Part shown: positions 1-64,000 of the stretch, in pieces
How positions within the stretch are numbered: the first letter of the stretch is position 1
Layout of the letters: the number at the start of each line of letters is the position of its first letter
Source: Streptomyces sp. NA04227
GTDB lineage: Bacteria; Actinomycetota; Actinomycetes; Streptomycetales; Streptomycetaceae
Length of the DNA stretch: 64,000 nucleotides
Direction of reading: 5' to 3'
Assembly (NCBI RefSeq): GCF_013364195.1
Contig: NZ_CP054918.1
Location: 1,167,001 to 1,231,000, forward strand
Translations under genes and position numbers: made by a program
The notes under the pieces: model-generated
Seen by the model: the letters and a program-made list of their open reading frames with translations, nothing else
What the model was told of the DNA's origin: nothing
Database searches by the model: none

Positions 1-630
1 GGCTCGGGCTCGGGCTCGGGCTCGGGCAGGCCGAGGATCGCGGTGGCGGGCGGTGCCGCGTTCACGTTCTCGTACGCGGAGCACACCGAACTCCTCGCGG
101 CGGCGGGCGCCGAGGTCGTCCCCTTCGACCCGCTGCGCGACGAGCGGCTGCCCGAGGGCACGGCGGGCCTGGTCATCGGCGGCGGCTTCCCCGAGGTGTA
201 CGGGCCCGAGTTGTCCGCCAACGAGCCGCTGCGCGCGGCGGTCGCCGCACTGGCGCGTGCCGGGGCGCCCATCGCCGCCGAGTGCGCCGGACTGCTGTAT
301 CTCTCGCACTCCCTGGACGGGCGCCCCATGTGCGGCGTACTGGACGCGAAGGCGCGCATGTCCGAGCGGCTCACCCTCGGCTACCGCGAGGCGGTGGCAC
401 TCGGCGACAGCCCGCTCGACGCGGCCGGAACCCGGGCCCGCGGCCACGAGTTCCACCGCACGGTCATCGAACCCGGCGCGGGCGCCGCACCGGCTTGGGG
501 GTTCACCACTCCCGAGCGCCGGGTGGAGGGTTTCGTCCAACGCGGCGTGCACGCCAGTTATCTGCATACGCACTGGGCAGCGCGCCCGGAAGCCGCGCGC
601 CGGTTCACCGAGCGGTGCGCGGGCCGATGA
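1..630 (+). CDS. cobB: Cobyrinate a,c-diamide synthase, C-terminal glutaminase part (5' end outside window)
   Basis: The reading frame is open from base 1, so the gene enters from upstream and only its class I glutamine amidotransferase domain is visible. CobB/CbiA amidates the a and c side chains of (hydrogeno)cobyrinate using glutamine and ATP during cobalamin synthesis in the cytoplasm. Visible marks are the nucleophile cysteine in AAECAGLLYLS (codon at 283-285), the oxyanion region LVIGGGFPEVY and the late histidines in SYLHTHWA. The first nine codons are a Gly-Ser run made by a ggctcg hexamer repeat, which fits an interdomain linker between the N-terminal synthetase and the glutaminase. 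The stop codon overlaps the next start as ATGA, so the two genes are translationally coupled. Confidence 0.9.
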   Translation, partial: GSGSGSGSGRPRIAVAGGAAFTFSYAEHTELLAAAGAEVVPFDPLRDERLPEGTAGLVIGGGFPEVYGPELSANEPLRAAVAALARAGAPIAAECAGLLYLSHSLDGRPMCGVLDAKARMSERLTLGYREAVALGDSPLDAAGTRARGHEFHRTVIEPGAGAAPAWGFTTPERRVEGFVQRGVHASYLHTHWAARPEAARRFTERCAGR

Positions 631-2534
631 GCCGGGGCGGGGCCAGGCAGGGGGCGGACGGTGCCGGGAACGGGCAGGGTGCGGACGGTGCCGGGGACGG
701 GGAGAGTGCGGACGGTGCCGGGGACGGGGCAGGCGATGTCGGGGTACGTGCCGTCGGGACGCGAGCTGTCCGGGCGCGCGGCGCCGGGGACTGCGCCGGT
801 GACCCCACCGCCGCCGACGAGTTGGTCCTTGTCGTAGGTGTCGGTGCCTCGACGGGTGCCGCCGAAGCCGAAGTGTCCGCTCTCGTAAGTGGCGCGCTGG
901 CCACTGCGGACCAGTACCTCGCAGGGCCGCCCAGGCTCCGGGTGGCGGCACTGGCCACTCTCGACACCAAGGCGACGGAGCCCGCGCTCGTGGCGGTCGC
1001 CGCCCGGCTCGGGGTGCCGTTGCTCGCGTACTCGGCCGCGCGGTTGGCGGCCGTTCGTGTCCCCCACGCCTCCGACGCCGCGCTGTCGGCGGTCGGCACG
1101 CCTTCGGTCGCCGAGGCCGCCGCCCTCTGTGGTGGCGGTGAACTCCTCGTCCCCAAACGGAAGTCGGCGGCACACCCGGCCCGGGCGACCTGCGCGGTGG
1201 CACGTACCACCGCCCCCCAAGTTCCCTGGCCCGGCGGCGACTTCGCCGCGCCTCCACCCCCGGACGCCCTTCCCACCACTGAGTTCACAGACGCCTGTCC
1301 CGTAACCCCGCCCCCCGGAACAGGCGCGAGCACCCGCACTCCTCAGCACACCAGGACCAGCACGGCGATGCACCTCTCCCCTCCCGTACGCCCCGACGAC
1401 CTGTCCCCCGACCGGGCCTCGGACCGCCACACGCACCCCCGAGAAGAGCGGACCGAAGCCCCCGCCCCCGCCCCCGCTCGCGGACACGGACATGACCTAC
1501 GCCACCACGGCGACGCCGAAGTGCGCGACGACGGCGCGGAGTTGACCGACCTCGCGGTGAATGTGCGGACCGGCACTCCCCCGGCCTGGCTCGCCGAGCG
1601 GATCGCCGGTTCGCTCGGCGGGCTCGCCGCATACCCGGACGGACGCGCCGCGCGAGCCGCGGTCGCCGCGCGGCACGGGCTGCCGGTGGAGCACGTACTG
1701 CTGACCGCCGGTGCCGCCGAGGCTTTCGTCCTGCTCGCCCGGGCGCTCCCGGTGGCCCAACCCGTCGTCGTACACCCGCAGTTCACGGAGCCCGAGGCGG
1801 CGCTGCGGGACGCGGGACACCGGGTCGGCCGGGTGGTCCTGCCGGCGGCCGACGACTTCCGGCTGGACCCTGAGTCAGTCCCGGACGACGCCGACCTGGT
1901 CGTCATCGGCAACCCGACCAACCCGACCTCGGTCTTGCATCCCGCCGAGCCGATCGCCCAACTCGCGCGCCCCGGACGGTACTTGGTGGTCGACGAGGCG
2001 TTCATGGACGCGGTCCCCGGGGAGCGGGAGTCGCTGGCCTCGCGTACCGACGTACCCGGCCTGATCGTCCTGCGCAGTCTCACCAAGACCTGGGGTCTCG
2101 CGGGCCTGCGCATCGGCTACGTACTCGCCGCACCCGACACGATCGACCGCCTCGCCCACGCCCAGCCCCTCTGGCCGGTCTCCTCCCCCGCCCTCGCCGC
2201 CGCCGAGGCGTGCATGACACCGAGGGCTCTCGACGAAGCGGCCACGGCCGCCGAGCAGATCGCCCACGACCGCGCCGCCCTGCTCGCCGGTCTGCGCCGC
2301 TTCGCCCCGCACGGCCTGACCGTGGCGGGCCCCGCCGAAGGCCCGTTCCTCCTCGTCCGGGTCCCGCGCGCCGACACAGTACGCGCCCGCCTGCGCCAAC
2401 TCGGCTTCGCCGTACGCCGCGGCGACACCTTCCCGGGCCTGGACACGGACTGGCTGCGCATCGCCGTACGGGACGAGGAGACCACCGGCCGTCTGCTCAC
2501 GGCGCTGGAGAGGGCACTCGGAGAGCCCGAGTAG
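627..2534 (+). CDS. cobC: CobE/CbiG-C domain fused to CobC-like aminotransferase (cobalamin synthesis)
   Basis: The start is the ATG inside the ATGA overlap with cobB, giving about 635 residues. Order of parts: a Gly/Asp/Ala repeat segment (residues about 10-36); a CobE/CbiG C-terminal domain (about 65-200) with the glycine turn VVGVGAST and the typical ending SVAEAAAL...LLVPKRKS; a proline-rich linker of about 100 residues; and a PLP fold-type I aminotransferase (about 310-632) with NPTNPTSVL, VDEAFMD and the PLP lysine in SLTKTWGLAGLRIGY. The aminotransferase resembles the CobC/CobD threonine-phosphate decarboxylase group (Rv2231c-like), which makes the aminopropanol arm. CobE is a small cobalamin-ring pathway protein of less certain role. 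The fusion and linker are read directly; the exact reaction of the PLP half is inferred. Confidence 0.85.
   Translation: MSRGGARQGADGAGNGQGADGAGDGESADGAGDGAGDVGVRAVGTRAVRARGAGDCAGDPTAADELVLVVGVGASTGAAEAEVSALVSGALATADQYLAGPPRLRVAALATLDTKATEPALVAVAARLGVPLLAYSAARLAAVRVPHASDAALSAVGTPSVAEAAALCGGGELLVPKRKSAAHPARATCAVARTTAPQVPWPGGDFAAPPPPDALPTTEFTDACPVTPPPGTGASTRTPQHTRTSTAMHLSPPVRPDDLSPDRASDRHTHPREERTEAPAPAPARGHGHDLRHHGDAEVRDDGAELTDLAVNVRTGTPPAWLAERIAGSLGGLAAYPDGRAARAAVAARHGLPVEHVLLTAGAAEAFVLLARALPVAQPVVVHPQFTEPEAALRDAGHRVGRVVLPAADDFRLDPESVPDDADLVVIGNPTNPTSVLHPAEPIAQLARPGRYLVVDEAFMDAVPGERESLASRTDVPGLIVLRSLTKTWGLAGLRIGYVLAAPDTIDRLAHAQPLWPVSSPALAAAEACMTPRALDEAATAAEQIAHDRAALLAGLRRFAPHGLTVAGPAEGPFLLVRVPRADTVRARLRQLGFAVRRGDTFPGLDTDWLRIAVRDEETTGRLLTALERALGEPE
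654..734 (+). repeat. Three in-frame 27-bp tandem repeats
   Basis: Units at 654-680, 681-707 and 708-734 all begin GCGGACGGTGCCGGG. Each encodes nine residues of the form ADGAG(N/D)G.., at the N-terminal side of the CobE-CobC fusion. The length is a multiple of three, so copy number can change without breaking the frame. Confidence 0.85.
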
Positions 2535-2570
2535 ATCGGCGAGCCCGAGTAGATCGGCGAGCCCGAGTGG
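2523..2570 (+). repeat. 18-bp tandem repeat spanning the cobC stop codon
   Basis: GAGCCCGAGTAGATCGGC occurs at 2523-2540 and 2541-2558, followed by a partial copy from 2559. The first copy contains the TAG stop of the CobE-CobC gene and the second repeats that TAG in frame. It looks like a replication-slippage duplication at the gene end. Confidence 0.8.
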
Positions 2571-2705
2571 AAAGGCACGTCCCCGCCCCCGCTTTCGCCG
2601 CCCCGGCACCCACCCCGCCCGCCCTCGGCCCGAAGACCGAGAGCGGGGGGGCGGGCGCCTCACGCCCAGGTCACCGTGCCGCGCTCGCGCACTCGTGCGG
2701 CCAGG

Positions 2706-3701
2706 TCAGCCCCGACGGCGCCGAGCCAGTGCGAAGGCGCAGGCGCCCGCGCCGAGCAGGGCGATCGCGCCGCTCACCAGGTACGGGGTCTGGGAGCCAC
2801 CGCCGGTGGCGGCGAGGTCGTCCTGCGAGGTCTGCCGCTCGGTCTGGGGCTCGGCCCCCGTCCCCGCGCCGTCCTTGCCCTCCGGCCGCTCGGGCTTCCC
2901 GGCCTCGTCTCCCCCGTCGTCGGGCCCGCCGGGCTTCTCCGGCTCCGCGGGCTTCCCGGGCTTCGCGGCAGGCGTCTCGCAGGTCGCCCCGGCCAGCGTG
3001 ACCCGCCCCGTCACCTTGGCCACACCGAGCTTCAACGGGTCGACGGAGACGGCCAGTTCGAGTGCGGAGGCGGCGGCGGTACGGGAGGTGGTGTGGCGCT
3101 TGGCGAGGTCGAGTCGTACCTCGCCGACGCCCGGCACCGTCACCTGGGTGGTACCGCTCGTGGACAGTGTCACCTTCTTGCCGAGGACGGTCACGGAGCC
3201 GAGCAGGTTCGCCTCGGCGACCGGTTTGCGGCCCGTTTCGCAGGTGGCGCGGGAGCTGACCGCGCCGACCTCGATCAGGGACAGCAGGGGCAGCCCGGGC
3301 AGGTTCAGCTTGGCGTGGGCCAGTTCGGTGCGCCCCTCGGCCCTGGTCCCGCTCACGGTCGCCTTGGCGGAGGCCACGTCGGCGCGCAGCACGCTGAACG
3401 GCTTGCCGTGGTCGACGCCGTCGAGCCGGGCGGTCAGCGCGGTCTTCTCGGCGCTCTTCGGCGCCCGGACCTCGTTGAGGGTCAGGGTGAGCGGCACGTC
3501 GACGGTCTTGTTGAGCAGCGAGACGTCGAGATCGGTGCGCAGGACGACCGCACTGGCGCGCCCGGTGTCCGGCCGGTCCGTCGTGGTCGCCTGTGCGGTG
3601 CCCGCCCAGGCGGGAGCTGCCGGGACGGCGAGCAGGGCGAGGCCCGCGCAGCCCGCGGCGAGCCGGGGCACGGCGGTCCGTACGGACCCGTTTCGGGGCA
3701 T
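2706..3701 (-). CDS. Secreted LAxTG-anchored protein (SCO1860-like)
   Basis: A cell-surface protein of unknown function with a full sortase-anchoring architecture. From the ATG chosen here, an N-terminal signal peptide (basic start, hydrophobic AGCAGLALLAVPAAP, cut near AWA|G) is followed by about 240 residues rich in beta-type segments. Next come a Pro/Lys/Gly/Glu stalk, the motif LAATG, a hydrophobic helix (VSGAIALLGAGACAFAL) and a final ARRRRG. LAxTG is the motif used by class E sortases of Streptomyces. Three cysteines occur in the ectodomain, two of them in the context ATCET. Family members sit beside cobalamin genes in other Streptomyces. A possible upstream TTG (3725) or GTG (3782) start would lengthen the N terminus; no strong Shine-Dalgarno decides it. 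Confidence 0.8.
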   Translation of the reverse strand: MPRNGSVRTAVPRLAAGCAGLALLAVPAAPAWAGTAQATTTDRPDTGRASAVVLRTDLDVSLLNKTVDVPLTLTLNEVRAPKSAEKTALTARLDGVDHGKPFSVLRADVASAKATVSGTRAEGRTELAHAKLNLPGLPLLSLIEVGAVSSRATCETGRKPVAEANLLGSVTVLGKKVTLSTSGTTQVTVPGVGEVRLDLAKRHTTSRTAAASALELAVSVDPLKLGVAKVTGRVTLAGATCETPAAKPGKPAEPEKPGGPDDGGDEAGKPERPEGKDGAGTGAEPQTERQTSQDDLAATGGGSQTPYLVSGAIALLGAGACAFALARRRRG

Positions 3702-4037
3702 GCGGAAGGAAGTGGTGCTGTTCAAGGTGGTGGGACCCCCACAGGAGATGTTCGGTGGAGGACGCCTTCGCGCACCCGGCACGAGGGGACCGGCCTTGGC
3801 CGCGTCGGCGTCCGTGCCGGGAATCCTGACTCAGATCGGGTGAACCGGCGGCAATCCGGGACCGGTTCACCCCAAAGGGGTGCACCGGCACCTTCATTCG
3901 ATTTCGGCCCGGGTCCACAAGCGGCCAACGGCGGTCGCGGCAAAGGGAGTTCGGCTCCGCCCCGGCGCCCACCACAATGCGGTGGTCAACGACCGGCGCG
4001 GCAACGGGAGTTCAGCCCGCCCTCGCCGCCCCTCCCG
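3702..4037. other. Intergenic region between LAxTG gene and amidohydrolase
   Basis: No convincing gene. It holds the inverted repeats at 3838-3888 and otherwise only the leader and promoter region of the minus-strand LAxTG gene. No clear -10/-35 pair was found. Confidence 0.5.
3838..3888 (-). terminator. Alternative hairpins downstream of the amidohydrolase
   Basis: Three arms can pair two ways. GGGTGAACCGG (3838-3848) is a perfect inverted match to CCGGTTCACCC (3862-3872). CCGGTTCACCCC (3862-3873) also pairs with GGGGTGCACCGG (3877-3888) with one mismatch and an AAA loop. The element lies about 150 bases after the amidohydrolase stop on the minus strand and about 140 bases before the next start, so it could terminate the first gene or attenuate the second. 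There is no T-run. Confidence 0.45.
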
Positions 4038-5129
4038 TCAGCGAACCACCACTCCCCCCACCACCACATGCCGCGGATCCGCGAGCACCCGTACGTCCGC
4101 CCGCGGATCGCTGTCGTAGACGACGAGGTCGGCAGGGGCGCCCTCGTCCAGCCCAGGGCGCCCGAGCCAGGCGCGCGCGCCCCAGGCGGTGGCCGAGAGG
4201 GCTTCGAGGGGCGGGATTCCCGCGGTGACGAGTTCGGCGACCTCGTCGGCGACCATGCCGTGCGGCAGGGAGCCGCCCGCGTCGGTGCCGACGAAGATCG
4301 GTACGCCCGCGTCGTAGGCGGCGCGGACGGTGTCGTAACGGCGTTCGTGCAGCCGCCTCATATGGGCCGACCAGCGGGGGAACTTCTGCTCGCCGCCCGC
4401 GGCCAGCTTCGGGAAGGTGGCGATGTTGACGAGGGTGGGCACGATGGCGACGCCGCGTTCGGCGAAGAGCGGGATGGTGTCCTCGGTGAGGCCGGTGGCG
4501 TGCTCGATGCAGTCGATGCCCGCTTCGACCAGGTCGCGCAGCGAGTCCTCGGCGAAGCAGTGCGCGGTGACCCGTACGCCGAGCGCGTGCGCCTCGGCGA
4601 TGGCGGCCTCCAGGGCGCCGCGCGGCCAGCAGGGGGTGAGGTCGCCCGCCTCGCGGTCGATCCAGTCGCCGACGAGCTTGACCCAGCCGTCGCCGCGCCC
4701 GGCCTCCTGGGCGACGAAGGCGGGCAGCAGGGCGGGCTCGATCTCGTGGCCGTAGTTGCGGATGTAGCGGCGGGTGCGGGCGATGTGCCGGCCCGCCCGG
4801 ATGATCTTCGGCAGATCGGCGCGGTCGTCGATCCAGCGGGTGTCCGAGGGCGAGCCCGCGTCCCGCAACAGCAGGGCGCCCGCGGCCCGTTCGGCCAGCG
4901 CCTGCTCCTCGGCGGTCTCCTTCGGCACGGCGCCGTGCGCGTCGAGGCCGACGTGACAGTGCGCGTCGACCAGGCCGGGCAGCGCCCAGCCCTGGACGGT
5001 GCGCACCTCACGCGCTTTGGCCGGGCGTTCGTAGGTGATCCGCCCCGAGACGACCCAGAGTTCGTCGCGTACGTCCTCGGGCCCGACGAGCACCCGCCCC
5101 TTCACGTGCAGCACCGCGTGATCGCTCAT
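4038..5129 (-). CDS. Amidohydrolase family protein (metal-dependent hydrolase)
   Basis: A 363-residue member of the amidohydrolase superfamily (imidazolonepropionase/prolidase-like branch). The hallmark HxH metal motif is in LPGLVDAHCHVGLDA (about residue 57). Later ligands are likely the histidine of VTAHCFAEDS, the histidine of CIEHATGL and the aspartate of FVGTDAGGSLPHG. The end follows the usual composite beta sandwich (GAPADLVVYDSDP). The substrate cannot be read from the sequence. It lies 110 bases after an amino-acid ABC transporter operon on the same strand, so a role in processing an imported amide or cyclic compound is possible but unproved. Confidence 0.85.
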   Translation of the reverse strand: MSDHAVLHVKGRVLVGPEDVRDELWVVSGRITYERPAKAREVRTVQGWALPGLVDAHCHVGLDAHGAVPKETAEEQALAERAAGALLLRDAGSPSDTRWIDDRADLPKIIRAGRHIARTRRYIRNYGHEIEPALLPAFVAQEAGRGDGWVKLVGDWIDREAGDLTPCWPRGALEAAIAEAHALGVRVTAHCFAEDSLRDLVEAGIDCIEHATGLTEDTIPLFAERGVAIVPTLVNIATFPKLAAGGEQKFPRWSAHMRRLHERRYDTVRAAYDAGVPIFVGTDAGGSLPHGMVADEVAELVTAGIPPLEALSATAWGARAWLGRPGLDEGAPADLVVYDSDPRADVRVLADPRHVVVGGVVVR

Positions 5130-5239
5130 GCCCGCACCCTAAACCGACGGGGCCGCGGGCTGGAGAGGGCCTCGGCGGCGTTCGGGCAACTAGGCGCGGC
5201 GAACGCCCAGTTGCCCGTGGAAACGCCGCTGGACAGGCT

Positions 5240-6121
5240 CTAGGAGACCTTGTCCGGGGGCGGCATGCCCTCTTCGACACTGGCTGCCGCCGGGTCGAGT
5301 ACGCGGGCCAGGAAGTGCCGGGTCCGCTCGTGCCGGGGCCTGCCGATGACCTCGGCGGGCGGGCCCTGTTCGACGATGACGCCGCCGTCCATGAAGACGA
5401 CCCGGTCGGCGACCTCGCGCGCGAAGCTCATCTCGTGGGTGACCACCATCATCGTCATGCCCTCGTCGGCGAGCATGCGCATGACGGCGAGGACATCGCC
5501 CACCAGTTCCGGGTCGAGCGCCGAGGTGGGCTCGTCGAAGAGCATCACCTCCGGGCCCATCGCCAGCGCCCGGGCGATCGCCACGCGCTGCTGCTGGCCG
5601 CCGGACAGGGACGCGGGGAACGCCTTCGCCTTGTCGGTGAGGCCGACGCGTTCCAGGTTCTCGGCGGCGATACGGCGTGCCCGCGCCTTGTCCCGGCCCA
5701 GTACCCGCCGCTGCGGCAGGGTGAGGTTGTCGGTCACCGACAGGTGCGGGAAGAGGTTGAACTGCTGGAAGACCATGCCGATGCGGCGTCGTACGGCATC
5801 GATGTCCACATCGGGGTGGGTGAGTTCGCTGCCGCCCACGAACACCCGGCCCGCGCTGGGCTCTTCGAGCAGGTTGACGCAGCGCAGCAGCGTGGACTTG
5901 CCGGAGCCCGAGGGCCCGATGACACAGACCACCTCGCCCCTGGCGACCGTGAGGTCGATGCCGCGCAGCACCTCGTTGGCGCCGAAGGACTTGTGCAGGT
6001 TCTCGACGCGGATCTCCGGTTCGCCGGGCGCCGCCGCCTCGTCGGGTGCCTTGTCCAGGGGCGTGCGCTTGCTCATCGGCCGGCCTTCCTCGCGAGCCTC
6101 GTGCCCGTCGTCCGCGCTCAT
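5240..6121 (-). CDS. Polar amino-acid ABC transporter ATP-binding protein
   Basis: A 293-residue ATPase of the GlnQ/HisP type that energises import of amino acids. It shows Walker [11 protein letters not shown]-loop [13 protein letters not shown], signature [15 protein letters not shown], Walker [15 protein letters not shown] and switch histidine VVTHEMSF. The N-terminal 35 residues before [12 protein letters not shown] are a charged extension. Its ATG overlaps the permease stop (ATGA), the last step of a binding protein, permease, ATPase operon. A second ATG 15 codons further in (MSKRTPLD) is an alternative start. Confidence 0.92.
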
Positions 6122-6951
6122 CGGGTGGACTCCGCCGCCCGTGACTCCAGTTTGCGCACCACGAAGCCCAGCGGGACGGTCACCAGGAGGTAGCAGAGCC
6201 CGGCGACCAGGATCGGGGTGGAGTTCGCGGACTCGCTCGCCAAGTCCCGTCCGAACTTGGTCAGTTCGCGTTCCTCCAGGGTGACGCCGAGGAACAGCAC
6301 CAGCGAGGAGTCCTTGAAGAGCAGAACGAGTTCGTTGGTCAGCGGCGGGATCACGATCCGGAACGCCTGCGGGATCACGATCGAGATCATCGCCCGCGGG
6401 TGCGAGAAGCCGAGCGAACGCGCCGCCTCCAACTGCCCCTTGGGCACGGCCTGGATGCCCGCCCTGATCGTCTCCGCCATGTACGCGGCGGAGACCAGAC
6501 CGAGGGCGAGCGCGACCTTGCCGTACGTGCCGCCGGGGATCTCGGTGCCGGGGAAGGCCAGCGGGACGGCCACCCCGACGAAGATGAAGATCAGCAGGGC
6601 GGGCAGACCGCGGAAGATCTCGATGTAGATCCCCGCGAGCCAGCGGTACGGCGCCACCGACGACAGCCGCATCAGCGCGATCACCATGCCGAGCACCAGT
6701 CCGAGCACGAAGCCGGAGAGGGTGTACACCACGGTGTTGCGCAGCGCGATGGTGATGATGTCCGGGAAGAGTTCCTTGGCCAGGTCGGTCTGCGCGAACT
6801 GGTTCTTCAGCCGGTCCCAGTCCGCGCTGACGCCGATGGCGACCACCGCGGCGAGGAACACCGCGTACTGCAGTCCGCGCGAGATCGCCCGCTTCTGGCG
6901 CCGGGTCAGTCCGGTCCTGGTGGGGGTACGGCTGCTCTCGGCAGTGCTCAT
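6118..6951 (-). CDS. Amino-acid ABC transporter permease
   Basis: An integral membrane permease of the HisMQ/GlnP type, 277 residues from the ATG that overlaps the binding-protein stop as ATGA. A longer open frame exists upstream but lies inside the neighbouring gene. Hydrophobic spans include [27 protein letters not shown] and [15 protein letters not shown]. The EAA loop that docks the ATPase is visible as [16 protein letters not shown]...VIPQAFR. A single permease gene suggests a homodimeric channel. Confidence 0.9.
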
Positions 6952-7793
6952 GACGCGGCGGCGGAGGGCTCGGCGGCCGACTGGTAGGGGCCGATCCACT
7001 TCTCGTACAGCTTCTTGTACGTGCCGTCGGCCTTGGCGTCCGCGATCGCCTCGTTGATGGCCTTCAGCAGCTTGGTGTTGCCCTTCTTCACCGTGATGCC
7101 GTACTGCTCACCGGTGTTGAGGTTCTCGACGACCTCGAAGGCCTTGGCGTTGTCCGGGTCCTTCAGCCAGCCCTGGACCACCGGGTAGTCGATGATGACG
7201 GCTTGGACCTGCTTGGTGCGCAGACCGTTCAGGACCGCGTCGGAGCTCTCGAAGGAGGTCGCGCCGAGCTTGTTCTTGGTCGCGTACTCCTCACCGGTGG
7301 TCTGCGCCTGGGCGCCGAGCTTCTTGCCCTTGGCCTTGAGGTCGTCGAGCGAGTCGATACCGCTGCCCTTGGCGACCAGGACGGCCTGCGTGGCCTCGAA
7401 GTAGGGGTCGGAGAAGTCGACGTTCTTCTTGCGCTCCTCGGTGATCGTCATGCCCGCGGCGGCCAGGTCGCACTGGCCGGAGTTGAGGGCGGCGCCGGTC
7501 TTGAAGTTCTCGAAGGGGATGTCCTGGATGGTCTGCTTCACCTTGAGCTTCTCGGCCACGAGGTCGACCAGCGCGACGTCGAAGCCCTGCACCTTGCCGT
7601 CGATGTTGGACTGGAACGGCGGGTAGGGCAGGTGCGTGCAGGTCGTCAGCTTGCCCTCCTTGACCACCTCGACGCCGCCCGCGGCGGTGCCTCCCTTGTC
7701 GTCCGAGGAACAGCCCGTGACGACTGCCAGCACGGCGGCGGCGGTGAGGGCGGCCAGGGTGCGGGCTCTGCGGCCGGGGACCGTCGGATTCAC
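6948..7793 (-). CDS. Amino-acid ABC transporter substrate-binding lipoprotein
   Basis: A 281-residue solute-binding protein of the family 3 type (glutamine/polar amino acids). The signal peptide ends in the lipobox VVTGC, so the protein is lipid-anchored outside the membrane. Family motifs include [20 protein letters not shown] and the signature [18 protein letters not shown]. The GTG start has GGAGG about seven bases upstream. It is first in a three-gene operon with overlapping stop/start junctions. The exact ligand is not predictable here. Confidence 0.92.
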
Positions 7794-8376
7794 GGGGAAC
7801 CTCCAAAGAAGAAGCGAACCGGCGGGCGGGGTTGCCGGTGTGCCGGTGGGGCTGACGGCCGGGCCGGGACCCGGTCGCCGTACGGGGCTTGGGGCGTGCC
7901 GACTGTACGACCAAATGCCGGTCCCCGCCCCGTAGCGGAAGGACCCGGCCGCCGCTGTGTCGTGATCCGGTCGGCGGGGGCCGGATCACGACGCGGAAGC
8001 GGCCGTTCCACTGCGCTCGGGGCACCGGTTTCCGGCCACCCCGTCAGGGCGGCGCGAGACCGGCACACAGATGCAATCACACCCCTCGCACCGACATCGG
8101 ACCTGGTCCGCCGCTGGTCGTCGGTCCCGTGCGGGCACGGCTGCCGGTCCTGCGCGGGTGCGCCTGGGAGCGGTTTCCGGGAGGTGGTGGCCTGAAGGGG
8201 AAGCCCGCGGTCGATCGCCGCGCATGCCTACGAACTGGTCGGGTGCACACAGGCGGGCGGACCGGTCGTTCACGGACGACCTCGGGGCCGGATCCGCACG
8301 TTCGGGCGGCATGCGTGTACCGGACAGGCTTAGGGTCGAGTGAGGCCCTGCCCGCCCCGCACCGGAGAGCAGCACC
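7794..8376. other. Divergent promoter region between ABC operon and PLP enzyme
   Basis: 583 bases without a supported gene; the open frames seen here have poor start sites. It must hold the promoters of both flanking units. The only structure noted is the inverted repeat at 7959-7992. Confidence 0.5.
7959..7992. promoter_or_regulatory. Perfect 12-bp inverted repeat
   Basis: GTCGTGATCCGG (7959-7970) and CCGGATCACGAC (7981-7992) are exact inverted copies separated by 10 bases, about 166 bases before the binding-protein start. There is no T-run on either side, so an operator is as likely as a terminator. Confidence 0.45.
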
Positions 8377-9477
8377 GTGACGCACCCCTTTCTCGACCTG
8401 CCCCCGATGAGCGCCGCGCAGTTCGCCGCGATCGAGGAGCGGGTGGCCCGGCTCCTCGGCACCCGGCAGGACGTGGTGATCACCCAGGGCGAGGCGCTGC
8501 TGCCCCTGGAGGGATGCATCCGCTCGGCGGCCGGGCCCGGCACCACCGCGCTGAACGTGATCACCGGCCCGTACGGGCAGACCTTCGGCGGCTGGCTGCG
8601 CGACAGCGGGGCGAAGGTGGTGGACCTGGCCGTGCCCTTCGACGGGGCGGTCACGGCCGCGCAGGTGAAACGGGCGCTCGCGGACGAACCGGCGATCGAC
8701 TTCGTCTCGCTGGTCCACGCGGAGGCCGCCACCGGCAACACCAACCCGGTCGCGGAGATCGGCGAGGCGGTGCGCGCGCACGGCGCCCTGTTCATGCTCG
8801 ACGCCGTGGCCTCGGTGGCCGCGGAGCCGCTGCTGCCCGACGAGTGGGGCGTGGACCTGTGCGTGATCGGCGCCCAGAAGGCGATGGGCGGTCCGGCCGG
8901 GGTGTCCGCGGTCTCGGTGAGCGCCCGGGCCTGGCAGCGGATGGCGGACAACCCGACGGCTCCGCGCCGCTCCTATCTCTCGCTCCTGGACTGGAAGCAG
9001 CGCTGGATCGAGCCTGGGCGCACCGCCCTGCCGCACGCGCCCGCCCAGTTGGAGATGCTGGGCCTCGCGGCCTGCCTGGACCGCATCGAGGCGGACGGTC
9101 CCGCCGCGTTCGCGCACCGGCACGCGACGGCGGCCGCGGCCACCCGGGCCGGGGTGCTCGCGATGGGCGGCGGCCTGGAGCCGTACGTACGCGACAGCGC
9201 GGCGGCGGCCCCGGTGGCCACCACTCTGCGCACGACGGGCGGCATCGACGCCGCGGCGCTGGTGCGGTGCGCGCTGGCGCCCTCGGACGAGCTGCCGCTC
9301 GCCGCGGGCGGTGGCGCGCTGGCGGCGGAGCTGGTGCGGCTGAACCACTACGGGCCGATGGCCACCCCCGAGGTGGTCGACGCCGCCCTGTGCGCGCTCG
9401 GCGCCGGGCTCACCGAACTGGGCGGGTCCCCGGACGTACGGGCGGGCCGCAGGGCCGCGGCTGCGCTGTGGGAGTGA
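8377..9477 (+). CDS. Class V aminotransferase-like PLP enzyme
   Basis: A 366-residue fold-type I PLP enzyme of the alanine-glyoxylate/serine-glyoxylate aminotransferase branch. The GTG start is preceded by GGAGAG. Visible marks are VHAEAATGNTNPV, the PLP aspartate in FMLDAVASV and the PLP lysine in VIGAQKAMGGPAGV. It stands alone, divergent from an amino-acid importer; a shared substrate is possible but not shown. Substrate specificity cannot be assigned. Confidence 0.8.
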   Translation: MTHPFLDLPPMSAAQFAAIEERVARLLGTRQDVVITQGEALLPLEGCIRSAAGPGTTALNVITGPYGQTFGGWLRDSGAKVVDLAVPFDGAVTAAQVKRALADEPAIDFVSLVHAEAATGNTNPVAEIGEAVRAHGALFMLDAVASVAAEPLLPDEWGVDLCVIGAQKAMGGPAGVSAVSVSARAWQRMADNPTAPRRSYLSLLDWKQRWIEPGRTALPHAPAQLEMLGLAACLDRIEADGPAAFAHRHATAAAATRAGVLAMGGGLEPYVRDSAAAAPVATTLRTTGGIDAAALVRCALAPSDELPLAAGGGALAAELVRLNHYGPMATPEVVDAALCALGAGLTELGGSPDVRAGRRAAAALWE

Positions 9478-10137
9478 GCGCGGCGGGCGCGGCAGGGGCC
9501 GTCCGGCCGGGGGCGGCCCGGCATGGGGCGTGGACGGATGCGAGGAACCGAGGGGGGTACACGATGACGGGAATGCGACCCGGTGTGACGGCGTGCGCCG
9601 CGCGGGGAGGGCGTGAGCGCCGTGCGTGCGTCGTGTCCGCCGCCGGGTTCCCGGGCGACACGCGCCCTCGGGCCCTCGCGAGCTTCCGGAAGCCCGCGTG
9701 CGCGTCGCGCGGGAATGCGCCCCGGCGCACCACCGGTTCGGTCACTTTGCGCTCCGCACTTGTCACAGAGTGCCGTTCGGGGACTTCTGTGATATTCCCT
9801 CGGGGCAGCGGAACACTGAATTCACCATTATCTCACGAGAAACACTGGTGCGCTTTTTCAGCGTAGCTTCCCATTCGCTTCTGCCCTGTTTTCGGGAAGC
9901 TAAACGCAAAGATTGCGTGAGAACAGAGCCACGTAATTCGGGCTGGTCTCCGGAGAGTTACGGGCCTGTGACACACTCCACAGCTCGCCCGATACGCCCG
10001 AAACATCCAGGACAAATTCCATCATCTCGCCGGAGCTTTGTGCGGGCGGGCGCGCACGCGCGATAACACAGAAACGCGGTCTTGGTAACCCCTGCTGGCG
10101 ATGCAATTTTCGGAATTGCTCGGTAAATTCAATTTGC
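9478..10137 (+). other. Long upstream region of the ect operon, AT-richer in its second half
   Basis: 660 bases without a supported gene. From about 9760 the base composition falls well below the surrounding GC level, with many AT runs such as gtgatattccc and ttatctcac. This fits a regulated promoter of the osmotically induced ect operon. No -10/-35 pair was assigned with confidence; a palindrome lies at 10103-10119. Confidence 0.5.
10103..10119. promoter_or_regulatory. Palindrome just upstream of ectA
   Basis: GCAATT (10103-10108) and AATTGC (10114-10119) form a perfect 6-bp dyad with a 5-base spacer, ending 18 bases before the ectA ATG. Position and AT content suit a repressor site or core promoter element of ectABCD. 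No protein is assigned. Confidence 0.4.
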
Positions 10138-10695
10138 ATGACCGCTGCACAGGCAGACCTCGTACGTGCCCGCCAGGGCTTTGCAGAAATGCCGGAGGGA
10201 CTGCGGCTCGACACCCCGGAGGTGGAGGACGGAGCCGCTGTCTGGCGCATTGCCCGCGACTCCAAGACCCTCGACCTCAACTCCTCGTACGCCTACTTGC
10301 TGTGGTGCCGTGACTTCGCCGGCACCTCGGTGGTGGCCCGCGACGAGAGCACGGATGAGCCGGTCGCCTTCATCACCGGCTACATCCGGCCCGAGCGCCC
10401 GCAGACCTTGGTGGTCTGGCAGGTCGCCGTCGACGCGTCGCACCGGGGTAAGGGCCTGGCCGCGGCCCTGCTCGAAGGCCTCGTCTCGAAGGTCGCCGAG
10501 CAGCAGGGAATCGACTGTCTCGAGACCACGATCAGTCCGGACAACGCCGCCTCCCAGCGCCTGTTCACCGCGTTCGCGGAGCGCAGGGGCGCGAAGGTCG
10601 CCCGCAAGGTGCTCTTCGACGCGGGCATGTTCCCCGAGGAAGGACACGAGCCAGAGGTGCTGTACCACATCGCCCCCCTGGCCCAAGCTTCGTGA
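10138..10695 (+). CDS. ectA: L-2,4-diaminobutyrate N-gamma-acetyltransferase
   Basis: A 185-residue GNAT enzyme that acetylates diaminobutyrate, the second step of ectoine synthesis. The acetyl-CoA loop is in VVWQVAVDASHRGKGLAAALL. The substrate-side segment SYAYLLWCRDFAGTSVVAR is typical of EctA. It is the first gene of ectABCD. The ATG at 10138 has no clear Shine-Dalgarno sequence, so translation may be leaderless or the start may lie a little downstream (ATG at residue 18). Confidence 0.95.
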   Translation: MTAAQADLVRARQGFAEMPEGLRLDTPEVEDGAAVWRIARDSKTLDLNSSYAYLLWCRDFAGTSVVARDESTDEPVAFITGYIRPERPQTLVVWQVAVDASHRGKGLAAALLEGLVSKVAEQQGIDCLETTISPDNAASQRLFTAFAERRGAKVARKVLFDAGMFPEEGHEPEVLYHIAPLAQAS

Positions 10696-10771
10696 TCACA
10701 CGGCCCGCGCTGCCTCGCGAGCCGTCCTCGACACCCCCTCTCTTCAAGCCCCCATCTCCCAGGAGATCGCT

Positions 10772-12043
10772 GTGACCATCACCCAGCCCGACCTGAGCGT
10801 CTTCGAGACCCTGGAGTCGGAGGTGCGCAGCTACTGCCGCGGCTGGCCCACCGTCTTCGACCGGGCGCAGGGCAGCCGTATGTACGACGAGGACGGCCAC
10901 ACGTACCTCGACTTCTTCGCGGGCGCCGGCTCGCTCAACTACGGCCACAACAACGCCGTACTCAAACGCGCGCTGATCGACTACCTGGAGCGTGACGGGG
11001 TCACCCACGGCCTCGACATGTCCACCACCGCGAAACGCGCGTTCCTGGAGTCCTTCCAGAACATCATCCTGCGCCCGCGCGACCTGCCGTACAAGGTCAT
11101 GTTCCCGGGCCCGACGGGCACCAACGCGGTCGAGTCCGCGCTGAAGCTGGCCCGCAAGGTCAAGGGCCGGGAGTCGATCGTCTCCTTCACCAACGCCTTC
11201 CACGGCATGTCGCTCGGCTCCCTCGCGGTGACCGGCAACGCCTTCAAGCGCGCGGGCGCGGGCATCCCGCTGGTGCACGGCACCCCGATGCCCTTCGACA
11301 ACTACCTCGACGGGCAGGTCCCGGACTTCCTGTGGTTCGAGCGGCTGCTCGAGGACCAGGGCTCCGGCCTGAACCAGCCCGCCGCGGTGATCGTGGAGAC
11401 GGTCCAGGGCGAGGGCGGCATCAACGTCGCCCGTGCCGAGTGGCTGCGCCAGCTCGCCGACCTGTGCGAGCGCCGCGACATGCTGCTGATCGTGGACGAC
11501 ATCCAGATGGGCTGCGGCCGCACCGGCGCCTTCTTCTCCTTCGAGGAGGCGGGCATCGTCCCGGACATCGTGACGGTCTCCAAGTCCATCAGCGGCTACG
11601 GACTGCCGATGTCGCTGTGCCTGTTCAAGCCCGAGCTGGACGTCTGGGAGCCGGGCGAGCACAACGGCACCTTCCGCGGCAACAACCCGGCCTTCGTCAC
11701 CGCGGCCGCCGCCCTGGAGACCTACTGGACCGACGGCGCCGCGATGGAGAAGCAGACCCTCTCCCGGGGCCAGCAGATCGAGGAGACCCTGGCCGCCCTG
11801 CGCGAGGAGCACAGCGCGGACATCAAGCAGTACCGGGGCCGCGGCATGGTGTGGGGCGCCGAGTTCCACGACAAGCCCAAGGCCTCGGCCGTGGCGCAGC
11901 GGGCCTTCGAGCTCGGCCTCCTGGTCGAGACCTCCGGCCCGGAGAGCGAGGTCGTCAAGCTGCTGCCCGCTCTCACCATCACGCCCGAAGAGCTGGACGA
12001 GGGACTGCGCACCCTCGCCCGCGCGGTGCGCGAGACCCTCTGA
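10772..12043 (+). CDS. ectB: Diaminobutyrate-2-oxoglutarate aminotransferase
   Basis: A 423-residue class III PLP aminotransferase that makes diaminobutyrate from aspartate semialdehyde and glutamate, the first committed step to ectoine. The GTG start at 10772 has AGGAG six bases upstream and an N terminus typical of EctB (TITQPDLSVFETLESEVRSY). Visible motifs are GPTGTNAVESALKLARK, LIVDDIQMGCGRTG and the PLP lysine in VTVSKSISGYGLPM. It lies 76 bases after ectA in the same operon. Confidence 0.96.
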   Translation: MTITQPDLSVFETLESEVRSYCRGWPTVFDRAQGSRMYDEDGHTYLDFFAGAGSLNYGHNNAVLKRALIDYLERDGVTHGLDMSTTAKRAFLESFQNIILRPRDLPYKVMFPGPTGTNAVESALKLARKVKGRESIVSFTNAFHGMSLGSLAVTGNAFKRAGAGIPLVHGTPMPFDNYLDGQVPDFLWFERLLEDQGSGLNQPAAVIVETVQGEGGINVARAEWLRQLADLCERRDMLLIVDDIQMGCGRTGAFFSFEEAGIVPDIVTVSKSISGYGLPMSLCLFKPELDVWEPGEHNGTFRGNNPAFVTAAAALETYWTDGAAMEKQTLSRGQQIEETLAALREEHSADIKQYRGRGMVWGAEFHDKPKASAVAQRAFELGLLVETSGPESEVVKLLPALTITPEELDEGLRTLARAVRETL

Positions 12044-12091
12044 CCGTCCCGCCGCCGGACTCCGAACAAGCAAGAAAGGCCCAGGCACACC

Positions 12092-12490
12092 GTGATCGTC
12101 CGTTCGTTCCAGGAGATCGAAGACACCGACCGCCATGTGAAGAGCAAGTCAGGCACATGGGAGAGCAAGCGGATCATCCTCGCCAAGGAGAAGGTCGGCT
12201 TCTCGCTGCACGAGACCGTCCTGTACGCGGGGACGGAGACCTCGATGTGGTACGCCAACCACGTCGAAGCCGTCCTGTGCGTCGAGGGCGAGGCGGAGCT
12301 GACCAACGACGAGACCGGCGAGAAGCACTGGATCCGTCCCGGCACCATGTACCTCCTGGACGGTCACGAGCGCCACACCCTGCGCCCGAAGACGGACTTC
12401 AGGTGTGTGTGCGTCTTCAATCCTCCTGTGACCGGACGGGAGGACCATGATGAGAACGGCGTCTACCCGCTGCTGACCGAGGAGGGCTGA
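12092..12490 (+). CDS. ectC: L-ectoine synthase
   Basis: A 132-residue cupin enzyme that cyclises N-gamma-acetyl-diaminobutyrate to ectoine. The metal-site residues known for EctC are present: glutamate in [12 protein letters not shown], tyrosine in GTMYLLDGH and histidine in HERHTL. The GTG start is about 16 bases after AAAGG, so ribosome binding looks modest. The length is normal for the family. It is third in ectABCD, with three bases between it and ectD. Confidence 0.97.
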
Positions 12491-12493
12491 GCG

Positions 12494-13390
12494 ATGACCG
12501 TCACCCCGGAGATCACCGACCTGTACCCCAGCCGTGGAGCCACCGAGGTGGCCCTGCCGCGTACGGACCCGGTCGTCTGGAGCGCCCCCGGCGCCCCGGG
12601 ACCGATTTCCGAGTCCGAGCTCACGTCGTACGAGCGTGACGGTTTCCTCGCCATGGAGCAGCTGCTCACTCCGGACGAGGTGGCCACGTACCGTGCGGAA
12701 CTCGACCGCCTGGTGACCGACCCGATGATCAAGGCCGACGAGCGCTCCATCGTGGAGCCGAAGTCGCAGGAGATCCGCTCGGTCTTCGAGGTGCACCGGA
12801 TCAGCGAGATCTTCGCCCGACTGGTGCGCGACGAACGGCTGGTGGGCCGCGCCCGGCAGATCCTCGGCTCGGACGTGTACGTCCACCAGTCGCGGATCAA
12901 CGTGAAGCCCGGCTTCGGCGCGTCCGGCTTCTACTGGCACTCGGACTTCGAGACCTGGCACGCCGAGGACGGTCTGCCGCGCATGCGTACGGTGTCGGTC
13001 TCGGTCGCGCTGACCGAGAACTACGACACCAACGGCGGGCTGATGATCATGCCCGGCTCGCACAAGACGTTCCTCGGCTGCGCGGGCGAGACGCCGAAGG
13101 ACAACTACAAGAAGTCGCTGCAGATGCAGGACGCGGGCACGCCCTCGGACGAGGCGCTGACCCGGTTCGCCGACGCACACGGCATCCGCCTGTTCACCGG
13201 CAAGGCGGGCGCGGCGACCTGGTTCGACTGCAATGCCATGCACGGCTCGGGGGACAACATCACCCCGTACCCGCGCAGCAACGTCTTCATCGTCTTCAAC
13301 AGTGTGGAGAACGAGGCGGTCGAGCCGTTCTCGGCGCCCGTGCGGCGGCCCGAGTTCATCGGCGCGCGCGACTTCACGCCGGTGAGGTGA
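12494..13390 (+). CDS. ectD: Ectoine hydroxylase
   Basis: A 298-residue non-heme iron, 2-oxoglutarate-dependent dioxygenase that converts ectoine to 5-hydroxyectoine. The EctD signature FYWHSDFETWH supplies the HxD iron ligands. The distal histidine is in CNAMHGSGDN and the 2-oxoglutarate arginine is probably that in YPRSNVFIVF. Its start follows the ectC stop after three bases, and a strong hairpin ends the operon 70 bases downstream. Its presence means the strain can make hydroxyectoine as well as ectoine. Confidence 0.97.
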   Translation: MTVTPEITDLYPSRGATEVALPRTDPVVWSAPGAPGPISESELTSYERDGFLAMEQLLTPDEVATYRAELDRLVTDPMIKADERSIVEPKSQEIRSVFEVHRISEIFARLVRDERLVGRARQILGSDVYVHQSRINVKPGFGASGFYWHSDFETWHAEDGLPRMRTVSVSVALTENYDTNGGLMIMPGSHKTFLGCAGETPKDNYKKSLQMQDAGTPSDEALTRFADAHGIRLFTGKAGAATWFDCNAMHGSGDNITPYPRSNVFIVFNSVENEAVEPFSAPVRRPEFIGARDFTPVR

Positions 13391-13458
13391 CACCGCTGCC
13401 GTAGGCGGAGTCACACAGGCGAGACCAGCCGAGACAGACGAGAACGAGCAGGAACGAA

Positions 13459-13498
13459 CAGGTGGACCCGGCCTCCCCCGTGGAGCCGGGTCCGCCTG
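13459..13498 (+). terminator. Terminator of the ectABCD operon
   Basis: CAGGTGGACCCGGC (13459-13472) pairs with GCCGGGTCCGCCTG (13485-13498) over 14 positions with a single G-T wobble and a 12-base loop, followed by CTTTCG. Confidence 0.8.
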
Positions 13499-13604
13499 CT
13501 TTCGCGCCCGCCCCCGTGCGGACCGCTTCGGGAGCGGCTCGTCCGTGCCGCTCCCGCCGGCAGATCACGGGCCCGGGTGGTCATGGCTGTCCCCCGGAGA
13601 CTCA

Positions 13605-13618
13605 CTTGGCCGGCCAAG
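13605..13618. promoter_or_regulatory. Putative MarR operator 1
   Basis: CTTGGCCGGCCAAG is a perfect 14-bp palindrome upstream of the MarR gene. Its centre is 42 bp from a second palindrome with the same TTGGyCGrCCAA core. Confidence 0.6.
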
Positions 13619-13647
13619 GAGTCGACATGGACACTGTAGCCCAATGA

Positions 13648-13659
13648 TTGGTCGACCAA
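13648..13659. promoter_or_regulatory. Putative MarR operator 2
   Basis: TTGGTCGACCAA is a perfect 12-bp palindrome sharing the TTGG-CCAA arms of the site at 13605-13618. It lies 56 bases before the MarR GTG start, where a repressor would cover its own promoter. Confidence 0.6.
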
Positions 13660-13715
13660 GGTACCCTGGGGCGCGGCCTCGACGAACCGAACCGCGTGAC
13701 GACCGAGGAGCCCCC

Positions 13716-14255
13716 GTGCAGACCGGACCCGCAGGACAGCGCGCCACCGCGCCACCCGCCGACCCCGACTGTCGCGGCGCCTCGTCGGCGGCGCGGTGCG
13801 GAGAGGTGAGCCATGCGGTGACGCGTGTGGCCCGGCTGCATCGGGCCACGGCGGGGCGGCTCCTGCGTCAGGCGGGGATCTATCCCGGCCAGGAGCTGGT
13901 GATGATGCTGCTGTGGGAACGCGGCACCATGCGGCAGTCGGAGCTCATCCGGTCCGTGGAGCTCGACCCTTCGACGGTCACCAAGATGCTTCAGCGTCTG
14001 GAGCAGTCCGGCCATGTGAGCAGGCACAGTTGTACCGACGACCGGCGGGCGGTGATGGTCGAGGCGACCGCGTCCAGTCGCGCGCTGCTGTCCGCCGTCC
14101 AGGCGGCCTGGGAACGCCTGGAGGACATCACCCTCGGCGGACTCGAACCGGACGAACGCGCCCAACTGCTCGCCCTCCTCGGCCGGGTGGAGGCGAACCT
14201 CTGCGCACAGACCGAGGAGGACGGCGCCAAGTGCCCCGGGACGGGCGGGAGTTGA
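13716..14255 (+). CDS. MarR-family transcriptional regulator
   Basis: A 179-residue winged-helix regulator. The GTG start has GAGGAG five bases upstream; an earlier in-frame extension is implausible because it crosses the operators. The winged helix is MRQSELIRSVELDPSTVTKM with recognition around LEQSGHVSR and wing CTDDRRAVMV. The first 30 residues are Pro/Ala rich and likely disordered. Two phased palindromes upstream suggest autoregulation. Its target and ligand are unknown; it lies convergent with a PLP enzyme gene and downstream of ectD. Confidence 0.88.
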   Translation: MQTGPAGQRATAPPADPDCRGASSAARCGEVSHAVTRVARLHRATAGRLLRQAGIYPGQELVMMLLWERGTMRQSELIRSVELDPSTVTKMLQRLEQSGHVSRHSCTDDRRAVMVEATASSRALLSAVQAAWERLEDITLGGLEPDERAQLLALLGRVEANLCAQTEEDGAKCPGTGGS

Positions 14256-14295
14256 CCCTCACGGCCACTGCCCGCACCGCGCCCCCGGGCGTGGC

Positions 14296-15384
14296 TCAGC
14301 CGGAGAGCGCGTCGAGCAGCCGGTCCACATCGGCCGCCGCGTTGTAGAGGTGGAAGGCGGCGCGCAGATTGCCCGCCCGCTCGGAGGTGACCAGGCCCGC
14401 GTCGAGCAACGCGGCCTGGCGGTGGCCGAGTTGCGGCACCGAGACGATCGCGGAACCGGGTGCGGGCACGGGCTCGATCCCGAGCCGGTCGAGTCCGGCG
14501 CGGAAGCGGTCGGCGAGGGCGAGGTTGTGGGCGCGTACGGTCTCGGCCCCGATCTCCTCGACCAAGGCCAGTGAGTGCCGGGCGCCCGTGAACGAGTGCA
14601 GGCTCGGGCTCTCGTCGAACCGCCGTGCGGAATGGGCGAGTTCGGCGACCGGGCCGTAGCAGTTGTCGAAGGGGTGCTCCCCGGCCACCCAGCCCGCGAA
14701 CGCCGGGATGAGACCGCCGAAGTCCTCGGGCACGGTCAGGAAGGCCACGCCCCGCGGCGACATCAGCCACTTGTAGGCGACGTCGACGGTGAAGTCGTAG
14801 TCGCTCGCGTCGAAGTCCAGCCAGCCAAGGCCCTGCGAGACATCGATACAGGTACGTGCCCCGTGGGCGGCCGCGGCCGTGCGGAGCGCGGGCAGATCGG
14901 CGATCCGTCCGTCGGCGGACTGCACGGCGCTGACCGACACCAGCGCCGTGTCCGGCCGCACCGATTCGGCGAGGCGTTCCAGCGGCACCATGCGCACCTT
15001 GAGGTCGGCGCGCATGTGGAACGGGTTGACCGCGGAGGAGAAGTCGCCCTCGGCGGTGAGGACTTCGGCGCCCGAGGGCAGCGAGGTGGCGATCAGTCCG
15101 ACGAAGGTGGCGACCGAGGCGCCCGTCGCGACCTGCCGGACGGGGACGCCCGCGAGCCGCGCGTAACTCTCCCGCGCCGCCTCCACGTCGGCGAACATGT
15201 CCACGGGAGCGCCGTCGGCGACGGACTGCATCGCCTCGTGGATGGCGGTGACGGCACGGGCCGGGATCAGTCCCGTGCTCGCGGTGTTGAGGTAGGTGGA
15301 CCGGGGGGCGAACTCGTCGCCTGCGAGGCTGCCAGCCAGATTCTCCATGCAGCCACTGTGCGGCCCGCCGTGCCCCCAGTCCAT
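14296..15384 (-). CDS. Class V aminotransferase/cysteine desulfurase-like PLP enzyme
   Basis: A 362-residue PLP enzyme. The ATG at 15384 is chosen because AAGGA sits six bases upstream; the internal ATG at 15348 has no ribosome site. Marks are TYLNTASTGLIPA at the N terminus, the aspartate in TCIDVSQGLGWL and the PLP lysine in VDVAYKWLMSPRGVAFL. The N-terminal opening resembles selenocysteine-lyase-like and isopenicillin-epimerase-like relatives. Physiological substrate unknown. It is convergent with the MarR gene, 40 bases apart. Confidence 0.8.
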   Translation of the reverse strand: MDWGHGGPHSGCMENLAGSLAGDEFAPRSTYLNTASTGLIPARAVTAIHEAMQSVADGAPVDMFADVEAARESYARLAGVPVRQVATGASVATFVGLIATSLPSGAEVLTAEGDFSSAVNPFHMRADLKVRMVPLERLAESVRPDTALVSVSAVQSADGRIADLPALRTAAAAHGARTCIDVSQGLGWLDFDASDYDFTVDVAYKWLMSPRGVAFLTVPEDFGGLIPAFAGWVAGEHPFDNCYGPVAELAHSARRFDESPSLHSFTGARHSLALVEEIGAETVRAHNLALADRFRAGLDRLGIEPVPAPGSAIVSVPQLGHRQAALLDAGLVTSERAGNLRAAFHLYNAAADVDRLLDALSG

Positions 15385-15625
15385 TGCGAATCCTTACGTG
15401 ATACGTCCAAGGGATCCTTATGCATGCCCGCCGACCTGCGCTTCGGCAGGGCGTAGGGCGCCGTCGGGGGCGGAAATCCGGTCGGCGGTGAGTCGTTCGC
15501 GAAGGCCCAACATGCCGTCGGGCAGAGGCGGTTGACCTACGACGGACGCAGCCTCGGGGCGGCTCCCGGTCACGGGCGCGGCTTCCGCTGGGCGGCCCGT
15601 ACGCCCCCGCCCGGCGGGTGGCCGC

Positions 15626-16132
15626 TCATCCCCCGAGCAGCGGTACCTCAAGGCGCAGCGCGAGGTGGTGATCGCCCTCGGCGGGCGGAAAGGCCGGATC
15701 CGGGGTCCAGCCGTGGTGCGCGTAGAAGGCCCGCGCCCGCGCGTTGTCCACATGGACGTCCAGGACCGCGAACCGGCGGCCCTGCCGCTGCCACCCGGCC
15801 ACACAGGCCGCGTGCAGAGCGGTGCCGATCCCGGCCCGCCACCGGGCGGGCTCGACGTGGAACTGGTACAGCTTCACCGTCTCCTCACCCGCGCCCTCGG
15901 CGGTGCGGAACGAGGCGATGCCCGCCACCTCCGGGCCGTCCTGCGCGGGTGCCTGTCCCGCCTCGGGCACGGCGCAGAGCACCACCGTGTCCGGGCGCGC
16001 GATCACTTCGCGCCAGCGGCCCGGCCAGTCGATTCCGTCGTCCGGAAGACCGTCCGGGTAGTACGTGGAGCGGGCACGGTGGTGCAGGGCGGCGACCGCC
16101 TCGGCGTCGGTGGGCAGGGCGTTTCTGATCAT
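15626..16132 (-). CDS. GNAT N-acetyltransferase
   Basis: A 168-residue acetyltransferase from the ATG at 16132, where the GNAT fold begins with IRNALPTDAEAVAALHH. A longer start at 16189 adds 19 residues unlike the family. The acetyl-CoA loop is in FHVEPARWRAGIGTALHAA, a variant of the usual R/Q-x-x-G-x-G/A. The late segment DVHVDNARARAFYAHHGWTP is typical of GNATs. Substrate unknown. Confidence 0.8.
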   Translation of the reverse strand: MIRNALPTDAEAVAALHHRARSTYYPDGLPDDGIDWPGRWREVIARPDTVVLCAVPEAGQAPAQDGPEVAGIASFRTAEGAGEETVKLYQFHVEPARWRAGIGTALHAACVAGWQRQGRRFAVLDVHVDNARARAFYAHHGWTPDPAFPPAEGDHHLALRLEVPLLGG

Positions 16133-16213
16133 GCGGGCAAGGACGTGCCGGTGGCCGTCGCGGTTCCGCCACTCCCCTGCCGTCACCACCCGCGGCGGCG
16201 CGCGGTCAGGGCC

Positions 16214-16795
16214 TCACGGCGTCCAGTGCGGGTCCCGGCCACTGAGACCGATCACCCGGTGGAGCAGCGGGGCGGACTCGGGGACCTCGATCACCGGCCC
16301 GAAGATCGGCGGGCGTTCCTCCTCCTGTGCGGCCATCGCGAGGAAGCCGTGCGCCGTCTCCAGGGCGGCCGGGTCGGGCCGGTAGTCCTGTCCGGTGGCG
16401 CGCGCCAAGTCCCAGGCGTGCACGACGAGTTCGTCGGCGGCCACGAGTCCCGCGACCTGGCCGGGGAGGTCCATGCCACCGGCCTGGGTCATGCCCTCCC
16501 AGGCCGCGGGCTCGCGCCAGGTCTCTGCCAGCGAGTCGAGAAGCCCGGGCAGTTGCGTGCGCCAGTCGGGGCCGATGTCCGGCTTGCTGGAGCCCGGATC
16601 CGTGCCGGTGAGCGGCCCGAGGTTCTTGCGGCCCGCCTCGCGGAAGGCCTCGGTCAGTCCGAGGATGTGGCCGAGCAGATGGCGTACCGCGTAGTCCGGG
16701 CAGGGCGTCGGGGCGTCCAGCTGGTCCTCGCGCACCGCACCGGCCAGGCGCAGGACCTCCTGTGTCTGCGGTCCCAGGTCCAGGGTGTCGGTCAT
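16214..16795 (-). CDS. TIGR03086-type DinB-fold metal-binding protein
   Basis: A 193-residue protein of the mycothiol-dependent maleylpyruvate isomerase/DinB four-helix superfamily. The ATG is chosen because GGAAGGAG lies just upstream. Likely metal histidines are in VRHLLGHILGLTEAF and DELVVHAWDLARATG, a spacing normal for the group. Members often catalyse mycothiol-dependent thiol transfer, but many are uncharacterised. No operon partner is evident. Confidence 0.78.
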   Translation of the reverse strand: MTDTLDLGPQTQEVLRLAGAVREDQLDAPTPCPDYAVRHLLGHILGLTEAFREAGRKNLGPLTGTDPGSSKPDIGPDWRTQLPGLLDSLAETWREPAAWEGMTQAGGMDLPGQVAGLVAADELVVHAWDLARATGQDYRPDPAALETAHGFLAMAAQEEERPPIFGPVIEVPESAPLLHRVIGLSGRDPHWTP

Positions 16796-17035
16796 GGTGC
16801 TGCTCCTTCCACGGCGCCCGGGCGGCGCGCGGATCGCTCTTCTCGGATCATCCGGCTGCAAGAGGTAGACCGCCCGGCCGGACGGAACTCATCGGAGGCA
16901 GCCACAACGGCGGCGGACAGCCGCGCCTGAGGTACCCGTACGAGGTCCGCGGTCCCGTCTGAGGTACCCGCCGCACGAAAACATGCGGCAGATGCCCGAT
17001 CCTCTCCGCCGCGCCGCGGCCCAGCATGAACTGCC

Positions 17036-18307
17036 ATGACAGGAACGATCGGGCGAGTCCTGCGGGACCGCAACGCGAGGCTCTTCCTCGCCTCGGTGCT
17101 GGTGTCCGGCTTCGGCTCCACCGCGATGTGGCTCACGGCCGGTGTCTGGGTGAAGGACCTCACCGGCTCCGACTCGCTGGCCGCGCTGTGCGCCTTCGCC
17201 CTGTGGGCGCCCGCGCTGGTGGGCCCGCTCCTCGGGGGCTTGGCCGACCGCACCCGCCGCAGACCGCTGCTGATCACCGGCAATCTGGTCCTGGCCCTGG
17301 TCACCGCCACGCTGTGCGTGGTGGGCTCGCGGCTCTGGTTCCTCTTCGCGGTGCTCGTGCTCTACGGCGCCCTGGGGCTCGTACTCGACGCGGCCGAGGC
17401 GGCACTGGTCGCCTCCGTGGTGGACGAGGAACTCCTCGGCCAGGTCAACGGGTTGCGGATGTCGGCGAGCGAGGGCACCAAACTGCTCGCGCCGCTGGTC
17501 GGGGCGGGACTGTACGCGGCGTACGGGATCCGCGCGGTCGCCGTCCTGGACGCGCTGAGCTTCCTGCTCGGCGCCCTGCTCGTGCTCGCGCTGCGGACCA
17601 CGGAGCCCCGGCCCGAGCGCGGCGGCGCCGGACGGCTCGCCGGGACGCTGGAGGGCGGCCGGTATCTGTGGCGCTCGGCGGCGCTGCGGCCGCTGGTGCT
17701 CGCCGCGGGCGCCGTGATGCTGCTCGCCGGAGTCAACGGCGCGCTCGTCTTCGCGGTGGTCGACGACGGACTCGGCCGCCCGCCGTCCTTCGCGGGCGTG
17801 CTCTACGCGGCCCAGGGCGCCGGGTCCATCGTCTGCGGCCTCGCCTCGGGGGCCCTGCTGCGCAGGCTGGGCGAGCGGGGGCTGTGTGCGCTCGGCGCGG
17901 CGGTGTTCTCGGTGGCCCTCGCCCTGCGCGCGGTCCCCTCGGTCGAGGTGTCCCTGCTGTGCAGTGCGGCGATCGGTGCCGGACTGCCCTGTGTCCTGGT
18001 GGCCGCGCTCACCGCCGTCCAGAAGCGGACCCCGAACGCCCTGCTCGGCCGGGCCGCCGCCACCGCCTCCTCGGCGATCTTCCTGCCCAACGCCGTGGCG
18101 CTCGGCCTCGGTTCGGGCCTGGTCGCCGTGGTGGACCACCGGATCCTGCTGCCGCTCCTCGGCTGTCTGGGTCTGTGCTGCGCCGCGGCGCTCCTGCGGC
18201 TCCGGGCTCCTGCCGCCGAGCACCTCGCGTACGGAAGCGGCGGGGCCCGGGCAGCAGAAATCCCCCGGTGCGATCACGGAGATCGTCACCGGGGGACCTC
18301 GGGCTGA
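17036..18307 (+). CDS. MFS transporter
   Basis: A 423-residue major facilitator with about 12 hydrophobic spans, likely an exporter of the MFS_1/enterobactin-exporter-like group. The loop 2-3 motif appears as GGLADRTRRRPLL. The last 20 residues or so (AEIPRCDHGDRHRG) are hydrophilic, unlike the preceding helix and arginine-rich tail. They are encoded by a terminator hairpin at 18261-18296, so the conserved protein probably ends near LRLRAPAAEHLA. The start ATG has no strong ribosome site. Substrate unknown. Confidence 0.82.
   Translation: MTGTIGRVLRDRNARLFLASVLVSGFGSTAMWLTAGVWVKDLTGSDSLAALCAFALWAPALVGPLLGGLADRTRRRPLLITGNLVLALVTATLCVVGSRLWFLFAVLVLYGALGLVLDAAEAALVASVVDEELLGQVNGLRMSASEGTKLLAPLVGAGLYAAYGIRAVAVLDALSFLLGALLVLALRTTEPRPERGGAGRLAGTLEGGRYLWRSAALRPLVLAAGAVMLLAGVNGALVFAVVDDGLGRPPSFAGVLYAAQGAGSIVCGLASGALLRRLGERGLCALGAAVFSVALALRAVPSVEVSLLCSAAIGAGLPCVLVAALTAVQKRTPNALLGRAAATASSAIFLPNAVALGLGSGLVAVVDHRILLPLLGCLGLCCAAALLRLRAPAAEHLAYGSGGARAAEIPRCDHGDRHRGTSG
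18261..18296. terminator. Bidirectional terminator between convergent transporters
   Basis: TCCCCCGGTG (18261-18270) and CACCGGGGGA (18287-18296) are perfect inverted copies. Inside them CGATC pairs with GATCG with one bulged T. The hairpin overlaps the last codons of the plus-strand MFS gene and lies about 80 bases past the stop of the minus-strand exporter. Confidence 0.75.
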
Positions 18308-18373
18308 GGCGGCCGAGGCGGGTGGGCCCCGGCCTCGGCCGTCAGGCTTCTCCTACCGCCCCGCTGCGGTGGG

Positions 18374-19906
18374 TCAGTGCGCGATGACCGGCACCTTCGC
18401 CTCGTCCTCGGCGCCTTCGCCACCGGCCTCGGGCGCCTTCGGGACACCGGTGTTGATGAAGGTCGCCGCGATGAACGCGGAGACCAGGAGGATGCCCACC
18501 GCGACCCAGATGGCCGTGGTGTAGCCGTTGACCATGGAGTCCAGGCGCAGCAGCTCCATCGCACCGGCGTTCTTCGCGGTGTCGGCGACATGGTCGTCGA
18601 AGTACGACGTGGTGGCCGAGGCCGCGATGGTGTTCAGCAGGGCCGTACCGACGGCGCCGCCGACCTGCTGCGAGGTGTTGACCATCGCGGAGGCGACACC
18701 GGCGTCACGCGGCTCGATGCCCTGCGTGGCCAGCGACATGGCGGGCATGAACGCGGTACCCATGCCGAGGCCGAGCAGCAGCTGCGCGGGCAGCAGCAGG
18801 CTGGCGTACGAGGTGTCGACGTCCAGCTGCGTCAGCATCAGCATGCCGACCGAGCCGACCAGGAAGCCCGGGGCCATCAGCAGCCTCGGCGGAACCCGGT
18901 TCATCAGGCGGGCACCGATCTGCGTCGAGCCCGTGATCATGCCGACGATCATCGGCAGGAACGCGAAGCCGGTCTTCACCGGTGAGAAGTCCTTCACGAT
19001 CTGCAGGTAGTACGTGAGGAACAGGAACAGGCCGAACATGCCGATGATGGCGAGTCCGAGGGAGAGGTAGGCACCGCCCCGGTTGCGCTCCAGGACCACG
19101 CGCAGCGGCAGCAGCGGCGCGCTCACCCGCGACTCGACGAACACGAACGCGGCAAGCAGCACCGCCGATGCGACGAACATGATCAGCGTGACCGAGTCGG
19201 TCCAGCCGTCGGACTCGGCGCGAGTGAAGCCGTACACCAGCGCGACCAGACCGCTGGTGGACAGCAGCACGCCGGGGATGTCCAGCGGCGAGCGGTTGCG
19301 GCTGAAGGAGGGCTCGGCGATGACCGCGATGGCACCCGCCGCGGCGATCACGGCGAACGGGATGTTCACGAAGAACGTCCAGCGCCAGTCCAGGTACTCG
19401 GTGAGGAAGCCGCCCAGGATCAGACCCACGGCGCCACCACCACCGGCGATCGCACCGAAGATGCCGAAGGCCTTGGCGCGCTCCTTGGCGTCGGTGAAGG
19501 TCACCGTGAGCAGCGACAGCGCGGCGGGCGCGAGCAGCGCGCCGAAGACACCCTGCAGGGCGCGGGCGCCGAGCAGCATGGCCTCGTTCTGCGCGGCGCC
19601 GCCGATCGCGGACGCGGCGGCGAAACCGACGAGTCCGGTGATGAACGCGCGCTTACGGCCCCACAGGTCGGCGATGCGGCCGCCGAAGAGCAGCAGACCA
19701 CCGAAGGCCAGGGCGTAGGCGGTGATGATCCACTGGCGGTTGCCGTCGGATATGTCGAGGTCCGTCTGGACCGAGGGCAGTGCGATGTTCACGATGGTTG
19801 CGTCGAGCACCACCATGAGCTGGGCGAGGGCGATGAAGACCAGCGCTTTCCAGCGCCTGGGGTCGGGGGTGATCCCGGGGGACAACCCCGGTGAGGACTG
19901 AGACAT
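18374..19906 (-). CDS. DHA2-family multidrug efflux MFS transporter
   Basis: A 510-residue drug:proton antiporter of the EmrB/QacA type with about 14 hydrophobic spans. Motif A appears as GGRIADLWGRKRAF, motif C as AVGLILGGFLTEYLDWRW and motif D1 as FIALAQLMVVLDATIVNIALP. The ATG at 19906 has AAGGTGGA about eight bases upstream; a GTG four codons earlier is an alternative. The gene lies downstream of a TetR gene on the same strand, with a 16-bp palindrome in between, so TetR control of export is likely. Compound unknown. Confidence 0.9.
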   Translation of the reverse strand: MSQSSPGLSPGITPDPRRWKALVFIALAQLMVVLDATIVNIALPSVQTDLDISDGNRQWIITAYALAFGGLLLFGGRIADLWGRKRAFITGLVGFAAASAIGGAAQNEAMLLGARALQGVFGALLAPAALSLLTVTFTDAKERAKAFGIFGAIAGGGGAVGLILGGFLTEYLDWRWTFFVNIPFAVIAAAGAIAVIAEPSFSRNRSPLDIPGVLLSTSGLVALVYGFTRAESDGWTDSVTLIMFVASAVLLAAFVFVESRVSAPLLPLRVVLERNRGGAYLSLGLAIIGMFGLFLFLTYYLQIVKDFSPVKTGFAFLPMIVGMITGSTQIGARLMNRVPPRLLMAPGFLVGSVGMLMLTQLDVDTSYASLLLPAQLLLGLGMGTAFMPAMSLATQGIEPRDAGVASAMVNTSQQVGGAVGTALLNTIAASATTSYFDDHVADTAKNAGAMELLRLDSMVNGYTTAIWVAVGILLVSAFIAATFINTGVPKAPEAGGEGAEDEAKVPVIAH

Positions 19907-20253
19907 ATGAGCTTCCACCTTGCGGTACGGGGCGGTTGTACTGGTCGATCCTGCTGCGAAACCTGTGCCGAACGCCGTTGGTTTTCGAACCAGTTCGAAG
20001 GTTCACAGGACTTCGCGGGTCATTTGCTGTTTGGTTGGTCGGTTGGCACCGACACGGCGGGCAGCCCTGGGGGCGGCCCGGCCGGTGGCCGGTACACAAA
20101 AACGTGGGTGCCGTCGGAACTCCGGCAGAGCCGGAAGCGGTGCGGCAGGAGGCATGTGACCGCCCCGGGCAGGCACTACGGACCCGGGACCCGCGCGGGT
20201 CGACGTGACGCGGCGGTGTCGTGGAGCGGGATGCGCGGGCGCTCGGTGCGCCC
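19907..20253 (-). other. Region between TetR and its likely target exporter
   Basis: 347 bases without a supported gene. It carries the leader of the DHA2 exporter and the palindrome at 19984-19999. Confidence 0.5.
19984..19999. promoter_or_regulatory. Putative TetR operator before the DHA2 exporter
   Basis: TTCGAAC-CA-GTTCGAA is a perfect 16-bp palindrome 78 bases upstream of the exporter start. Its size and position suit repression by the TetR encoded just upstream. Confidence 0.6.
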
Positions 20254-20946
20254 TCATCCGTCCCTCAATGCCTCCAAGGTGGCCGGGACTCCCGGCAGCC
20301 GGGAGCGGGCGGGCGCCATCAGGCCGTCCAGGAAGACTTCCAGGTGGCGGCGCACGAACTGGTCCATGTTCAGGCACGCTGTCCCCGGCAGCGGCCTGGT
20401 GAGCTGGGCGAGGGCGACCATCAGGTCCCCGACGTCGACGTCGTCACGCAACTGTCCCGCCGCCCGCGCCTCGGTCATGAGCGCGCCGACGGCCTTGTCG
20501 ATGCGTTCACGCGCGGCGACGAGATCGGGATGGTTCCGGTCGAATTCCGCGGACAGTGCCGGGCAGAGGGCGCCGATGCGCTTGTCCGCGGCACCGAGCG
20601 CGAAGGCACGCAGTGCGGCGAAGGCGTCCCCGCCGGGCTTGTTCGCCTCGACGAGCAGACGGCTCGCGAGCGCCTGCACACTGTCCATGACCTCCAGGAG
20701 GACCGCGTGCATCAGCTGCGTGCGGTCCGGGAAGTGCCGGTAGACCGTGGCGTTGCCGATACCGGCCCGCCGCGCGACCTCGTCCAGGGCGATCTCGGCG
20801 CCGTACTCGACGAACATCTCGCGCGCCGCGGCGACGATCCGTTCCCGGTTGCGCAGGGCGTCGGCCCGCGGCTTCGGGGCCCGGCGCTGTGTCTCGGTCA
20901 CGGCACTCACGACGGCATTCCCCCATTCCTGGTCACAGTCGGTCAT
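20254..20946 (-). CDS. TetR-family transcriptional regulator
   Basis: A 230-residue TetR regulator from the ATG with AGGAG nine bases upstream. The helix-turn-helix is ALDEVARRAGIGNATVYRHF. The C-terminal domain resembles the SbtR/TetR_C_33 group by eye (EVMDSVQALASRLL). It is followed on the same strand by a drug exporter with a palindromic operator, its most likely target. Its own promoter lies in the 234-base gap shared with the divergent TerD gene. Confidence 0.9.
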   Translation of the reverse strand: MTDCDQEWGNAVVSAVTETQRRAPKPRADALRNRERIVAAAREMFVEYGAEIALDEVARRAGIGNATVYRHFPDRTQLMHAVLLEVMDSVQALASRLLVEANKPGGDAFAALRAFALGAADKRIGALCPALSAEFDRNHPDLVAARERIDKAVGALMTEARAAGQLRDDVDVGDLMVALAQLTRPLPGTACLNMDQFVRRHLEVFLDGLMAPARSRLPGVPATLEALRDG

Positions 20947-21180
20947 GGGGACCGACTCCTGGTACGCGATCCGGACAAGAACTCCCCGTTTCGCTCGGAC
21001 ACCACGGTAAACGGGGAAACAGTCCCCACTAATTCCACCGCGGGAGTGATCCGCGTCATAGCCGCCCTCGCGGGTCGGACAAAGCGGGACGAACAATTAG
21101 GAACCGCGACGGTGAGTTTGGCCGACCGAAGGCGTGTGAAGTAAGGGAACGGTAAAGCGGGGTCGCTCGTTACTCCTGGC

Positions 21181-22431
21181 ATGACAGCTATGACCCCCGG
21201 CTCGAACATCCCCCTGCCCGTCTCGACGGTGGCCGTCGAGGTCGCCGCCCCGGTGCGGCTCGACGTGTCGGGCCTGCTGCTCACCGCCTCGGGCAAGGTG
21301 CGCTCCGACGACGACTTCATCTTCTACAACCAGCCCAATGGCCCCGGTGTGACGTATCAGGGCGGAGGCGGTGCGGCCCCCGACTCGGTCACCGTGAACA
21401 CCGCCGCGCTGCCGCCGGGCATCGAGAAGATCGTCATCACCGCGAGCCCCGACGCCGCGGGCCAGACCTTCCAGGGCGTCGAGCCCACCGCGACGGTGCG
21501 CGACCCGGCCACCGGCTCGGTACTCGCCACCTTCACCCCGCCCCAGCTCGGCACCGAGACCGCCCTGGTGGTGGTCGAGGTCTACCTGCGCAACGGCGCC
21601 TGGAAGGTCCGCGCGGTGGGCCAGGGCTACGCGAACGGACTGGCCGGCATCGCCACCGACTTCGGTGTGACCGTCGAGGAACCGGCCGCACCCGCCCCGC
21701 AGGCCGCACCTCCCGCCGCGCCCCCGGTGGCCGCGGCCCCGCCGCCCCCGGCCTCGCCGCCCACTCTGCCCGGCACCCCCGACCCGCGGCTCGCCGCGCC
21801 TCCCGCGGCGGCTCAGGCCCCGGCCGCGCCCGCCGCCCCGGTGCCCGGCGCGGGCAAGATCAGCCTGGACAAGGGCCGGGTGAACCTGCAGAAGAACCAG
21901 ACGGTCTCGCTGGTCAAAGGCGGCCGCCCGCTGCTCAGCCAGGTCAAGATGGGCCTCGGCTGGGAGCCTGCCTACCGCGGCAAGGACATCGACCTCGACG
22001 CCTCGGTCATCGCCTACGGCCCGCAGCGCAACCACCTCGACAGCTGCTACTTCGGCAAGCTGTCCATCCTCAACGGCTCCGTCAAGCACTCCGGCGACAA
22101 CCTCACCGGCGAGGGCGCGGGCGACGACGAGGTCATCATGGTCGACCTGGGCAGGCTGCCCCAGGAGGCCACCGGTCTGGTCTTCACGGTCAACTCCTTC
22201 TCCGGCCAGAAGTTCTCGGACGTCGCCAAGGCGTACTGCCGCCTGCTCGACGCCCAGACCGGCGAGGAACTGGTCCGCTTCGACCTCACCGGCGCCGAGC
22301 CGCAGACCGGCGTGATGATGTGCAAGCTCATCCGCCAGTTCTCCGGCGAGTGGGAGATGACCGCCATGGGCTCCTTCGTGAAGTCCCGCACCGTACGCGG
22401 CATGGTCAAGCCCGCGGGGCAGGCACTGTGA
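21181..22431 (+). CDS. Double TerD-domain protein
   Basis: A 416-residue protein with a TerD-like domain at each end (about 15-170 and 222-410), joined by a Pro/Ala linker of about 50 residues. TerD proteins are calcium-binding and tied to tellurite resistance, stress and differentiation in Streptomyces. The N-terminal domain has VRSDDDFIFYNQP and the C-terminal domain has YRGKDIDLDASVIAY, both typical Ca-site segments. The second domain ends with LIRQFSGEWEMTAMG, usual for TerD. The ATG follows a weak ribosome site. It is divergent from TetR and closed by a strong terminator. Confidence 0.88.
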   Translation: MTAMTPGSNIPLPVSTVAVEVAAPVRLDVSGLLLTASGKVRSDDDFIFYNQPNGPGVTYQGGGGAAPDSVTVNTAALPPGIEKIVITASPDAAGQTFQGVEPTATVRDPATGSVLATFTPPQLGTETALVVVEVYLRNGAWKVRAVGQGYANGLAGIATDFGVTVEEPAAPAPQAAPPAAPPVAAAPPPPASPPTLPGTPDPRLAAPPAAAQAPAAPAAPVPGAGKISLDKGRVNLQKNQTVSLVKGGRPLLSQVKMGLGWEPAYRGKDIDLDASVIAYGPQRNHLDSCYFGKLSILNGSVKHSGDNLTGEGAGDDEVIMVDLGRLPQEATGLVFTVNSFSGQKFSDVAKAYCRLLDAQTGEELVRFDLTGAEPQTGVMMCKLIRQFSGEWEMTAMGSFVKSRTVRGMVKPAGQAL

Positions 22432-22478
22432 CCGTAGGCGCGAACTGACGCGAGGACCCCACGACACAGCTCAACACC

Positions 22479-22506
22479 GCGGCGCCGGACGGGAGTCCGG
22501 CGCCGC
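22479..22506 (+). terminator. Terminator of the TerD gene
   Basis: GCGGCGCCGGAC (22479-22490) and GTCCGGCGCCGC (22495-22506) are perfect inverted copies around a GGGA loop, 48 bases after the stop codon. Confidence 0.8.
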
Positions 22507-22612
22507 AGTGGTTCCGTGCCTCTGATCGCCCGCCTCCCCCAGCCCTATGGATATCGGGTTGCCGACGCCCGGGCCCCGGTGTTGGCTGGCCGGGACGAGA
22601 CGGGGAGGCAGC

Positions 22613-22834
22613 ATGCCGCGCAAGCCGAGGATTCTGACCGTGGACGGCCAGAGGTTCACGGTGACCAAACGGGGCTCGGGCGTCTACGACTTCGAGTGGG
22701 TCTCCGGCCCGAACCCGGGCTACGGCTTCACCACCTCGGTGCACGGCGCGAACCGGCTCACCGAGGCCGAACTGGAGGAATCCGCCCGGGACTTCCTCAG
22801 TCAGATCGACCCGGAGACGGGCTACATCGACTGA
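22613..22834 (+). CDS. Small conserved hypothetical protein (73 aa)
   Basis: The ATG at 22613 has GGGGAGG four bases upstream, which makes this start clear; the longer open frame before it is not needed. The protein is a short beta-rich single domain (RILTVDGQRFTVTKRGSG...FEWVSGPNPGYGF) ending in a helix (EAELEESARDFLSQID). It has no signal or membrane segment. Function unknown. Codon use matches the neighbours, so it is probably real. Confidence 0.72.
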   Translation: MPRKPRILTVDGQRFTVTKRGSGVYDFEWVSGPNPGYGFTTSVHGANRLTEAELEESARDFLSQIDPETGYID

Positions 22835-22981
22835 TCTGCACGGGGGTACCGGGGGGTACGGGGGTCTCGTACGCACCGGTCGCCGGTCCCGTACGTCCCC
22901 GCGGCGGTCTTTGTGCGTCTTTACGGCGCTCCCGTACGTCCGTTGCCAGGGCGCCGATGACGCCCAGGTGCCCAACGCCCC

Positions 22982-23626
22982 TCAGGAACCGGCGACTTCG
23001 CGCGGCTTGTGCGGCTCGACCGGCGCGTCCGGCTGCCGTACCCGGATCCCCTCCACGAGCAGGGCCAGATAGCGCCCCGTGGTCTCGTCCGAGGCTCCCG
23101 GCCCGGCGAGTTCGGCGGCGGAGGTCACCGCGTGCACCAGACGCAGCAGATCGGCGGCGTCCAGGTCGCCCCGTACCTCGCCCGAGCTCTGCGCGGCGGT
23201 GAGCAGTTCCCGCGCCGCCTCCCTGATCCGGCCCGCGCAGAGCGAACCGTCCGGCGTGGCCGGGCCCGCGGCGGCCGAACCGAGCAGTGCACGCAGCCCC
23301 TTGACGCCCGCCATCTGCCGGGCGAAGGTCAGCATCCACTCCTGGAGAGCCACCCCGGGAGGTTCGGCCTCGGCCAACTCCCGTGCTCTGCACGCGACTT
23401 CCTCGACACTGCCCTCGTGCACGGCCTCCAGCAGATCGTGGCGGCTCGGGAAGTGCCGGTAGAGGGTGCCCGAGCCGACCCCGGCCCGCTTGGCGATCTC
23501 GTCGAGCGAGGCGTGCTCGCCGCGCTCGGCGATGACAAGTGCCGCCTCCCGCAACAGGCGTTCGTGGTTACGGCGTGCGTCGGCACGCATGGCTCTGGCC
23601 GGGCGCGGAACGTTCACCTCGGTCAT
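22982..23626 (-). CDS. TetR-family transcriptional regulator
   Basis: A 214-residue regulator with helix-turn-helix SLDEIAKRAGVGSGTLYRHF preceded by RRNHERLLREAALVIAERG. The ATG at 23626 (MTEVNVPRPAR) is preferred; a GTG five codons earlier has no better ribosome site. The target is unknown. It lies 170 bases downstream of the Ro60 gene on the same strand and might be read with it, but no operator palindrome stands out next to it. Confidence 0.87.
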   Translation of the reverse strand: MTEVNVPRPARAMRADARRNHERLLREAALVIAERGEHASLDEIAKRAGVGSGTLYRHFPSRHDLLEAVHEGSVEEVACRARELAEAEPPGVALQEWMLTFARQMAGVKGLRALLGSAAAGPATPDGSLCAGRIREAARELLTAAQSSGEVRGDLDAADLLRLVHAVTSAAELAGPGASDETTGRYLALLVEGIRVRQPDAPVEPHKPREVAGS

Positions 23627-23795
23627 GGACGCAGCTCTCACCTAAGTAACGGAATCCCCGCTCCTCGGTGCGGCGCGGGGAGGCATCATCGCACGCCCGG
23701 CGCCGAGTTCAAGAGGCGCTTTCACGCCCTTGAAGAGGCCGGGGGCCCGGCGCGCACGCCAGGCCCCCGCACCTCCGACTCCCGCTGCGGCGCGG

Positions 23796-25382
23796 TCAGT
23801 TCAGCCACGGCCAGTCGGCGTCCCGGCCGGCCTCCAGCAACGGGACGAGCCGGAAGGCCGCGTCCGTCAGTCCGCCGAAGGTGTGCCGGTTCGCGTCACC
23901 GCTCGGGCCGTGGCCCACCTCGTATCCGGCCAGGTTCCAGGTGTAGACGGGGACGTGCTGGGGCACCTGCGAGGTCGGGTCGCCGCCGCGGTGGTGCGTG
24001 TACTGCTCGTCGGTGACGATCAGTACACGGTCGTGGCGGCGGTAGTGACGCCGTACCGCCTCGGTGGTGTCGGTGCCGCCGAGGTCGCCGAACCGATCGA
24101 TGATCTTGAGCACCGACTCGCCCTTGCGGTAACGCACCACGGCGCTCTCGGTTCCGAACTCGACCAGGTCCGCGTCCGCCGCGCGCAGCGCGAGCGCGGT
24201 GCCGAACACGGCGGCGCCGTCCGCCCTGGTGAGATCGGACCGCTCCGACAGCCGCGACCAGAACATCGACCCGGAGCGGTCCACCAGGATCAGGGTCCGG
24301 CCGGGCAGCGCGGGCACGTTCGCCAGGGAGTGCCCGAGGGCCTTCTCCAGCGGGTACGACCAGCGCAGCGAGGGCGCGTGCCGGTGGGCGGCGAGGTAGC
24401 GGAACGGGAACTGCCGCGAGCGCGCCACCTCTTCGGGGTCGCTGATCCTCGCGGCGACCCGGGCCGCGGTCTCGTCCGAGACACCGGCCTCGTCGAAGTT
24501 CCGCAGGTTGCGCACCAGCGCCATCGTGCCCATCGACGGGATCACGGCCTCCCAGGCCGCACGGTCCATCGGACCCTGCAGCCATCCGGCGAGCGCCTCC
24601 CAGGTCATGCCCGCCTCGGCGAGCCGCTCGGCGGCGTCCGGTGCGGTGACCACGGCGCGGCGCCGGTCCACGGGCAGCGCCATCAGCGCGCGGTGCGCCG
24701 TGAGCATCCGGGCGGCGGCGGGCGGGACCGCGTTCTCGGGGTGGTGCCGCCGGTCGAGCGCGTACTGGAACAACGGGCCCTGCCACGGCTTGCCCGGATC
24801 GGGCGCCGCGTGCACCAGGTTGAGTACGTCGCCGAAGCGGTAACCATGCGAGGCGGTGTCGTACTTGAGCAGTGCGCGGGCGTCGTACATCCGGCGCACC
24901 GCGTCGGCCACGCCCCGCTTGACGGGCTTGGGCACCGCACGGCCGTAGCGCGCGGTCCAGTAGCCGAGCAGTTCGCCCGGCTCGTCGGGGCGCCGCAGCA
25001 CGGAGGCGATCACCTGACGGTTCGCGGGGCCCGTGGTGGCCCCGGCCTCCAGGCGGGCCCTGACGTACTCGGCGGCGCCGACGAGCGAGGCGGTACGCAT
25101 CGCGCCGGGTCCGCGCAGCCAGCCGAGCAGGCCGGCGGTCCACTTGGGGTCCTCGACGGCGAGCCGTCGCACCAGCGCGGTGAACCGGTCGTCGCGGGCC
25201 TCGCCGCTCTCGTAGAAGGTCTGCTGCGTCACGAAGTTGGCGACCGCGAGCAGAAAGAGCTCGCCCCGCGCGTCCCGCAGCTCCCCCCGGCCGCCCTCGT
25301 GGGTACGGGCGCCGCCGCGGCCCGCCGAGCGGACCGGAGAAGTGATACGGGCGCGTGCGAAACGGGTGTTGAAACGCGCCAT
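23796..25382 (-). CDS. Ro60-family (TROVE domain) RNA-binding protein, bacterial Rsr
   Basis: A 528-residue ortholog of the Ro60 autoantigen, a ring-shaped protein that binds Y RNAs on its outer surface and ends of misfolded RNA in its hole. The N-terminal two thirds are the HEAT-like TROVE ring (from NTRFARARITSPVRS; LAVANFVTQQTFYESGEAR; WTARYGRAVPKPVKRGVADA). The last third is a von Willebrand A domain with the MIDAS motif DRSGSM, then GGTDTTEAV and IVTDEQYTHH. The ATG at 25382 follows GGGGG at good spacing; upstream sequence in this frame is RNA-coding or leader. In other bacteria Rsr partners Yrl RNAs, and here three Yrl-like RNA units lie just upstream on the same strand. A likely role is RNA quality control or decay with a 3' exonuclease. 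Confidence 0.93.
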   Translation of the reverse strand: MARFNTRFARARITSPVRSAGRGGARTHEGGRGELRDARGELFLLAVANFVTQQTFYESGEARDDRFTALVRRLAVEDPKWTAGLLGWLRGPGAMRTASLVGAAEYVRARLEAGATTGPANRQVIASVLRRPDEPGELLGYWTARYGRAVPKPVKRGVADAVRRMYDARALLKYDTASHGYRFGDVLNLVHAAPDPGKPWQGPLFQYALDRRHHPENAVPPAAARMLTAHRALMALPVDRRRAVVTAPDAAERLAEAGMTWEALAGWLQGPMDRAAWEAVIPSMGTMALVRNLRNFDEAGVSDETAARVAARISDPEEVARSRQFPFRYLAAHRHAPSLRWSYPLEKALGHSLANVPALPGRTLILVDRSGSMFWSRLSERSDLTRADGAAVFGTALALRAADADLVEFGTESAVVRYRKGESVLKIIDRFGDLGGTDTTEAVRRHYRRHDRVLIVTDEQYTHHRGGDPTSQVPQHVPVYTWNLAGYEVGHGPSGDANRHTFGGLTDAAFRLVPLLEAGRDADWPWLN

Positions 25383-25384
25383 GA

Positions 25385-25454
25385 GAATTCCCCCGAATTC
25401 GATGTCTTGCGGTGTGCTTCGGTTTCTTGCGAGGCACTTCGGTTTCTTGCGAGG
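25385..25454 (-). promoter_or_regulatory. Ro60 leader: tandem repeats and hairpin with ribosome site in the loop
   Basis: CTTCGGTTTCTTGCGAGG occurs at 25417-25434 and 25437-25454, a 20-bp period, with a decayed third copy from about 25400. Next to the start codon, two GAATTC arms (25385-25390, 25395-25400) can form a hairpin on the minus strand whose loop is the GGGG of the Shine-Dalgarno site. The arrangement suggests translational control of the Ro60 message. Confidence 0.45.
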
Positions 25455-25589
25455 TCTTGGGCCCGGAACTCGGGCAGGGAAACGCGGAGCCCGAAAGGGC
25501 GCCGAGATCCGGAAAGGCACTGCGTGCATGCCCGTGTGCGCACAAGGCACGTACACACGAAGGGACATGAAGACGAGGGAGACGGAACA

Positions 25590-25734
25590 CCGGATGCCCG
25601 AGGTCGAAGTCGGCGGCGGTACAGGTTCCGTATGCTCTACCCACTGAGCTACACCGGCCCAGAGCCGATGACGGGACTCGAACCCGCGACCCTACGATCA
25701 AGAAGTAACCGCTGCCTGCGCACCGGGCATCCGG
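25590..25734 (-). ncRNA. Yrl-type Y RNA unit 3 with permuted tRNA-like module
   Basis: Read on the minus strand, 145 nt closed by a perfect 11-bp basal stem (CCGGATGCCCG with CGGGCATCCGG). Then come GTGCG, GGC, an A-C mismatch, stem GCGGT/ACCGC, a bulged T, AC/GT and the TACTTC hexamer. The tip holds a tRNA-like module in permuted order: T arm GCGGG-TTCGAGT-CCCGT (25671-25687); an acceptor-like stem CATCGGC/GCCGGTG closed by a 5-nt loop (25652-25670); TA; D arm GCTC-AGTGGGTA-GAGC (25634-25649). After the D arm TACG pairs with CGTA before the T arm, as an anticodon stem would. A true tRNA would have the D arm first and open acceptor ends, so this is not a tRNA gene. Confidence 0.75.
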
Positions 25735-25740
25735 CGCCTG

Positions 25741-25811
25741 CCTCCCGAGATCAGGTGGATCGCGGTGGGATTCTTGGAGAGAGAAGTAACCGCGTTCCGC
25801 GCACCGGGAGG
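25741..25811 (-). ncRNA. Y RNA-like unit 2, short form without tRNA-like module
   Basis: 71 nt on the minus strand, closed by a perfect 7-bp stem (CCTCCCG with CGGGAGG). As in the flanking units this is followed by GTGCG, a short stem (GGA with TCC), an A mismatch, stem CGCGGT/ACCGCG and TACTTC. The tip is only a small hairpin TTCT-CTCTCCA-AGAA. The 3' side carries CTGATCT before the basal stem, matching CTGAACT in unit 1. It looks like a minimal Ro-binding Y RNA. Spacers to units 1 and 3 are 12 and 6 nt. Confidence 0.65.
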
Positions 25812-25823
25812 TGCATGAAATTG

Positions 25824-25964
25824 TCCATCCGGAGTTCAGGGCGGCGGGACCATATTTGGTGCTCTGCCCCTGAGCTACACCGGCACGAATGCCGGTGGCA
25901 GGATTCGAACCTGCGACCTCCCCATTAAGAGTGGAAGTAGGTCCTGCCTTCGCACCCGGACAGA
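25824..25964 (-). ncRNA. Yrl-type Y RNA unit 1 with permuted tRNA-like module
   Basis: 141 nt on the minus strand, closed by a 9-bp basal stem with two wobbles (TCTGTCCGG with CCGGATGGA). Then come GTGCG, GGC, an A-C mismatch, stem GGACC/GGTCC and TACTTC. The module at the tip is T arm GCAGG-TTCGAAT-CCTGC (25898-25914), an acceptor-like stem CACCGGC/GCCGGTG closed by a 6-nt loop (25878-25897), TA, then D arm GCTC-AGGGGCA-GAGC (25861-25875). Before the T arm a hairpin TTCCA-CTCTTAA-TGGGG resembles an anticodon arm. The unit starts where transcription from the TAGAGT -10 box would begin. Confidence 0.75.
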
Positions 25965-25968
25965 AAGA

Positions 25969-25999
25969 ACTCTAGGCGGCGGGCCGCTTGTGGGGCCAA
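25969..25999 (-). promoter_or_regulatory. Putative promoter of the Y RNA cluster
   Basis: On the minus strand TTGGCC (25999-25994) and TAGAGT (25974-25969) are separated by 19 bases. Transcription would start near 25962, within two bases of the first base pair of Y RNA unit 1. The spacer is long for a housekeeping sigma factor, so this is tentative. Confidence 0.4.
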
Positions 26000-26070
26000 G
26001 GGTTTTTCGCGCCCCTCCGGGCCCGGCGTGCCCACGACTCCCTTTCACCGAGGGCCACTTGGGACGAAAG

Positions 26071-26109
26071 CGCGCCGCCGCCCACCGGAGGACCGGGGGC
26101 GGCGGCGCG
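26071..26109 (-). terminator. Terminator of the phoX gene
   Basis: CGCGCCGCCGCCC (26071-26083) and GGGCGGCGGCGCG (26097-26109) are perfect inverted copies. On the minus strand the hairpin is followed by CTTTCGT. It separates the PhoX gene from the RNA cluster, which implies a separate promoter for the latter. Confidence 0.75.
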
Positions 26110-26138
26110 TACGACGTGCCGCGGGGCGGCGGAAGGCG

Positions 26139-27590
26139 TCAGCGGCGGGGCTGGCGCTTCCAGGGGCCGGTGATGGCGTACATGATGCCCGGCTCCTGCA
26201 CGTTGGCGAACAGGGTGCGGCCGTCGGGCGAGAAGGTGACCCCGGCGAACTCGCTGTACTCCGGCTCCTCGGCGGTGCCGATGTTGAGCTGGTTGCGGGC
26301 GATCGGGTACGTACGGCCGCTGTCGGTGGCGCCGAACAAGTGCTGGATGCCCTCGCCGTCCTCGGCGAGGATCAGGCCGCCGTACGGGGAGACGGTGATG
26401 TTGTCCGGGCCGTCGAGGGCGCCGTCCTTCGAGGGGTCCTCGTTGACGCCGAGCAGCACCTTCAGGGTGAGGGTGCGGCGGCCCGGGTGGTAGAACCACA
26501 CCTGGCCGTCGTGCTGCTCGGGGCTCTCCTCGCGGGCGTAGGAGGAGACGATGTACACACCGCCGTCACCCCACCACATGCCCTCCAGCTTGCGGGCCCG
26601 GGTGACCTCGCCGTCCGTGAACTGCTTGCGCACCGAGACGGTCTTGGCGTCGCGGTCGGGGACGTCGATCCAGTCGATGCCGTAGACCGTGCCGATCTCG
26701 GTGGCGCGAGACAGGTCGTCCACGAACCGGCCGCCGGAGTCGAAGCACTTGAAGGCCTGGAGCACGCCCGCGTCGTCGGCGAGCGTGGCCAGCTTGCCCC
26801 GGCCGTGCTCGAAGCCGCGCGGCGGGGTCCAGCGGTAGAGCAGGCCGTTCGGGTCGCTGGCGTCCTCGGTCAGGTACAGGTGGCCCCGGCGGCGGTCGAC
26901 CACGACCGCCTCGTGGGCGTAGCGGCCGAGCGCCTTGATGGGCTTGGGTTCCCGGTTGGCGCGCTCGTCCTCGGGGTCGACCTCGAAGACATAACCGTGG
27001 TCCTTGGTCATGCCCTTCTGACCGGCCTTGTCCTCGGTCTCCTCGCAGGTGAGCCAGGTGCCCCAAGGGGTGGCGCCACCGGCGCAGTTGGTGGAGGTGC
27101 CCGCGATACCGACCCACTGGCCGACGTGGCCGTCGCGGCGGACCTCGACGACGGTGCAGCCACCGGCGGCGGCCGGGTCGTAGACACGGCCCTCGGCGAG
27201 CGGCACCGGGTGCTCCCAGTCCGCGCGCTTGCCCTTGAGCTCGTGATTGGTGACCAGGACGGTGGCGCCGCGGCGGCCCTCGAAGGCGGCCGTGCCGTCC
27301 TGCTTGCCCGGGGTGAACTCGCCGCTCTCCAGCTTGGTCTCACCGGTGCGGGCGAGCACGCGGTACGAGAATCCGGCGGGCAGGGCGAGCAGGCCCTCCG
27401 GGTCGTCGATCAGCGGGCCGTACCCCAGCCCGTGCACCCGGTCGTGGTCGTCGTCGGAGCCCGCCGTCTCGGTGTCCTGCGTGGCGAGGGCGCCGGGCGC
27501 GGTGGCCAGGACGCCGACGGTGCCGACCAGAGCGACCCCGGCGCCTGTGTACGCCGAGCGTCGGGCGAAGTCCCTGCGAGTGAGCGACAT
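26139..27590 (-). CDS. PhoX-family secreted protein (alkaline phosphatase-like, Tat substrate)
   Basis: A 483-residue protein of the PhoX/DUF839 family, calcium- and iron-dependent phosphatases secreted in folded form. The N terminus has a twin-arginine signal (TRRDFARRSAYTG, then a hydrophobic stretch, with a cleavage-like GALA). Family segments include VLVTNHELKG, CAGGATPWGTWLTCEET, YAHEAVVV and DNITVSPYGGLILAEDG. The ATG has AGGAG seven bases upstream. Phosphate control is likely for the family, but no clear PHO-box pair was found upstream. Confidence 0.88.
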   Translation of the reverse strand: MSLTRRDFARRSAYTGAGVALVGTVGVLATAPGALATQDTETAGSDDDHDRVHGLGYGPLIDDPEGLLALPAGFSYRVLARTGETKLESGEFTPGKQDGTAAFEGRRGATVLVTNHELKGKRADWEHPVPLAEGRVYDPAAAGGCTVVEVRRDGHVGQWVGIAGTSTNCAGGATPWGTWLTCEETEDKAGQKGMTKDHGYVFEVDPEDERANREPKPIKALGRYAHEAVVVDRRRGHLYLTEDASDPNGLLYRWTPPRGFEHGRGKLATLADDAGVLQAFKCFDSGGRFVDDLSRATEIGTVYGIDWIDVPDRDAKTVSVRKQFTDGEVTRARKLEGMWWGDGGVYIVSSYAREESPEQHDGQVWFYHPGRRTLTLKVLLGVNEDPSKDGALDGPDNITVSPYGGLILAEDGEGIQHLFGATDSGRTYPIARNQLNIGTAEEPEYSEFAGVTFSPDGRTLFANVQEPGIMYAITGPWKRQPRR

Positions 27591-27877
27591 GTGGTGTCTC
27601 CTGTGACCTTCGATGACCGAGGACCGGACCCGAAACCCCGGCCCGCGGACCTGCGCGCCTCAGGAGTGCGCGGGGGACCCGGGTTTCGGCCACACGGTTC
27701 CGCCCGTACATGGACAGCAGTTGAACGAGGGCCGAAGCGGGCGGATCTCCTTACCGGCATCTGGGCCGCGACCGCCGCCGCGCCGCCAGGAGTACGACGC
27801 GCGGCTCACCCGTGCACCGGCCCCGAAATCCCCCCACCGCTCACCGGGAGCTCAGCGGCCCGAGCCCCCGTCCCGCC

Positions 27878-29314
27878 TCAACTGCCCTTCTGCGAACGGG
27901 CCTTGAACGCGGCCTTGCGGGCCTCCTTGGCCACCCTCTTGTCGGGGTGCAGGCGCCCCATGGCCTCCAGGACCGCGGCCGTGGCCGGGTGGTCCACCCG
28001 CCAGGCGGACTCGAAGAAGCCGCTGTGCTGCTGGGCCAGGCCCTCCACCAGGGACTGGAGCTCGGGGGAGTTGCCCTCGGCGGCGAGCTGCGCGGCCAGG
28101 GTGTCCACGGTCAGCCAGAAGATCATCGACTCCGAGGGCGGGGGCACGTCCCGGGCCCCGTGCTCGGCCAGCCACACCCGGGCCAGACCGCCGAGCTCGG
28201 CGTCGTCCAGGACCTCCCGCAGGGCGGGCTCGGCGGAGGTGTCGACCAGCGACAGGGCCTGCTGACAGCGCAGCCTGCGCAGCGGGGCACCCTCGTCGCC
28301 GCCGCGCGCGGCGGCCAGCAACTCCCGTGCGGCGGCCAGGGTTTCGCGGTTGCCGAGCCACTGCTCGATCTCGCTCTGGGCGGCGGACTGCGGATATCCG
28401 GAGGTGCCGTCGAGCAGTGCGTCGGCGCCCTTGCCGGACAGTTCGCCGACCACCGGCGCCGCGATTCCGGCCTCGGCCAGCCGCGCCCGCATCCCGTACA
28501 GACCGAGCGGGGTGAGCCGGACCATCCCGTACCGGGTGACGTCGGAGTCGTCGACCGGGGCGGGCGCCGTCTGCTCGTCCTCCTCGGCCAGCAGCGCCTC
28601 GTCCACCGGCTGGAAGTCGACCAGGCCGATCGGCTCGATGAGCCGGAACTGGTCGTCCAGCCGCACCATGGCGCGGGAGACCTCTTCGAGGACCTCGTCG
28701 GTGGGCTGCTCCATGTCGTCGGGGACCAGCATCGAGGCGGCGAGCGCGGGCAGCGGTACGGGAGCCGGCTGGGCGGTGGAGTCCTCGCCGACGGTGAGCA
28801 GGTACAGGTTGCCGAGGACGCCGTCGAGGAAGTCCGCCTCGGCCTCGGGGTCCCAGTCCACCTGGTCCAGGTCGAGGGTGCCCTCGCCGTCCAGGGCGCC
28901 CAGGAGCCCGTCCAGTTCGGGCACACCGGCGTCGGCGAGCACGGTCTCCAGCGCGGTCAGCCACAACTGGAGGACGTCCTGCGGGGAGCCGGACAGGAGC
29001 CGGTCGAGTTCGGCGCCCCGGGTGACGGTGCCCTCCTCCTCGTCGGTGATCTCCACCAGTTCGCAGTCGACGGCGACCCGCCAGGCCTCACTGGCGTAGG
29101 CGGGGCCGTCCTCGTCCCCGGCGAGCCCCAGCGCGTCGGCCGCCGCCTCCAGTTGCTCGTCGACGAGCTCGCCGCCCGCACCCACCCGGGTGTCGGCGTC
29201 CGCCCACCGGGCCAGCCGTACCGCACGCGTGAGGAGCGGCGCGGCGAGCGCGTCCCGCGCGAGTTCCGCCTCGGGGCGCAGCCGCACCGGCGGCAGGGGG
29301 GCACTGTCTGGCAT
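27878..29314 (-). CDS. Conserved hypothetical protein, acidic, 478 aa
   Basis: An acidic, leucine- and alanine-rich cytoplasmic protein, apparently all-helical, with no signal or membrane segment. The start has GGAGGAG eight bases upstream. The C-terminal region (LDDAELGGLARVWLAEHGA, ATAAVLEAMGRLHPDKRVAKEARKAAFKA) looks like helical repeats. No catalytic motif was seen. I recognise it only as a kind of protein common in actinobacteria. The 287 bases upstream of it (27591-27877) hold nothing else that I can support. Confidence 0.72.
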   Translation of the reverse strand: MPDSAPLPPVRLRPEAELARDALAAPLLTRAVRLARWADADTRVGAGGELVDEQLEAAADALGLAGDEDGPAYASEAWRVAVDCELVEITDEEEGTVTRGAELDRLLSGSPQDVLQLWLTALETVLADAGVPELDGLLGALDGEGTLDLDQVDWDPEAEADFLDGVLGNLYLLTVGEDSTAQPAPVPLPALAASMLVPDDMEQPTDEVLEEVSRAMVRLDDQFRLIEPIGLVDFQPVDEALLAEEDEQTAPAPVDDSDVTRYGMVRLTPLGLYGMRARLAEAGIAAPVVGELSGKGADALLDGTSGYPQSAAQSEIEQWLGNRETLAAARELLAAARGGDEGAPLRRLRCQQALSLVDTSAEPALREVLDDAELGGLARVWLAEHGARDVPPPSESMIFWLTVDTLAAQLAAEGNSPELQSLVEGLAQQHSGFFESAWRVDHPATAAVLEAMGRLHPDKRVAKEARKAAFKARSQKGS

Positions 29315-29713
29315 CGGATGGATCTCCTCCGGCGTAAGCGTCGACGAACCAGCGTAGAGGGTGCGCGGCGGTTCCGGCGTCAGCTCGGCGGCCAGTGGCC
29401 GGACCCGGCCGTTGTGGCCGAAGGGGACCGTCGCCCGCCACGTCCGCCCGGGCCGGCCGAACGGGCTCCCCGAACCCCTCGCCCCCTTTCGCCCGAGGTG
29501 CCCAAGTAACCCGGTTCATACGGTCTTTGGCCTGCGTACACCCGGCCAACCTTGACAACAGGTGCGGATGCGCACGAGATTGACGCGCGTAGAAATCGAA
29601 CGCCGGTCTAGGACTCCGCGCCCCGCTCCAGCAGTGGCCCGCACAGCGGCACACGGCTTTGCGCTCCACCGTCCAGCCCGTCCGGCGCACTCCCCGTCCC
29701 CGGAGGGATTCCC
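29315..29713 (+). other. Upstream region of the secreted nuclease gene
   Basis: 399 bases without a supported gene. TTGACA occurs at 29552-29557 and could be a -35 box, with GAGATT as a poor -10 eighteen bases on. Nothing else stands out. Confidence 0.4.
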
Positions 29714-31546
29714 TTGCCCAGCAAGACCACTTGGCGCCTCGCCGCGCTCACCGTCGCCGCCGTCAGCACCGCGACCGGCGCCGTGGTGCTCTCCTCGCCC
29801 GCCTCCGCCGACGAGGTCCGCGTCCACGACGTCCAGGGCGAGACCCGCACCTCCCCGCTGGCCGGTCAGCAGGTGACCGACGTCCCCGGCGTCGTCACCG
29901 GCGTCCGCACCTACGGCTCCAAGGGCTTTTGGATCCAGGACACCGAGGGCGACGGCGACGAGGCCACCAGTGAGGGCGTCTTCGTCTTCACCAGCTCGGC
30001 GCCCCAGGTCGCCGTGGGCGACAAGGTGCTGGTCGACGGCACCGTCACCGAGTACGTGCCCGGCGGCGCGAACAGCGGGAACCAGTCGCTGACCGAGATC
30101 ACCGAGCCGACCGTCACCGTGGAGTCCTCGGACAACGAGCTGCCCGAGGCCGAACTCCTCGACGCCGAGAGCGTTCCGGACGCCTACTCCCCCGAGGGCG
30201 AGGGCGAGGACGGCTCGGTCAACGGCCTGCCGCTGCGCCCGGACACCTACGCGCTGGACCGCTACGAGTCCCTCGAAGGCATGAACGTCCGCATCGGCAC
30301 CTCCCGGGTGATCACCGCCACCGACGCCCACTACGAGCTGTGGGTCACCGTGAAGCCGAAGGAGCGCCCCACCGAGCGCGGCGGCTCCCTGTACAACGGT
30401 TACTCCGCGCAGAACGGCGGACGGCTCCAGATCCAGTCCCTGATACCCGCCGCCGACCAGGCCTTCCCCAAGGCCGATGTCGGCGACACCCTGGCCGGAC
30501 GGACCGAAGGCCCCCTGGACTACTCGCAGTTCGGCGGTTACACGCTGACCGCGCGCAGCCTCGGCGCCGTCGAGAAGGGCGGCCTGAAGCGCGAGAGCAC
30601 CCGCCCCCAGCAGCGGGACCAGCTCGCGGTCGCCACGTACAACGTGGAGAACCTCGACCCGACCGACCCGCAGTCGAAGTTCGACCGCCTCGCCGAGGCC
30701 GTGGTGCGCAATCTCGCCGCGCCGGACGTGCTGGCCCTGGAGGAGATCCAGGACAACAACGGCGCCAAGAACGACGGCACGGTCGCCGCCGACGCGACGC
30801 TGGAGAAGTTCACCGCGGCGATCGAGGCCCAGGGCGGCCCGCGCTACGAGTGGCGCTCCATCGACCCGGTCGACAAGGCGGACGGCGGTGAGCCCGGCGG
30901 CAACATCCGCCAGGTCTTCCTGTTCAACCCGGACCGGGTCTCCTTCACCGACCGCCCCGGCGGCACCGCCACGGACGCCGTCGAGGTCCGCGAGAACGGG
31001 GACGGCAAGGCCGCGCTCAGCGCCTCCCCGGGCCGTATCAGCCCCGACGCCGACGCCTGGAAGAACAGCCGCAAGCCGCTGGCCGGCGAGTTCGTCTTCC
31101 GCGGCCGCACGGTCTTCGTGATCGCCAACCACTTCGCCTCCAAGGGCGGCGACCAGGCCCTGCACTCGCAGTTCCAGCCGCCGGTCCGCGGCTCCGAGGA
31201 GCAGCGCCACCAGCAGGCCCGCGAGGTCAACTCCTTCGTCAAGGACCTGCTCTCGGTCCAGAAGAACGCCCGGGTGATCACCCTCGGCGACATCAACGAC
31301 TTCGAGTTCTCCGCGACCACCCGCCTCCTGGAGGACGACCGCGCGCTGTACTCGGCGATCAAGTCCCTGCCGAAGAAGGCCCGTTACTCCTACGTCTACC
31401 AGGGCAACAGCCAGGTGCTCGACCAGATCCTGGTCAGCCCCGCCGTCCGCGACCGCGGCTTCTCGTACGACAGCGTGCACATCAACGCCGAGTTCGCCGA
31501 GCAGAACAGCGACCACGACCCGCAGGTGCTGCGCTTCAAGCCGTGA
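29714..31546 (+). CDS. Secreted endonuclease/exonuclease/phosphatase-family nuclease
   Basis: A 610-residue extracellular enzyme. The TTG start has GGAGGG six bases upstream and begins a normal signal peptide (LAALTVAAVSTATGAVVL...ASA|DE). Residues about 35-290 hold an OB-like domain (VTGVRTYGSKGFWIQD, VAVGDKVLVDGTVTEY). The EEP catalytic domain follows, with YNVENLDPTD, ALEEIQDNNG, IANHFASKGGD, LGDINDFEF and the final NSDHDPQVLRF. These carry the expected Asn, Glu, Asp/Asn and His residues. It resembles ExeM-type extracellular DNases and probably scavenges nucleic acid for phosphate. It is monocistronic and closed by a terminator. Confidence 0.87.
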   Translation: MPSKTTWRLAALTVAAVSTATGAVVLSSPASADEVRVHDVQGETRTSPLAGQQVTDVPGVVTGVRTYGSKGFWIQDTEGDGDEATSEGVFVFTSSAPQVAVGDKVLVDGTVTEYVPGGANSGNQSLTEITEPTVTVESSDNELPEAELLDAESVPDAYSPEGEGEDGSVNGLPLRPDTYALDRYESLEGMNVRIGTSRVITATDAHYELWVTVKPKERPTERGGSLYNGYSAQNGGRLQIQSLIPAADQAFPKADVGDTLAGRTEGPLDYSQFGGYTLTARSLGAVEKGGLKRESTRPQQRDQLAVATYNVENLDPTDPQSKFDRLAEAVVRNLAAPDVLALEEIQDNNGAKNDGTVAADATLEKFTAAIEAQGGPRYEWRSIDPVDKADGGEPGGNIRQVFLFNPDRVSFTDRPGGTATDAVEVRENGDGKAALSASPGRISPDADAWKNSRKPLAGEFVFRGRTVFVIANHFASKGGDQALHSQFQPPVRGSEEQRHQQAREVNSFVKDLLSVQKNARVITLGDINDFEFSATTRLLEDDRALYSAIKSLPKKARYSYVYQGNSQVLDQILVSPAVRDRGFSYDSVHINAEFAEQNSDHDPQVLRFKP

Positions 31547-31588
31547 ACTCCCCTGTAGCCGAGGGGACTTGCACGCTCGCATAGGAAC

Positions 31589-31618
31589 GTGGCCCGCGTC
31601 CGCCCGGACGCGGGCCAC
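31589..31618. terminator. Terminator between nuclease gene and convergent membrane-protein gene
   Basis: GTGGCCCGCGTCCG (31589-31602) and CGGACGCGGGCCAC (31605-31618) are perfect inverted copies with a very short loop, placed between two converging genes. Confidence 0.75.
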
Positions 31619-31655
31619 TCGCGTTGTCGTGGCAGGACCTCGTCGTGGCAGGACT

Positions 31656-32351
31656 TCACTGTGCTCGGTGTGGTCGGTCCTCACGCGGGGCGTCCTCACC
31701 CTCGGCGGACGGGCCGGGCGGGCCGTTCTCCCCGCCCGCGAGTGCGGCGGATTCCGGACCGTCCGTACCGTCGCCGTCGCCGTCGAGTGCGGCCCGGGCG
31801 GCGGCCACGAAGCGTCGGCTGGTGGCGAACCGCACACGCAGCGCGGCGGAGCGGGCGTCGGGCGCCAACTCGACGGCGCTGAGCGGGACTTCATGGCCAC
31901 TCTCGCGCTGGTCACCCGCGCCGAACGTCGCCCGTTCACCCACCGCCCCGGCATGCGTACGGAACTCCTCGGCCAGTCCGCGTACGACCGCACGCCCGGC
32001 CCCGGCCACCTCCTCCGGCCCCGTGAGCTGAACCCGGATCAAGGCCTCGTCGACGGCACGCCGCGCGGTGAACCCCGCCTGCCAGGGCAGGGGTTCGGCG
32101 AACGGGCGGGCCGTCCAGCCCTCGTCCAGGACGCGGTAGGCGGCGTCCACCCGGCCGAGGAACTGCTCGTAGGCCAGGCCCCGGGCCTCCCGGCGGGCAG
32201 CCGCGCGCTGCTCCGCACGCTCCTCGCGTGCGAGTGCCGCCTGGTGCCGGAGCTGCCGCGCGGTCGTCCGGGCGGACACCAGGGCGGCGAGCCCGGCCGC
32301 CGCCAGCGTGGACAGCGCGGTGATCAGGGCTACGGCGACGGTGGGGTTCAC
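31656..32351 (-). CDS. Hypothetical membrane-anchored protein
   Basis: A 231-residue protein from the GTG at 32351 (MNPTVAVALITAL), which opens with one transmembrane helix (VAVALITALSTLAAAGLAALVSA). Next come an arginine/alanine/glutamate-rich coiled-coil-like segment (RQLRHQAALAREERAEQRAAARREA) and a helical cytoplasmic domain. The C-terminal tail is rich in Asp/Gly/Glu. This layout is common among actinobacterial orphans. No function is recognised. Confidence 0.65.
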   Translation of the reverse strand: MNPTVAVALITALSTLAAAGLAALVSARTTARQLRHQAALAREERAEQRAAARREARGLAYEQFLGRVDAAYRVLDEGWTARPFAEPLPWQAGFTARRAVDEALIRVQLTGPEEVAGAGRAVVRGLAEEFRTHAGAVGERATFGAGDQRESGHEVPLSAVELAPDARSAALRVRFATSRRFVAAARAALDGDGDGTDGPESAALAGGENGPPGPSAEGEDAPREDRPHRAQ

Positions 32352-32654
32352 GGGGGCATTGTTTCGCGGGACCTCGGCGAATACGAGGGGCTCGTACGCA
32401 CCGAGAACACCTCTCGAAGCCGCGAGCTTCCTCAACGTCGACGATCTCTATCTGTGGCCTACCCGTCGAGCGGCAGGCTAAGTGCCCCGATCATCGCCGA
32501 GCTAAACTTGTACCGTCCGTAACATGATGGGTTACTTATGGCATTTCGGTATCGCTGATCAAGAAGGCAAAGAATCAACGCAATAAACCATAATCAGTCG
32601 CATTAGAAGCAGCTTCAGGCAGTGCCACTCCCACCAAGCTGCAACACTTTACAG
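32352..32654. other. Transition from core to lower-GC DNA
   Basis: About 300 bases with no supported gene. Base composition shifts within it from very GC-rich to clearly AT-richer near 32440-32520, marking one edge of the foreign-looking segment. Confidence 0.5.
32609..32642 (-). terminator. Possible terminator of the lower-GC gene
   Basis: On the minus strand GCAGCTT and AAGCTGC are perfect inverted copies with a 20-base loop, followed by TTCTAATG, 12 bases past the stop codon of the gene at 32655-33746. Confidence 0.4.
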
Positions 32655-33746
32655 CTACCGGCGGAGCCATGCCGTCAACAGTGCTCCCACTACGACACCG
32701 AGGAGCGAGGCGCAAAAGGTTGTCACCCTCTGCACTTCCTGTGTGTGTTGCGACTCGAGAATATCCAGTGTCTTCTCAGCGGTTTCCAGTTCGGCTTCGA
32801 AAGTCTCAGATAATCCCTTATGCGTGTAGGGGTGGATGATTCGAACAGAGCGATCAGCGTAAACACTAGAAATGAGATCCTCATCTGCCCTGAGTTCATT
32901 CACTGCGGTCAACTTCGCCTGAAGCAGGGAAAGCCTGAGCCCCAGCAAGTCGCGCTTGTTCCGAAATACACGCCTAAAGTAGGCAATCACTCCGCGCTGC
33001 GCATAAGTATCCGCCAGACCTTCAGCAAGCCCGACGGTAGACGTGGCGCGCTTCATCCTCTTCGCGCTATCAATTTTTACGCGGTAGAACGCCGAAATTT
33101 CTGGAATCAGCCAAGCGAAAACAAACTCGAGCGCATTCCCTAAGGATGTGGAGCCCTGTTCGTAGCAGAATCTGAAGTCATGGTAGCCCGGACGCTCCTT
33201 CACATCTACCGAAATTCCGTCGACCAGCTGTTCACCCTGACTCCCGGCAGCCAGGTAGAAATTTCCATGAAACGGCGACGGCCCCAGCTTCCGGATTCGG
33301 GTTTGATCACCCTGAAGCTTTCCTATTTCCCGTTTCAGGAACTCTCTGACTACAACCAGCGACATGGATGGAGTTCGGAGAGATGCGTCAGCCCCATCGC
33401 AGATTACGAAAGTTACAGGATGGCGGTGATTAAAATACGTACGGACGATAAAGTCCTCCGTATCACCCACCTTCCGAGACGCCCTAAGCCCTGACTGCAC
33501 TCGACTCGGAATCGTGATCCTGAATTTCATCACGCCGGCCTCCGGGGTGAATTCTTTTGACTCACCCCATGGCGTAATTCCCGATTTTGGCGCAAACCCT
33601 CTTGAAATATTTTCAAGCTCGAGATCTCTTATTGCAGGAATCGCCTCCAGAGTGGCGTGAACACCACTTTTCCACTCTTCGACATCTTTTGCGCCAACGA
33701 CCTCTGGAACAATGCACCCCACACCGAATGCTGCTTCCGTTTGCAT
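32655..33746 (-). CDS. Orphan tail-anchored protein on a lower-GC segment
   Basis: A 363-residue protein from an ATG with AGGAGG five bases upstream. Its base composition and codon choice (many A- and T-ending codons) are unlike every neighbour, which indicates recent transfer. No signal peptide. Most of the chain looks soluble (alpha/beta mix, FRITIPSRVQSGLRASRKVG; YHDFRFCYEQGSTSLGNALEF). Near the end come a likely coiled coil (ETFEAELETAEKTLDILESQ) and one membrane helix (FCASLLGVVVGALLTAWL) with a short RR tail, so it is tail-anchored with its body in the cytoplasm. I recognise no family. A single foreign gene with a membrane anchor could be an anti-phage or toxin-type effector, but nothing in the sequence proves this. 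Confidence 0.7.
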   Translation of the reverse strand: MQTEAAFGVGCIVPEVVGAKDVEEWKSGVHATLEAIPAIRDLELENISRGFAPKSGITPWGESKEFTPEAGVMKFRITIPSRVQSGLRASRKVGDTEDFIVRTYFNHRHPVTFVICDGADASLRTPSMSLVVVREFLKREIGKLQGDQTRIRKLGPSPFHGNFYLAAGSQGEQLVDGISVDVKERPGYHDFRFCYEQGSTSLGNALEFVFAWLIPEISAFYRVKIDSAKRMKRATSTVGLAEGLADTYAQRGVIAYFRRVFRNKRDLLGLRLSLLQAKLTAVNELRADEDLISSVYADRSVRIIHPYTHKGLSETFEAELETAEKTLDILESQHTQEVQRVTTFCASLLGVVVGALLTAWLRR

Positions 33747-33893
33747 CAATCCTCCTGCCGACTCTGGGCCGCTACCACTCTATCGATCTTGAGTGGGTTT
33801 ACAGTCACAACCATGCGGTACTCGGAACGAATGCAGCGACTCGATACGTGAATATGACGGCTCCGCAGCAGCGACCGGTTCTCTACCAACGCA

Positions 33894-33938
33894 CGAGTGT
33901 CCTCGCAGGCCGTCGAGGACGGCCTGCGAGGACACTCG
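33894..33938 (-). terminator. Strong terminator of dapD
   Basis: A 21-bp perfect inverted repeat (33894-33914 with 33918-33938, arms starting CGAGTGTCCTCGCAGG) with a 3-base loop, 80 bases past the dapD stop on the minus strand. It marks the return to GC-rich core DNA. Confidence 0.75.
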
Positions 33939-34019
33939 GTACTGACTAATGCCGACCTGTCGGCCGCTCGGCAGCAGGTCAGGAGTTGTAGGGCGGCGGC
34001 GGAGGACGGCGGCCAGTGG

Positions 34020-35009
34020 TCAGTTGTGGCTGTGCAGCACCTCGTTGAGCCCGCCCCAGACCGCGTTGTTCGGGCGGGCCTCGACCGTGCCGGTGACCGA
34101 GTTGCGGCGGAAGAGGATGTTCGAGGCGCCGGAGAGTTCGCGGGCCTTGACGACCTGTCCGTCGGGCATCGTGATGCGGGTGCCCGCCGTGACGTACAGG
34201 CCCGCCTCGACCACGCACTCGTCGCCGAGCGCGATGCCGACCCCGGCCTCCGCGCCGACCAGGCAGCGCTCGCCGATGGTGATCCGGACGTTGCCGCCGC
34301 CGGACAGGGTGCCCATGGTGGAGGCGCCACCGCCGATGTCGGAGCCGTCGCCGACGACCACACCGGCCGAGATGCGGCCCTCGACCATCGAGGTGCCGAG
34401 GGTGCCCGCGTTGAAGTTCACGAAGCCCTCGTGCATGACCGTGGTGCCCTCGGCGAGGTGGGCGCCGAGCCGTACCCGGTCGGCGTCGCCGATACGGACG
34501 CCCTTGGGCGCCACGTAGTCCGTCATCCGCGGGAACTTGTCCACGGAGGTCACCTGGAGGTGCAGGCCCTCGGCGCGGGCGTTCAGGCGCACCTTCTCCA
34601 GGTCGTCGACGGCGACCGGGCCGAGCGAGGTCCAGGCGACGTTGGTGAGCAGGCCGAAGACGCCGTCCAGGCTCTGCCCGTGCGGCTTGACCAGACGGTG
34701 GCTGAGCAGGTGCAGCCGCAGGTAGGCGTCGTGGGCGTCGAGCGGCTTGTCGTCGAGGGAGGCGATGACCGTGCGGACCGCGACGGTCTCGACTCCGCGC
34801 CGGGCGTCGGTCCCGACGGCGCGGGCGGCGCGCTCACCGAGGAGCTCCACGGCGCGCTCCGTGCTCAGCCGCTCGGTCCCGGCCGGGCCGGGCGACTCGG
34901 CGAGCTCGGGCGCCGGGAACCAGGTGTCGAGAACGGTGCCGTCCGCGGTGAGGGTCGCCAGACCCGCGGCGACGGCGCCGGTGGTACGAGGAGCAGTGGT
35001 GTCGGTCAT
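34020..35009 (-). CDS. dapD: 2,3,4,5-tetrahydropyridine-2,6-dicarboxylate N-succinyltransferase
   Basis: A 329-residue DapD of the actinobacterial type, which transfers succinyl from succinyl-CoA to tetrahydrodipicolinate in diaminopimelate/lysine synthesis. The C-terminal half is a left-handed beta helix of hexapeptide repeats ([53 protein letters not shown]). The N-terminal half is the helical domain typical of the long DapD class. The start ATG ([10 protein letters not shown]) has only a weak ribosome site. It is monocistronic, with a strong terminator. Confidence 0.95.
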
Positions 35010-35119
35010 GAGGGCAACCTAACCGGCCGGGGCCGCGATGGGCGAACCGGTCTCACCGGGCGGTCGCGGCCCGCACACCCGCGGCCGCACGGCACGGCGG
35101 CCCGGCCCGAGGGCTCCGG

Positions 35120-35446
35120 TCAGGCGTGCGCCCCGCCCGCCGCGTTCAGGACCACCACACCCGCGATGATCAGCACGATCCCCAGCGCCTTCACGGCGGT
35201 CATCGGCTCCCCCAGGAACAGCGCCCCGATGGTGGCGATGGCCGCCGTACCCGTCCCGGACCAGATCGCGTACGCGGTGCCGACGCTCAGCGTCCTGAGC
35301 GTCTGTGCGAGCAGGGCGAAGGCGATCACATACCCCAGCACCGTGCCCAGCGAGGGCCACAGCCTGCTGAACCCCTCGCTGTACTTCATCGCCGTGGTGG
35401 CCGCGACCTCCGCGGCTATGGCTCCCGCGAGCAGCGCGTATCCCAT
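35120..35446 (-). CDS. Small multidrug resistance (SMR) efflux protein
   Basis: A 108-residue four-helix proton antiporter of the EmrE/Sug (Gdx) family that works as an antiparallel dimer in the membrane. The essential membrane glutamate is in LLAGAIAAEVAATTAMKYSEGF. The helix 3-4 signature is AYAIWSGTGTAAIATIGALFLGE, shortened here to AYAIWSGTGTAA for citation. The ATG at 35446 begins the normal MGYALLAGAIAAE opening; the 17 codons before it are not needed. Confidence 0.92.
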   Translation of the reverse strand: MGYALLAGAIAAEVAATTAMKYSEGFSRLWPSLGTVLGYVIAFALLAQTLRTLSVGTAYAIWSGTGTAAIATIGALFLGEPMTAVKALGIVLIIAGVVVLNAAGGAHA

Positions 35447-35523
35447 GCAGGCGAGGGTACGTGGCGGTGCCACCGGCATCGGAGGGGCCCGGGTCACGGG
35501 GTCACACAGGAATCACGCAGGAG

Positions 35524-36924
35524 TCATCGAGGTCGAGGGCCGCCGGGACCGGTGGCGCCGCTCCTGTCACCTGTGGGACCGTCCGCGGCTCCCGCGAGGG
35601 CCGCGGTGACGATGCGGCGGCTCATCGGCGACGGGTCCGCGCCGAGTTCGGTGGGTGTGAACGACCAGACCAGGCGGCGTTGCTGGTCGCGGGTGGCGAA
35701 CATCGCACTGGCGTAGCCGTACGTCTCACCGGTCTTGCCCCACCAGGTGACCCCGGCCACCGTGGCCGTCTGCAGTCCGTCGCTGTACCGGGCCGGGCTC
35801 CCGTCGAGCATCCGCACCTCGGCGGGCGGCAGGGTGAACATCCGCTCCAGCCGGTGCGCGGGCAGCAGATCGCCGGAGAACAGGGCGGTGAGGAAGCGTT
35901 CCAGGTCCCCGGTGCTGGAGACGATCTCACCGTCGGCCCAGGAGCTGGACATGTCGTACTCGCTCACGTCCGCCCGTGAACCGTCCTTCAGATCGAGATA
36001 GCCGTGTACGTAACTGCCGTGCAGGCGTGGGTCGTTGCCGTGGCTGGAGGGGAACAGGGTGTGGTGCAGCCCCAGTGGGCGCAGCAGGCGGCGCCGGATC
36101 TCGTCGCCGTAGCGTCGGCCGGTGAGCCGCTCGATCACCAGGGCCGCGAGCACGTAGTTGATGCCGCGGTACTCCTGCCGGGTGCCGGGGGCGAACTTCA
36201 GCGGGCTGCCGGTGACCGTGGCGACGATCCGGTGGGGCGTCCAGCGGTCGTACCGGTGTCGCAGCACCTCCTCGGGCGTCCGCCACGCGGGAAGCCCCCG
36301 GTGGTCGGGCAGCCCGCTGGTGTGGTTCAGCAGATGGGCCACGGTGATCGCGGCGAAGTCCAACGGCAGCAGCCCGGGCAGGAGTTGACGAACCGGGACG
36401 TCCAGCCGCAGCCGCCCTTCCTCGGCGAGCTGAAGCAGCACGGTGGCCACGAAGGGCTTGGTGATACTCCCCGCGCGCACCCGGTCGTCGAGCCCGACGG
36501 CACGGCCGGTCCGCAGGTCGGCCACGCCGACGGTGCCCTGCCAGCAGCCCGCCGACCCGCTGACCCGTAACTGAGCGCCGGTGGACCGGGGTTGGGTCAG
36601 GTCCGCGAGGGCGGCCCGGAGGGCACGCGGGGACGGGGGTGGCAGGACGGCGCTGCCCGGCTGGGTGGACGAGGGGGTGGAAGGTGAGCCGGTCGGCGGG
36701 TTGTGGAGCGGTCGCTCATGGCGGTGCGCTCGGTCCCGCGCGGAGGCGGGCGCGGCGGAGACGGCCAGTACGGCGCCGGTGGCGGAGGCGAGCAGCGCCC
36801 TACGGGACGGCCGGACACCTCGCGAAGTCACAAGCCGCGGCGACTGCGGCGACTGCGGCTCAACACCCTTGTACGGTCGGGGAGTTGGGGTGCGCGCGGA
36901 GGTTTTGGCGGGTTCGAAAGTCAT
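35524..36924 (-). CDS. Secreted serine hydrolase (beta-lactamase/D-Ala-D-Ala carboxypeptidase family)
   Basis: A class C beta-lactamase-like serine hydrolase similar in outline to the Streptomyces R61 carboxypeptidase. SxxK is in RAGSITKPFVATVLLQL and the third motif is KTG in WWGKTGETYGYAS. The second motif, normally Y-x-N, reads Y-R-G in EYRGINYVL, so the usual asparagine is missing. An exported N terminus with twin arginines (RPSRRALLASATGAVLA...ASA) is followed by a Pro/Ser linker. From the ATG at 36924 the pre-signal part is unusually long; a GTG at 36831 would give a normal Tat signal and may be the true start. Role: peptidoglycan trimming or an esterase-like activity. Confidence 0.82.
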   Translation of the reverse strand: MTFEPAKTSARTPTPRPYKGVEPQSPQSPRLVTSRGVRPSRRALLASATGAVLAVSAAPASARDRAHRHERPLHNPPTGSPSTPSSTQPGSAVLPPPSPRALRAALADLTQPRSTGAQLRVSGSAGCWQGTVGVADLRTGRAVGLDDRVRAGSITKPFVATVLLQLAEEGRLRLDVPVRQLLPGLLPLDFAAITVAHLLNHTSGLPDHRGLPAWRTPEEVLRHRYDRWTPHRIVATVTGSPLKFAPGTRQEYRGINYVLAALVIERLTGRRYGDEIRRRLLRPLGLHHTLFPSSHGNDPRLHGSYVHGYLDLKDGSRADVSEYDMSSSWADGEIVSSTGDLERFLTALFSGDLLPAHRLERMFTLPPAEVRMLDGSPARYSDGLQTATVAGVTWWGKTGETYGYASAMFATRDQQRRLVWSFTPTELGADPSPMSRRIVTAALAGAADGPTGDRSGATGPGGPRPR

Positions 36925-37119
36925 GCCGCAAGCTTCGGGCGGCCAGCGGAAGCAAGCATCGGGGGATTCCCCCAGGAGAGCCCGGATTCGCCGCCGGGGC
37001 GGTCTCAGGGGCGCGGGTGCCGTCGTGTGTACCAAACGGGCCTCGGCGCCGCGTCACCCTGTGCGTCCCTCACGCCCTCCTCCGCCCCTGCACCCTGTTC
37101 CTCCGTCCTCCGGCCCCTC

Positions 37120-40100
37120 CTACTCCTGTCCCTCCCGCCTTTCCTTCTCCTCCTTCCCCTCCTGCTCCTCCTCTCCCAGCACCTGTCGCGTCCACCACGG
37201 GACCAGCCGGCTCGCCGCCACCGTGTCGTGGTCCCGCAGGGCGGCCTCCAACTGCTCGTACAGATCGGGGTGTTCGGCCGCTCGCGGGACGGCGAGCGCG
37301 GCCTCGAACTCCTGCCGGGCCCGCACCCGGTCCCCCGCCGCCGCGTACGCGAAGCCCAGACGGCGGCGTACGTCCACCTCCAGACGGGTGCGGTGCGGCT
37401 CGGAGCGCGGCGAGATACTCGCGTGTACGGCGAGGGCCCGGCCGTGCAGCCGGACCGCCTCCGCGAGGTCGTCCGCGACCGTGCCCAGCCTGGTCAACGC
37501 CACGGCCAGCAGCAGCGGTTCGCCGATCTCCCGCAGCAGTTTCTCGGCACGCAGCAGCACGGCCCGGGCCTCGCCCGGCTCACCGAGTGCCTCGTAGGTG
37601 TCGGCGAGGGTCAACAGGCGCTGGGCCACCGGCATCGGACGGCCGTTGCGCTCGGCGGCGGCGAGAGCGGCACGGGCGTCCGACAGCGCGCCGTTCACGT
37701 CCTGTCGCAGGAGCCGGCTCGTCGACCGTACTTCCAGCGCCACCGACACACCCCAGGCGTCGTTCGCGCGCTCCAGCGCCGGGATCATCTTCTCGGCGTC
37801 CGCCGCCGCCGCGTCGAACCGCCCCTGCCACACGTCCTGCACCCCGAGGCCGGTCAGCGCGAACGCCACCGTCCGCTCGTCCCCGCTCTGATGACCCAGG
37901 TCGAGTGCCTGCCGGAACCACGCGCTGCCCCGGTCCACCCAGCCCTGCAGATAGTCCAGCTTCCCCAGGGACAGCTTGACGGCGCCGAGCGGCAGCGGAT
38001 CGCCGATGCGCTCGGCGGCCCGCAGTGCCGTCGTCAGCACCGTACGGCTGTCGTCGAACCGGTCGCGGTACATGAGGTAGTCCTGCAGCGCGAGGCCCAG
38101 CCGCACGGCGAGCGCGTCCTCGCCGTGCGCGGCGGCGAACTCCGGTACGTCGGGCAGGTCCGCGCCCACCTCGCTCAACCACCGCGCGGCGTCCCGCCGG
38201 TCGGTGAACCAGAACGGGCCGCGCTCGGGCACCCGGGCGTCGTCCCCGAAGAGTTCGCCCGCCTCGGTGTACAGCTCCAGTACGGCGCGGCGGGCCCGGG
38301 CGGTCTCCGCGGGTTCGGCGTCGGCCAGGTTCCGGGCGTGCACCCGCACCAGGTCGTGCAGGCGGTAGCGGCCCGGGCCGGGCTGGAGCACCAGGCTCGC
38401 GTCGTACAACTCCTCCAGGACCGTCTCCGCGTCGTCGACGCTCATCCCGAGCATCGCCGCCGGTGTCCACACGTCGAACTGTGGCGTCGGCGCGTACCCC
38501 ATGAGCCGGAACGCCCGCTGATGGGTCTCGCCCAACTGCTCGTAGGACATCCGGAAGGCGGCCTCCACGCTGCGGTCCCCGGCGCTCAGTTCGGTCAGGC
38601 GCCGTTCGTCGCGGGCCATCCGGGAGGCCAGGTGCGCGGGCGACCAGGAGGGCCGGTGCTGCAATCGCGCGCCCGCGATCCGCAGGGCCAGCGGCAGACC
38701 GCCGCACAGCCGGGCCAGGTCGTCGACCGCCTGCGGATCGGCATCGGCGCGCGCCTCGCCGATCAGGCGGCGCAGCAGGCCCCTCGCCTCGGCGGCGGGC
38801 AAGGCCTCCAGCGTCACCCGCCGGTCCGCGTCGAGACCGGCGAGTCGCTGCCGCCCGGCCACCAGTACGTGGCTGCCCGGGCCCGCCGGAAGCAGCGGCC
38901 GGACCTGTGCGGCACTGCCCACGTCGTCCAGTACGAGCAGCAGCCGCAGCCCGCTGGTGGCGTCACGCCAGGCGGCGACCAGCTCGTCGAAGTCCTCGGG
39001 AACGTCCGCGTCCGCCATGCCGAGCGTACGGACCAGCCGCTGGAGCAACCGCTCGGTGGCGGGCCGTTCGCCGCCGGGCGAGTGGTGCGTACGAAGGTCG
39101 AGGTAGAGCGCGCCGTCCGGAAAGCGCGGGCGCAGCGTCCACGCGGCGTGCACGAGGAGCGAGGTCTTCCCCATGCCCGCGGGACCGTCGATCGTCGCGA
39201 CGGTGACGGCGTCGCCCGGCCCGGGTGTGGCCAGCACGGCCAGCTCGGCGGCACGTCCGGTCAACCCGCCCGCGTTTCCGGGGAGTTCGTTGACCGCTCG
39301 GCGGGTCACGAACCCGGCTTGTGTCCTCGGGAGGCCGGGGTGGGCGGGGGGTGGGGGCTCGGGTGTGGGTCCGGGCGCGGGCGTGGAGGCGGGCGTGTGC
39401 GCGGGTGCAGCCCCGACACCGAGGTTTGCCCCGGCCCCGCCTCCGGCCGCCGACTCCCCCGCCCCATCGGCGGCCTTCGCTGCGGACGCATCCGGTGCCC
39501 CGGCGCCTTCGAGAGCGACCGGACCGCCGAGCACCGCCGTGTCGTCGTGCCGGAGTACCGCCGCGTGCAACTCCCTCAGGGCGAGGGAGGGTTCGGTCCC
39601 CAGGTCCTCGCGCAGCCGCTGCCGCAGCCCCTCGTACGTGGCGAGGGCCTCTCCCTGGCGGCCGGTGCCGTACAGCGCGCGGATCCTCAGCGCGAGCACC
39701 GACTCGTCGAGCGGATCGGTGTCCTGTGCCAGATCCGCGAGCGCTTCGCTGCCGCGGCCGAGCCGGATCAGACAGTCCAGCCGCCCTCGCCGCAGCGCGC
39801 CGCGCTCGATGAGCAGGCGCTGCCGTTCCCCGGCGGCGTACGGTCCGGGCAGCCCGGCGAGCGGTTCGCCGCGGAACAGACTCAGCCCCTGTTCGGCGGC
39901 GGCAAGGGCCCCCGAGGCGTCGCCGGAACGCAGCAACCGCCCTGTGTCGGCGGCGAGTTCGTCGAGCCGGGTGGTGTCGAGGCCGACGGCGGCGGCGAAC
40001 CGGTAGCCGCCGAGGCCACTGCGGATCACCGAGCCCTCCTGCCCGACGCCCGGCTCGTCCAGGGCTCTGCGCAGGGCGTACACATAGCTCGGCAGCACCC

Positions 40101-40296
40101 GGTGGCCCGTCGGCGGCGGCTGATCGCCCCACACGCCGTCTATCAGCCGGTCGTTGCCGACCGGCCGCCCGCCGTGCAGCACCAGGGCAGCCAGCACCGC
40201 CTGTCTGCGGCCCGGCCCGATCGCCACCTCCCGACCGGCCCGCCAGGCCTGCACCGGACCGAGCAGCGCGATCCGCAGGTCCTCCTGTGCGCCCAC
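37120..40296 (-). CDS. AfsR/SARP-type large transcriptional regulator
   Basis: A 1058-residue regulator. Parts in order: OmpR-like winged helix plus BTAD (residues about 5-250; LRIALLGPVQAWRAGREVAIG, LPSYVYALRRAL, FRGEPLAGLPGPYA); a Pro/Ala/Gly linker (about 260-335); an NB-ARC NTPase with Walker A GPAGMGKTS and Walker B LLLVLDDVGSA, then GLPLAL; and TPR-like helical repeats to the end. The tail is a run of Glu/Lys/Gln. The GTG at 40296 has AGGGGGA eight bases upstream and is preferred over a TTG two codons earlier. AfsR-like proteins activate secondary metabolism, but no biosynthetic cluster lies next to it, so its targets are unknown. Confidence 0.92.
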   Translation of the reverse strand: MGAQEDLRIALLGPVQAWRAGREVAIGPGRRQAVLAALVLHGGRPVGNDRLIDGVWGDQPPPTGHRVLPSYVYALRRALDEPGVGQEGSVIRSGLGGYRFAAAVGLDTTRLDELAADTGRLLRSGDASGALAAAEQGLSLFRGEPLAGLPGPYAAGERQRLLIERGALRRGRLDCLIRLGRGSEALADLAQDTDPLDESVLALRIRALYGTGRQGEALATYEGLRQRLREDLGTEPSLALRELHAAVLRHDDTAVLGGPVALEGAGAPDASAAKAADGAGESAAGGGAGANLGVGAAPAHTPASTPAPGPTPEPPPPAHPGLPRTQAGFVTRRAVNELPGNAGGLTGRAAELAVLATPGPGDAVTVATIDGPAGMGKTSLLVHAAWTLRPRFPDGALYLDLRTHHSPGGERPATERLLQRLVRTLGMADADVPEDFDELVAAWRDATSGLRLLLVLDDVGSAAQVRPLLPAGPGSHVLVAGRQRLAGLDADRRVTLEALPAAEARGLLRRLIGEARADADPQAVDDLARLCGGLPLALRIAGARLQHRPSWSPAHLASRMARDERRLTELSAGDRSVEAAFRMSYEQLGETHQRAFRLMGYAPTPQFDVWTPAAMLGMSVDDAETVLEELYDASLVLQPGPGRYRLHDLVRVHARNLADAEPAETARARRAVLELYTEAGELFGDDARVPERGPFWFTDRRDAARWLSEVGADLPDVPEFAAAHGEDALAVRLGLALQDYLMYRDRFDDSRTVLTTALRAAERIGDPLPLGAVKLSLGKLDYLQGWVDRGSAWFRQALDLGHQSGDERTVAFALTGLGVQDVWQGRFDAAAADAEKMIPALERANDAWGVSVALEVRSTSRLLRQDVNGALSDARAALAAAERNGRPMPVAQRLLTLADTYEALGEPGEARAVLLRAEKLLREIGEPLLLAVALTRLGTVADDLAEAVRLHGRALAVHASISPRSEPHRTRLEVDVRRRLGFAYAAAGDRVRARQEFEAALAVPRAAEHPDLYEQLEAALRDHDTVAASRLVPWWTRQVLGEEEQEGKEEKERREGQE

Positions 40297-40399
40297 CGTC
40301 AACTTCCCCCTGATCCGCCTGGATCACTGGATCATCAGAACTTCATCGCTATTGCATCGGCGCATCGCAGAGTTGGCAAGCCAGCGCAGGGGTCATGCC

Positions 40400-40434
40400 G
40401 GTGCTGGTTCCGCACGGGGGTCGGAACCAGCACC
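40400..40434. promoter_or_regulatory. Perfect 12-bp inverted repeat abutting the next start codon
   Basis: GGTGCTGGTTCC (40400-40411) and GGAACCAGCACC (40423-40434) are exact inverted copies with an 11-base spacer containing GGGGG. The right arm ends three bases before the ATG at 40438. It could be an operator shared with the divergent AfsR-type gene or an mRNA hairpin controlling translation. Confidence 0.5.
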
Positions 40435-40437
40435 GCC

Positions 40438-41043
40438 ATGAACCCTGCAATTACCCGCGCCCAGCGCGCCCGGTTCGCGGAGCCCGTCATGACCCCGGAG
40501 CTTGCCCTGATACTGAGCCGCCGCGGCCTCGTGCTGCACGGCTGGAGCGAGGGCAGCTTCCGCATTCGCACGGTGGACGGCCCCGTCGTGGGCCGCGCCG
40601 AGGCCGGAGGCGAGGCCTGGAACGCCTGGGCACGGCGCTACGACGGCCACCACGCCTTAGTGGCCACCGGCCTGCCCGGCCGCGACGCGGCGGTCTGCGC
40701 CGTCGCCGACCACGCCATCTGGGAGGACCTGACCCGCCTCCAGCCCCCCGAGAGCCCCCGGAGGTACCCCATGACGGGCACGGCACGCCGCCGCCTTCAC
40801 AACCTCACCCGGGACGCCCACAAGGCCCGCGCCGCGGGCGACACGCTGCACACCGTCGAACTCCGCCTCAACCCGCCACGCTACGGAAAACAGGCCGCCC
40901 GCCGGACGACCCGCGGCGTCGACGAGGCGATCCGGGCGGTCGAGGGGGCGGGGTGGCAGTGCTGTGGGGTGGAACCGTGGCTGGGAACGGGGGCATTGCT
41001 CAGTTTTGTGCGGACACCTGGGCCATGGCCCACGGGCCGGTGA
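40438..41043 (+). CDS. Hypothetical protein, 201 aa
   Basis: A protein of unknown function, divergent from the AfsR-type gene. The ATG at 40438 is chosen because the coding pattern begins there (MNPAITRAQRARFAEPVMTP). The middle region (LHGWSEGSFRIRTVDGPVVG) is beta-rich and the end is Arg-rich, with two adjacent cysteines (GWQCCGVEPW). No signal or membrane segment. The open frame continues far upstream across the regulator gene, but that part is a shadow. Confidence 0.6.
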   Translation: MNPAITRAQRARFAEPVMTPELALILSRRGLVLHGWSEGSFRIRTVDGPVVGRAEAGGEAWNAWARRYDGHHALVATGLPGRDAAVCAVADHAIWEDLTRLQPPESPRRYPMTGTARRRLHNLTRDAHKARAAGDTLHTVELRLNPPRYGKQAARRTTRGVDEAIRAVEGAGWQCCGVEPWLGTGALLSFVRTPGPWPTGR

Positions 41044-41554
41044 ACCCGCCGTACGAGCCCGCTTCGCCCGTCGCCGGACGCTCGAACCCGTGACAAGCAC
41101 CCAGGTCCGCCATCGGGCAGAAGGCCGCGCTTCGGCCTGTCCACGCTGACGCCCCCGGAGGCCGGGACCGGTCATCAGCCGACGGGCGATCGCCCCGGCC
41201 TCCAGCCGGAGCCGCGGTGCGGCCCGCGCGAGGCGGGGTTGCCCCTTTGCCACACCCTCATCGAGACGTCCTCGCCGAGCGACTTGACGTCACAGATGGC
41301 GAACTCAGTGTCGATGACGGAGTTTTCGTCGGCCAGTAGAACCTGCGTCGCGACCCTGTGCCGCGACCCTTGGCAAGATTTCGTATATGGAATACCTTTC
41401 GGTCCCAGACGGCGTTCGCCGGAAACGCGGCGCACCCTCGTCCGGTCCGCCGGCCGCAACCCTGCGGCTGCCACCGGTTGTCCCGGCAGTGGGCACGGGT
41501 CGGCGCGTGTCGGCACTTCAGTGATCCCCTGCACGGAGAAGGAGACAACCACCC
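41044..41554. other. Upstream region of the GH30-like gene, with a possible gene relic
   Basis: 511 bases without an intact gene. A stretch at 41238-41345 on the minus strand reads like genuine protein (LLADENSVIDTEF, DVKSLGEDVSMRVWQ) but has no credible start, so it may be a decayed gene end. A promoter for the plus-strand gene is proposed at 41370-41398. Confidence 0.4.
41370..41398 (+). promoter_or_regulatory. Putative promoter of the GH30-like gene
   Basis: TTGGCA (41370-41375), a 17-base spacer and TACCTT (41393-41398) fit a housekeeping promoter. The intervening sequence is AT-rich for this genome. The start codon is about 155 bases downstream. Confidence 0.4.
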
Positions 41555-43024
41555 ATGTCCTTGCACAGTTCGCACGGCCCGAGCCGCAGATCGATCCTGC
41601 GCGGTGCGGCCGTCGCGGGAGCCACCACGGCGTTGTCGCCGATGGTCAACCTCTCCTCTGCCCAGGCGGCCTCCGGCAGTTATGCCATCCGCTACGACCT
41701 GGCCCGTCAGCAGACCATCCTGGGCCTGGGGTTCGAGATCCAGTCCGACTCGATCGGCTCCGGCAACAACGGTCTGCCCGACACGGTCACCGGCGTGCCG
41801 TACGACCTGACGGCAAGCGAGCGGACCCGCTTCTACCAGCAGATGCTCAAGGGCGGCCGCTCGGACAGGGGCTTTCGGTACTGTCGGCTCGCCATGGGCC
41901 TGTACTTTCGCGGTACCGATCCCAGCAAGAAGTTCATGCAGGACCGATACCCCGGCCAGGCGGCCCTGTTGGGCGACATGATCCAGCAGGCCGGGATCGA
42001 GGGCGCCGCTGTCGAGTACTGGTCACCCGCACCCGGCTGGAAGAGCAACGGCTCCTACATCAACGGCAGCCTCGCTTCGTTCGAGCCAGCGGCGCTGTCG
42101 GCGCTGGGCGATGCCATGATCGCCGACCTGGACTACCTGGCCGCGCGAGGTGTGCCGATCTCCATGTGGGGTCTGCAGAACGAACCGGGCATGAGAGCCC
42201 CCTACTCCGCCTGCACGTTTACGGGCGAACAGTACCGGCAGGCGTTCGCGGCGATCGCGCCCAAGATCAAGGCGAAGTATCCGCACGCCATGATTCACGC
42301 CAACAGCTGGGACGGCTGGCGCGGCCCCTGGGGACAGGCGGTCAAAGCGGACGCGGATGCCCTGCGTTACGTCGACGCCTGGACGTTCCACCACGAGGAT
42401 AAGAACAGCGACCTCCAGTTCAGCGGCGACTTCACCTCCGGCGCTCTCGGCAAGCCGGTCTTCTGCAACGAGTACGAGTACATGACCAACGAAATCTCGA
42501 GCTACCGGACGGTCAACACCGCCCAGCACATCATGAACTGGATGGTGTTCCACGACGCACCGACCTGGTTCTGGCTCCACGCCCTCAAACCCACCACCAA
42601 CGCCGAGGCCCCCGGCTTCTCCCTCGGCTACTGGCGCCCGCCTCACGACCAGGACTTCACCCGCTTCCCCGACGTCCCGGTCGGGCACTGGAAGTTCAAC
42701 CCGATGAACTGGAACGCGGTTGCCGGATTCGTCAAGTACATGCCGTGGGACTCCGTCCGCTACATGGTCGACGAATCCACGCGGCTGAAGGACCAGCGCA
42801 TCATGGCTTGGAAGACTCCTGCGGGGAAGCCGGTGTTCGCCCTCACCAACCGGTCCTCCACGGAGCCCTTCACCTACACCATCGACACCCAGACCTCGCA
42901 GGCCTTCAACGGCCGCCGGTACGGGCTGTCCACGAACGACAAGGCGCTCCCGCCCATCACGGGCCCCGAACTGAGCGTCACCGTCCCGCCGATGTCCATC
43001 GAGTTCTGGTTCGGCACGAGCTGA
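41555..43024 (+). CDS. Secreted GH30-like glycoside hydrolase (Tat signal)
   Basis: A 489-residue secreted enzyme of clan GH-A, closest by eye to family GH30. The N terminus is a twin-arginine signal (SRRSILRGAAVAGATTALSP...AQA|AS). The likely acid/base glutamate is in SMWGLQNEPGM and the nucleophile glutamate in VFCNEYEYMTNE. A C-terminal beta domain (KPVFALTNRSSTEPFTYTID) is as expected for GH30. The ATG has AAGGAGA about nine bases upstream. Substrate (xylan, galactan or other) cannot be told. Confidence 0.8.
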   Translation: MSLHSSHGPSRRSILRGAAVAGATTALSPMVNLSSAQAASGSYAIRYDLARQQTILGLGFEIQSDSIGSGNNGLPDTVTGVPYDLTASERTRFYQQMLKGGRSDRGFRYCRLAMGLYFRGTDPSKKFMQDRYPGQAALLGDMIQQAGIEGAAVEYWSPAPGWKSNGSYINGSLASFEPAALSALGDAMIADLDYLAARGVPISMWGLQNEPGMRAPYSACTFTGEQYRQAFAAIAPKIKAKYPHAMIHANSWDGWRGPWGQAVKADADALRYVDAWTFHHEDKNSDLQFSGDFTSGALGKPVFCNEYEYMTNEISSYRTVNTAQHIMNWMVFHDAPTWFWLHALKPTTNAEAPGFSLGYWRPPHDQDFTRFPDVPVGHWKFNPMNWNAVAGFVKYMPWDSVRYMVDESTRLKDQRIMAWKTPAGKPVFALTNRSSTEPFTYTIDTQTSQAFNGRRYGLSTNDKALPPITGPELSVTVPPMSIEFWFGTS

Positions 43025-43205
43025 CGAAGAGGCTGTACCGGAGTCCTCCACGGCGATCTGGACCGCTTGGCGGACATGGGTCCAGTCTCGCCCCGCACCC
43101 CCGGACCGGCGTCACCGCCCCAACACGGGGGGTGATGTCGGACGCCAGATCCCGGGCTCATACAGTTCGGATCGGAATCGATCACCGTTCCGGGGAGGGG
43201 ACATC

Positions 43206-43955
43206 ATGCGAGGAAGAACGCGCCGAAGACGTATCGCGCTGACCACTGCCGTACTGGCTGCCTGCGTGCTCGTCACGACGGGCTGCGGCGGGTCCGGGGG
43301 CAGTGAGCCCAAGGCGGTGAAGACGCCGGAGTACGCGGAGCCCGACGATCTGCCGGAGCGTATCTCCGTGGACGGCACCACCATTGTGGTCGGCTGGCCC
43401 AAGGCGACGACCAGCCTGCACCTCTACGAGGACCTGCGCTGTCCGGCCTGCGGGCAGTTCGAGAACGAGGGCAACGGGACCGAGGTGACGACGCTGGCCC
43501 AGGCCGGGAAGGCCCAGGCGCGGTACACGCTGGCGTCCTTCCTCGACGACCGGCACGGCGACGGGTCGAAGCGGGCGGCGAACGCCCTGCGCGCGGCCGT
43601 CGAGCGGGGCAAGTTCACCGAGTACCGCGAGGTGTTGTTCGCCGCGCAGTCCGAGGAGCCGGAGAACGCCTTCACCGCCCCGCGGCTGCTCGAACTCGCC
43701 TCGCAGGTGAAGGGATTGCGCGGCAAGGAGTTCGACGCGGCCGTGCGGACCATGAAGTACCGGGATTTCGTGCGCCGTTCGCAGCAGGCGTTCGAGAAGT
43801 CCAGCGTACGGAGCACGCCGAGCCTGGTGGTGGACGGGAAGAGGATCGACGGTGAGCTGGCGGACGTCGCCATGTACGAGCCCGGCGGGCTGACGTACCT
43901 CGTCGACAACAGCTCCGTCCTGATCGGACAGGACGGCGGCCCGGGCGTCCAGTAG
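43206..43955 (+). CDS. DsbA-like thioredoxin-fold lipoprotein
   Basis: A 249-residue exported protein with lipobox LVTTGC, so it is anchored outside the membrane. The thioredoxin fold carries a CPAC active site in LYEDLRCPACGQFEN, and the cis-proline loop is VRSTPSLVVDGKRI. This matches the DsbA-like thioredoxin_4 group. It likely forms or isomerises disulfides in secreted proteins. GGGGAGGGG lies just before the ATG. It is monocistronic, with a terminator shared with the SUF operon. Confidence 0.88.
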   Translation: MRGRTRRRRIALTTAVLAACVLVTTGCGGSGGSEPKAVKTPEYAEPDDLPERISVDGTTIVVGWPKATTSLHLYEDLRCPACGQFENEGNGTEVTTLAQAGKAQARYTLASFLDDRHGDGSKRAANALRAAVERGKFTEYREVLFAAQSEEPENAFTAPRLLELASQVKGLRGKEFDAAVRTMKYRDFVRRSQQAFEKSSVRSTPSLVVDGKRIDGELADVAMYEPGGLTYLVDNSSVLIGQDGGPGVQ

Positions 43956-43984
43956 CGGACCGGCGGGCAGGCCGCGGAAAACGC

Positions 43985-44019
43985 CGTGAGCCCCGGCCGA
44001 ATACCGGCCGGGGCTCACG
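43985..44019. terminator. Bidirectional terminator between DsbA-like gene and SUF operon
   Basis: CGTGAGCCCCGGCCG (43985-43999) and CGGCCGGGGCTCACG (44005-44019) are perfect 15-bp inverted copies with a 5-base loop, lying between the two converging units. Confidence 0.85.
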
Positions 44020-44048
44020 TGACGTGCGTGGAACGGGACGGACCGCTC

Positions 44049-44414
44049 TCAGACGTTGAAGCCCAACGCCCGCAGCTGCTCCCGCCCGTCATCGGTGATC
44101 TTGTCCGGGCCCCACGGCGGCATCCAGACCCAGTTGATCCGGAGCTCGTTGACGAGGCCTTCGGTCGCCGACTTGGCCTGGTCCTCGATCACGTCGGTGA
44201 GCGGACAGGCCGCCGAGGTCAGGGTCATGTCGATGGTCGCGACGTTGGAGTCGTCGATGTGGACGCCGTAGATCAGGCCCAGGTTGACTACGTCGATGCC
44301 CAGTTCGGGGTCGACGACGTCGTACAGGGCCTCACGGACCTCCTCCTCGGAGGCGGGCTTGCCCACCACGGGGGTGGCCACCGCTTCCTCCGCCACCTGG
44401 CTTGCGTCGCTCAT
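44049..44414 (-). CDS. SufT-like Fe-S assembly factor (MIP18/DUF59 domain)
   Basis: A 121-residue DUF59 protein that helps mature Fe-S proteins. The ATG overlaps the sufU stop as ATGA. Core motifs are ALYDVVDPELGIDVVNLGLIY, shortened as DPELGIDVVNLGLIY, and the cysteine in MTLTSAACPLTDVIED. The N-terminal 30 residues are a variable acidic tail. It is the last gene of the SUF operon. Known relatives (SufT, PaaD-like) act after scaffold assembly. Confidence 0.9.
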   Translation of the reverse strand: MSDASQVAEEAVATPVVGKPASEEEVREALYDVVDPELGIDVVNLGLIYGVHIDDSNVATIDMTLTSAACPLTDVIEDQAKSATEGLVNELRINWVWMPPWGPDKITDDGREQLRALGFNV

Positions 44415-44869
44415 GCGGTCTTCGCCTCCTGTTCGAGTGCCTGGGCCGTCGCGTCCTTCCACGCCATCCAGCTCAGCAGCGCGCACTTCACCCTGGCCGG
44501 GTACTTGGACACCCCGGCGAACGCGACCGCGTCCTCCAGGATCTCCTCCATGGCGTCGTCGGGTACCAGCTGCCCCTTCGACTGCATCAGTTCGAGGAAA
44601 ACGGCCTGGATCCGCTGTGCCTCGTCGAGGTCCTTGCCGACCAGGAGTTCGTTCAGCACCGAGGCGCTGGCCTGGCTGATGGAGCAGCCCTGGCCCTCGT
44701 AGCTGACGTCCTCGATCCGGGTTCCCGCGTACTTCACACGCAGGGTGATCTCGTCGCCACACGTCGGGTTGACGTGGTGCACCTCGGCGTCGCCATCCCT
44801 GAGCCCCCGGCCGTGCGGGTGCTTGTAGTGGTCCAGGATGACGTCCTGGTACATCGAATCCAGCTTCAC
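44411..44869 (-). CDS. sufU: Fe-S assembly sulfur-transfer protein SufU
   Basis: A 152-residue zinc protein that accepts sulfur from SufS. The conserved cysteines lie in HHVNPTCGDEITL, YEGQGCSISQASASVL and PARVKCALLSW, the Gram-positive SufU pattern with the insertion absent from IscU. It starts 14 bases after sufS and overlaps sufT. Confidence 0.95.
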   Translation of the reverse strand: MKLDSMYQDVILDHYKHPHGRGLRDGDAEVHHVNPTCGDEITLRVKYAGTRIEDVSYEGQGCSISQASASVLNELLVGKDLDEAQRIQAVFLELMQSKGQLVPDDAMEEILEDAVAFAGVSKYPARVKCALLSWMAWKDATAQALEQEAKTA

Positions 44870-44883
44870 CGGTCAGTCACGTC

Positions 44884-46152
44884 CTATCCGAAGAAGTTCC
44901 GTACGTGTTCCAGGCCGTCGACCAGTGCGTCGATCTCGGCCGGGGTCGAGTACAGATAGAACGACGCTCGCGTGGTCGCGGGAATTCCGTACCGGAGGCA
45001 GACCGGGCGGGCGCAGTGGTGACCGACCCGTACCGCGATGCCCTGCTCGTCGAGGACCTGGCCCACGTCGTGCGGGTGGATGTCACCGAGCGTGAAGGAG
45101 ATCGCGGCGCCGCGGTCCTCGGCCGTGGTGGGGCCGATGATCCGCAGGTCGGGTACGGCCTGGAGGCGCTGGACGGCGTACTCGGTCAGCGCGTGCTCGT
45201 GCTGGGCGATACGGTCCATGCCCACCGAGGTGAGGTAGTCCACCGCGGCGCCCAGGCCCACGGCCTGTGCGATGGGCGGGGTGCCCGCCTCGAACTTGTG
45301 CGGCGCGGGGGCGTACGTCGAGGAGCTCATCGAGACGGTCTCGATCATCTCGCCGCCGCCGAGGAAGGGCGGCAGGTCCTCCAGGAGTTCCTGACGGCCC
45401 CAGAGCACGCCGATGCCGGTCGGGCCGCACATCTTGTGGCCGGTGAAGGCCACGAAGTCGGCCTGCAGCGCCTGCACGTCGAGCGTCATGTGCGGGGCGG
45501 CCTGCGAGGCGTCGATGAGGACGAGCGCGCCGACCTCCTGGGCGCGGCGCACGATCTGCTCGACCGGGTTGAGGGTGCCGAGGATGTTGGAGACCAGGAC
45601 GAACGAGACGATCTTGGTCTTCTCGGTGATGACCTCGTCGATGTTGGAGAGGTCCAGGCGGCCGTCGTCGGTCAGTCCGAACCACTTCAGCTTCGCGCCC
45701 GTGCGCTGCGAGAGCAGCTGCCAGGGAACGATGTTGGAGTGGTGCTCCATCTCCGTGATGACCACTTCGGTCTCGTGGTCGACGCGGTAGGGCTCGTCGG
45801 CCCAGCCGAGCATGTTGGCCACGAGGTTGAGCGCCTCGGAGGCGTTCTTGGTGAAGACGACCTCGTTGCGGCTGGGCGCGTTGATGAACTGGGCGACCTT
45901 GTCGCGCGCGCCCTCGTAGAGCGCCGTGGCCTCTTCGGCGAGTACGTGCACACCGCGGTGGACGTTGGCGTTGTGCTGCTCGTAGTACTCGGACAGCACG
46001 TCGATGACCTGGCGCGGTGACTGGGAGGTCGCCGCGTTGTCCAGGTAGACGAGTTTCTTGCCGTCGTGGAGCTCGCGCTCCAGGATCGGGAAGTCCTTGC
46101 GGATCGCCTCGGTGTCGAGGAGTCCGGTCAGGCCCTGGCGGGCAGTTGTCAC
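44884..46152 (-). CDS. sufS: Cysteine desulfurase SufS
   Basis: A 422-residue type II cysteine desulfurase that releases sulfur from cysteine for cluster assembly. The PLP lysine is in FVAFTGHKMCGPTGIGVL and the active-site cysteine in RVGHHCARPVCLRYG. The GTG start overlaps the sufC stop as GTGA, so the two are coupled. SufU, its sulfur acceptor, follows directly. Confidence 0.96.
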   Translation of the reverse strand: MTTARQGLTGLLDTEAIRKDFPILERELHDGKKLVYLDNAATSQSPRQVIDVLSEYYEQHNANVHRGVHVLAEEATALYEGARDKVAQFINAPSRNEVVFTKNASEALNLVANMLGWADEPYRVDHETEVVITEMEHHSNIVPWQLLSQRTGAKLKWFGLTDDGRLDLSNIDEVITEKTKIVSFVLVSNILGTLNPVEQIVRRAQEVGALVLIDASQAAPHMTLDVQALQADFVAFTGHKMCGPTGIGVLWGRQELLEDLPPFLGGGEMIETVSMSSSTYAPAPHKFEAGTPPIAQAVGLGAAVDYLTSVGMDRIAQHEHALTEYAVQRLQAVPDLRIIGPTTAEDRGAAISFTLGDIHPHDVGQVLDEQGIAVRVGHHCARPVCLRYGIPATTRASFYLYSTPAEIDALVDGLEHVRNFFG

Positions 46153-46913
46153 GCGGATGCGCCTCCCTTCACGTATGCCTCGTAGCCCTCGTTCTCCAGC
46201 TTGTCGGCGAGCTCGGCGCCGCCGGACTCCACGATCTTGCCGCCGGCGAAGACGTGGACGTAGTCGGGCTTGATGTAGCGCAGGATGCGCGTGTAGTGGG
46301 TGATCAGCAGGGTGCCGACCTCGCCGCCCTCACGGACCCGGTTGACGCCCTCGGAGACCACGCGCAGGGCGTCGACGTCCAGGCCGGAGTCGGTCTCGTC
46401 GAGGATGGCGACCTTGGGCTTCAGCAGTTCGAGCTGAAGGATCTCGTGGCGCTTCTTCTCACCGCCGGAGAAGCCCTCGTTGACGTTGCGCTCGGCGAAG
46501 GCCGGGTCCATGTTGAGGCGCTGCATGGCCTCCTTGACCTCCTTCACCCAGGTACGCAGCTTGGGCGCCTCGCCGCGGATCGCGGTGGCGGAGGTGCGCA
46601 GGAAGTTCGACACGGAGACGCCGGGCACCTCGACCGGGTACTGCATGGCGAGGAAGAGGCCCGCGCGGGCGCGCTCGTCGACGGACATCTCCAGGACGTC
46701 CTCGCCGTCGAGGGTGACGGTGCCGCCGGTGACCGTGTACTTGGGGTGACCCGCGAGCGAGTAGGCGAGCGTCGACTTGCCGGAGCCGTTGGGGCCCATG
46801 ATGGCGTGCGTCTCGCCCTGCTTCACGGTGAGGTCGACGCCCTTGAGGATCTCCTTCGTGGCGTTGTCGGCCTCGACGGTGACGTGCAGGTCTCGGATTT
46901 CAAGCGTTGCCAT
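46149..46913 (-). CDS. sufC: Fe-S assembly ATPase SufC
   Basis: A 254-residue ABC-type ATPase of the SufBC2D scaffold. It shows Walker A GPNGSGKST, signature FSGGEKKRHEILQ and Walker B VAILDETDSGLDVDAL, whose DETDSGLD is specific to SufC. It lies seven bases after the ferredoxin gene and overlaps sufS. Confidence 0.96.
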   Translation of the reverse strand: MATLEIRDLHVTVEADNATKEILKGVDLTVKQGETHAIMGPNGSGKSTLAYSLAGHPKYTVTGGTVTLDGEDVLEMSVDERARAGLFLAMQYPVEVPGVSVSNFLRTSATAIRGEAPKLRTWVKEVKEAMQRLNMDPAFAERNVNEGFSGGEKKRHEILQLELLKPKVAILDETDSGLDVDALRVVSEGVNRVREGGEVGTLLITHYTRILRYIKPDYVHVFAGGKIVESGGAELADKLENEGYEAYVKGGASA

Positions 46914-46920
46914 GGGTGCC

Positions 46921-47250
46921 TCAGGACTCCTGGGAGAGGGAGACGAGCACAGCGGCTGCTTCGCCGTCTCCTTCGATCTTTACGGGGTATACGGGTACGG
47001 GTCGCGTCGCGGGCAGGCCCGAGGGCTTGCCGGTGCGCAGGTCGAAGCTGGAGCCGTGCAGCCAGCACTCGATCTGGCAGTCCTCCACCTCGCCCTCGGA
47101 CAGGGAGACGTTCGCGTGCGAGCAGATGTCGTGGATCGCGAACACCTCGCCCTCGGTGCGGACCACCGAGACGGGAGTGCCTTCGATCTCCACCCGCTTC
47201 GGAGTGTCCTCCTCCAGCTCGGCGAGGTCGCAGACCTTGACGAACGTCAT
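46921..47250 (-). CDS. Rieske-type ferredoxin inside the SUF operon
   Basis: A 109-residue Rieske [2Fe-2S] protein of the non-heme oxygenase ferredoxin type. Ligands are visible as CSH in IHDICSHANVSL and CxxH in ECWLHGSSFDL. The start overlaps the sufD stop as ATGA, so it is made together with the scaffold. It may supply electrons for cluster assembly or simply depend on the operon; which of these is not known. Confidence 0.93.
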   Translation of the reverse strand: MTFVKVCDLAELEEDTPKRVEIEGTPVSVVRTEGEVFAIHDICSHANVSLSEGEVEDCQIECWLHGSSFDLRTGKPSGLPATRPVPVYPVKIEGDGEAAAVLVSLSQES

Positions 47251-48470
47251 GCCACGGCCTCCTCGAGCTCCTCCTCGATCTTGGCGAGGAGCCGCTCCTC
47301 GATGTCCGGGACACCGATCTGCTGGACCAGTTCGGCGAAGAAGCCGCGCACCACCAGACGGCGGGCCTCCTTCTCCGGGATGCCGCGGGCCATCAGGTAG
47401 AACAGCTGCTCGTCGTCGAAGCGGCCGGTCGCCGAGGCGTGGCCGGCGCCGACGATCTCACCGGTCTCGATCTCCAGGTTCGGCACCGAGTCGACCCGGG
47501 CGCCGTCGGTGAGGACGAGGTTGCGGTTCATCTCGTAGGTGTCGGTGCCCTCGGCCGCGGCCTCGATGAGCACGTCGCCGATCCACACCGCGTGCGCCGA
47601 CTCGCCCTGGAGCGCGCCCTTGTAGACGACGTTGGACTTGCAGTGCGGGGTGTTGTGATCGACCAGGAGGCGGTGCTCCTGGTGCTGGCCCCGGTCGGTG
47701 AAGTACAGGCCGAACAGCTCGGACTCGCCGCCGGTGGCCGCGTAGCGCACCCGCGGGTGCAGCCGGACCAGGTCGCCGCCGAAGGTGACCACGACCGACT
47801 TGAAGGAGGCGTCCCGGCCGACGAGCGCGTTGTGCTGCGCGACGTGCACGGCCTTCTCGTCCCAGTCCTGCACGCTGACCACGGTGAGCTTGGCGCCGTC
47901 GCCGAGCAGGAAGTCGACGTTGGCGGCGAGCACCGCGTCGCCGGTGTGATCGAGGATGACCACGGCCTCGGCGAAGGCGCCCAGCTCGACGACCTGGTGG
48001 CCGAAGGCGACCCCGCCCTGGCCGTGCACCGAGATCCGGATCGGCTCGGTGAGCACGGTCTCCTTGGGCACCGAGACGACCGAGGCCTTCTCGAACGAGG
48101 AGTACGCCTGGGCGGCGACGCGGTCCACGGGGGTACCGGCCGCGCCGACGCGGGCGTCCTGACGCCCGACCGTCTCGACCACGACACCCTCGGGCGCGGA
48201 CACCTCGACGCGCACCCCCGAGCCGTTCGCCACGGCGCTGCCGTCGTGCAGGCCCCGCAGGCGGTCCAGCGGGGTGAACCGCCATTCCTCCTCGCGGCCG
48301 TGCGGCACCGGGAAGTCGGCCACGTCGTAGGACGCCGGGGCGCTCATGCGCGTGGCGACGGTCGACTCGGCGGCGACGGCGATCGAGCCGGCGGTGGTGG
48401 AGCCCACCGGTGTGGTTCCTCCACGGACCTCGGTGCGAGTGTCCTCGGGGGAGTTCTGAGCCTCAGCCAT
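47247..48470 (-). CDS. sufD: Fe-S assembly scaffold protein SufD
   Basis: A 407-residue partner of SufB and SufC. The right-handed beta-helix core and the C-terminal helical end (FDDEQLFYLMARGIPEKEAR) match SufD. The histidine used in the SufB-SufD interface is probably in VDHNTPHCKSNVVYKG. The N-terminal 45 residues are a low-complexity extension. It lies about 150 bases after sufB. Confidence 0.95.
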   Translation of the reverse strand: MAEAQNSPEDTRTEVRGGTTPVGSTTAGSIAVAAESTVATRMSAPASYDVADFPVPHGREEEWRFTPLDRLRGLHDGSAVANGSGVRVEVSAPEGVVVETVGRQDARVGAAGTPVDRVAAQAYSSFEKASVVSVPKETVLTEPIRISVHGQGGVAFGHQVVELGAFAEAVVILDHTGDAVLAANVDFLLGDGAKLTVVSVQDWDEKAVHVAQHNALVGRDASFKSVVVTFGGDLVRLHPRVRYAATGGESELFGLYFTDRGQHQEHRLLVDHNTPHCKSNVVYKGALQGESAHAVWIGDVLIEAAAEGTDTYEMNRNLVLTDGARVDSVPNLEIETGEIVGAGHASATGRFDDEQLFYLMARGIPEKEARRLVVRGFFAELVQQIGVPDIEERLLAKIEEELEEAVA

Positions 48471-48622
48471 GGCTGTCGTTGTGCTCTCTTCCTGCGGTCA
48501 AGGTGTTCCTGCTGCGGGGTGGTCACGGGCGGTGGCGGGGAGCGGTGGTGCGGTGCTGCCCCGGCCGCGAGAGGTACGGGCGTCCTGATCGTCCCGATAC
48601 GGACGCCCGCCTGCTCGCGTGC

Positions 48623-50044
48623 CTAGCCGACCGAGCCCTCCATCTGCAGCTCGATCAGCCGGTTGAGCTCAAGGGCGTACTCCATGGGCAGCTCCTTGGC
48701 GATCGGCTCGACGAAGCCGCGCACGATCATCGCCATGGCCTCGAACTCCGACAGACCGCGGCTCATCAGGTAGAAGAGCTGGTCCTCGGAGACCTTGGAG
48801 ACGGTCGCCTCGTGGCCCATGGACACGTCGTCCTCGCGGACGTCCACGTAGGGGTAGGTGTCCGAGCGCGAGATGGTGTCGACGAGCAGCGCGTCGCACA
48901 GCACGTTCGACTTGGCTCCCGGCGCGCCCTCGCCGATCTCGATGAGACCGCGGTAGGAGGTACGGCCGCCGCCCCGGGCCACCGACTTGGAGACGATGTT
49001 CGAGGAGGTGTTGGGTGCCATGTGGACCATCTTGGCGCCGGCGTCCTGGTGCTGGCCCTCGCCCGCGAAGGCGATCGACAGGGTCTCGCCCTTGGCGTGC
49101 TCGCCCATCAGGTAGACGGCCGGGTACTTCATGGTCACCTTGGAGCCGATGTTGCCGTCGACCCACTCCATGGTCGCGCCCTCGTAGGCGACGGCGCGCT
49201 TGGTGACCAGGTTGTAGACGTTGTTCGACCAGTTCTGGATGGTCGTGTACCGGCAGCGGGCGCCCTTCTTCACGATGATCTCGACCACCGCGGAGTGCAG
49301 GGAGTCCGACTTGTAGATCGGCGCGGTGCAGCCCTCGACGTAGTGGACGTAGGCGTCCTCGTCGACGATGATCAGCGTCCGCTCGAACTGGCCCATGTTC
49401 TCGGTGTTGATCCGGAAGTAGGCCTGCAGCGGGATCTCGACGTGCACGCCCTTCGGCACGTAGATGAAGGAGCCGCCGGACCACACGGCCGAGTTCAGCG
49501 AGGCGAACTTGTTGTCACCGACCGGGATGACGGTGCCGAAGTACTCCTTGAAGAGCTCCGGGTGCTCCTTCAGCGCGGTGTCGGTGTCCAGGAAGATGAC
49601 GCCCTGCTCCTCCAGGTCCTCACGGATCTGGTGGTAGACGACCTCGGACTCGTACTGCGCAGCGACACCGGCGACCAGGCGCTGCTTCTCCGCCTCCGGG
49701 ATGCCGAGCTTGTCGTAGGTGTTCTTGATGTCCTCGGGCAGGTCCTCCCAGGACTCCGCCTGCTTCTCCGTGGAACGCACGAAGTACTTGATGTTGTCGA
49801 AGTCGATGCCCGACAGGTCCGAGCCCCAGTTGGGCATCGGCTTCTTCTCGAAGAGCCTCAGGCCCTTGAGGCGGAGCTTGGTCATCCACTCCGGCTCGGA
49901 CTTCTTGCTCGAGATATCCCGGACGACGTCCTCGTTCAGCCCGCGCTTGGCGGACGCACCGGCCTCGTCGGAGTCGGCCCAGCCGTACTCGTACTTGCCC
50001 AGGCCCTCGAGCTCGGGGTGAGCAGTCTCCGTGGGGAGTGTCAT
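48623..50044 (-). CDS. sufB: Fe-S assembly scaffold protein SufB
   Basis: A 473-residue core scaffold on which clusters are built with SufC and SufD. Characteristic segments are [40 protein letters not shown] with the conserved cysteine, and the closing [20 protein letters not shown]. The ATG overlaps the sufR stop as ATGA and has GGAGGA seven bases upstream. A longer open frame before it belongs to sufR's shadow. Confidence 0.97.
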
Positions 50045-50805
50045 GCGGGGTTCCTCCCGGCCGTGCTTGCTGATGGGTTCTGTTCGTTCGTGGCGCCCGC
50101 GGGGTCGCTCACGCTGTGCGGAGCCTGATCCCCGCGTGGGATGTACGTCGTGCAGACGCCGTCCCCGTGGGCGATGGTCGCCAGCCGCTGGACGTGGGTC
50201 CCCAGCACCTCGGAGAAGAACTGGGTCTCCGCCTCGCACAGCTGGGGGTACTTCTCGGCGACATGGGCGACCGGGCAGTGGTGCTGGCACAGCTGCTCGC
50301 CCTGCTGCCGACCGGGTGCGTCACGCGCCGTAGCAGCGTACCCGTCCACGCTGAGCGCCTTTGCCAGCGCCTCGGTGCGCTCCTCGGGCCCTGCCGCGTC
50401 CACCGCGGCGCGGTAGGCACCGGCCTGTGCCTCGATGCGCTCGCGGGCGAAACGGGCGACGGCCTCGTCGCCGCCGGTGCGCGCGATCCATTCGAGCGCG
50501 TCGGCCGCCAGTTTGTCGTAGGACTGGTCGAAGGCGTCCCGTCCGCAGTCGGTGAGCGCGAACACCCGGGCCGGTCGGCCCCGGCTGCGGGCACCGTAAA
50601 CACGCTGCTCACGGGCTTCGACCACGCCGTCGGCCGTGAGCGCGTCCAGGTGCCTGCGCACCGCGGCCTGGGTCAGGCGCAGTCGCCCGGCCAGATCGGC
50701 CACGGTGGACGGGCCGTGGTCCAGGATGGATCGCGCGACACGGTTGCGCGTAGGACGCTCCCCGGTCGCGAGTTCCTCCCGGGGAGCCTCGCCAGCCTTT
50801 TTCAC
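50041..50805 (-). CDS. sufR: Fe-S cluster-sensing repressor SufR
   Basis: A 254-residue winged-helix repressor that heads the SUF operon. The HTH is [20 protein letters not shown]. The C-terminal cluster-binding cysteines are in [21 protein letters not shown]. SufR with a bound cluster represses suf genes, and loss of the cluster under oxidative or iron stress releases them. The start is uncertain: GTG at 50805 ([11 protein letters not shown]) fits the family length, while GTG at 50877 would add 24 residues; neither has a good ribosome site. Translational coupling with sufB is clear. Confidence 0.92.
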
Positions 50806-50882
50806 AACGCCATTGTTGCGTAATTCAGCACGAGCGGACAAGCCGCTCAGGACGGCACTCCTGGTGGCTTCGATCACTAAGG

Positions 50883-50896
50883 GTCACCTAAGTGAC
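50883..50896. promoter_or_regulatory. Dyad in the sufR/ABC divergent promoter, putative SufR operator
   Basis: GTCAC (50883-50887) and GTGAC (50892-50896) form a perfect dyad with spacer CTAA. On the minus strand it overlaps TTGTCA, a fair -35 box for sufR. Autoregulation by SufR is known in other actinobacteria, so this is the best candidate site in the gap. Confidence 0.45.
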
Positions 50897-51012
50897 AAGG
50901 CATGTACCGTACGCCGCTCGTGCGCGGGCGCCCGGATCACCAGGTCAGCGCCGCCCTCGCGGGCAGAGCCCCGGCGCCCGCCGCACCCGCGCGGCTCCCT
51001 AGACTCTGCGCC

Positions 51013-51960
51013 ATGCGAAGTGAGCCCGTAGCCCGTCGTGACGACGAGCCCGTAGTCCATCTGCGTGGCCTCGCGAAACGCTACGGAGCCAAGACCGCCG
51101 TCGACGGCCTCGATCTGGACGCCGGCCCGGGGGTCACCGCGGTGCTCGGCCCCAACGGCGCGGGCAAGACCACCACCGTCGAGATCTGCGAGGGCTACCG
51201 CAGGCCGGACGCGGGCGCCGCCTATGTGCTCGGCCTCGACCCGGTGCGCCAGGCGGCCGAGCTGCGGCCGCGGATCGGTGTGATGCTCCAGTCCGGCGGC
51301 GTCTACTCCGGCGCCCGCGCCGAGGAGATGTTGCGCCACATCTCCAAGCTGCACGCGCACCCGCTCGACGTGGACGCCCTGATCGAACGCCTGGGCCTCG
51401 GCTCCTGCGGGCGCACCTCCTACCGGCGGCTCTCCGGCGGCCAGCAGCAGCGCCTGGCCCTGGCCATGGCGGTGGTGGGCCGCCCCGAGCTGGTCTTCCT
51501 CGACGAGCCGACCGCCGGTCTCGACCCGCAGGCCCGCCACGCGACCTGGGACCTCGTCCGCGATCTGCGCACCGACGGGGTCGGCGTGATCCTCACCACC
51601 CACTCCATGGACGAGGCCGAGGAGCTCGCCGACGACGTCGCGATCATCGACGCCGGCAAGGTCATCGCCCAGGGCTCGCCCGAGGAGCTGTGCAGGGGCG
51701 GCGCCGAGAACACCCTGCGCTTCACCGGCCGCCCCGGACTCGATGTGAACTCGCTGCTGATGGCGCTGCCCGCCGACTCCGCGGCGGTCGAGCTGACCCC
51801 GGGCTCGTACCGGGTCAGCGGCAAGGTGGACCCGCAACTGCTCGCCACCGTGACCACCTGGTGCGCACAGCACGGGGTGCTGCCGGACCGGATCTCGGTC
51901 GAGCGGCACTCACTGGAGGACGTCTTCCTGGAACTGACCGGCAAGGAGCTGCGCGGATGA
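51013..51960 (+). CDS. ABC exporter ATP-binding protein
   Basis: A 315-residue ATPase of the DrrA/NatA type, which drives export of drugs or natural products. Motifs: Walker A GPNGAGKTT, signature [14 protein letters not shown], Walker B LVFLDEPTAGLDPQ, switch TTHSMDEAEEL. A C-terminal regulatory domain of about 75 residues follows, as in DrrA. The ATG at 51013 is preferred over upstream starts in low-quality sequence. Its stop overlaps the permease start (ATGA). Confidence 0.9.
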   Translation: MRSEPVARRDDEPVVHLRGLAKRYGAKTAVDGLDLDAGPGVTAVLGPNGAGKTTTVEICEGYRRPDAGAAYVLGLDPVRQAAELRPRIGVMLQSGGVYSGARAEEMLRHISKLHAHPLDVDALIERLGLGSCGRTSYRRLSGGQQQRLALAMAVVGRPELVFLDEPTAGLDPQARHATWDLVRDLRTDGVGVILTTHSMDEAEELADDVAIIDAGKVIAQGSPEELCRGGAENTLRFTGRPGLDVNSLLMALPADSAAVELTPGSYRVSGKVDPQLLATVTTWCAQHGVLPDRISVERHSLEDVFLELTGKELRG

Positions 51961-52742
51961 GCGCACGAACCGCCATGAGTCTCGCGCCCCGGCCCGGCGC
52001 AGCCCCGCTGCCCCGCATGATCGCCGCGCAGGCCGTCCTCGAGACGAAGATGCTGCTGCGCAACGGCGAGCAACTGCTGCTGACCGTGGTGATCCCGACG
52101 CTGCTCCTGGTGCTGTTCGCCACGGTCGACATCGTCGACGTGAAGGACACCGGCGCCGAGGAGTCCATCGACTTCCTCGCCCCGGGCGTGCTCGCCCTCG
52201 CCGTCATGTCGACCGCCTTCACCGGCCAGGCCATCGCCACCGGCTTCGAGCGCCGGTACGGCGTCCTCAAGCGGCTCGGCAGCTCACCGCTCCCGCGCTG
52301 GGCCCTGATGACCGCGAAGACGCTGTCCGTACTGGTCACCGAGGTCCTCCAGGTCGCCCTGCTCACCGTCATCGCGCTCGCGCTCGGCTGGTCCCCGCAC
52401 GGCAGTCCGTTCGCGGTGTTCCTGCTGCTGCTCGCGGGCACCGCCGCCTTCTCCGGGCTCGGGCTCCTGATGGCCGGGACGCTCAAGGCGGAGGCGACGC
52501 TCGCCGCGGCCAACCTGGTCTTCCTGCTGCTGCTTGTGGGCGGCGGCGTGATCGTCCCGCTGGACAAGTTCCCGGACGGCGTCCGCTCCGTACTCGAACT
52601 GCTGCCGATCTCCGCGCTCTCGGACGGGCTGCGTTCGGTGCTCCAGGACGGCGCCGGGATGCCGTGGCGCGAGCTGGGCATCCTGGCGGTCTGGGCGGTA
52701 CTGGGACTCGGCGCCGCGGGGCGCCTGTTCCGCTGGGAGTGA
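51957..52742 (+). CDS. ABC-2 type exporter permease
   Basis: A 261-residue permease with about six membrane spans (LLLTVVIPTLLLVLFATV; LLLLAGTAAFSGLGLLMAG; LVFLLLLVGGGVIVP). It is coupled to the ATPase by an ATGA overlap. Together they form a two-gene exporter next to ctaA; Streptomyces often place it there. Substrate unknown. Confidence 0.9.
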   Translation: MSARTAMSLAPRPGAAPLPRMIAAQAVLETKMLLRNGEQLLLTVVIPTLLLVLFATVDIVDVKDTGAEESIDFLAPGVLALAVMSTAFTGQAIATGFERRYGVLKRLGSSPLPRWALMTAKTLSVLVTEVLQVALLTVIALALGWSPHGSPFAVFLLLLAGTAAFSGLGLLMAGTLKAEATLAAANLVFLLLLVGGGVIVPLDKFPDGVRSVLELLPISALSDGLRSVLQDGAGMPWRELGILAVWAVLGLGAAGRLFRWE

Positions 52743-52836
52743 GCGGCCGCTCCCCGGGTGCGGAGCCCCGCCCGCATCGCCGGACAGAACCCGGCATTCC
52801 ACCCCTCGTGAAGCCGTGCACAAGCGGGCGCCTACG

Positions 52837-53856
52837 ATGGTGCGCGTGCCGAAACTGACCCGCGCGGAGGCGATCTCCCTCCTGCGCAGCCCGCTCGCCT
52901 TCATCGCCGAACGCTGGACGCCCCAGCCGCGTACCGTGCGGCGCGCGGCTTTCGCCGCGCTCCTGATGTCCGTGGCCATCGTGGTCACCGGCGGCGCCGT
53001 ACGCCTGACCGGTTCCGGCCTCGGCTGCCCCACCTGGCCGAGCTGCACCGAGGAGTCGCTCACCACGACCAGGGAAATGGGCCTGCACGGCGTCATCGAG
53101 TTCGGCAACCGCCTGCTCACGTACGTGCTGTGCGCCGCGGTGGGCTGGGCGATCATCGCCGCCCGGTCGCAGAAGCCGATGCGGCGTGGGCTGGTCCTGC
53201 TCGGCTGGACCCAGTTCTGGCTGGTCACGGGCAACGCACTGCTCGGCGGCATCGTGGTCCTGGTGGGCCTCAACCCGTACACGGTGGCCGCCCACTTCCT
53301 GCTCACCACGGCCCTGATCGCGGTCGCCGCGGTGATGTGGCACCGCACCGGCGAGGGCGACGAGGCACCGCGCCCGCTGGTCGGCAAGGTGGCGGTACGA
53401 CTCGTCGGACTGCTGACCGTGCTCACGGGGTTGCTGATCGCGGCGGGCACCGTGGTCACCGGAACCGGTCCGCACGCGGGCGACTCCAGCGAGGTGGAGC
53501 GGATGCCGCAGGCCTGGGCGGACCCGGTCACCAAGGTGCACGCGGGGCTCGCCTGGGCCGTGGTCGTCCTGACCGTCGTTCTCTGGTTCGTGCTGAAGGC
53601 CGTGGACGCGCCGAAGGGCCCGCTGAACCGTACCCTCGCGTTCTTCGTGATCCTGCTCGCCCAGGGCGTCATCGGGTATGTGCAGTACTTCACCGACCTC
53701 CCCGAGATCCTGGTCGGCGCGCACATGCTGGGCTCGTGCCTGGTGTGGGTCGGCATCCTGCGGGTGATGCTCGCCCTGCGCGAGCGTCCCGGCGCCGCGC
53801 CTGACGTGCCGCGTCCGGCGAAGGGCCCGGTACTGGAAGGGGCCGCGGCCTCCTGA
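52837..53856 (+). CDS. ctaA: Heme A synthase (COX15/CtaA)
   Basis: A 339-residue eight-span membrane protein that oxidises heme O to heme A for cytochrome c oxidase. The extracellular cysteine pair is in GLGCPTWPSC. Heme-ligand histidines lie in GLHGVIEFGNRLLTY, YTVAAHFLLTTAL, TKVHAGLAWAV and LVGAHMLGSCLVW. The ATG at 52837 is chosen; a GTG seven codons earlier is possible. CtaB, the preceding enzyme in the pathway, lies 1.5 kb away. Confidence 0.94.
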   Translation: MVRVPKLTRAEAISLLRSPLAFIAERWTPQPRTVRRAAFAALLMSVAIVVTGGAVRLTGSGLGCPTWPSCTEESLTTTREMGLHGVIEFGNRLLTYVLCAAVGWAIIAARSQKPMRRGLVLLGWTQFWLVTGNALLGGIVVLVGLNPYTVAAHFLLTTALIAVAAVMWHRTGEGDEAPRPLVGKVAVRLVGLLTVLTGLLIAAGTVVTGTGPHAGDSSEVERMPQAWADPVTKVHAGLAWAVVVLTVVLWFVLKAVDAPKGPLNRTLAFFVILLAQGVIGYVQYFTDLPEILVGAHMLGSCLVWVGILRVMLALRERPGAAPDVPRPAKGPVLEGAAAS

Positions 53857-53901
53857 GGTCCGCCCCCGCCCCGCCCGAACCGCGCTCCGCCCAGCCCCCT
53901 C

Positions 53902-54654
53902 TCACCCGTACCGCGCCACCAGCGCGTCGATCGCCGACGCCAGGAAGTCCCGTGTCAGCTCGGCCCGTTCGCGCTGCCAGTCCTCGTCGCGCCGGACGCT
54001 CTGGCCGTACCTGCGGGCCCGGACGTCGACCACCAGTTCCTCGGGGGCGCCCGCCGACAGCAGTGCGTCCAGCGCCTCGTACTTGGTGATCAGCCGCCCC
54101 TCCTCCAGCGTCACCCGCGCCCGTGCGTGCGTCAGCAGGCCGAGGTCCACCCAGAGGTCCTGCTGCCACAGCTTGTCGGTGTCGAGTCGGGGCCGCCAGT
54201 AGTCGCGCTGGTCGCCGACGACGTAGGTGTTCAACTCCCGCGTGGTCACCGGGGGCAGTACGTCCACCGGGCCCGCGCCGAGGAACACCCGGCCGAAGGC
54301 GTGCAGTTCGCGGCGGGTGACCGGGCTGACGGGGCGCTCGAAGAGCTCGTTGTAGGCCCAGATCGTGTGGGAGCGCGCGGAGTCGTCGAGGTGGTCCGGA
54401 TCCAGATAGCCGCAGTGCAGATGGTCCGCGAGCGGATGCTCGGCGCGCAGGTCCTGGTGCAGGCGCTCGAGGCGGCGCCGCGTGGCACGGCTGTCCGCAC
54501 CGTCCAGGACCGCGATCAGGTCGAGGTCGCTGCGGCCCTCCTGGTAGTCGCCGCCCGCCAGCGAGCCGTGAGCCCAGACGGCGGTCGGGGCGAGTTCGGT
54601 GCGCAGTGCGGTCACGAAGTGGTCGAGCAGGGCAGACGTACGCTCATCCGGCAT
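53902..54654 (-). CDS. Nucleotidyltransferase-domain protein (aminoglycoside adenylyltransferase-like)
   Basis: A 250-residue protein with the DNA polymerase beta superfamily motif HGSLAGGDYQEGRSDLDLIAV (shown in part: GSLAGGDYQEGRSDLDL), which gives the GS and the two metal-binding aspartates. The C-terminal helical domain (KYEALDALLSAG) resembles the DUF4111 part of AadA-type adenylyltransferases. It might nucleotidylate a small molecule; no claim of resistance is made. It is convergent with ctaA. Confidence 0.83.
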   Translation of the reverse strand: MPDERTSALLDHFVTALRTELAPTAVWAHGSLAGGDYQEGRSDLDLIAVLDGADSRATRRRLERLHQDLRAEHPLADHLHCGYLDPDHLDDSARSHTIWAYNELFERPVSPVTRRELHAFGRVFLGAGPVDVLPPVTTRELNTYVVGDQRDYWRPRLDTDKLWQQDLWVDLGLLTHARARVTLEEGRLITKYEALDALLSAGAPEELVVDVRARRYGQSVRRDEDWQRERAELTRDFLASAIDALVARYG

Positions 54655-54734
54655 ACGTACAGTCTTCCGGTTGCACCGGATTGGCTCCAGGCCGCGCGCC
54701 GGTCATGCCCACGGCAGGGCAGAAGGGCCGGAAA

Positions 54735-54765
54735 AAGCCGGGCACGGCGTAAACGTGCCCGGCTT
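54735..54765 (-). terminator. Rho-independent terminator
   Basis: AAGCCGGGCACG (54735-54746) and CGTGCCCGGCTT (54754-54765) are perfect inverted copies. On the minus strand the stem runs into TTTTT, a classical terminator for the small gene at 54871-55218. Confidence 0.85.
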
Positions 54766-54870
54766 CGCGGGTTCCCTGTGCAGCCCCCGGCCCGAGGGCG
54801 CCGCGCGTCGCACACGCACCGATCAGGTGCCCGACCGCGGGGCGTTCGGGGCGAGTTGGCCGCCGGAGCC

Positions 54871-55218
54871 TCAGGTGTTCTTGGGGCCGCCGATCTGGAT
54901 ACCGGCCATGCGGGTCCACTCGTAACGGCCGGTCTTCACCTTGGCGGCGAAGTCCCCGTCGAACTCCTCGTGGGTCTCGATGCCCGCCTTCTTCACGGCC
55001 TCTTCGGCGATGGCGACCGACGGTGCCACGAGGTTGCCCCACTCGCCGTCCTGGCCCACGAGCGCGATCCGCGCACCGCGCTCGCCGATGTAGGCGATCT
55101 GCCCCTCGGCACCGCCGTGTTCCTTGGCGAAGGAACCGATCTCCTTGGCGAGCTTGGCCGCACGGCGCTCGGCCCGTGCCGCCTGCTTGGTGTCGTCAGC
55201 CTGCTGCGTTTCTGCCAT
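54871..55218 (-). CDS. Small conserved hypothetical protein (115 aa)
   Basis: A charged protein with an N-terminal Ala/Arg/Lys helix (KQAARAERRAAKLAKEIGSF) and a compact alpha/beta C-terminal part (GQIAYIGERGARIALVGQDG, EWTRMAGIQIGG). No signal peptide, membrane span or known motif. It is well framed by its own terminator, and codon use is normal. Function unknown. Confidence 0.72.
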   Translation of the reverse strand: MAETQQADDTKQAARAERRAAKLAKEIGSFAKEHGGAEGQIAYIGERGARIALVGQDGEWGNLVAPSVAIAEEAVKKAGIETHEEFDGDFAAKVKTGRYEWTRMAGIQIGGPKNT

Positions 55219-55364
55219 ACCTGGATGCTACCGGCGCGTAGATCAAGCGGCGACGGGCCCAGTACGTGGTCTCGGCCACGTACGAGGCGAACCGGCGCAC
55301 CGAAATCGGGCGATCGGGACGCGACCGGGAAGCGGCCCGGAAACCGGCGCGCGAGGCGCCGGTT

Positions 55365-56378
55365 TCAGCGCAGGAAGGGGTCGACCGCCACGGCCACGAA
55401 GAGCAGCGAGACGTAGGTGATGGACCAGTGGAACAGTCGCATCTCCTTGAGCTTCGCCCCGGTCGCGCCGCTCTTGGCGCGGTTCTGGAGCGAGTGCGCC
55501 TCCCAGAGCCACCAGCCGCCGGTGGCGAGCGCGACCGTCGTGTAGAACCAGCCCGTGTAGCCGAGCGGGGTCAGCAGCAGGGAGACGGCGACCATCACCC
55601 AGCTGTAGAGGACGATCTGCTTGGCGACGACCTTGTTGGAGGCGACCACCGGCAGCATCGGCACCCCGACGCGGGCGTAGTCCTCCTTGACCTTCATGGA
55701 CAGCGGCCAGTAGTGCGGCGGCGTCCAGAAGAACATGACGAGGAAGAGGACGACCGGCGCCCAGGACATCGAGTTGGTGACCGCGGACCAGCCGATCAGG
55801 ACCGGCATACAGCCCGCGATGCCGCCCCAGACGATGTTCTGCGAGGTGCGGCGCTTGAGGATCATCGTGTAGACGACGACATAGAACAGCAGCGCGCCGA
55901 GCGACAGCCAGGCCGACAGCCAGTTGACGAGCAGTCCGAACCACAGAGTGGAGCCGACCGCGAGAGTCAGGCCGAAGACCAGGGCCTCGGGCGGCGAGAC
56001 CATGCCGGTGACCAGCGGGCGCTGCGACGTGCGGTCCATCAGCGCGTCGATGTCGCGGTCGATGTACATATTGAGCGCGTTGGCGCCACCGGCCGAGAGA
56101 TAACCGCCGACACAGGTGATCAGCACCAGCCAGAGGTCCGGCACGCCCTGTTCGGCGAGGAACATCACCGGCACGGTGGTGATCAGCAGCAGCTCGATGA
56201 TCCGCGGCTTGGTCAGCGCCACAAACGCCAGGACCCGGGCACCGGCCGAACGGCGGCCCGGTGTCGCGCTCGCGCCGGGCTCCTCCACGGTCCGTCCGGC
56301 GTGGGCGGTGCCCGCGCTCCCCTCCATGGCCTCTACGGCATGGACGGTGCCCCCAGGACGGGATTCAACGGCCGTCAC
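55365..56378 (-). CDS. ctaB: Protoheme IX farnesyltransferase (heme O synthase)
   Basis: A 337-residue membrane prenyltransferase of the UbiA superfamily that adds farnesyl to heme B. The first Asp motif is [15 protein letters not shown]. The second conserved region is [15 protein letters not shown], with the neighbouring [14 protein letters not shown] typical of CtaB. The GTG at 56378 has AGGGG about five bases upstream. The first 55 residues are a variable cytoplasmic tail. It is divergent from tkt. Confidence 0.95.
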
Positions 56379-56677
56379 GCACACCCCTGACAGAGACAAA
56401 TCAAAGCGAGCCCTTCCCACATGAAGTACCGGTGAAGGCCCGCGCGTACCACGCCACTCTAGACGCTGCCCAGACCTCGCCCCGAGCCGGGGTCCGTCGT
56501 GTCCGCGGCCTCGGCGCCCCGGCCGGGCCGACCGGGGACACGCGCGCGAATGTGCCCGGCCGGGCACGGACGAGCCCTCGTCCGAGCGGGTGCCTTGTCA
56601 TCTGTCGATCACCGTCCCGAAAGCGCCCGGACGCCTGCCGGGAGGCGGAGGACAGCCGGGCTCGGCACTCTGGTTTT

Positions 56678-56711
56678 TACGAGCCGAAAGAGTGCTCGTA
56701 CGGGCGGTAGG
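56678..56711 (+). promoter_or_regulatory. Inverted repeat and possible -10 box upstream of tkt
   Basis: TACGAGC (56678-56684) and GCTCGTA (56694-56700) form a perfect 7-bp dyad with a 9-base spacer. TAGGCT (56706-56711) follows and could be the -10 of the tkt operon promoter. The remainder of the 399-base gap between ctaB and tkt shows nothing else that I can support. Confidence 0.35.
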
Positions 56712-56777
56712 CTCGGCAACGGCCGGTGAGATCAAGAACGCCGGCATTCGACATGTGGAGAGGAGCCCTGACTCAGG

Positions 56778-58865
56778 GTGAGCATCAAGCCGATCACCAC
56801 AGACCTCGAGTGGACCGAAGCGGATCAGCGTGCCGTTGACACCGCTCGTGTTCTGGCAGCGGACGCGGTACAGAAGGTGGGCAACGGTCATCCCGGTACG
56901 GCGATGAGCCTGGCTCCGGCCGCGTACACCCTTTTCCAGAAGGTCATGCGCCACGACCCGGCCGACACCGACTGGACGGGCCGCGACCGGTTCGTCCTCT
57001 CCGCCGGGCACTCCTCCCTGACCCTGTACCTCCAGCTCTTCCTGGGTGGTTTCGGGCTGGAGCTGGAGGACATCGAGGCGTTCCGCACCTGGGGCTCCAA
57101 GACTCCGGGCCACCCGGAGTACGGGCACACCGCGGGCGTCGAGACCACCACGGGACCGCTCGGCCAGGGCGTGGCCAACGCCGTCGGCATGGCCATGGCG
57201 GCGCGCTACGAGCGCGGCCTGTTCGACCCCGAGGCGGCCCCGGGCACCTCCCCGTTCGACCACTTCGTGTACGCGATCGCGGGCGACGGCTGCCTCCAGG
57301 AGGGCATCTCCGCGGAGGCGTCCTCGCTGGCCGGGCACCAGAAGCTCGGCAACCTTGTATTGCTGTGGGACGACAATCACATTTCGATCGAGGGTGACAC
57401 CGAGACCGCCGTCTCGGAGGACACCGTCGCGCGCTACGAGGCCTACGGCTGGCACGTCCAGCGCGTGGAGCCCCAGGCCAACGGCGACCTGGACCCCGAG
57501 GCGCTGTTCCACGCACTCCAGGCGGCGAAGGCGGAGACCGACCGTCCGTCGTTCATCGCGATGCGCTCGATCATCGCCTGGCCCGCGCCCAACGCCCAGA
57601 ACACCGAGGCGGCGCACGGCTCCGCGCTCGGCGCCGACGAGGTCGCCGCGACCAAGCGTGTCCTCGGCTTCGACCCGGAGAAGTCCTTCGAGGTCACCGA
57701 CGAGGTGCTCGCGCACACCCGCGGCCTGCTCGACCGGGGCCGTGAGGCGCGCGGCGAGTGGGAGAAGTCGCTCGCCTCCTGGCGTACGGCGAGCCCCGAG
57801 CGTGCGGAGCTCTTCGACCGTATCGCCGCCGGTGAGCTGCCCGTGGGCTGGGAGAAGCACCTGCCCCTCTTCGAGGCCGGCCACTCCCTGGCCACCCGCG
57901 CCGCCTCCGGCAAGGTGCTCCAGGCCCTCGGCCCGGTCCTGCCGGAGCTGTGGGGCGGCAGCGCCGACCTGGCGGGCTCCAACAACACGACGATCGACAA
58001 GACCTCGTCGTTCCTGCCGGTGGGCAACCCGCTGCCGGGCGCCGACCCGTACGGCCGCACGATCCACTACGGCATCCGCGAGCACGCCATGGCCGCGGCC
58101 ATGAACGGCATCGCGCTGCACGGCAACACCCGTATCTACGGCGGCACCTTCCTGGTGTTCTCCGACTACATGCGCAACGCGGTGCGCCTTTCCGCGCTGA
58201 TGCATGCGCCGGTCACCTACGTCTGGACCCACGACTCCGTCGGTCTCGGCGAGGACGGCCCGACCCACCAGCCGGTGGAGCACCTGGCCACGCTGCGCGC
58301 CATCCCTGGCCTGAACGTGGTGCGCCCGGCGGACGCCAACGAGACCGCGATCGCCTGGCGCGAGATCCTGCGGCGCTACTCGAAGGTGTACGGCAAGGGC
58401 ACCCCGCACGGCATCGTGCTCACCCGCCAGGGTGTGCCGACGTACGAGCCCAACGAGGCCACGGCCAAGGGCGGTTACGTCCTTCAGGAGGCCGAGGGCG
58501 GCGAGCCGCAGGTCGTCCTGATCGGTACCGGCTCCGAGGTGCAGCTCGCCGTCGGCGCGCGCGAGGAACTCCAGGCGGCGGGTATTCCGACGCGTGTGGT
58601 GTCCATGCCGTGCGTGGAGTGGTTCGAGGAGCAGGACCAGACGTACCGCGACTCGGTGCTCCCGCCCGCCGTGGGGGCGCGCGTGGCCGTCGAGGCGGGC
58701 GTGGGTCTGACCTGGCACCGCTACGTCGGCGACGCGGGCCGCATCGTCTCGCTGGAGCACTTCGGTGCCTCGGCGGACGGCAAGGTGCTCTTCAAGGAGT
58801 ACGGCTTCACCGCCGAAGCCGTGGCCGCGGCCGCCCGGGAATCCCTCGAGGCCGCACAGCGCTGA
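56778..58865 (+). CDS. tkt: Transketolase
   Basis: A 695-residue thiamine-diphosphate enzyme moving two-carbon units between sugar phosphates. The ThDP motif starts at [15 protein letters not shown] and ends near LLWDDNHIS. Other landmarks are [19 protein letters not shown] and [17 protein letters not shown]. The GTG start ([13 protein letters not shown]) is the family start. It heads the non-oxidative and oxidative pentose-phosphate operon. Confidence 0.97.
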
Positions 58866-59001
58866 CCCGAGAGGGGCCCGAGGACCGCGGACCGCGCGGC
58901 GCCCCGGCGCACGAGCACTCCGAGGCGCCGCCCGCCCCCTGCCCGGCGGCGGGCGGCGCCCACCCAGTGACCAAGCAGACGAAGCAGGAGATGCAGATTC
59001 C

Positions 59002-60120
59002 ATGACCGACGCACTCAAGCGCCTCTCCGAGGAGGGCGTCGCGATCTGGCTGGACGACCTCTCGCGGCGGCGGATCACCTCCGGCAACCTCGCCGAGCTG
59101 ATCGACCAGCAGCACGTCGTGGGTGTCACCACCAACCCGTCCATCTTCCAGAAGGCGATCTCCTCCGGTGACGGCTACCAGACGCAGGTCGCCGACCTCG
59201 CGGCCCGTGGCGTCACCGTCGAGGAAGCCATCCGCATGATCACCACGGCGGACGTCCGCGACGCCGCCGACATCCTGCGCCCGGTCTACGAGGCCAGCGG
59301 CGGCCTGGACGGCCGTGTCTCCATCGAGGTCGACCCGCGTCTGGCGCACCGGACCAGGGCCACCGTCGCCGAGGCCAAGCAGCTCGCCTGGCTGGTCGAC
59401 CGTCCGAACACGCTGATCAAGATCCCGGCGACCAAGGCCGGTCTGCCCGCGATCACCGAGGTGATCGGCCTCGGCATCAGCGTCAACGTCACGCTGATCT
59501 TCTCGCTGGAGCGCTACCGCGAGGTCATGGACGCCTACCTGGCGGGCCTGGAGAAGGCGAAGGCCGCGGGCCTGGACCTGTCCAAGATCTACTCGGTCGC
59601 CTCCTTCTTCGTGTCCCGGGTGGACACCGAGATCGACAAGCGGCTCGACGTGCTCGGCACCGACGAGGCCAAGGCCGCCCGCGGCAAGTCGGCGCTGGCC
59701 AACGCGCGCCTGGCCTACGAGGCCTACGAGGAGGTCTTCTCCTCCGAGCGCTGGACGGCCCTGGAGCGTGCGCACGCCAACCGCCAGCGCCCGCTGTGGG
59801 CGTCGACCGGTGTGAAGGACCCCGCGTACAAGGACACCCTGTACGTCGACGAACTCGTCGCGCCGGGCACCGTGAACACCATGCCGGAGGCCACCTTGGA
59901 GGCCACCGCCGACCACGGCGAGATCCGTGGCAACTCCATCGCGGGCACCTACGAGCAGGCCCGCGCCGATCTGGACGCCGTCGAGAAGCTGGGCATCTCC
60001 TACGACGAGGTGGTGCAGCTGCTCGAGGACGAGGGTGTCGACAAGTTCGAGACCTCCTGGAACGACCTGCTCAAGTCGACCGAGGCGGAACTCAAGCGCC
60101 TCGCCCCGGAAGAGGGCTGA
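59002..60120 (+). CDS. tal: Transaldolase
   Basis: A 372-residue transaldolase of the TalB/actinobacterial long type. The Schiff-base lysine is in [12 protein letters not shown] and the opening [13 protein letters not shown] is diagnostic. The ATG at 59002 follows GCAGGAG at slightly long spacing. It lies 136 bases after tkt and four bases before zwf. Confidence 0.97.
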
Positions 60121-60124
60121 CACC

Positions 60125-61654
60125 TTGCCGACTCACGAAGCCAACCCGCTTCGTGATCCCGCCGACCGACGGCTCCCGCGTATCGCGGGGCCGTCGGGTC
60201 TGGTGATCTTCGGGGTCACGGGCGATTTGTCACGTAAAAAGCTGATGCCCGCGGTTTACGACCTCGCCAACCGCGGCCTCCTCCCGCCGGGCTTCGCCCT
60301 CATCGGCTTCGCCCGCCGCGACTGGGAGGACGAGGACTTCGCCCAGATCGTGCACGACGCGGTCAAGGAGCACGCGCGCACCCCCTTCCGCGAGGAGGTC
60401 TGGCAGCAGCTGCTCCAGGGCATGCGCTTCGTCCAGGGCGACTTCGACGACGACGAGGCCTTCGAGCAACTGCGGTCCACCGTCGAGGAGTTGACCCGGG
60501 CCCAGGGCACCGGCGGCAACTACGCCTTCTACCTCTCGGTACCGCCGAAGTTCTTCCCCAAGGTCGTCCAGCAGCTGAAGAAGCACGGTCTGGCCGACCA
60601 GGAGGGCGGCTCCTGGCGGCGTGCGGTCATCGAGAAGCCCTTCGGGCACGACCTGGCCTCGGCCCGCGAGCTGAACGCGATCGTGCACGAGGTCTTCGCC
60701 CCGGACCAGGTCTTCCGGATCGACCACTACCTGGGCAAGGAGACCGTCCAGAACATCCTGGCGCTGCGCTTCGCCAACACGATGTTCGAGCCGCTGTGGA
60801 ACCGCGGCTATGTCGACCATGTGCAGATCACCATGGCCGAGGACATCGGCATCGGCGGCCGGGCCGGTTACTACGACGGCATCGGCGCGGCCCGTGACGT
60901 CATCCAGAACCACCTGCTCCAGCTCCTCGCGCTGACCGCCATGGAGGAGCCCTCCTCCTTCGGCGCGGCGGCGCTGGCGGCGGAGAAGACCAAGGTGCTC
61001 GGCGCGGTACGGCTGCCCAAGGACCTCGGGAAGTCCACCGTGCGGGCGCAGTACTCGGCGGGCTGGCAGGGCGGCGAGAAGGTGATCGGCTACCTCCAGG
61101 AGGAGGGCATCGACGCCAAGTCGAAGACCGACACCTACGCGGCCATCAAGCTCGGCATCGACAACCGGCGCTGGGCGGGCGTCCCGTTCTACCTGCGCAC
61201 CGGCAAGCGGCTCGGCCGCCGGGTCACCGAGATCGCCGTGGTCTTCCAGCGGGCCCCGCATTCCCCCTTCGACTCCACGGCCACCGAGGAGCTCGGGCAG
61301 AACGCCCTGGTGATCCGGGTACAGCCGGACGAGGGCGTGACGGTGCGCTTCGGCTCGAAGGTGCCGGGCACCTCGATGGAGGTGCGGGACGTGTCGATGG
61401 ACTTCGCGTACGGCGAGTCCTTCACCGAGTCCAGCCCGGAGGCCTACGAGCGGCTGATCCTCGACGTCCTGCTCGGCGACTCCAACCTCTTCCCGCGCAC
61501 GGAGGAGGTCGAGCTGTCCTGGCAGATCCTCGACCCCATCGAGCAGTACTGGGACAAGAACGGCAAGCCCGCGCAGTACGCGGCGGGCACCTGGGGCCCC
61601 GTCGAGGCGGAGCACATGCTCGAACGAGACGGACGGAGCTGGCGGCGGCCATGA
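60125..61654 (+). CDS. zwf: Glucose-6-phosphate dehydrogenase
   Basis: A 509-residue NADP-linked dehydrogenase opening the oxidative pentose-phosphate route. The dinucleotide site is IFGVTGDLSRKKLMPAVYDL and the substrate site is FRIDHYLGKETVQN. The TTG start lies four bases after the tal stop, with GAAGAGGG as ribosome site. The stop overlaps the opcA start (ATGA), tying the enzyme to its assembly factor. Confidence 0.97.
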   Translation: MPTHEANPLRDPADRRLPRIAGPSGLVIFGVTGDLSRKKLMPAVYDLANRGLLPPGFALIGFARRDWEDEDFAQIVHDAVKEHARTPFREEVWQQLLQGMRFVQGDFDDDEAFEQLRSTVEELTRAQGTGGNYAFYLSVPPKFFPKVVQQLKKHGLADQEGGSWRRAVIEKPFGHDLASARELNAIVHEVFAPDQVFRIDHYLGKETVQNILALRFANTMFEPLWNRGYVDHVQITMAEDIGIGGRAGYYDGIGAARDVIQNHLLQLLALTAMEEPSSFGAAALAAEKTKVLGAVRLPKDLGKSTVRAQYSAGWQGGEKVIGYLQEEGIDAKSKTDTYAAIKLGIDNRRWAGVPFYLRTGKRLGRRVTEIAVVFQRAPHSPFDSTATEELGQNALVIRVQPDEGVTVRFGSKVPGTSMEVRDVSMDFAYGESFTESSPEAYERLILDVLLGDSNLFPRTEEVELSWQILDPIEQYWDKNGKPAQYAAGTWGPVEAEHMLERDGRSWRRP

Positions 61655-62748
61655 AGATCGACCTTACGGACACCACGGCCAGCAAGATCAACAAAGCCCT
61701 TGTGCAGGGCCGCCGCGCGATCGGCACCCCCGCCGTCGGCATGGTGCTCACCCTGGTCATCGTCACCGACGAGGAGAACGCCTACGACGCGATGCGCGCG
61801 GCCGGCGAGGCCTCCCGCGAGCACCCCTCGCGCACCCTGATGGTCATCCGCCGCATCTCGCGCTCGCCCCGCGACCGTACGACCTCGCGTCTTGACGCCG
61901 AGGTACGGGTCGGCGCGGACGCGCGCTCCGGTGAGACGGTGGTGCTGCGGCTGTACGGCGAGGTCGTGGGCCACGCCCAGTCCGTGGTGCTGCCGCTGCT
62001 GCTGCCGGACGCCCCGGTCGTCGTGTGGTGGCCGGTCAACGCCCCGCTCGACCCCGCCAAGGACCCGCTCGGCAGCCTCGGCCAGCGCAGGGTGACCGAC
62101 AGCTACGCGGCCGAGCAGCCGATCGAGGAGCTCAGCTCGCGCTCCGAGGCGTACACCCCGGGCGACACCGATCTGGCCTGGACCCGGATCACCCCCTGGC
62201 GTTCCATGCTGGCGGCCGCGCTCGACCAGGTGGACTGCACGGTCACCGGGGTCACCGTGGAGGGCGAGGAGTTCAACCCGAGCTGCGAGCTGCTCGCGAT
62301 GTGGCTCGCCGAACGGCTCGGGGTTCCGGTGGAGCGCACGCTGTCCTCCGGTCCCGGACTGACGGCGGTACGCATGGACACGGACTGCGGGGCGATCTCC
62401 CTCGACCGCGCGGACGGTTCGCTGGCCACGCTGTCCGTCGAGGGCCAGCCGCAGCGTGCGGTGGCGCTCAAGCGGCGCGAGACGGCCGAGCTGATCGCCG
62501 AGGAGCTGCGGCGCCTCGACCCGGACGACACGTACGCGGCGGCGCTCAGCTTCGGGGTCGAGCACCTCTACGACGCCGCGAAGGCCTCCGGCGGGAGTCG
62601 GTCCGCCGGCTCGGAGTCCGCGGGCACGGAGCCCGCGGGCACGGAGTCCGGCGGCGAGCGGTCCGACGCCGCGGAGTCGGCGGGCGAGGCCGAGGCCAAG
62701 CCCGCCGCCAAGAAGGCGAAGGCTCCGGCGAAGCGGGCGGCCAAGTGA
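61651..62748 (+). CDS. opcA: Glucose-6-phosphate dehydrogenase assembly protein OpcA
   Basis: A 365-residue OpcA, required for active G6PDH in cyanobacteria and actinobacteria. The main domain spans about residues 1-310 (MKIDLTDTTASKINKALVQG at the start; VWWPVNAPLDPAKDPLG). The tail is low complexity: Ser/Ala/Gly/Glu repeats, then a Lys/Ala-rich end (AKKAKAPAKRAAK). It overlaps zwf upstream and pgl downstream, so all three are co-translated. Confidence 0.94.
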   Translation: MKIDLTDTTASKINKALVQGRRAIGTPAVGMVLTLVIVTDEENAYDAMRAAGEASREHPSRTLMVIRRISRSPRDRTTSRLDAEVRVGADARSGETVVLRLYGEVVGHAQSVVLPLLLPDAPVVVWWPVNAPLDPAKDPLGSLGQRRVTDSYAAEQPIEELSSRSEAYTPGDTDLAWTRITPWRSMLAAALDQVDCTVTGVTVEGEEFNPSCELLAMWLAERLGVPVERTLSSGPGLTAVRMDTDCGAISLDRADGSLATLSVEGQPQRAVALKRRETAELIAEELRRLDPDDTYAAALSFGVEHLYDAAKASGGSRSAGSESAGTEPAGTESGGERSDAAESAGEAEAKPAAKKAKAPAKRAAK

Positions 62749-63536
62749 GCGCCCCGCAGCTGGTCGTGCACCGCGCCAAGGAGCTGATGGCCCAGGCCGC
62801 CGCGGCCCGCCTGATCACCCGCATCGTGGACGCCCAGTCCTCGCGCGGCAGCGCCTCGGTGGTGCTCACCGGCGGCCGCAACGGCAACGGCCTGCTCGCC
62901 GCCCTCGCCGCGGCGCCCGCGCGGGACGCGGTGGACTGGTCCCGGCTCGACCTGTGGTGGGGCGACGAACGCTTCCTGCCCGAGGGCGACCCGGACCGCA
63001 ATGTCACCCAGGCCCGCGCGGCACTCCTGGACGCCGTACCGCTGGACCCGAAGCGGGTGCACCCGATGCCCGCCGCCGACGCGGGCGGGGCGGTGCACTC
63101 CGGCGATGCCGACGCCGCGGCCGAGGCCTACGCACGCGAGCTCGCGGCGGCGGCCGGGCCGGAGGACCACGCAGGGGTACCGGCCTTCGACGTACTGATG
63201 CTCGGCGTCGGTCCGGACACCCATGTCGCCTCGCTCTTCCCGGAGTTGCCCGCGGTCCGCGAGACCGAGCGCACCGTGGTGGGCGTGCACGGTGCGCCGA
63301 AGCCGCCGCCCACCCGTGTCTCGCTGACACTGCCCGCGATCCGGGCCGCCCGCGAGGTGTGGCTGCTCGCGGCGGGCGAGGACAAGGCGGGCGCCGTGGC
63401 GATCGCCCTCTCCGGCGCGGGCGAGATCCAGGCCCCCGCGGCGGGCGCCCGCGGCACGGCCCGCACCCTGTGGCTGCTCGACGCGGCCGCCGCCTCGCAG
63501 CTCCCCCGGGACCTGCTGCCGCCCGCGGTGGCCTGA
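62745..63536 (+). CDS. pgl: 6-phosphogluconolactonase
   Basis: A 263-residue DevB-type lactonase of the NagB/Pgl fold that hydrolyses the product of Zwf. Landmarks are VVLTGGRNGNGLL, LWWGDERFLPEGDPDRN and MLGVGPDTHVASLFP. In the first, the usual GG-S/T reads GGRN, and in the third the common DGH reads DTH, small departures from the textbook motifs. The GTG start overlaps the opcA stop (GTGA). Confidence 0.94.
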   Translation: MSAPQLVVHRAKELMAQAAAARLITRIVDAQSSRGSASVVLTGGRNGNGLLAALAAAPARDAVDWSRLDLWWGDERFLPEGDPDRNVTQARAALLDAVPLDPKRVHPMPAADAGGAVHSGDADAAAEAYARELAAAAGPEDHAGVPAFDVLMLGVGPDTHVASLFPELPAVRETERTVVGVHGAPKPPPTRVSLTLPAIRAAREVWLLAAGEDKAGAVAIALSGAGEIQAPAAGARGTARTLWLLDAAAASQLPRDLLPPAVA

Positions 63537-63594
63537 GCCGGGACGGGACGGGCCGTACGTGGGAGTCGCTGCGGGGCAGCCGGTCGTCGGTACC

Positions 63595-63633
63595 GGTCAG
63601 CGGTACGGGTCAGCGGTACGGGTCAGCCGGTCC
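63595..63633 (+). repeat. Short 13-bp tandem repeat after pgl
   Basis: GGTCAGCGGTACG occurs at 63595 and 63608, with a partial third copy at 63621. It lies between two converging genes and has no other visible role. Confidence 0.7.
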
Positions 63634-63651
63634 GCGGGAGCGGGCAGTTGC

Positions 63652-64000
63652 TCAGGCCGCGGACCGGTCGCTCGCCTCGGCGAGCCGGTACCGGCTTCCG
63701 TCCCGCTCCCGTACGAGCAGCCCCTCGCAGACGCAGTAGCGGCGCAGCGCGGCCGTGTCCTCGTGCACCTCGGCGAAGGCCTCGTTGACCTCCTGCTCGG
63801 TGTAAGTGCGGCCGGGCGCGAGGTACTTGGCGGTCAGATGGACGAGGAGTTCCTGGCGGACGGAGCGCCGGACCGGGATGGCGGTGAGCCGGCCCCCGGC
63901 GAAGAAGCCGACCAGGGCACGCGGCACGTCCGGCGCCGCCTCGGGCGGGGGCGGACGGCGGAACACCCCGGGATCGGCGTACAGCGAACCGTCCTCCGCT
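63652..64000 (-). CDS. DUF2087-domain protein, 5' end outside window
   Basis: The reading frame is open to the right-hand end of the window. The upstream codons read like true protein (GSLYADPGVFRRP), so the gene starts beyond base 64000. The visible part is a DUF2087 domain: LVGFFAGGRLTAIPVRRSVRQ, LVHLTAKYLAPGRTYTEQEVN and RRYCVCEGLLVRE. This domain is often the C-terminal part of ArsR-like regulators, a role that cannot be checked here. Confidence 0.8.
   Translation of the reverse strand, partial: AEDGSLYADPGVFRRPPPPEAAPDVPRALVGFFAGGRLTAIPVRRSVRQELLVHLTAKYLAPGRTYTEQEVNEAFAEVHEDTAALRRYCVCEGLLVRERDGSRYRLAEASDRSAA

Follow-up and report, generated by a model that had tools for sequence, protein, structure and literature searches.

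The Ro (Rsr) gene of Streptomyces sp. NA04227 is preceded, on the same strand, by three structured units, and comparative evidence supports reading them as three Y RNAs. We analysed this locus in the window, that is, the whole stretch of 64,000 nucleotides under study. With good confidence, we propose that the locus makes three Y RNAs together with a Ro protein that would bind them, with two of the RNAs (units A and B) likely serving as tethers and the third (unit M) probably serving as a gate. An earlier note on this DNA had proposed a Ro-Y RNA locus here. This proposal is strengthened by the array itself, which is conserved in Streptomyces, covaries and, in 150 genomes, is found only with Ro or with a remnant of it.

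RESULTS

The window encodes a single Ro protein

The Ro/Rsr (TROVE) gene lies at positions 23796..25382 of the minus strand and encodes a protein of 528 aa with MIDAS residues. The protein matched the TROVE family of Pfam (PF05731) with 56.4 bits against a cut-off of 23 (E 4e-15), and two TROVE proteins of solved structure matched it at E 2e-27. Across an alignment of 13 Ro proteins, five residues never vary: D368, S370 and S372, which form the D-x-S-x-S of the MIDAS motif, and also T437 and D458. The Pfam match and these five invariant MIDAS-related residues bear out the earlier identification of the protein as a Ro60 ortholog with TROVE and MIDAS parts. It is the only Ro match across the 7.9-Mb genome, and its closest named relatives are from Streptomyces, at identities of at most 84%. 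An AlphaFold model built from 8 close sequences had a mean pLDDT of 58.1 and was too poor for use in judging the ring of helical repeats expected of such proteins.

The neighbour genes of known family nearest the Ro locus are of the PhoX and TetR types. RtcB is located about 3.6 Mb from Ro in this genome, and this lack of linkage rules out an RNA-repair operon of the Salmonella type.

Three structured units precede the Ro gene

We detected the units with a structural rule, which was drawn up only after relatives had been inspected: a 5-bp outer stem directly 5' of GTG[CT][GA], a TACTTC-like box, and then CT followed by the complementary strand. The rule found exactly 3 units on the minus strand of the 64-kb window, all just upstream of Ro, and none on the plus strand; 20 letter-shuffled 64-kb windows together yielded 6 units (0.3 per window). 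Unit A (25824..25964, minus strand, 141 nt) is a putative Y RNA whose tRNA module is complete but circularly permuted. Unit M (25741..25811, minus strand, 71 nt) is a short putative Y RNA with a Ro stem and an apical hairpin loop, without a tRNA module. Unit B (25586..25738, minus strand, 153 nt) is a putative YrlA-type Y RNA with T, acceptor and D arms, of class I here. By the same rule, the outer stems of A, M and B comprise 9, 7 and 15 bp, and the spacers are 12 nt (A-M) and 2 nt (M-B).

The rule thus recovers the three same-strand structures described in the earlier note, and covariation, given below, stands behind each fold. The lengths proposed for A and M and the first spacer agree with ours. 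The third unit measures 153 nt instead of the 145 nt proposed, as its outer stem runs further, and the second spacer is 2 nt instead of 6 nt. Single-sequence folds of the units beat those of dinucleotide shuffles (z = -2.70 for A, -3.26 for M and -2.57 for B), and the main stems of the minimum-energy folds agree with the comparative structures.

ARAGORN found no tRNA in the whole window, and an Rfam scan of the window returned nothing above the Rfam cut-offs. Against the YrlA model (RF02553, cut-off 69 bits), B scored 40 bits over the whole model (positions 1-114, E 2.9e-7) and A scored 35.7 bits over model positions 24-84 (E 5e-6). Because both scores fall below the cut-off, we refer to A and B as a YrlA variant and not as RF02553.

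The units share a handle and their stems covary

All units have a common handle, which would bind Ro and consists of an outer stem, GGUGCG, a 3-bp stem, a mismatch, a 4- or 5-bp stem and a UACUUC-like box, with a UGAnCU-like sequence and the outer strand on the 3' side. GGUGCG opposite UGAnCU forms a conserved internal loop. From 110 loci (80 named, 29 unnamed and the window; near-duplicates possible), we pulled 83 A, 97 M and 99 B units by pattern. The alignments contained 49 of the 83 A units (<96.5% mutual identity), 50 of the 97 M units (<93%) and, at <95% identity, 40 B units with a class I D arm and 29 of 36 whose D arm is of class II. The rows L052 and L054, which looked odd, were excluded from the class I alignment.

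Paired cells made up 99.9% in A, 99.2% in M, 99.3% in B class I and 98.5% in B class II. Two-sided changes occurred in 9, 4, 12 and 11 pairs, respectively, a count reached by 7/500 shuffles for M and by 0/500 for each of the others. The covariation score was equalled by 0/500 shuffles in all four alignments. It was also lower in every slid version of the structures (the closest being M, 0.055 versus 0.087), a comparison biased in favour of structures that were named from these same sequences. The fold of M stands on fewer changes than the others, given the 7/500 shuffles that match its pair count and the 315/500 that match its pair types, which are not above shuffles. The four pairs of the D arm and the two-pair helix 4 of unit A are invariant and therefore neutral as covariation evidence. 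In the B class II rows that have a long variable arm, all 5 of its 5 pairs show two-sided changes. Loss of the paired stems in aligned relatives had been named beforehand as a refuting observation; the stems are retained, with at least 98.5% of cells paired, and they covary.

Unit A holds a complete permuted tRNA

Unit A contains a whole tRNA that is opened between the D and anticodon arms and whose acceptor ends are joined. The Ro stem is grafted between the D and anticodon arms, and the unit retains an anticodon-arm hairpin of its own. In the window, all on the minus strand, this anticodon-arm-like hairpin reads CCA-CUCUUAA-UGG (triplet CUU; helix 3, 25922..25934, counted by hand) and is accompanied by a T arm (helix 5, 25898..25914), an acceptor stem with both ends joined via a short loop (helix 6, 25878..25897) and a D arm whose four pairs never vary (helix 7, 25861..25875). 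Across relatives, A units have the T, acceptor and D arms plus a hairpin CCR-CUnnnMA-YGG just 5' of the variable loop (CGA/UCG in one unit).

When the A units were restored to tRNA order, ARAGORN called 83/83 as tRNA, with the window unit called as Lys (ctt). In native order, 6/83 were called, with none in the window; the acceptor ends of A are joined by a loop instead of being open. Letter shuffles of A gave 0/415 calls, a weak control, to which B is preferable. A generic un-permuting finder followed by ARAGORN yielded calls for 82/82 A units (1 of 83 was not parsed), 18/60 class I B units, 8/36 class II B units, 12/14 orphan units and 24/37 units from other genera, phages and plasmids, the halves being undetected in 7/44 of this last group. 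Judging by the B calls, ARAGORN is permissive toward un-permuted units once three arms are good. The triplets of the called B units are incoherent, and the 7-nt loop is ungapped in all 83 A units.

ARAGORN read 11 kinds of triplet in the 83 A units: cat (30), gat (27), ctt (14), gct (5) and seven singles. A lone 'tta' among these corresponds to ttt in the aligned loop. U33 and A38 never vary, 80/83 units have U at position 36, and the triplet varies mainly at two positions. Five un-permuted A units were 73-77% similar to the best host tRNA, about as similar as a host isotype is to the nearest other isotype (62-79%). A role for A as a functional tRNA is ruled out by the 11 differing triplets in 83 units together with the loop-closed acceptor ends.

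Unit M has no tRNA module and unit B follows the YrlA plan

A T-loop motif was found in 0/97 M units, and M is Yrl-like in its Ro stem only. The tRNA-like core of B (25629..25696, minus strand, counted by hand) runs from strand CGUA (25696-25693) to strand UACG (25632-25629). Between these anticodon-stem strands lie the T arm, an acceptor hairpin and the D arm in permuted order, and the 4-bp anticodon stem, with 3/4 pairs covarying, leads toward the Ro stem. B therefore follows the YrlA plan. Among 81 loci (80 named plus the window), B carries a class I D arm in 44 and a Leu-like class II D arm in 29, and it is missing or unclear in the other 8; for the two class II heads compared, the nearest host tRNA was tRNA-Leu. 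The earlier description of two tRNA-like units and a short one fits M as the short unit and needs amending for the other two, which are unlike each other: A has its own anticodon hairpin, and B has the YrlA plan.

The array is conserved in Streptomyces, and its modules are exchanged

The array recurs among Streptomyces relatives: by the structural rule, 47 of the 80 named Ro loci have three units, 30 have two and 3 have one. The background of the rule was 7 matches in 1.11 Mb (the remainder of those 80 loci plus the opposite strand). M is degenerate or missing in some loci. By pattern, M is absent from 8/81 loci and A from 20/81; with B absent or unclear in 8/81, none of the units is indispensable.

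Changes were counted on FastTree trees as built, irrespective of branch support; recombination could inflate the counts, and close relatives are not independent. On the Ro DNA tree, B class changed 18 times on 73 tips (shuffled labels: mean 23, minimum 18), the presence of unit A 12 times (mean with shuffling, 18.0), that of unit M 6 times (7.75) and the A triplet 27 times on 61 tips (with shuffling, 31.5). The Ro protein tree gave 15 changes of B class.

A conserved promoter-like element, TTGGCC-N19-TAGAGT (25969..25999, minus strand), identified by eye on relatives, precedes unit A. No promoter emerged from a sigma-70 consensus scan. At 8 inspected loci that lack A, a promoter-like element precedes M instead. 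Just before the Ro start codon lies an inverted repeat, GAATTCGGGGGAATTC (25385..25400, minus strand), with a likely ribosome-binding site; the repeat was found in 87/110 loci. The conserved promoter-like element 5' of A and the 12- and 2-nt spacers suggest that the units and Ro may share one transcript.

The units co-occur with Ro, including at a distance

We surveyed one draw of 150 genomes of the genus Streptomyces. Ro matches were detected in 89, of which 8 were short remnants. A unit was called with model R2 at E 0.001 or model R1 at ≥58 bits; matches confined to R1 positions 28-104, which scored no more than 54.7 bits, were excluded as tandem-tRNA-like. ARAGORN confirmed the tandem-tRNA-like nature of the excluded matches in both loci checked. 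Units were present in 81/81 genomes with a long Ro match, 2/8 with remnants and 0/61 without Ro (long match against none, Fisher p 1e-41; close relatives are not independent). Ro looks broken in two of the 81 genomes, G005 and G081.

Read by hand, at least 21 genomes have units far from Ro or on other contigs, and every one of these genomes has a long Ro match. By eye, a terminator-like hairpin follows most of the solo units inspected away from Ro, and several units elsewhere in Streptomyces have Glu-like or Ser/Leu-like D arms. For the two away-from-Ro units compared, the nearest host tRNAs were tRNA-Glu and tRNA-Ser. In the genome of Streptomyces sp. NA04227, nothing else matches at E 0.001 except two tandem tRNA-Asn genes; such tandem genes score 50-65 bits with the unit models.

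Units occur in other genera, phages and a plasmid

Ro matches were detected in 53/394 genomes and 21/137 genera of the class. The non-Streptomyces genomes with a Ro match number 31, and we took the DNA upstream of Ro from 27 of them (28 loci); in the other four, the match is distant, weak, broken or only a remnant. A hand count of matches that do not overlap (E 0.001) gave at least one unit at 26/28 loci and at least two at 17, with five at each of two loci (L190 and L192). The stricter structural rule gave four units at most.

Units lie just before Ro in the phages Alone3, BRock and VanLee and in a Rhodococcus plasmid, and phage Kela has one unit 5' of an RNA ligase gene that precedes Ro. The structural rule found no units in the four phages. 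Phage Ro genes and units occur beside tRNA genes. Three units of other genera reach the Rfam tRNA cut-off (30.6-31.3 bits). The YrlA cut-off was reached in none of the 36 sources scanned, and the best RF02553 score in 20 diverged loci was 53.9 bits (cut-off 69). With the window units under the Rfam cut-offs and at least two phage units annotated as tRNAs, such arrays have probably been overlooked.

DISCUSSION

Comparison with known Ro and Y RNA systems

Like YrlA (RF02553) of Salmonella and M. smegmatis, the units adjoin a Ro (Rsr) gene, and A and B combine a Ro-binding stem with a permuted T-acceptor-D module. B resembles YrlA further in that its anticodon stem continues into the Ro stem, with no separate anticodon hairpin. 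YrlA itself is bound by Rsr, tethers PNPase and is a substrate of DusA and TruB. Unlike YrlA, A has an anticodon arm and hence another graft point, M lacks the module, relatives also carry class II and Glu-like modules, and the window units score under the Rfam cut-off. Several Y RNAs lie near rsr in Deinococcus, and the main DrY RNA of Deinococcus radiodurans is not known to carry a tRNA module.

The Y RNA of the D. radiodurans RYPER tethers Rsr to PNPase, as outlined in PMC4726728. A bacterial Y RNA structure (PDB 6CU1) has been superposed on tRNA by circular permutation, according to PMC11472068; for YrlA, PMC8394870 names D, T and acceptor arms, to which unit A adds an anticodon arm. In the Salmonella rsr-yrlB-yrlA-rtcB-rtcA operon, as presented in PMC9879122, more than one Y RNA likewise adjoins the Ro gene; there, however, the Y RNAs are located 3' of rsr and 5' of rtcBA, whereas here three units precede Ro and rtcB is elsewhere. 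More than one Y RNA beside rsr (Salmonella, PMC9879122) and Yrl RNAs bound by Rsr (M. smegmatis, PMC4726728) are thus already known. In a literature search that was incomplete for bacterial Y RNAs, we did not meet an array of unlike heads, class II heads or a complete permuted tRNA.

Proposed function and alternative explanations

The best reading of these comparisons is that the units are interchangeable Y-RNA adaptors that would serve one Ro protein. The three units would be co-transcribed with Ro and then processed into separate RNAs. By analogy with Salmonella YrlA and the Deinococcus RYPER, and with the published complexes of Rsr, Y RNA and PNPase (PMC4726728, PMC8394870), the permuted tRNA modules of A and B would most likely link Ro to a partner that binds tRNA, PNPase being one example. 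M, because it lacks a tRNA module, would probably only cover the RNA-binding face of Ro and so act as a gate.

The three structures could alternatively form a cis-acting 5' leader, with Ro binding its own mRNA leader and repressing itself and with no separate Y RNAs made. We consider this unlikely. The units are positioned just upstream of Ro on its strand, and the Ro start site lies within a conserved inverted repeat, as such a leader might suggest. However, at least 21 of the 81 genomes with a long Ro match have single units or pairs away from Ro, most solo units inspected show a terminator-like hairpin afterward (by eye), and each unit has a closing stem of its own. PMC4726728 also states that, in every organism studied, Ro orthologues assemble with Y or Yrl RNAs into particles. 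Binding of the leader by Ro is compatible with separate Y RNAs, and the two explanations are not exclusive.

That Ro holds the units as decoys or sensors directed at tRNA-cutting or tRNA-modifying enzymes (anticodon nucleases, phage or rival toxins), with module swapping and the variable anticodon as traces of an arms race, also appears improbable to us. The anticodon arm of A, with 11 triplets in 83 units yet invariant U33 and A38, would fit such a role, as would the B class swaps, nearly as frequent as with random labels (18 versus a mean of 23, 73 tips), and the phages that carry Ro and units beside tRNA genes. PMC7790460 raises the possibility that YrlA competitively inhibits an anticodon nuclease but reports that cleavage of YrlA by the nuclease was not seen. 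The A triplet, moreover, varies mainly at two positions, with U at position 36 in 80/83 units, so drift after loss of decoding could suffice, and the nearest genes of known family here are of the PhoX and TetR types.

That the units are what is left of a former cluster of tRNA genes before Ro is very hard to credit, despite their strong resemblance to tRNA and the 50-65 bits that tandem tRNA-Asn genes score with the models. Simple tRNA remnants are ruled out by the permuted arm order, by Ro stems that covary outside the tRNA part and by co-occurrence with Ro, and M has no tRNA part at all. The permuted core may instead derive from tandem tRNA genes, which match the model over this part (R1 positions 28-104): where two such genes adjoin, the 3' half of the first and the 5' half of the second stand in the order of the core. 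If a junction of this kind was captured onto a Ro stem, a Y RNA may have resulted.

Extending the adaptor reading, we tentatively suggest, as a possibility that we ourselves regard as doubtful, that the Ro proteins of actinobacteria and actinophages draw on exchangeable sets of between one and five Y RNAs. The handle would be constant, and the heads would have been acquired time and again from various tRNA families: class I, Leu-like class II, Glu-like, a complete permuted tRNA whose anticodon is free, or no tRNA at all. Each head would recruit or bait a different tRNA-handling enzyme. If true, this would make Ro a programmable RNA-surveillance hub. Few experimental systems for bacterial Y RNAs are known. 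Natural arrays in which the handle is constant and the head is swapped offer ready sets for testing head-partner binding, and the headless unit M could separate gating from tethering.

Apparent loss and additional copies of Ro

Remnants of Ro were detected in 8 of the 150 Streptomyces genomes drawn (G066, G125, G023, G047, G082, G085, G126, and G132), and two of these eight (G066 and G125) retain Y units. Ro appears to have been lost repeatedly. Some genomes of the genus carry second or third copies of Ro (G526, G013, G016, G039, G101, G110, G134, G402, and G323). Several of the additional copies are accompanied by their own units, and Ro is also carried by Streptomyces plasmids.

Sequence elements near the Ro start and in unit B

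An inverted repeat, GAATTCGGGGGAATTC, surrounds the likely ribosome-binding site of Ro at 25385-25400 of the window and was found in 87 of 110 loci, possibly serving as a translational or protein-binding switch. At two Ro loci (L032 and L106), a GATGTGTCAGAATTC-like sequence is repeated within the unit B head, some 150-230 nt upstream of Ro; this repetition may be a snapshot of module rearrangement.

Y-RNA-like units away from Ro and in phages

Eight loci from Ro-positive genomes have Y-RNA-like units directly 5' of a priA-type gene (L139, L140, and L142-L147; about 2840-3300 in locus coordinates), either alone or paired with a unit bearing a Ser/Leu-like head. PriA_3primeBD was present in all three priA-type loci tested of these eight. 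Vertebrate Y RNAs have a role in DNA replication. According to PMC4726728, however, the Deinococcus Y RNA was unable to substitute for them in vitro.

Solo orphan units occupy varied loci (L133-L137, L141, and L148-L150; about 2900-3220). Several have tRNA-Glu-like D arms, and most have a terminator-like hairpin, judged by eye, just 3' of the unit.

In phage annotations, parts of Y units are labeled as tRNA genes: tRNA-Ser(gct) at 2274-2347 within the Alone3 unit (L222:2270-2413) and tRNA-Arg(tct) at 2204-2275 within the VanLee unit (L224:2204-2339).
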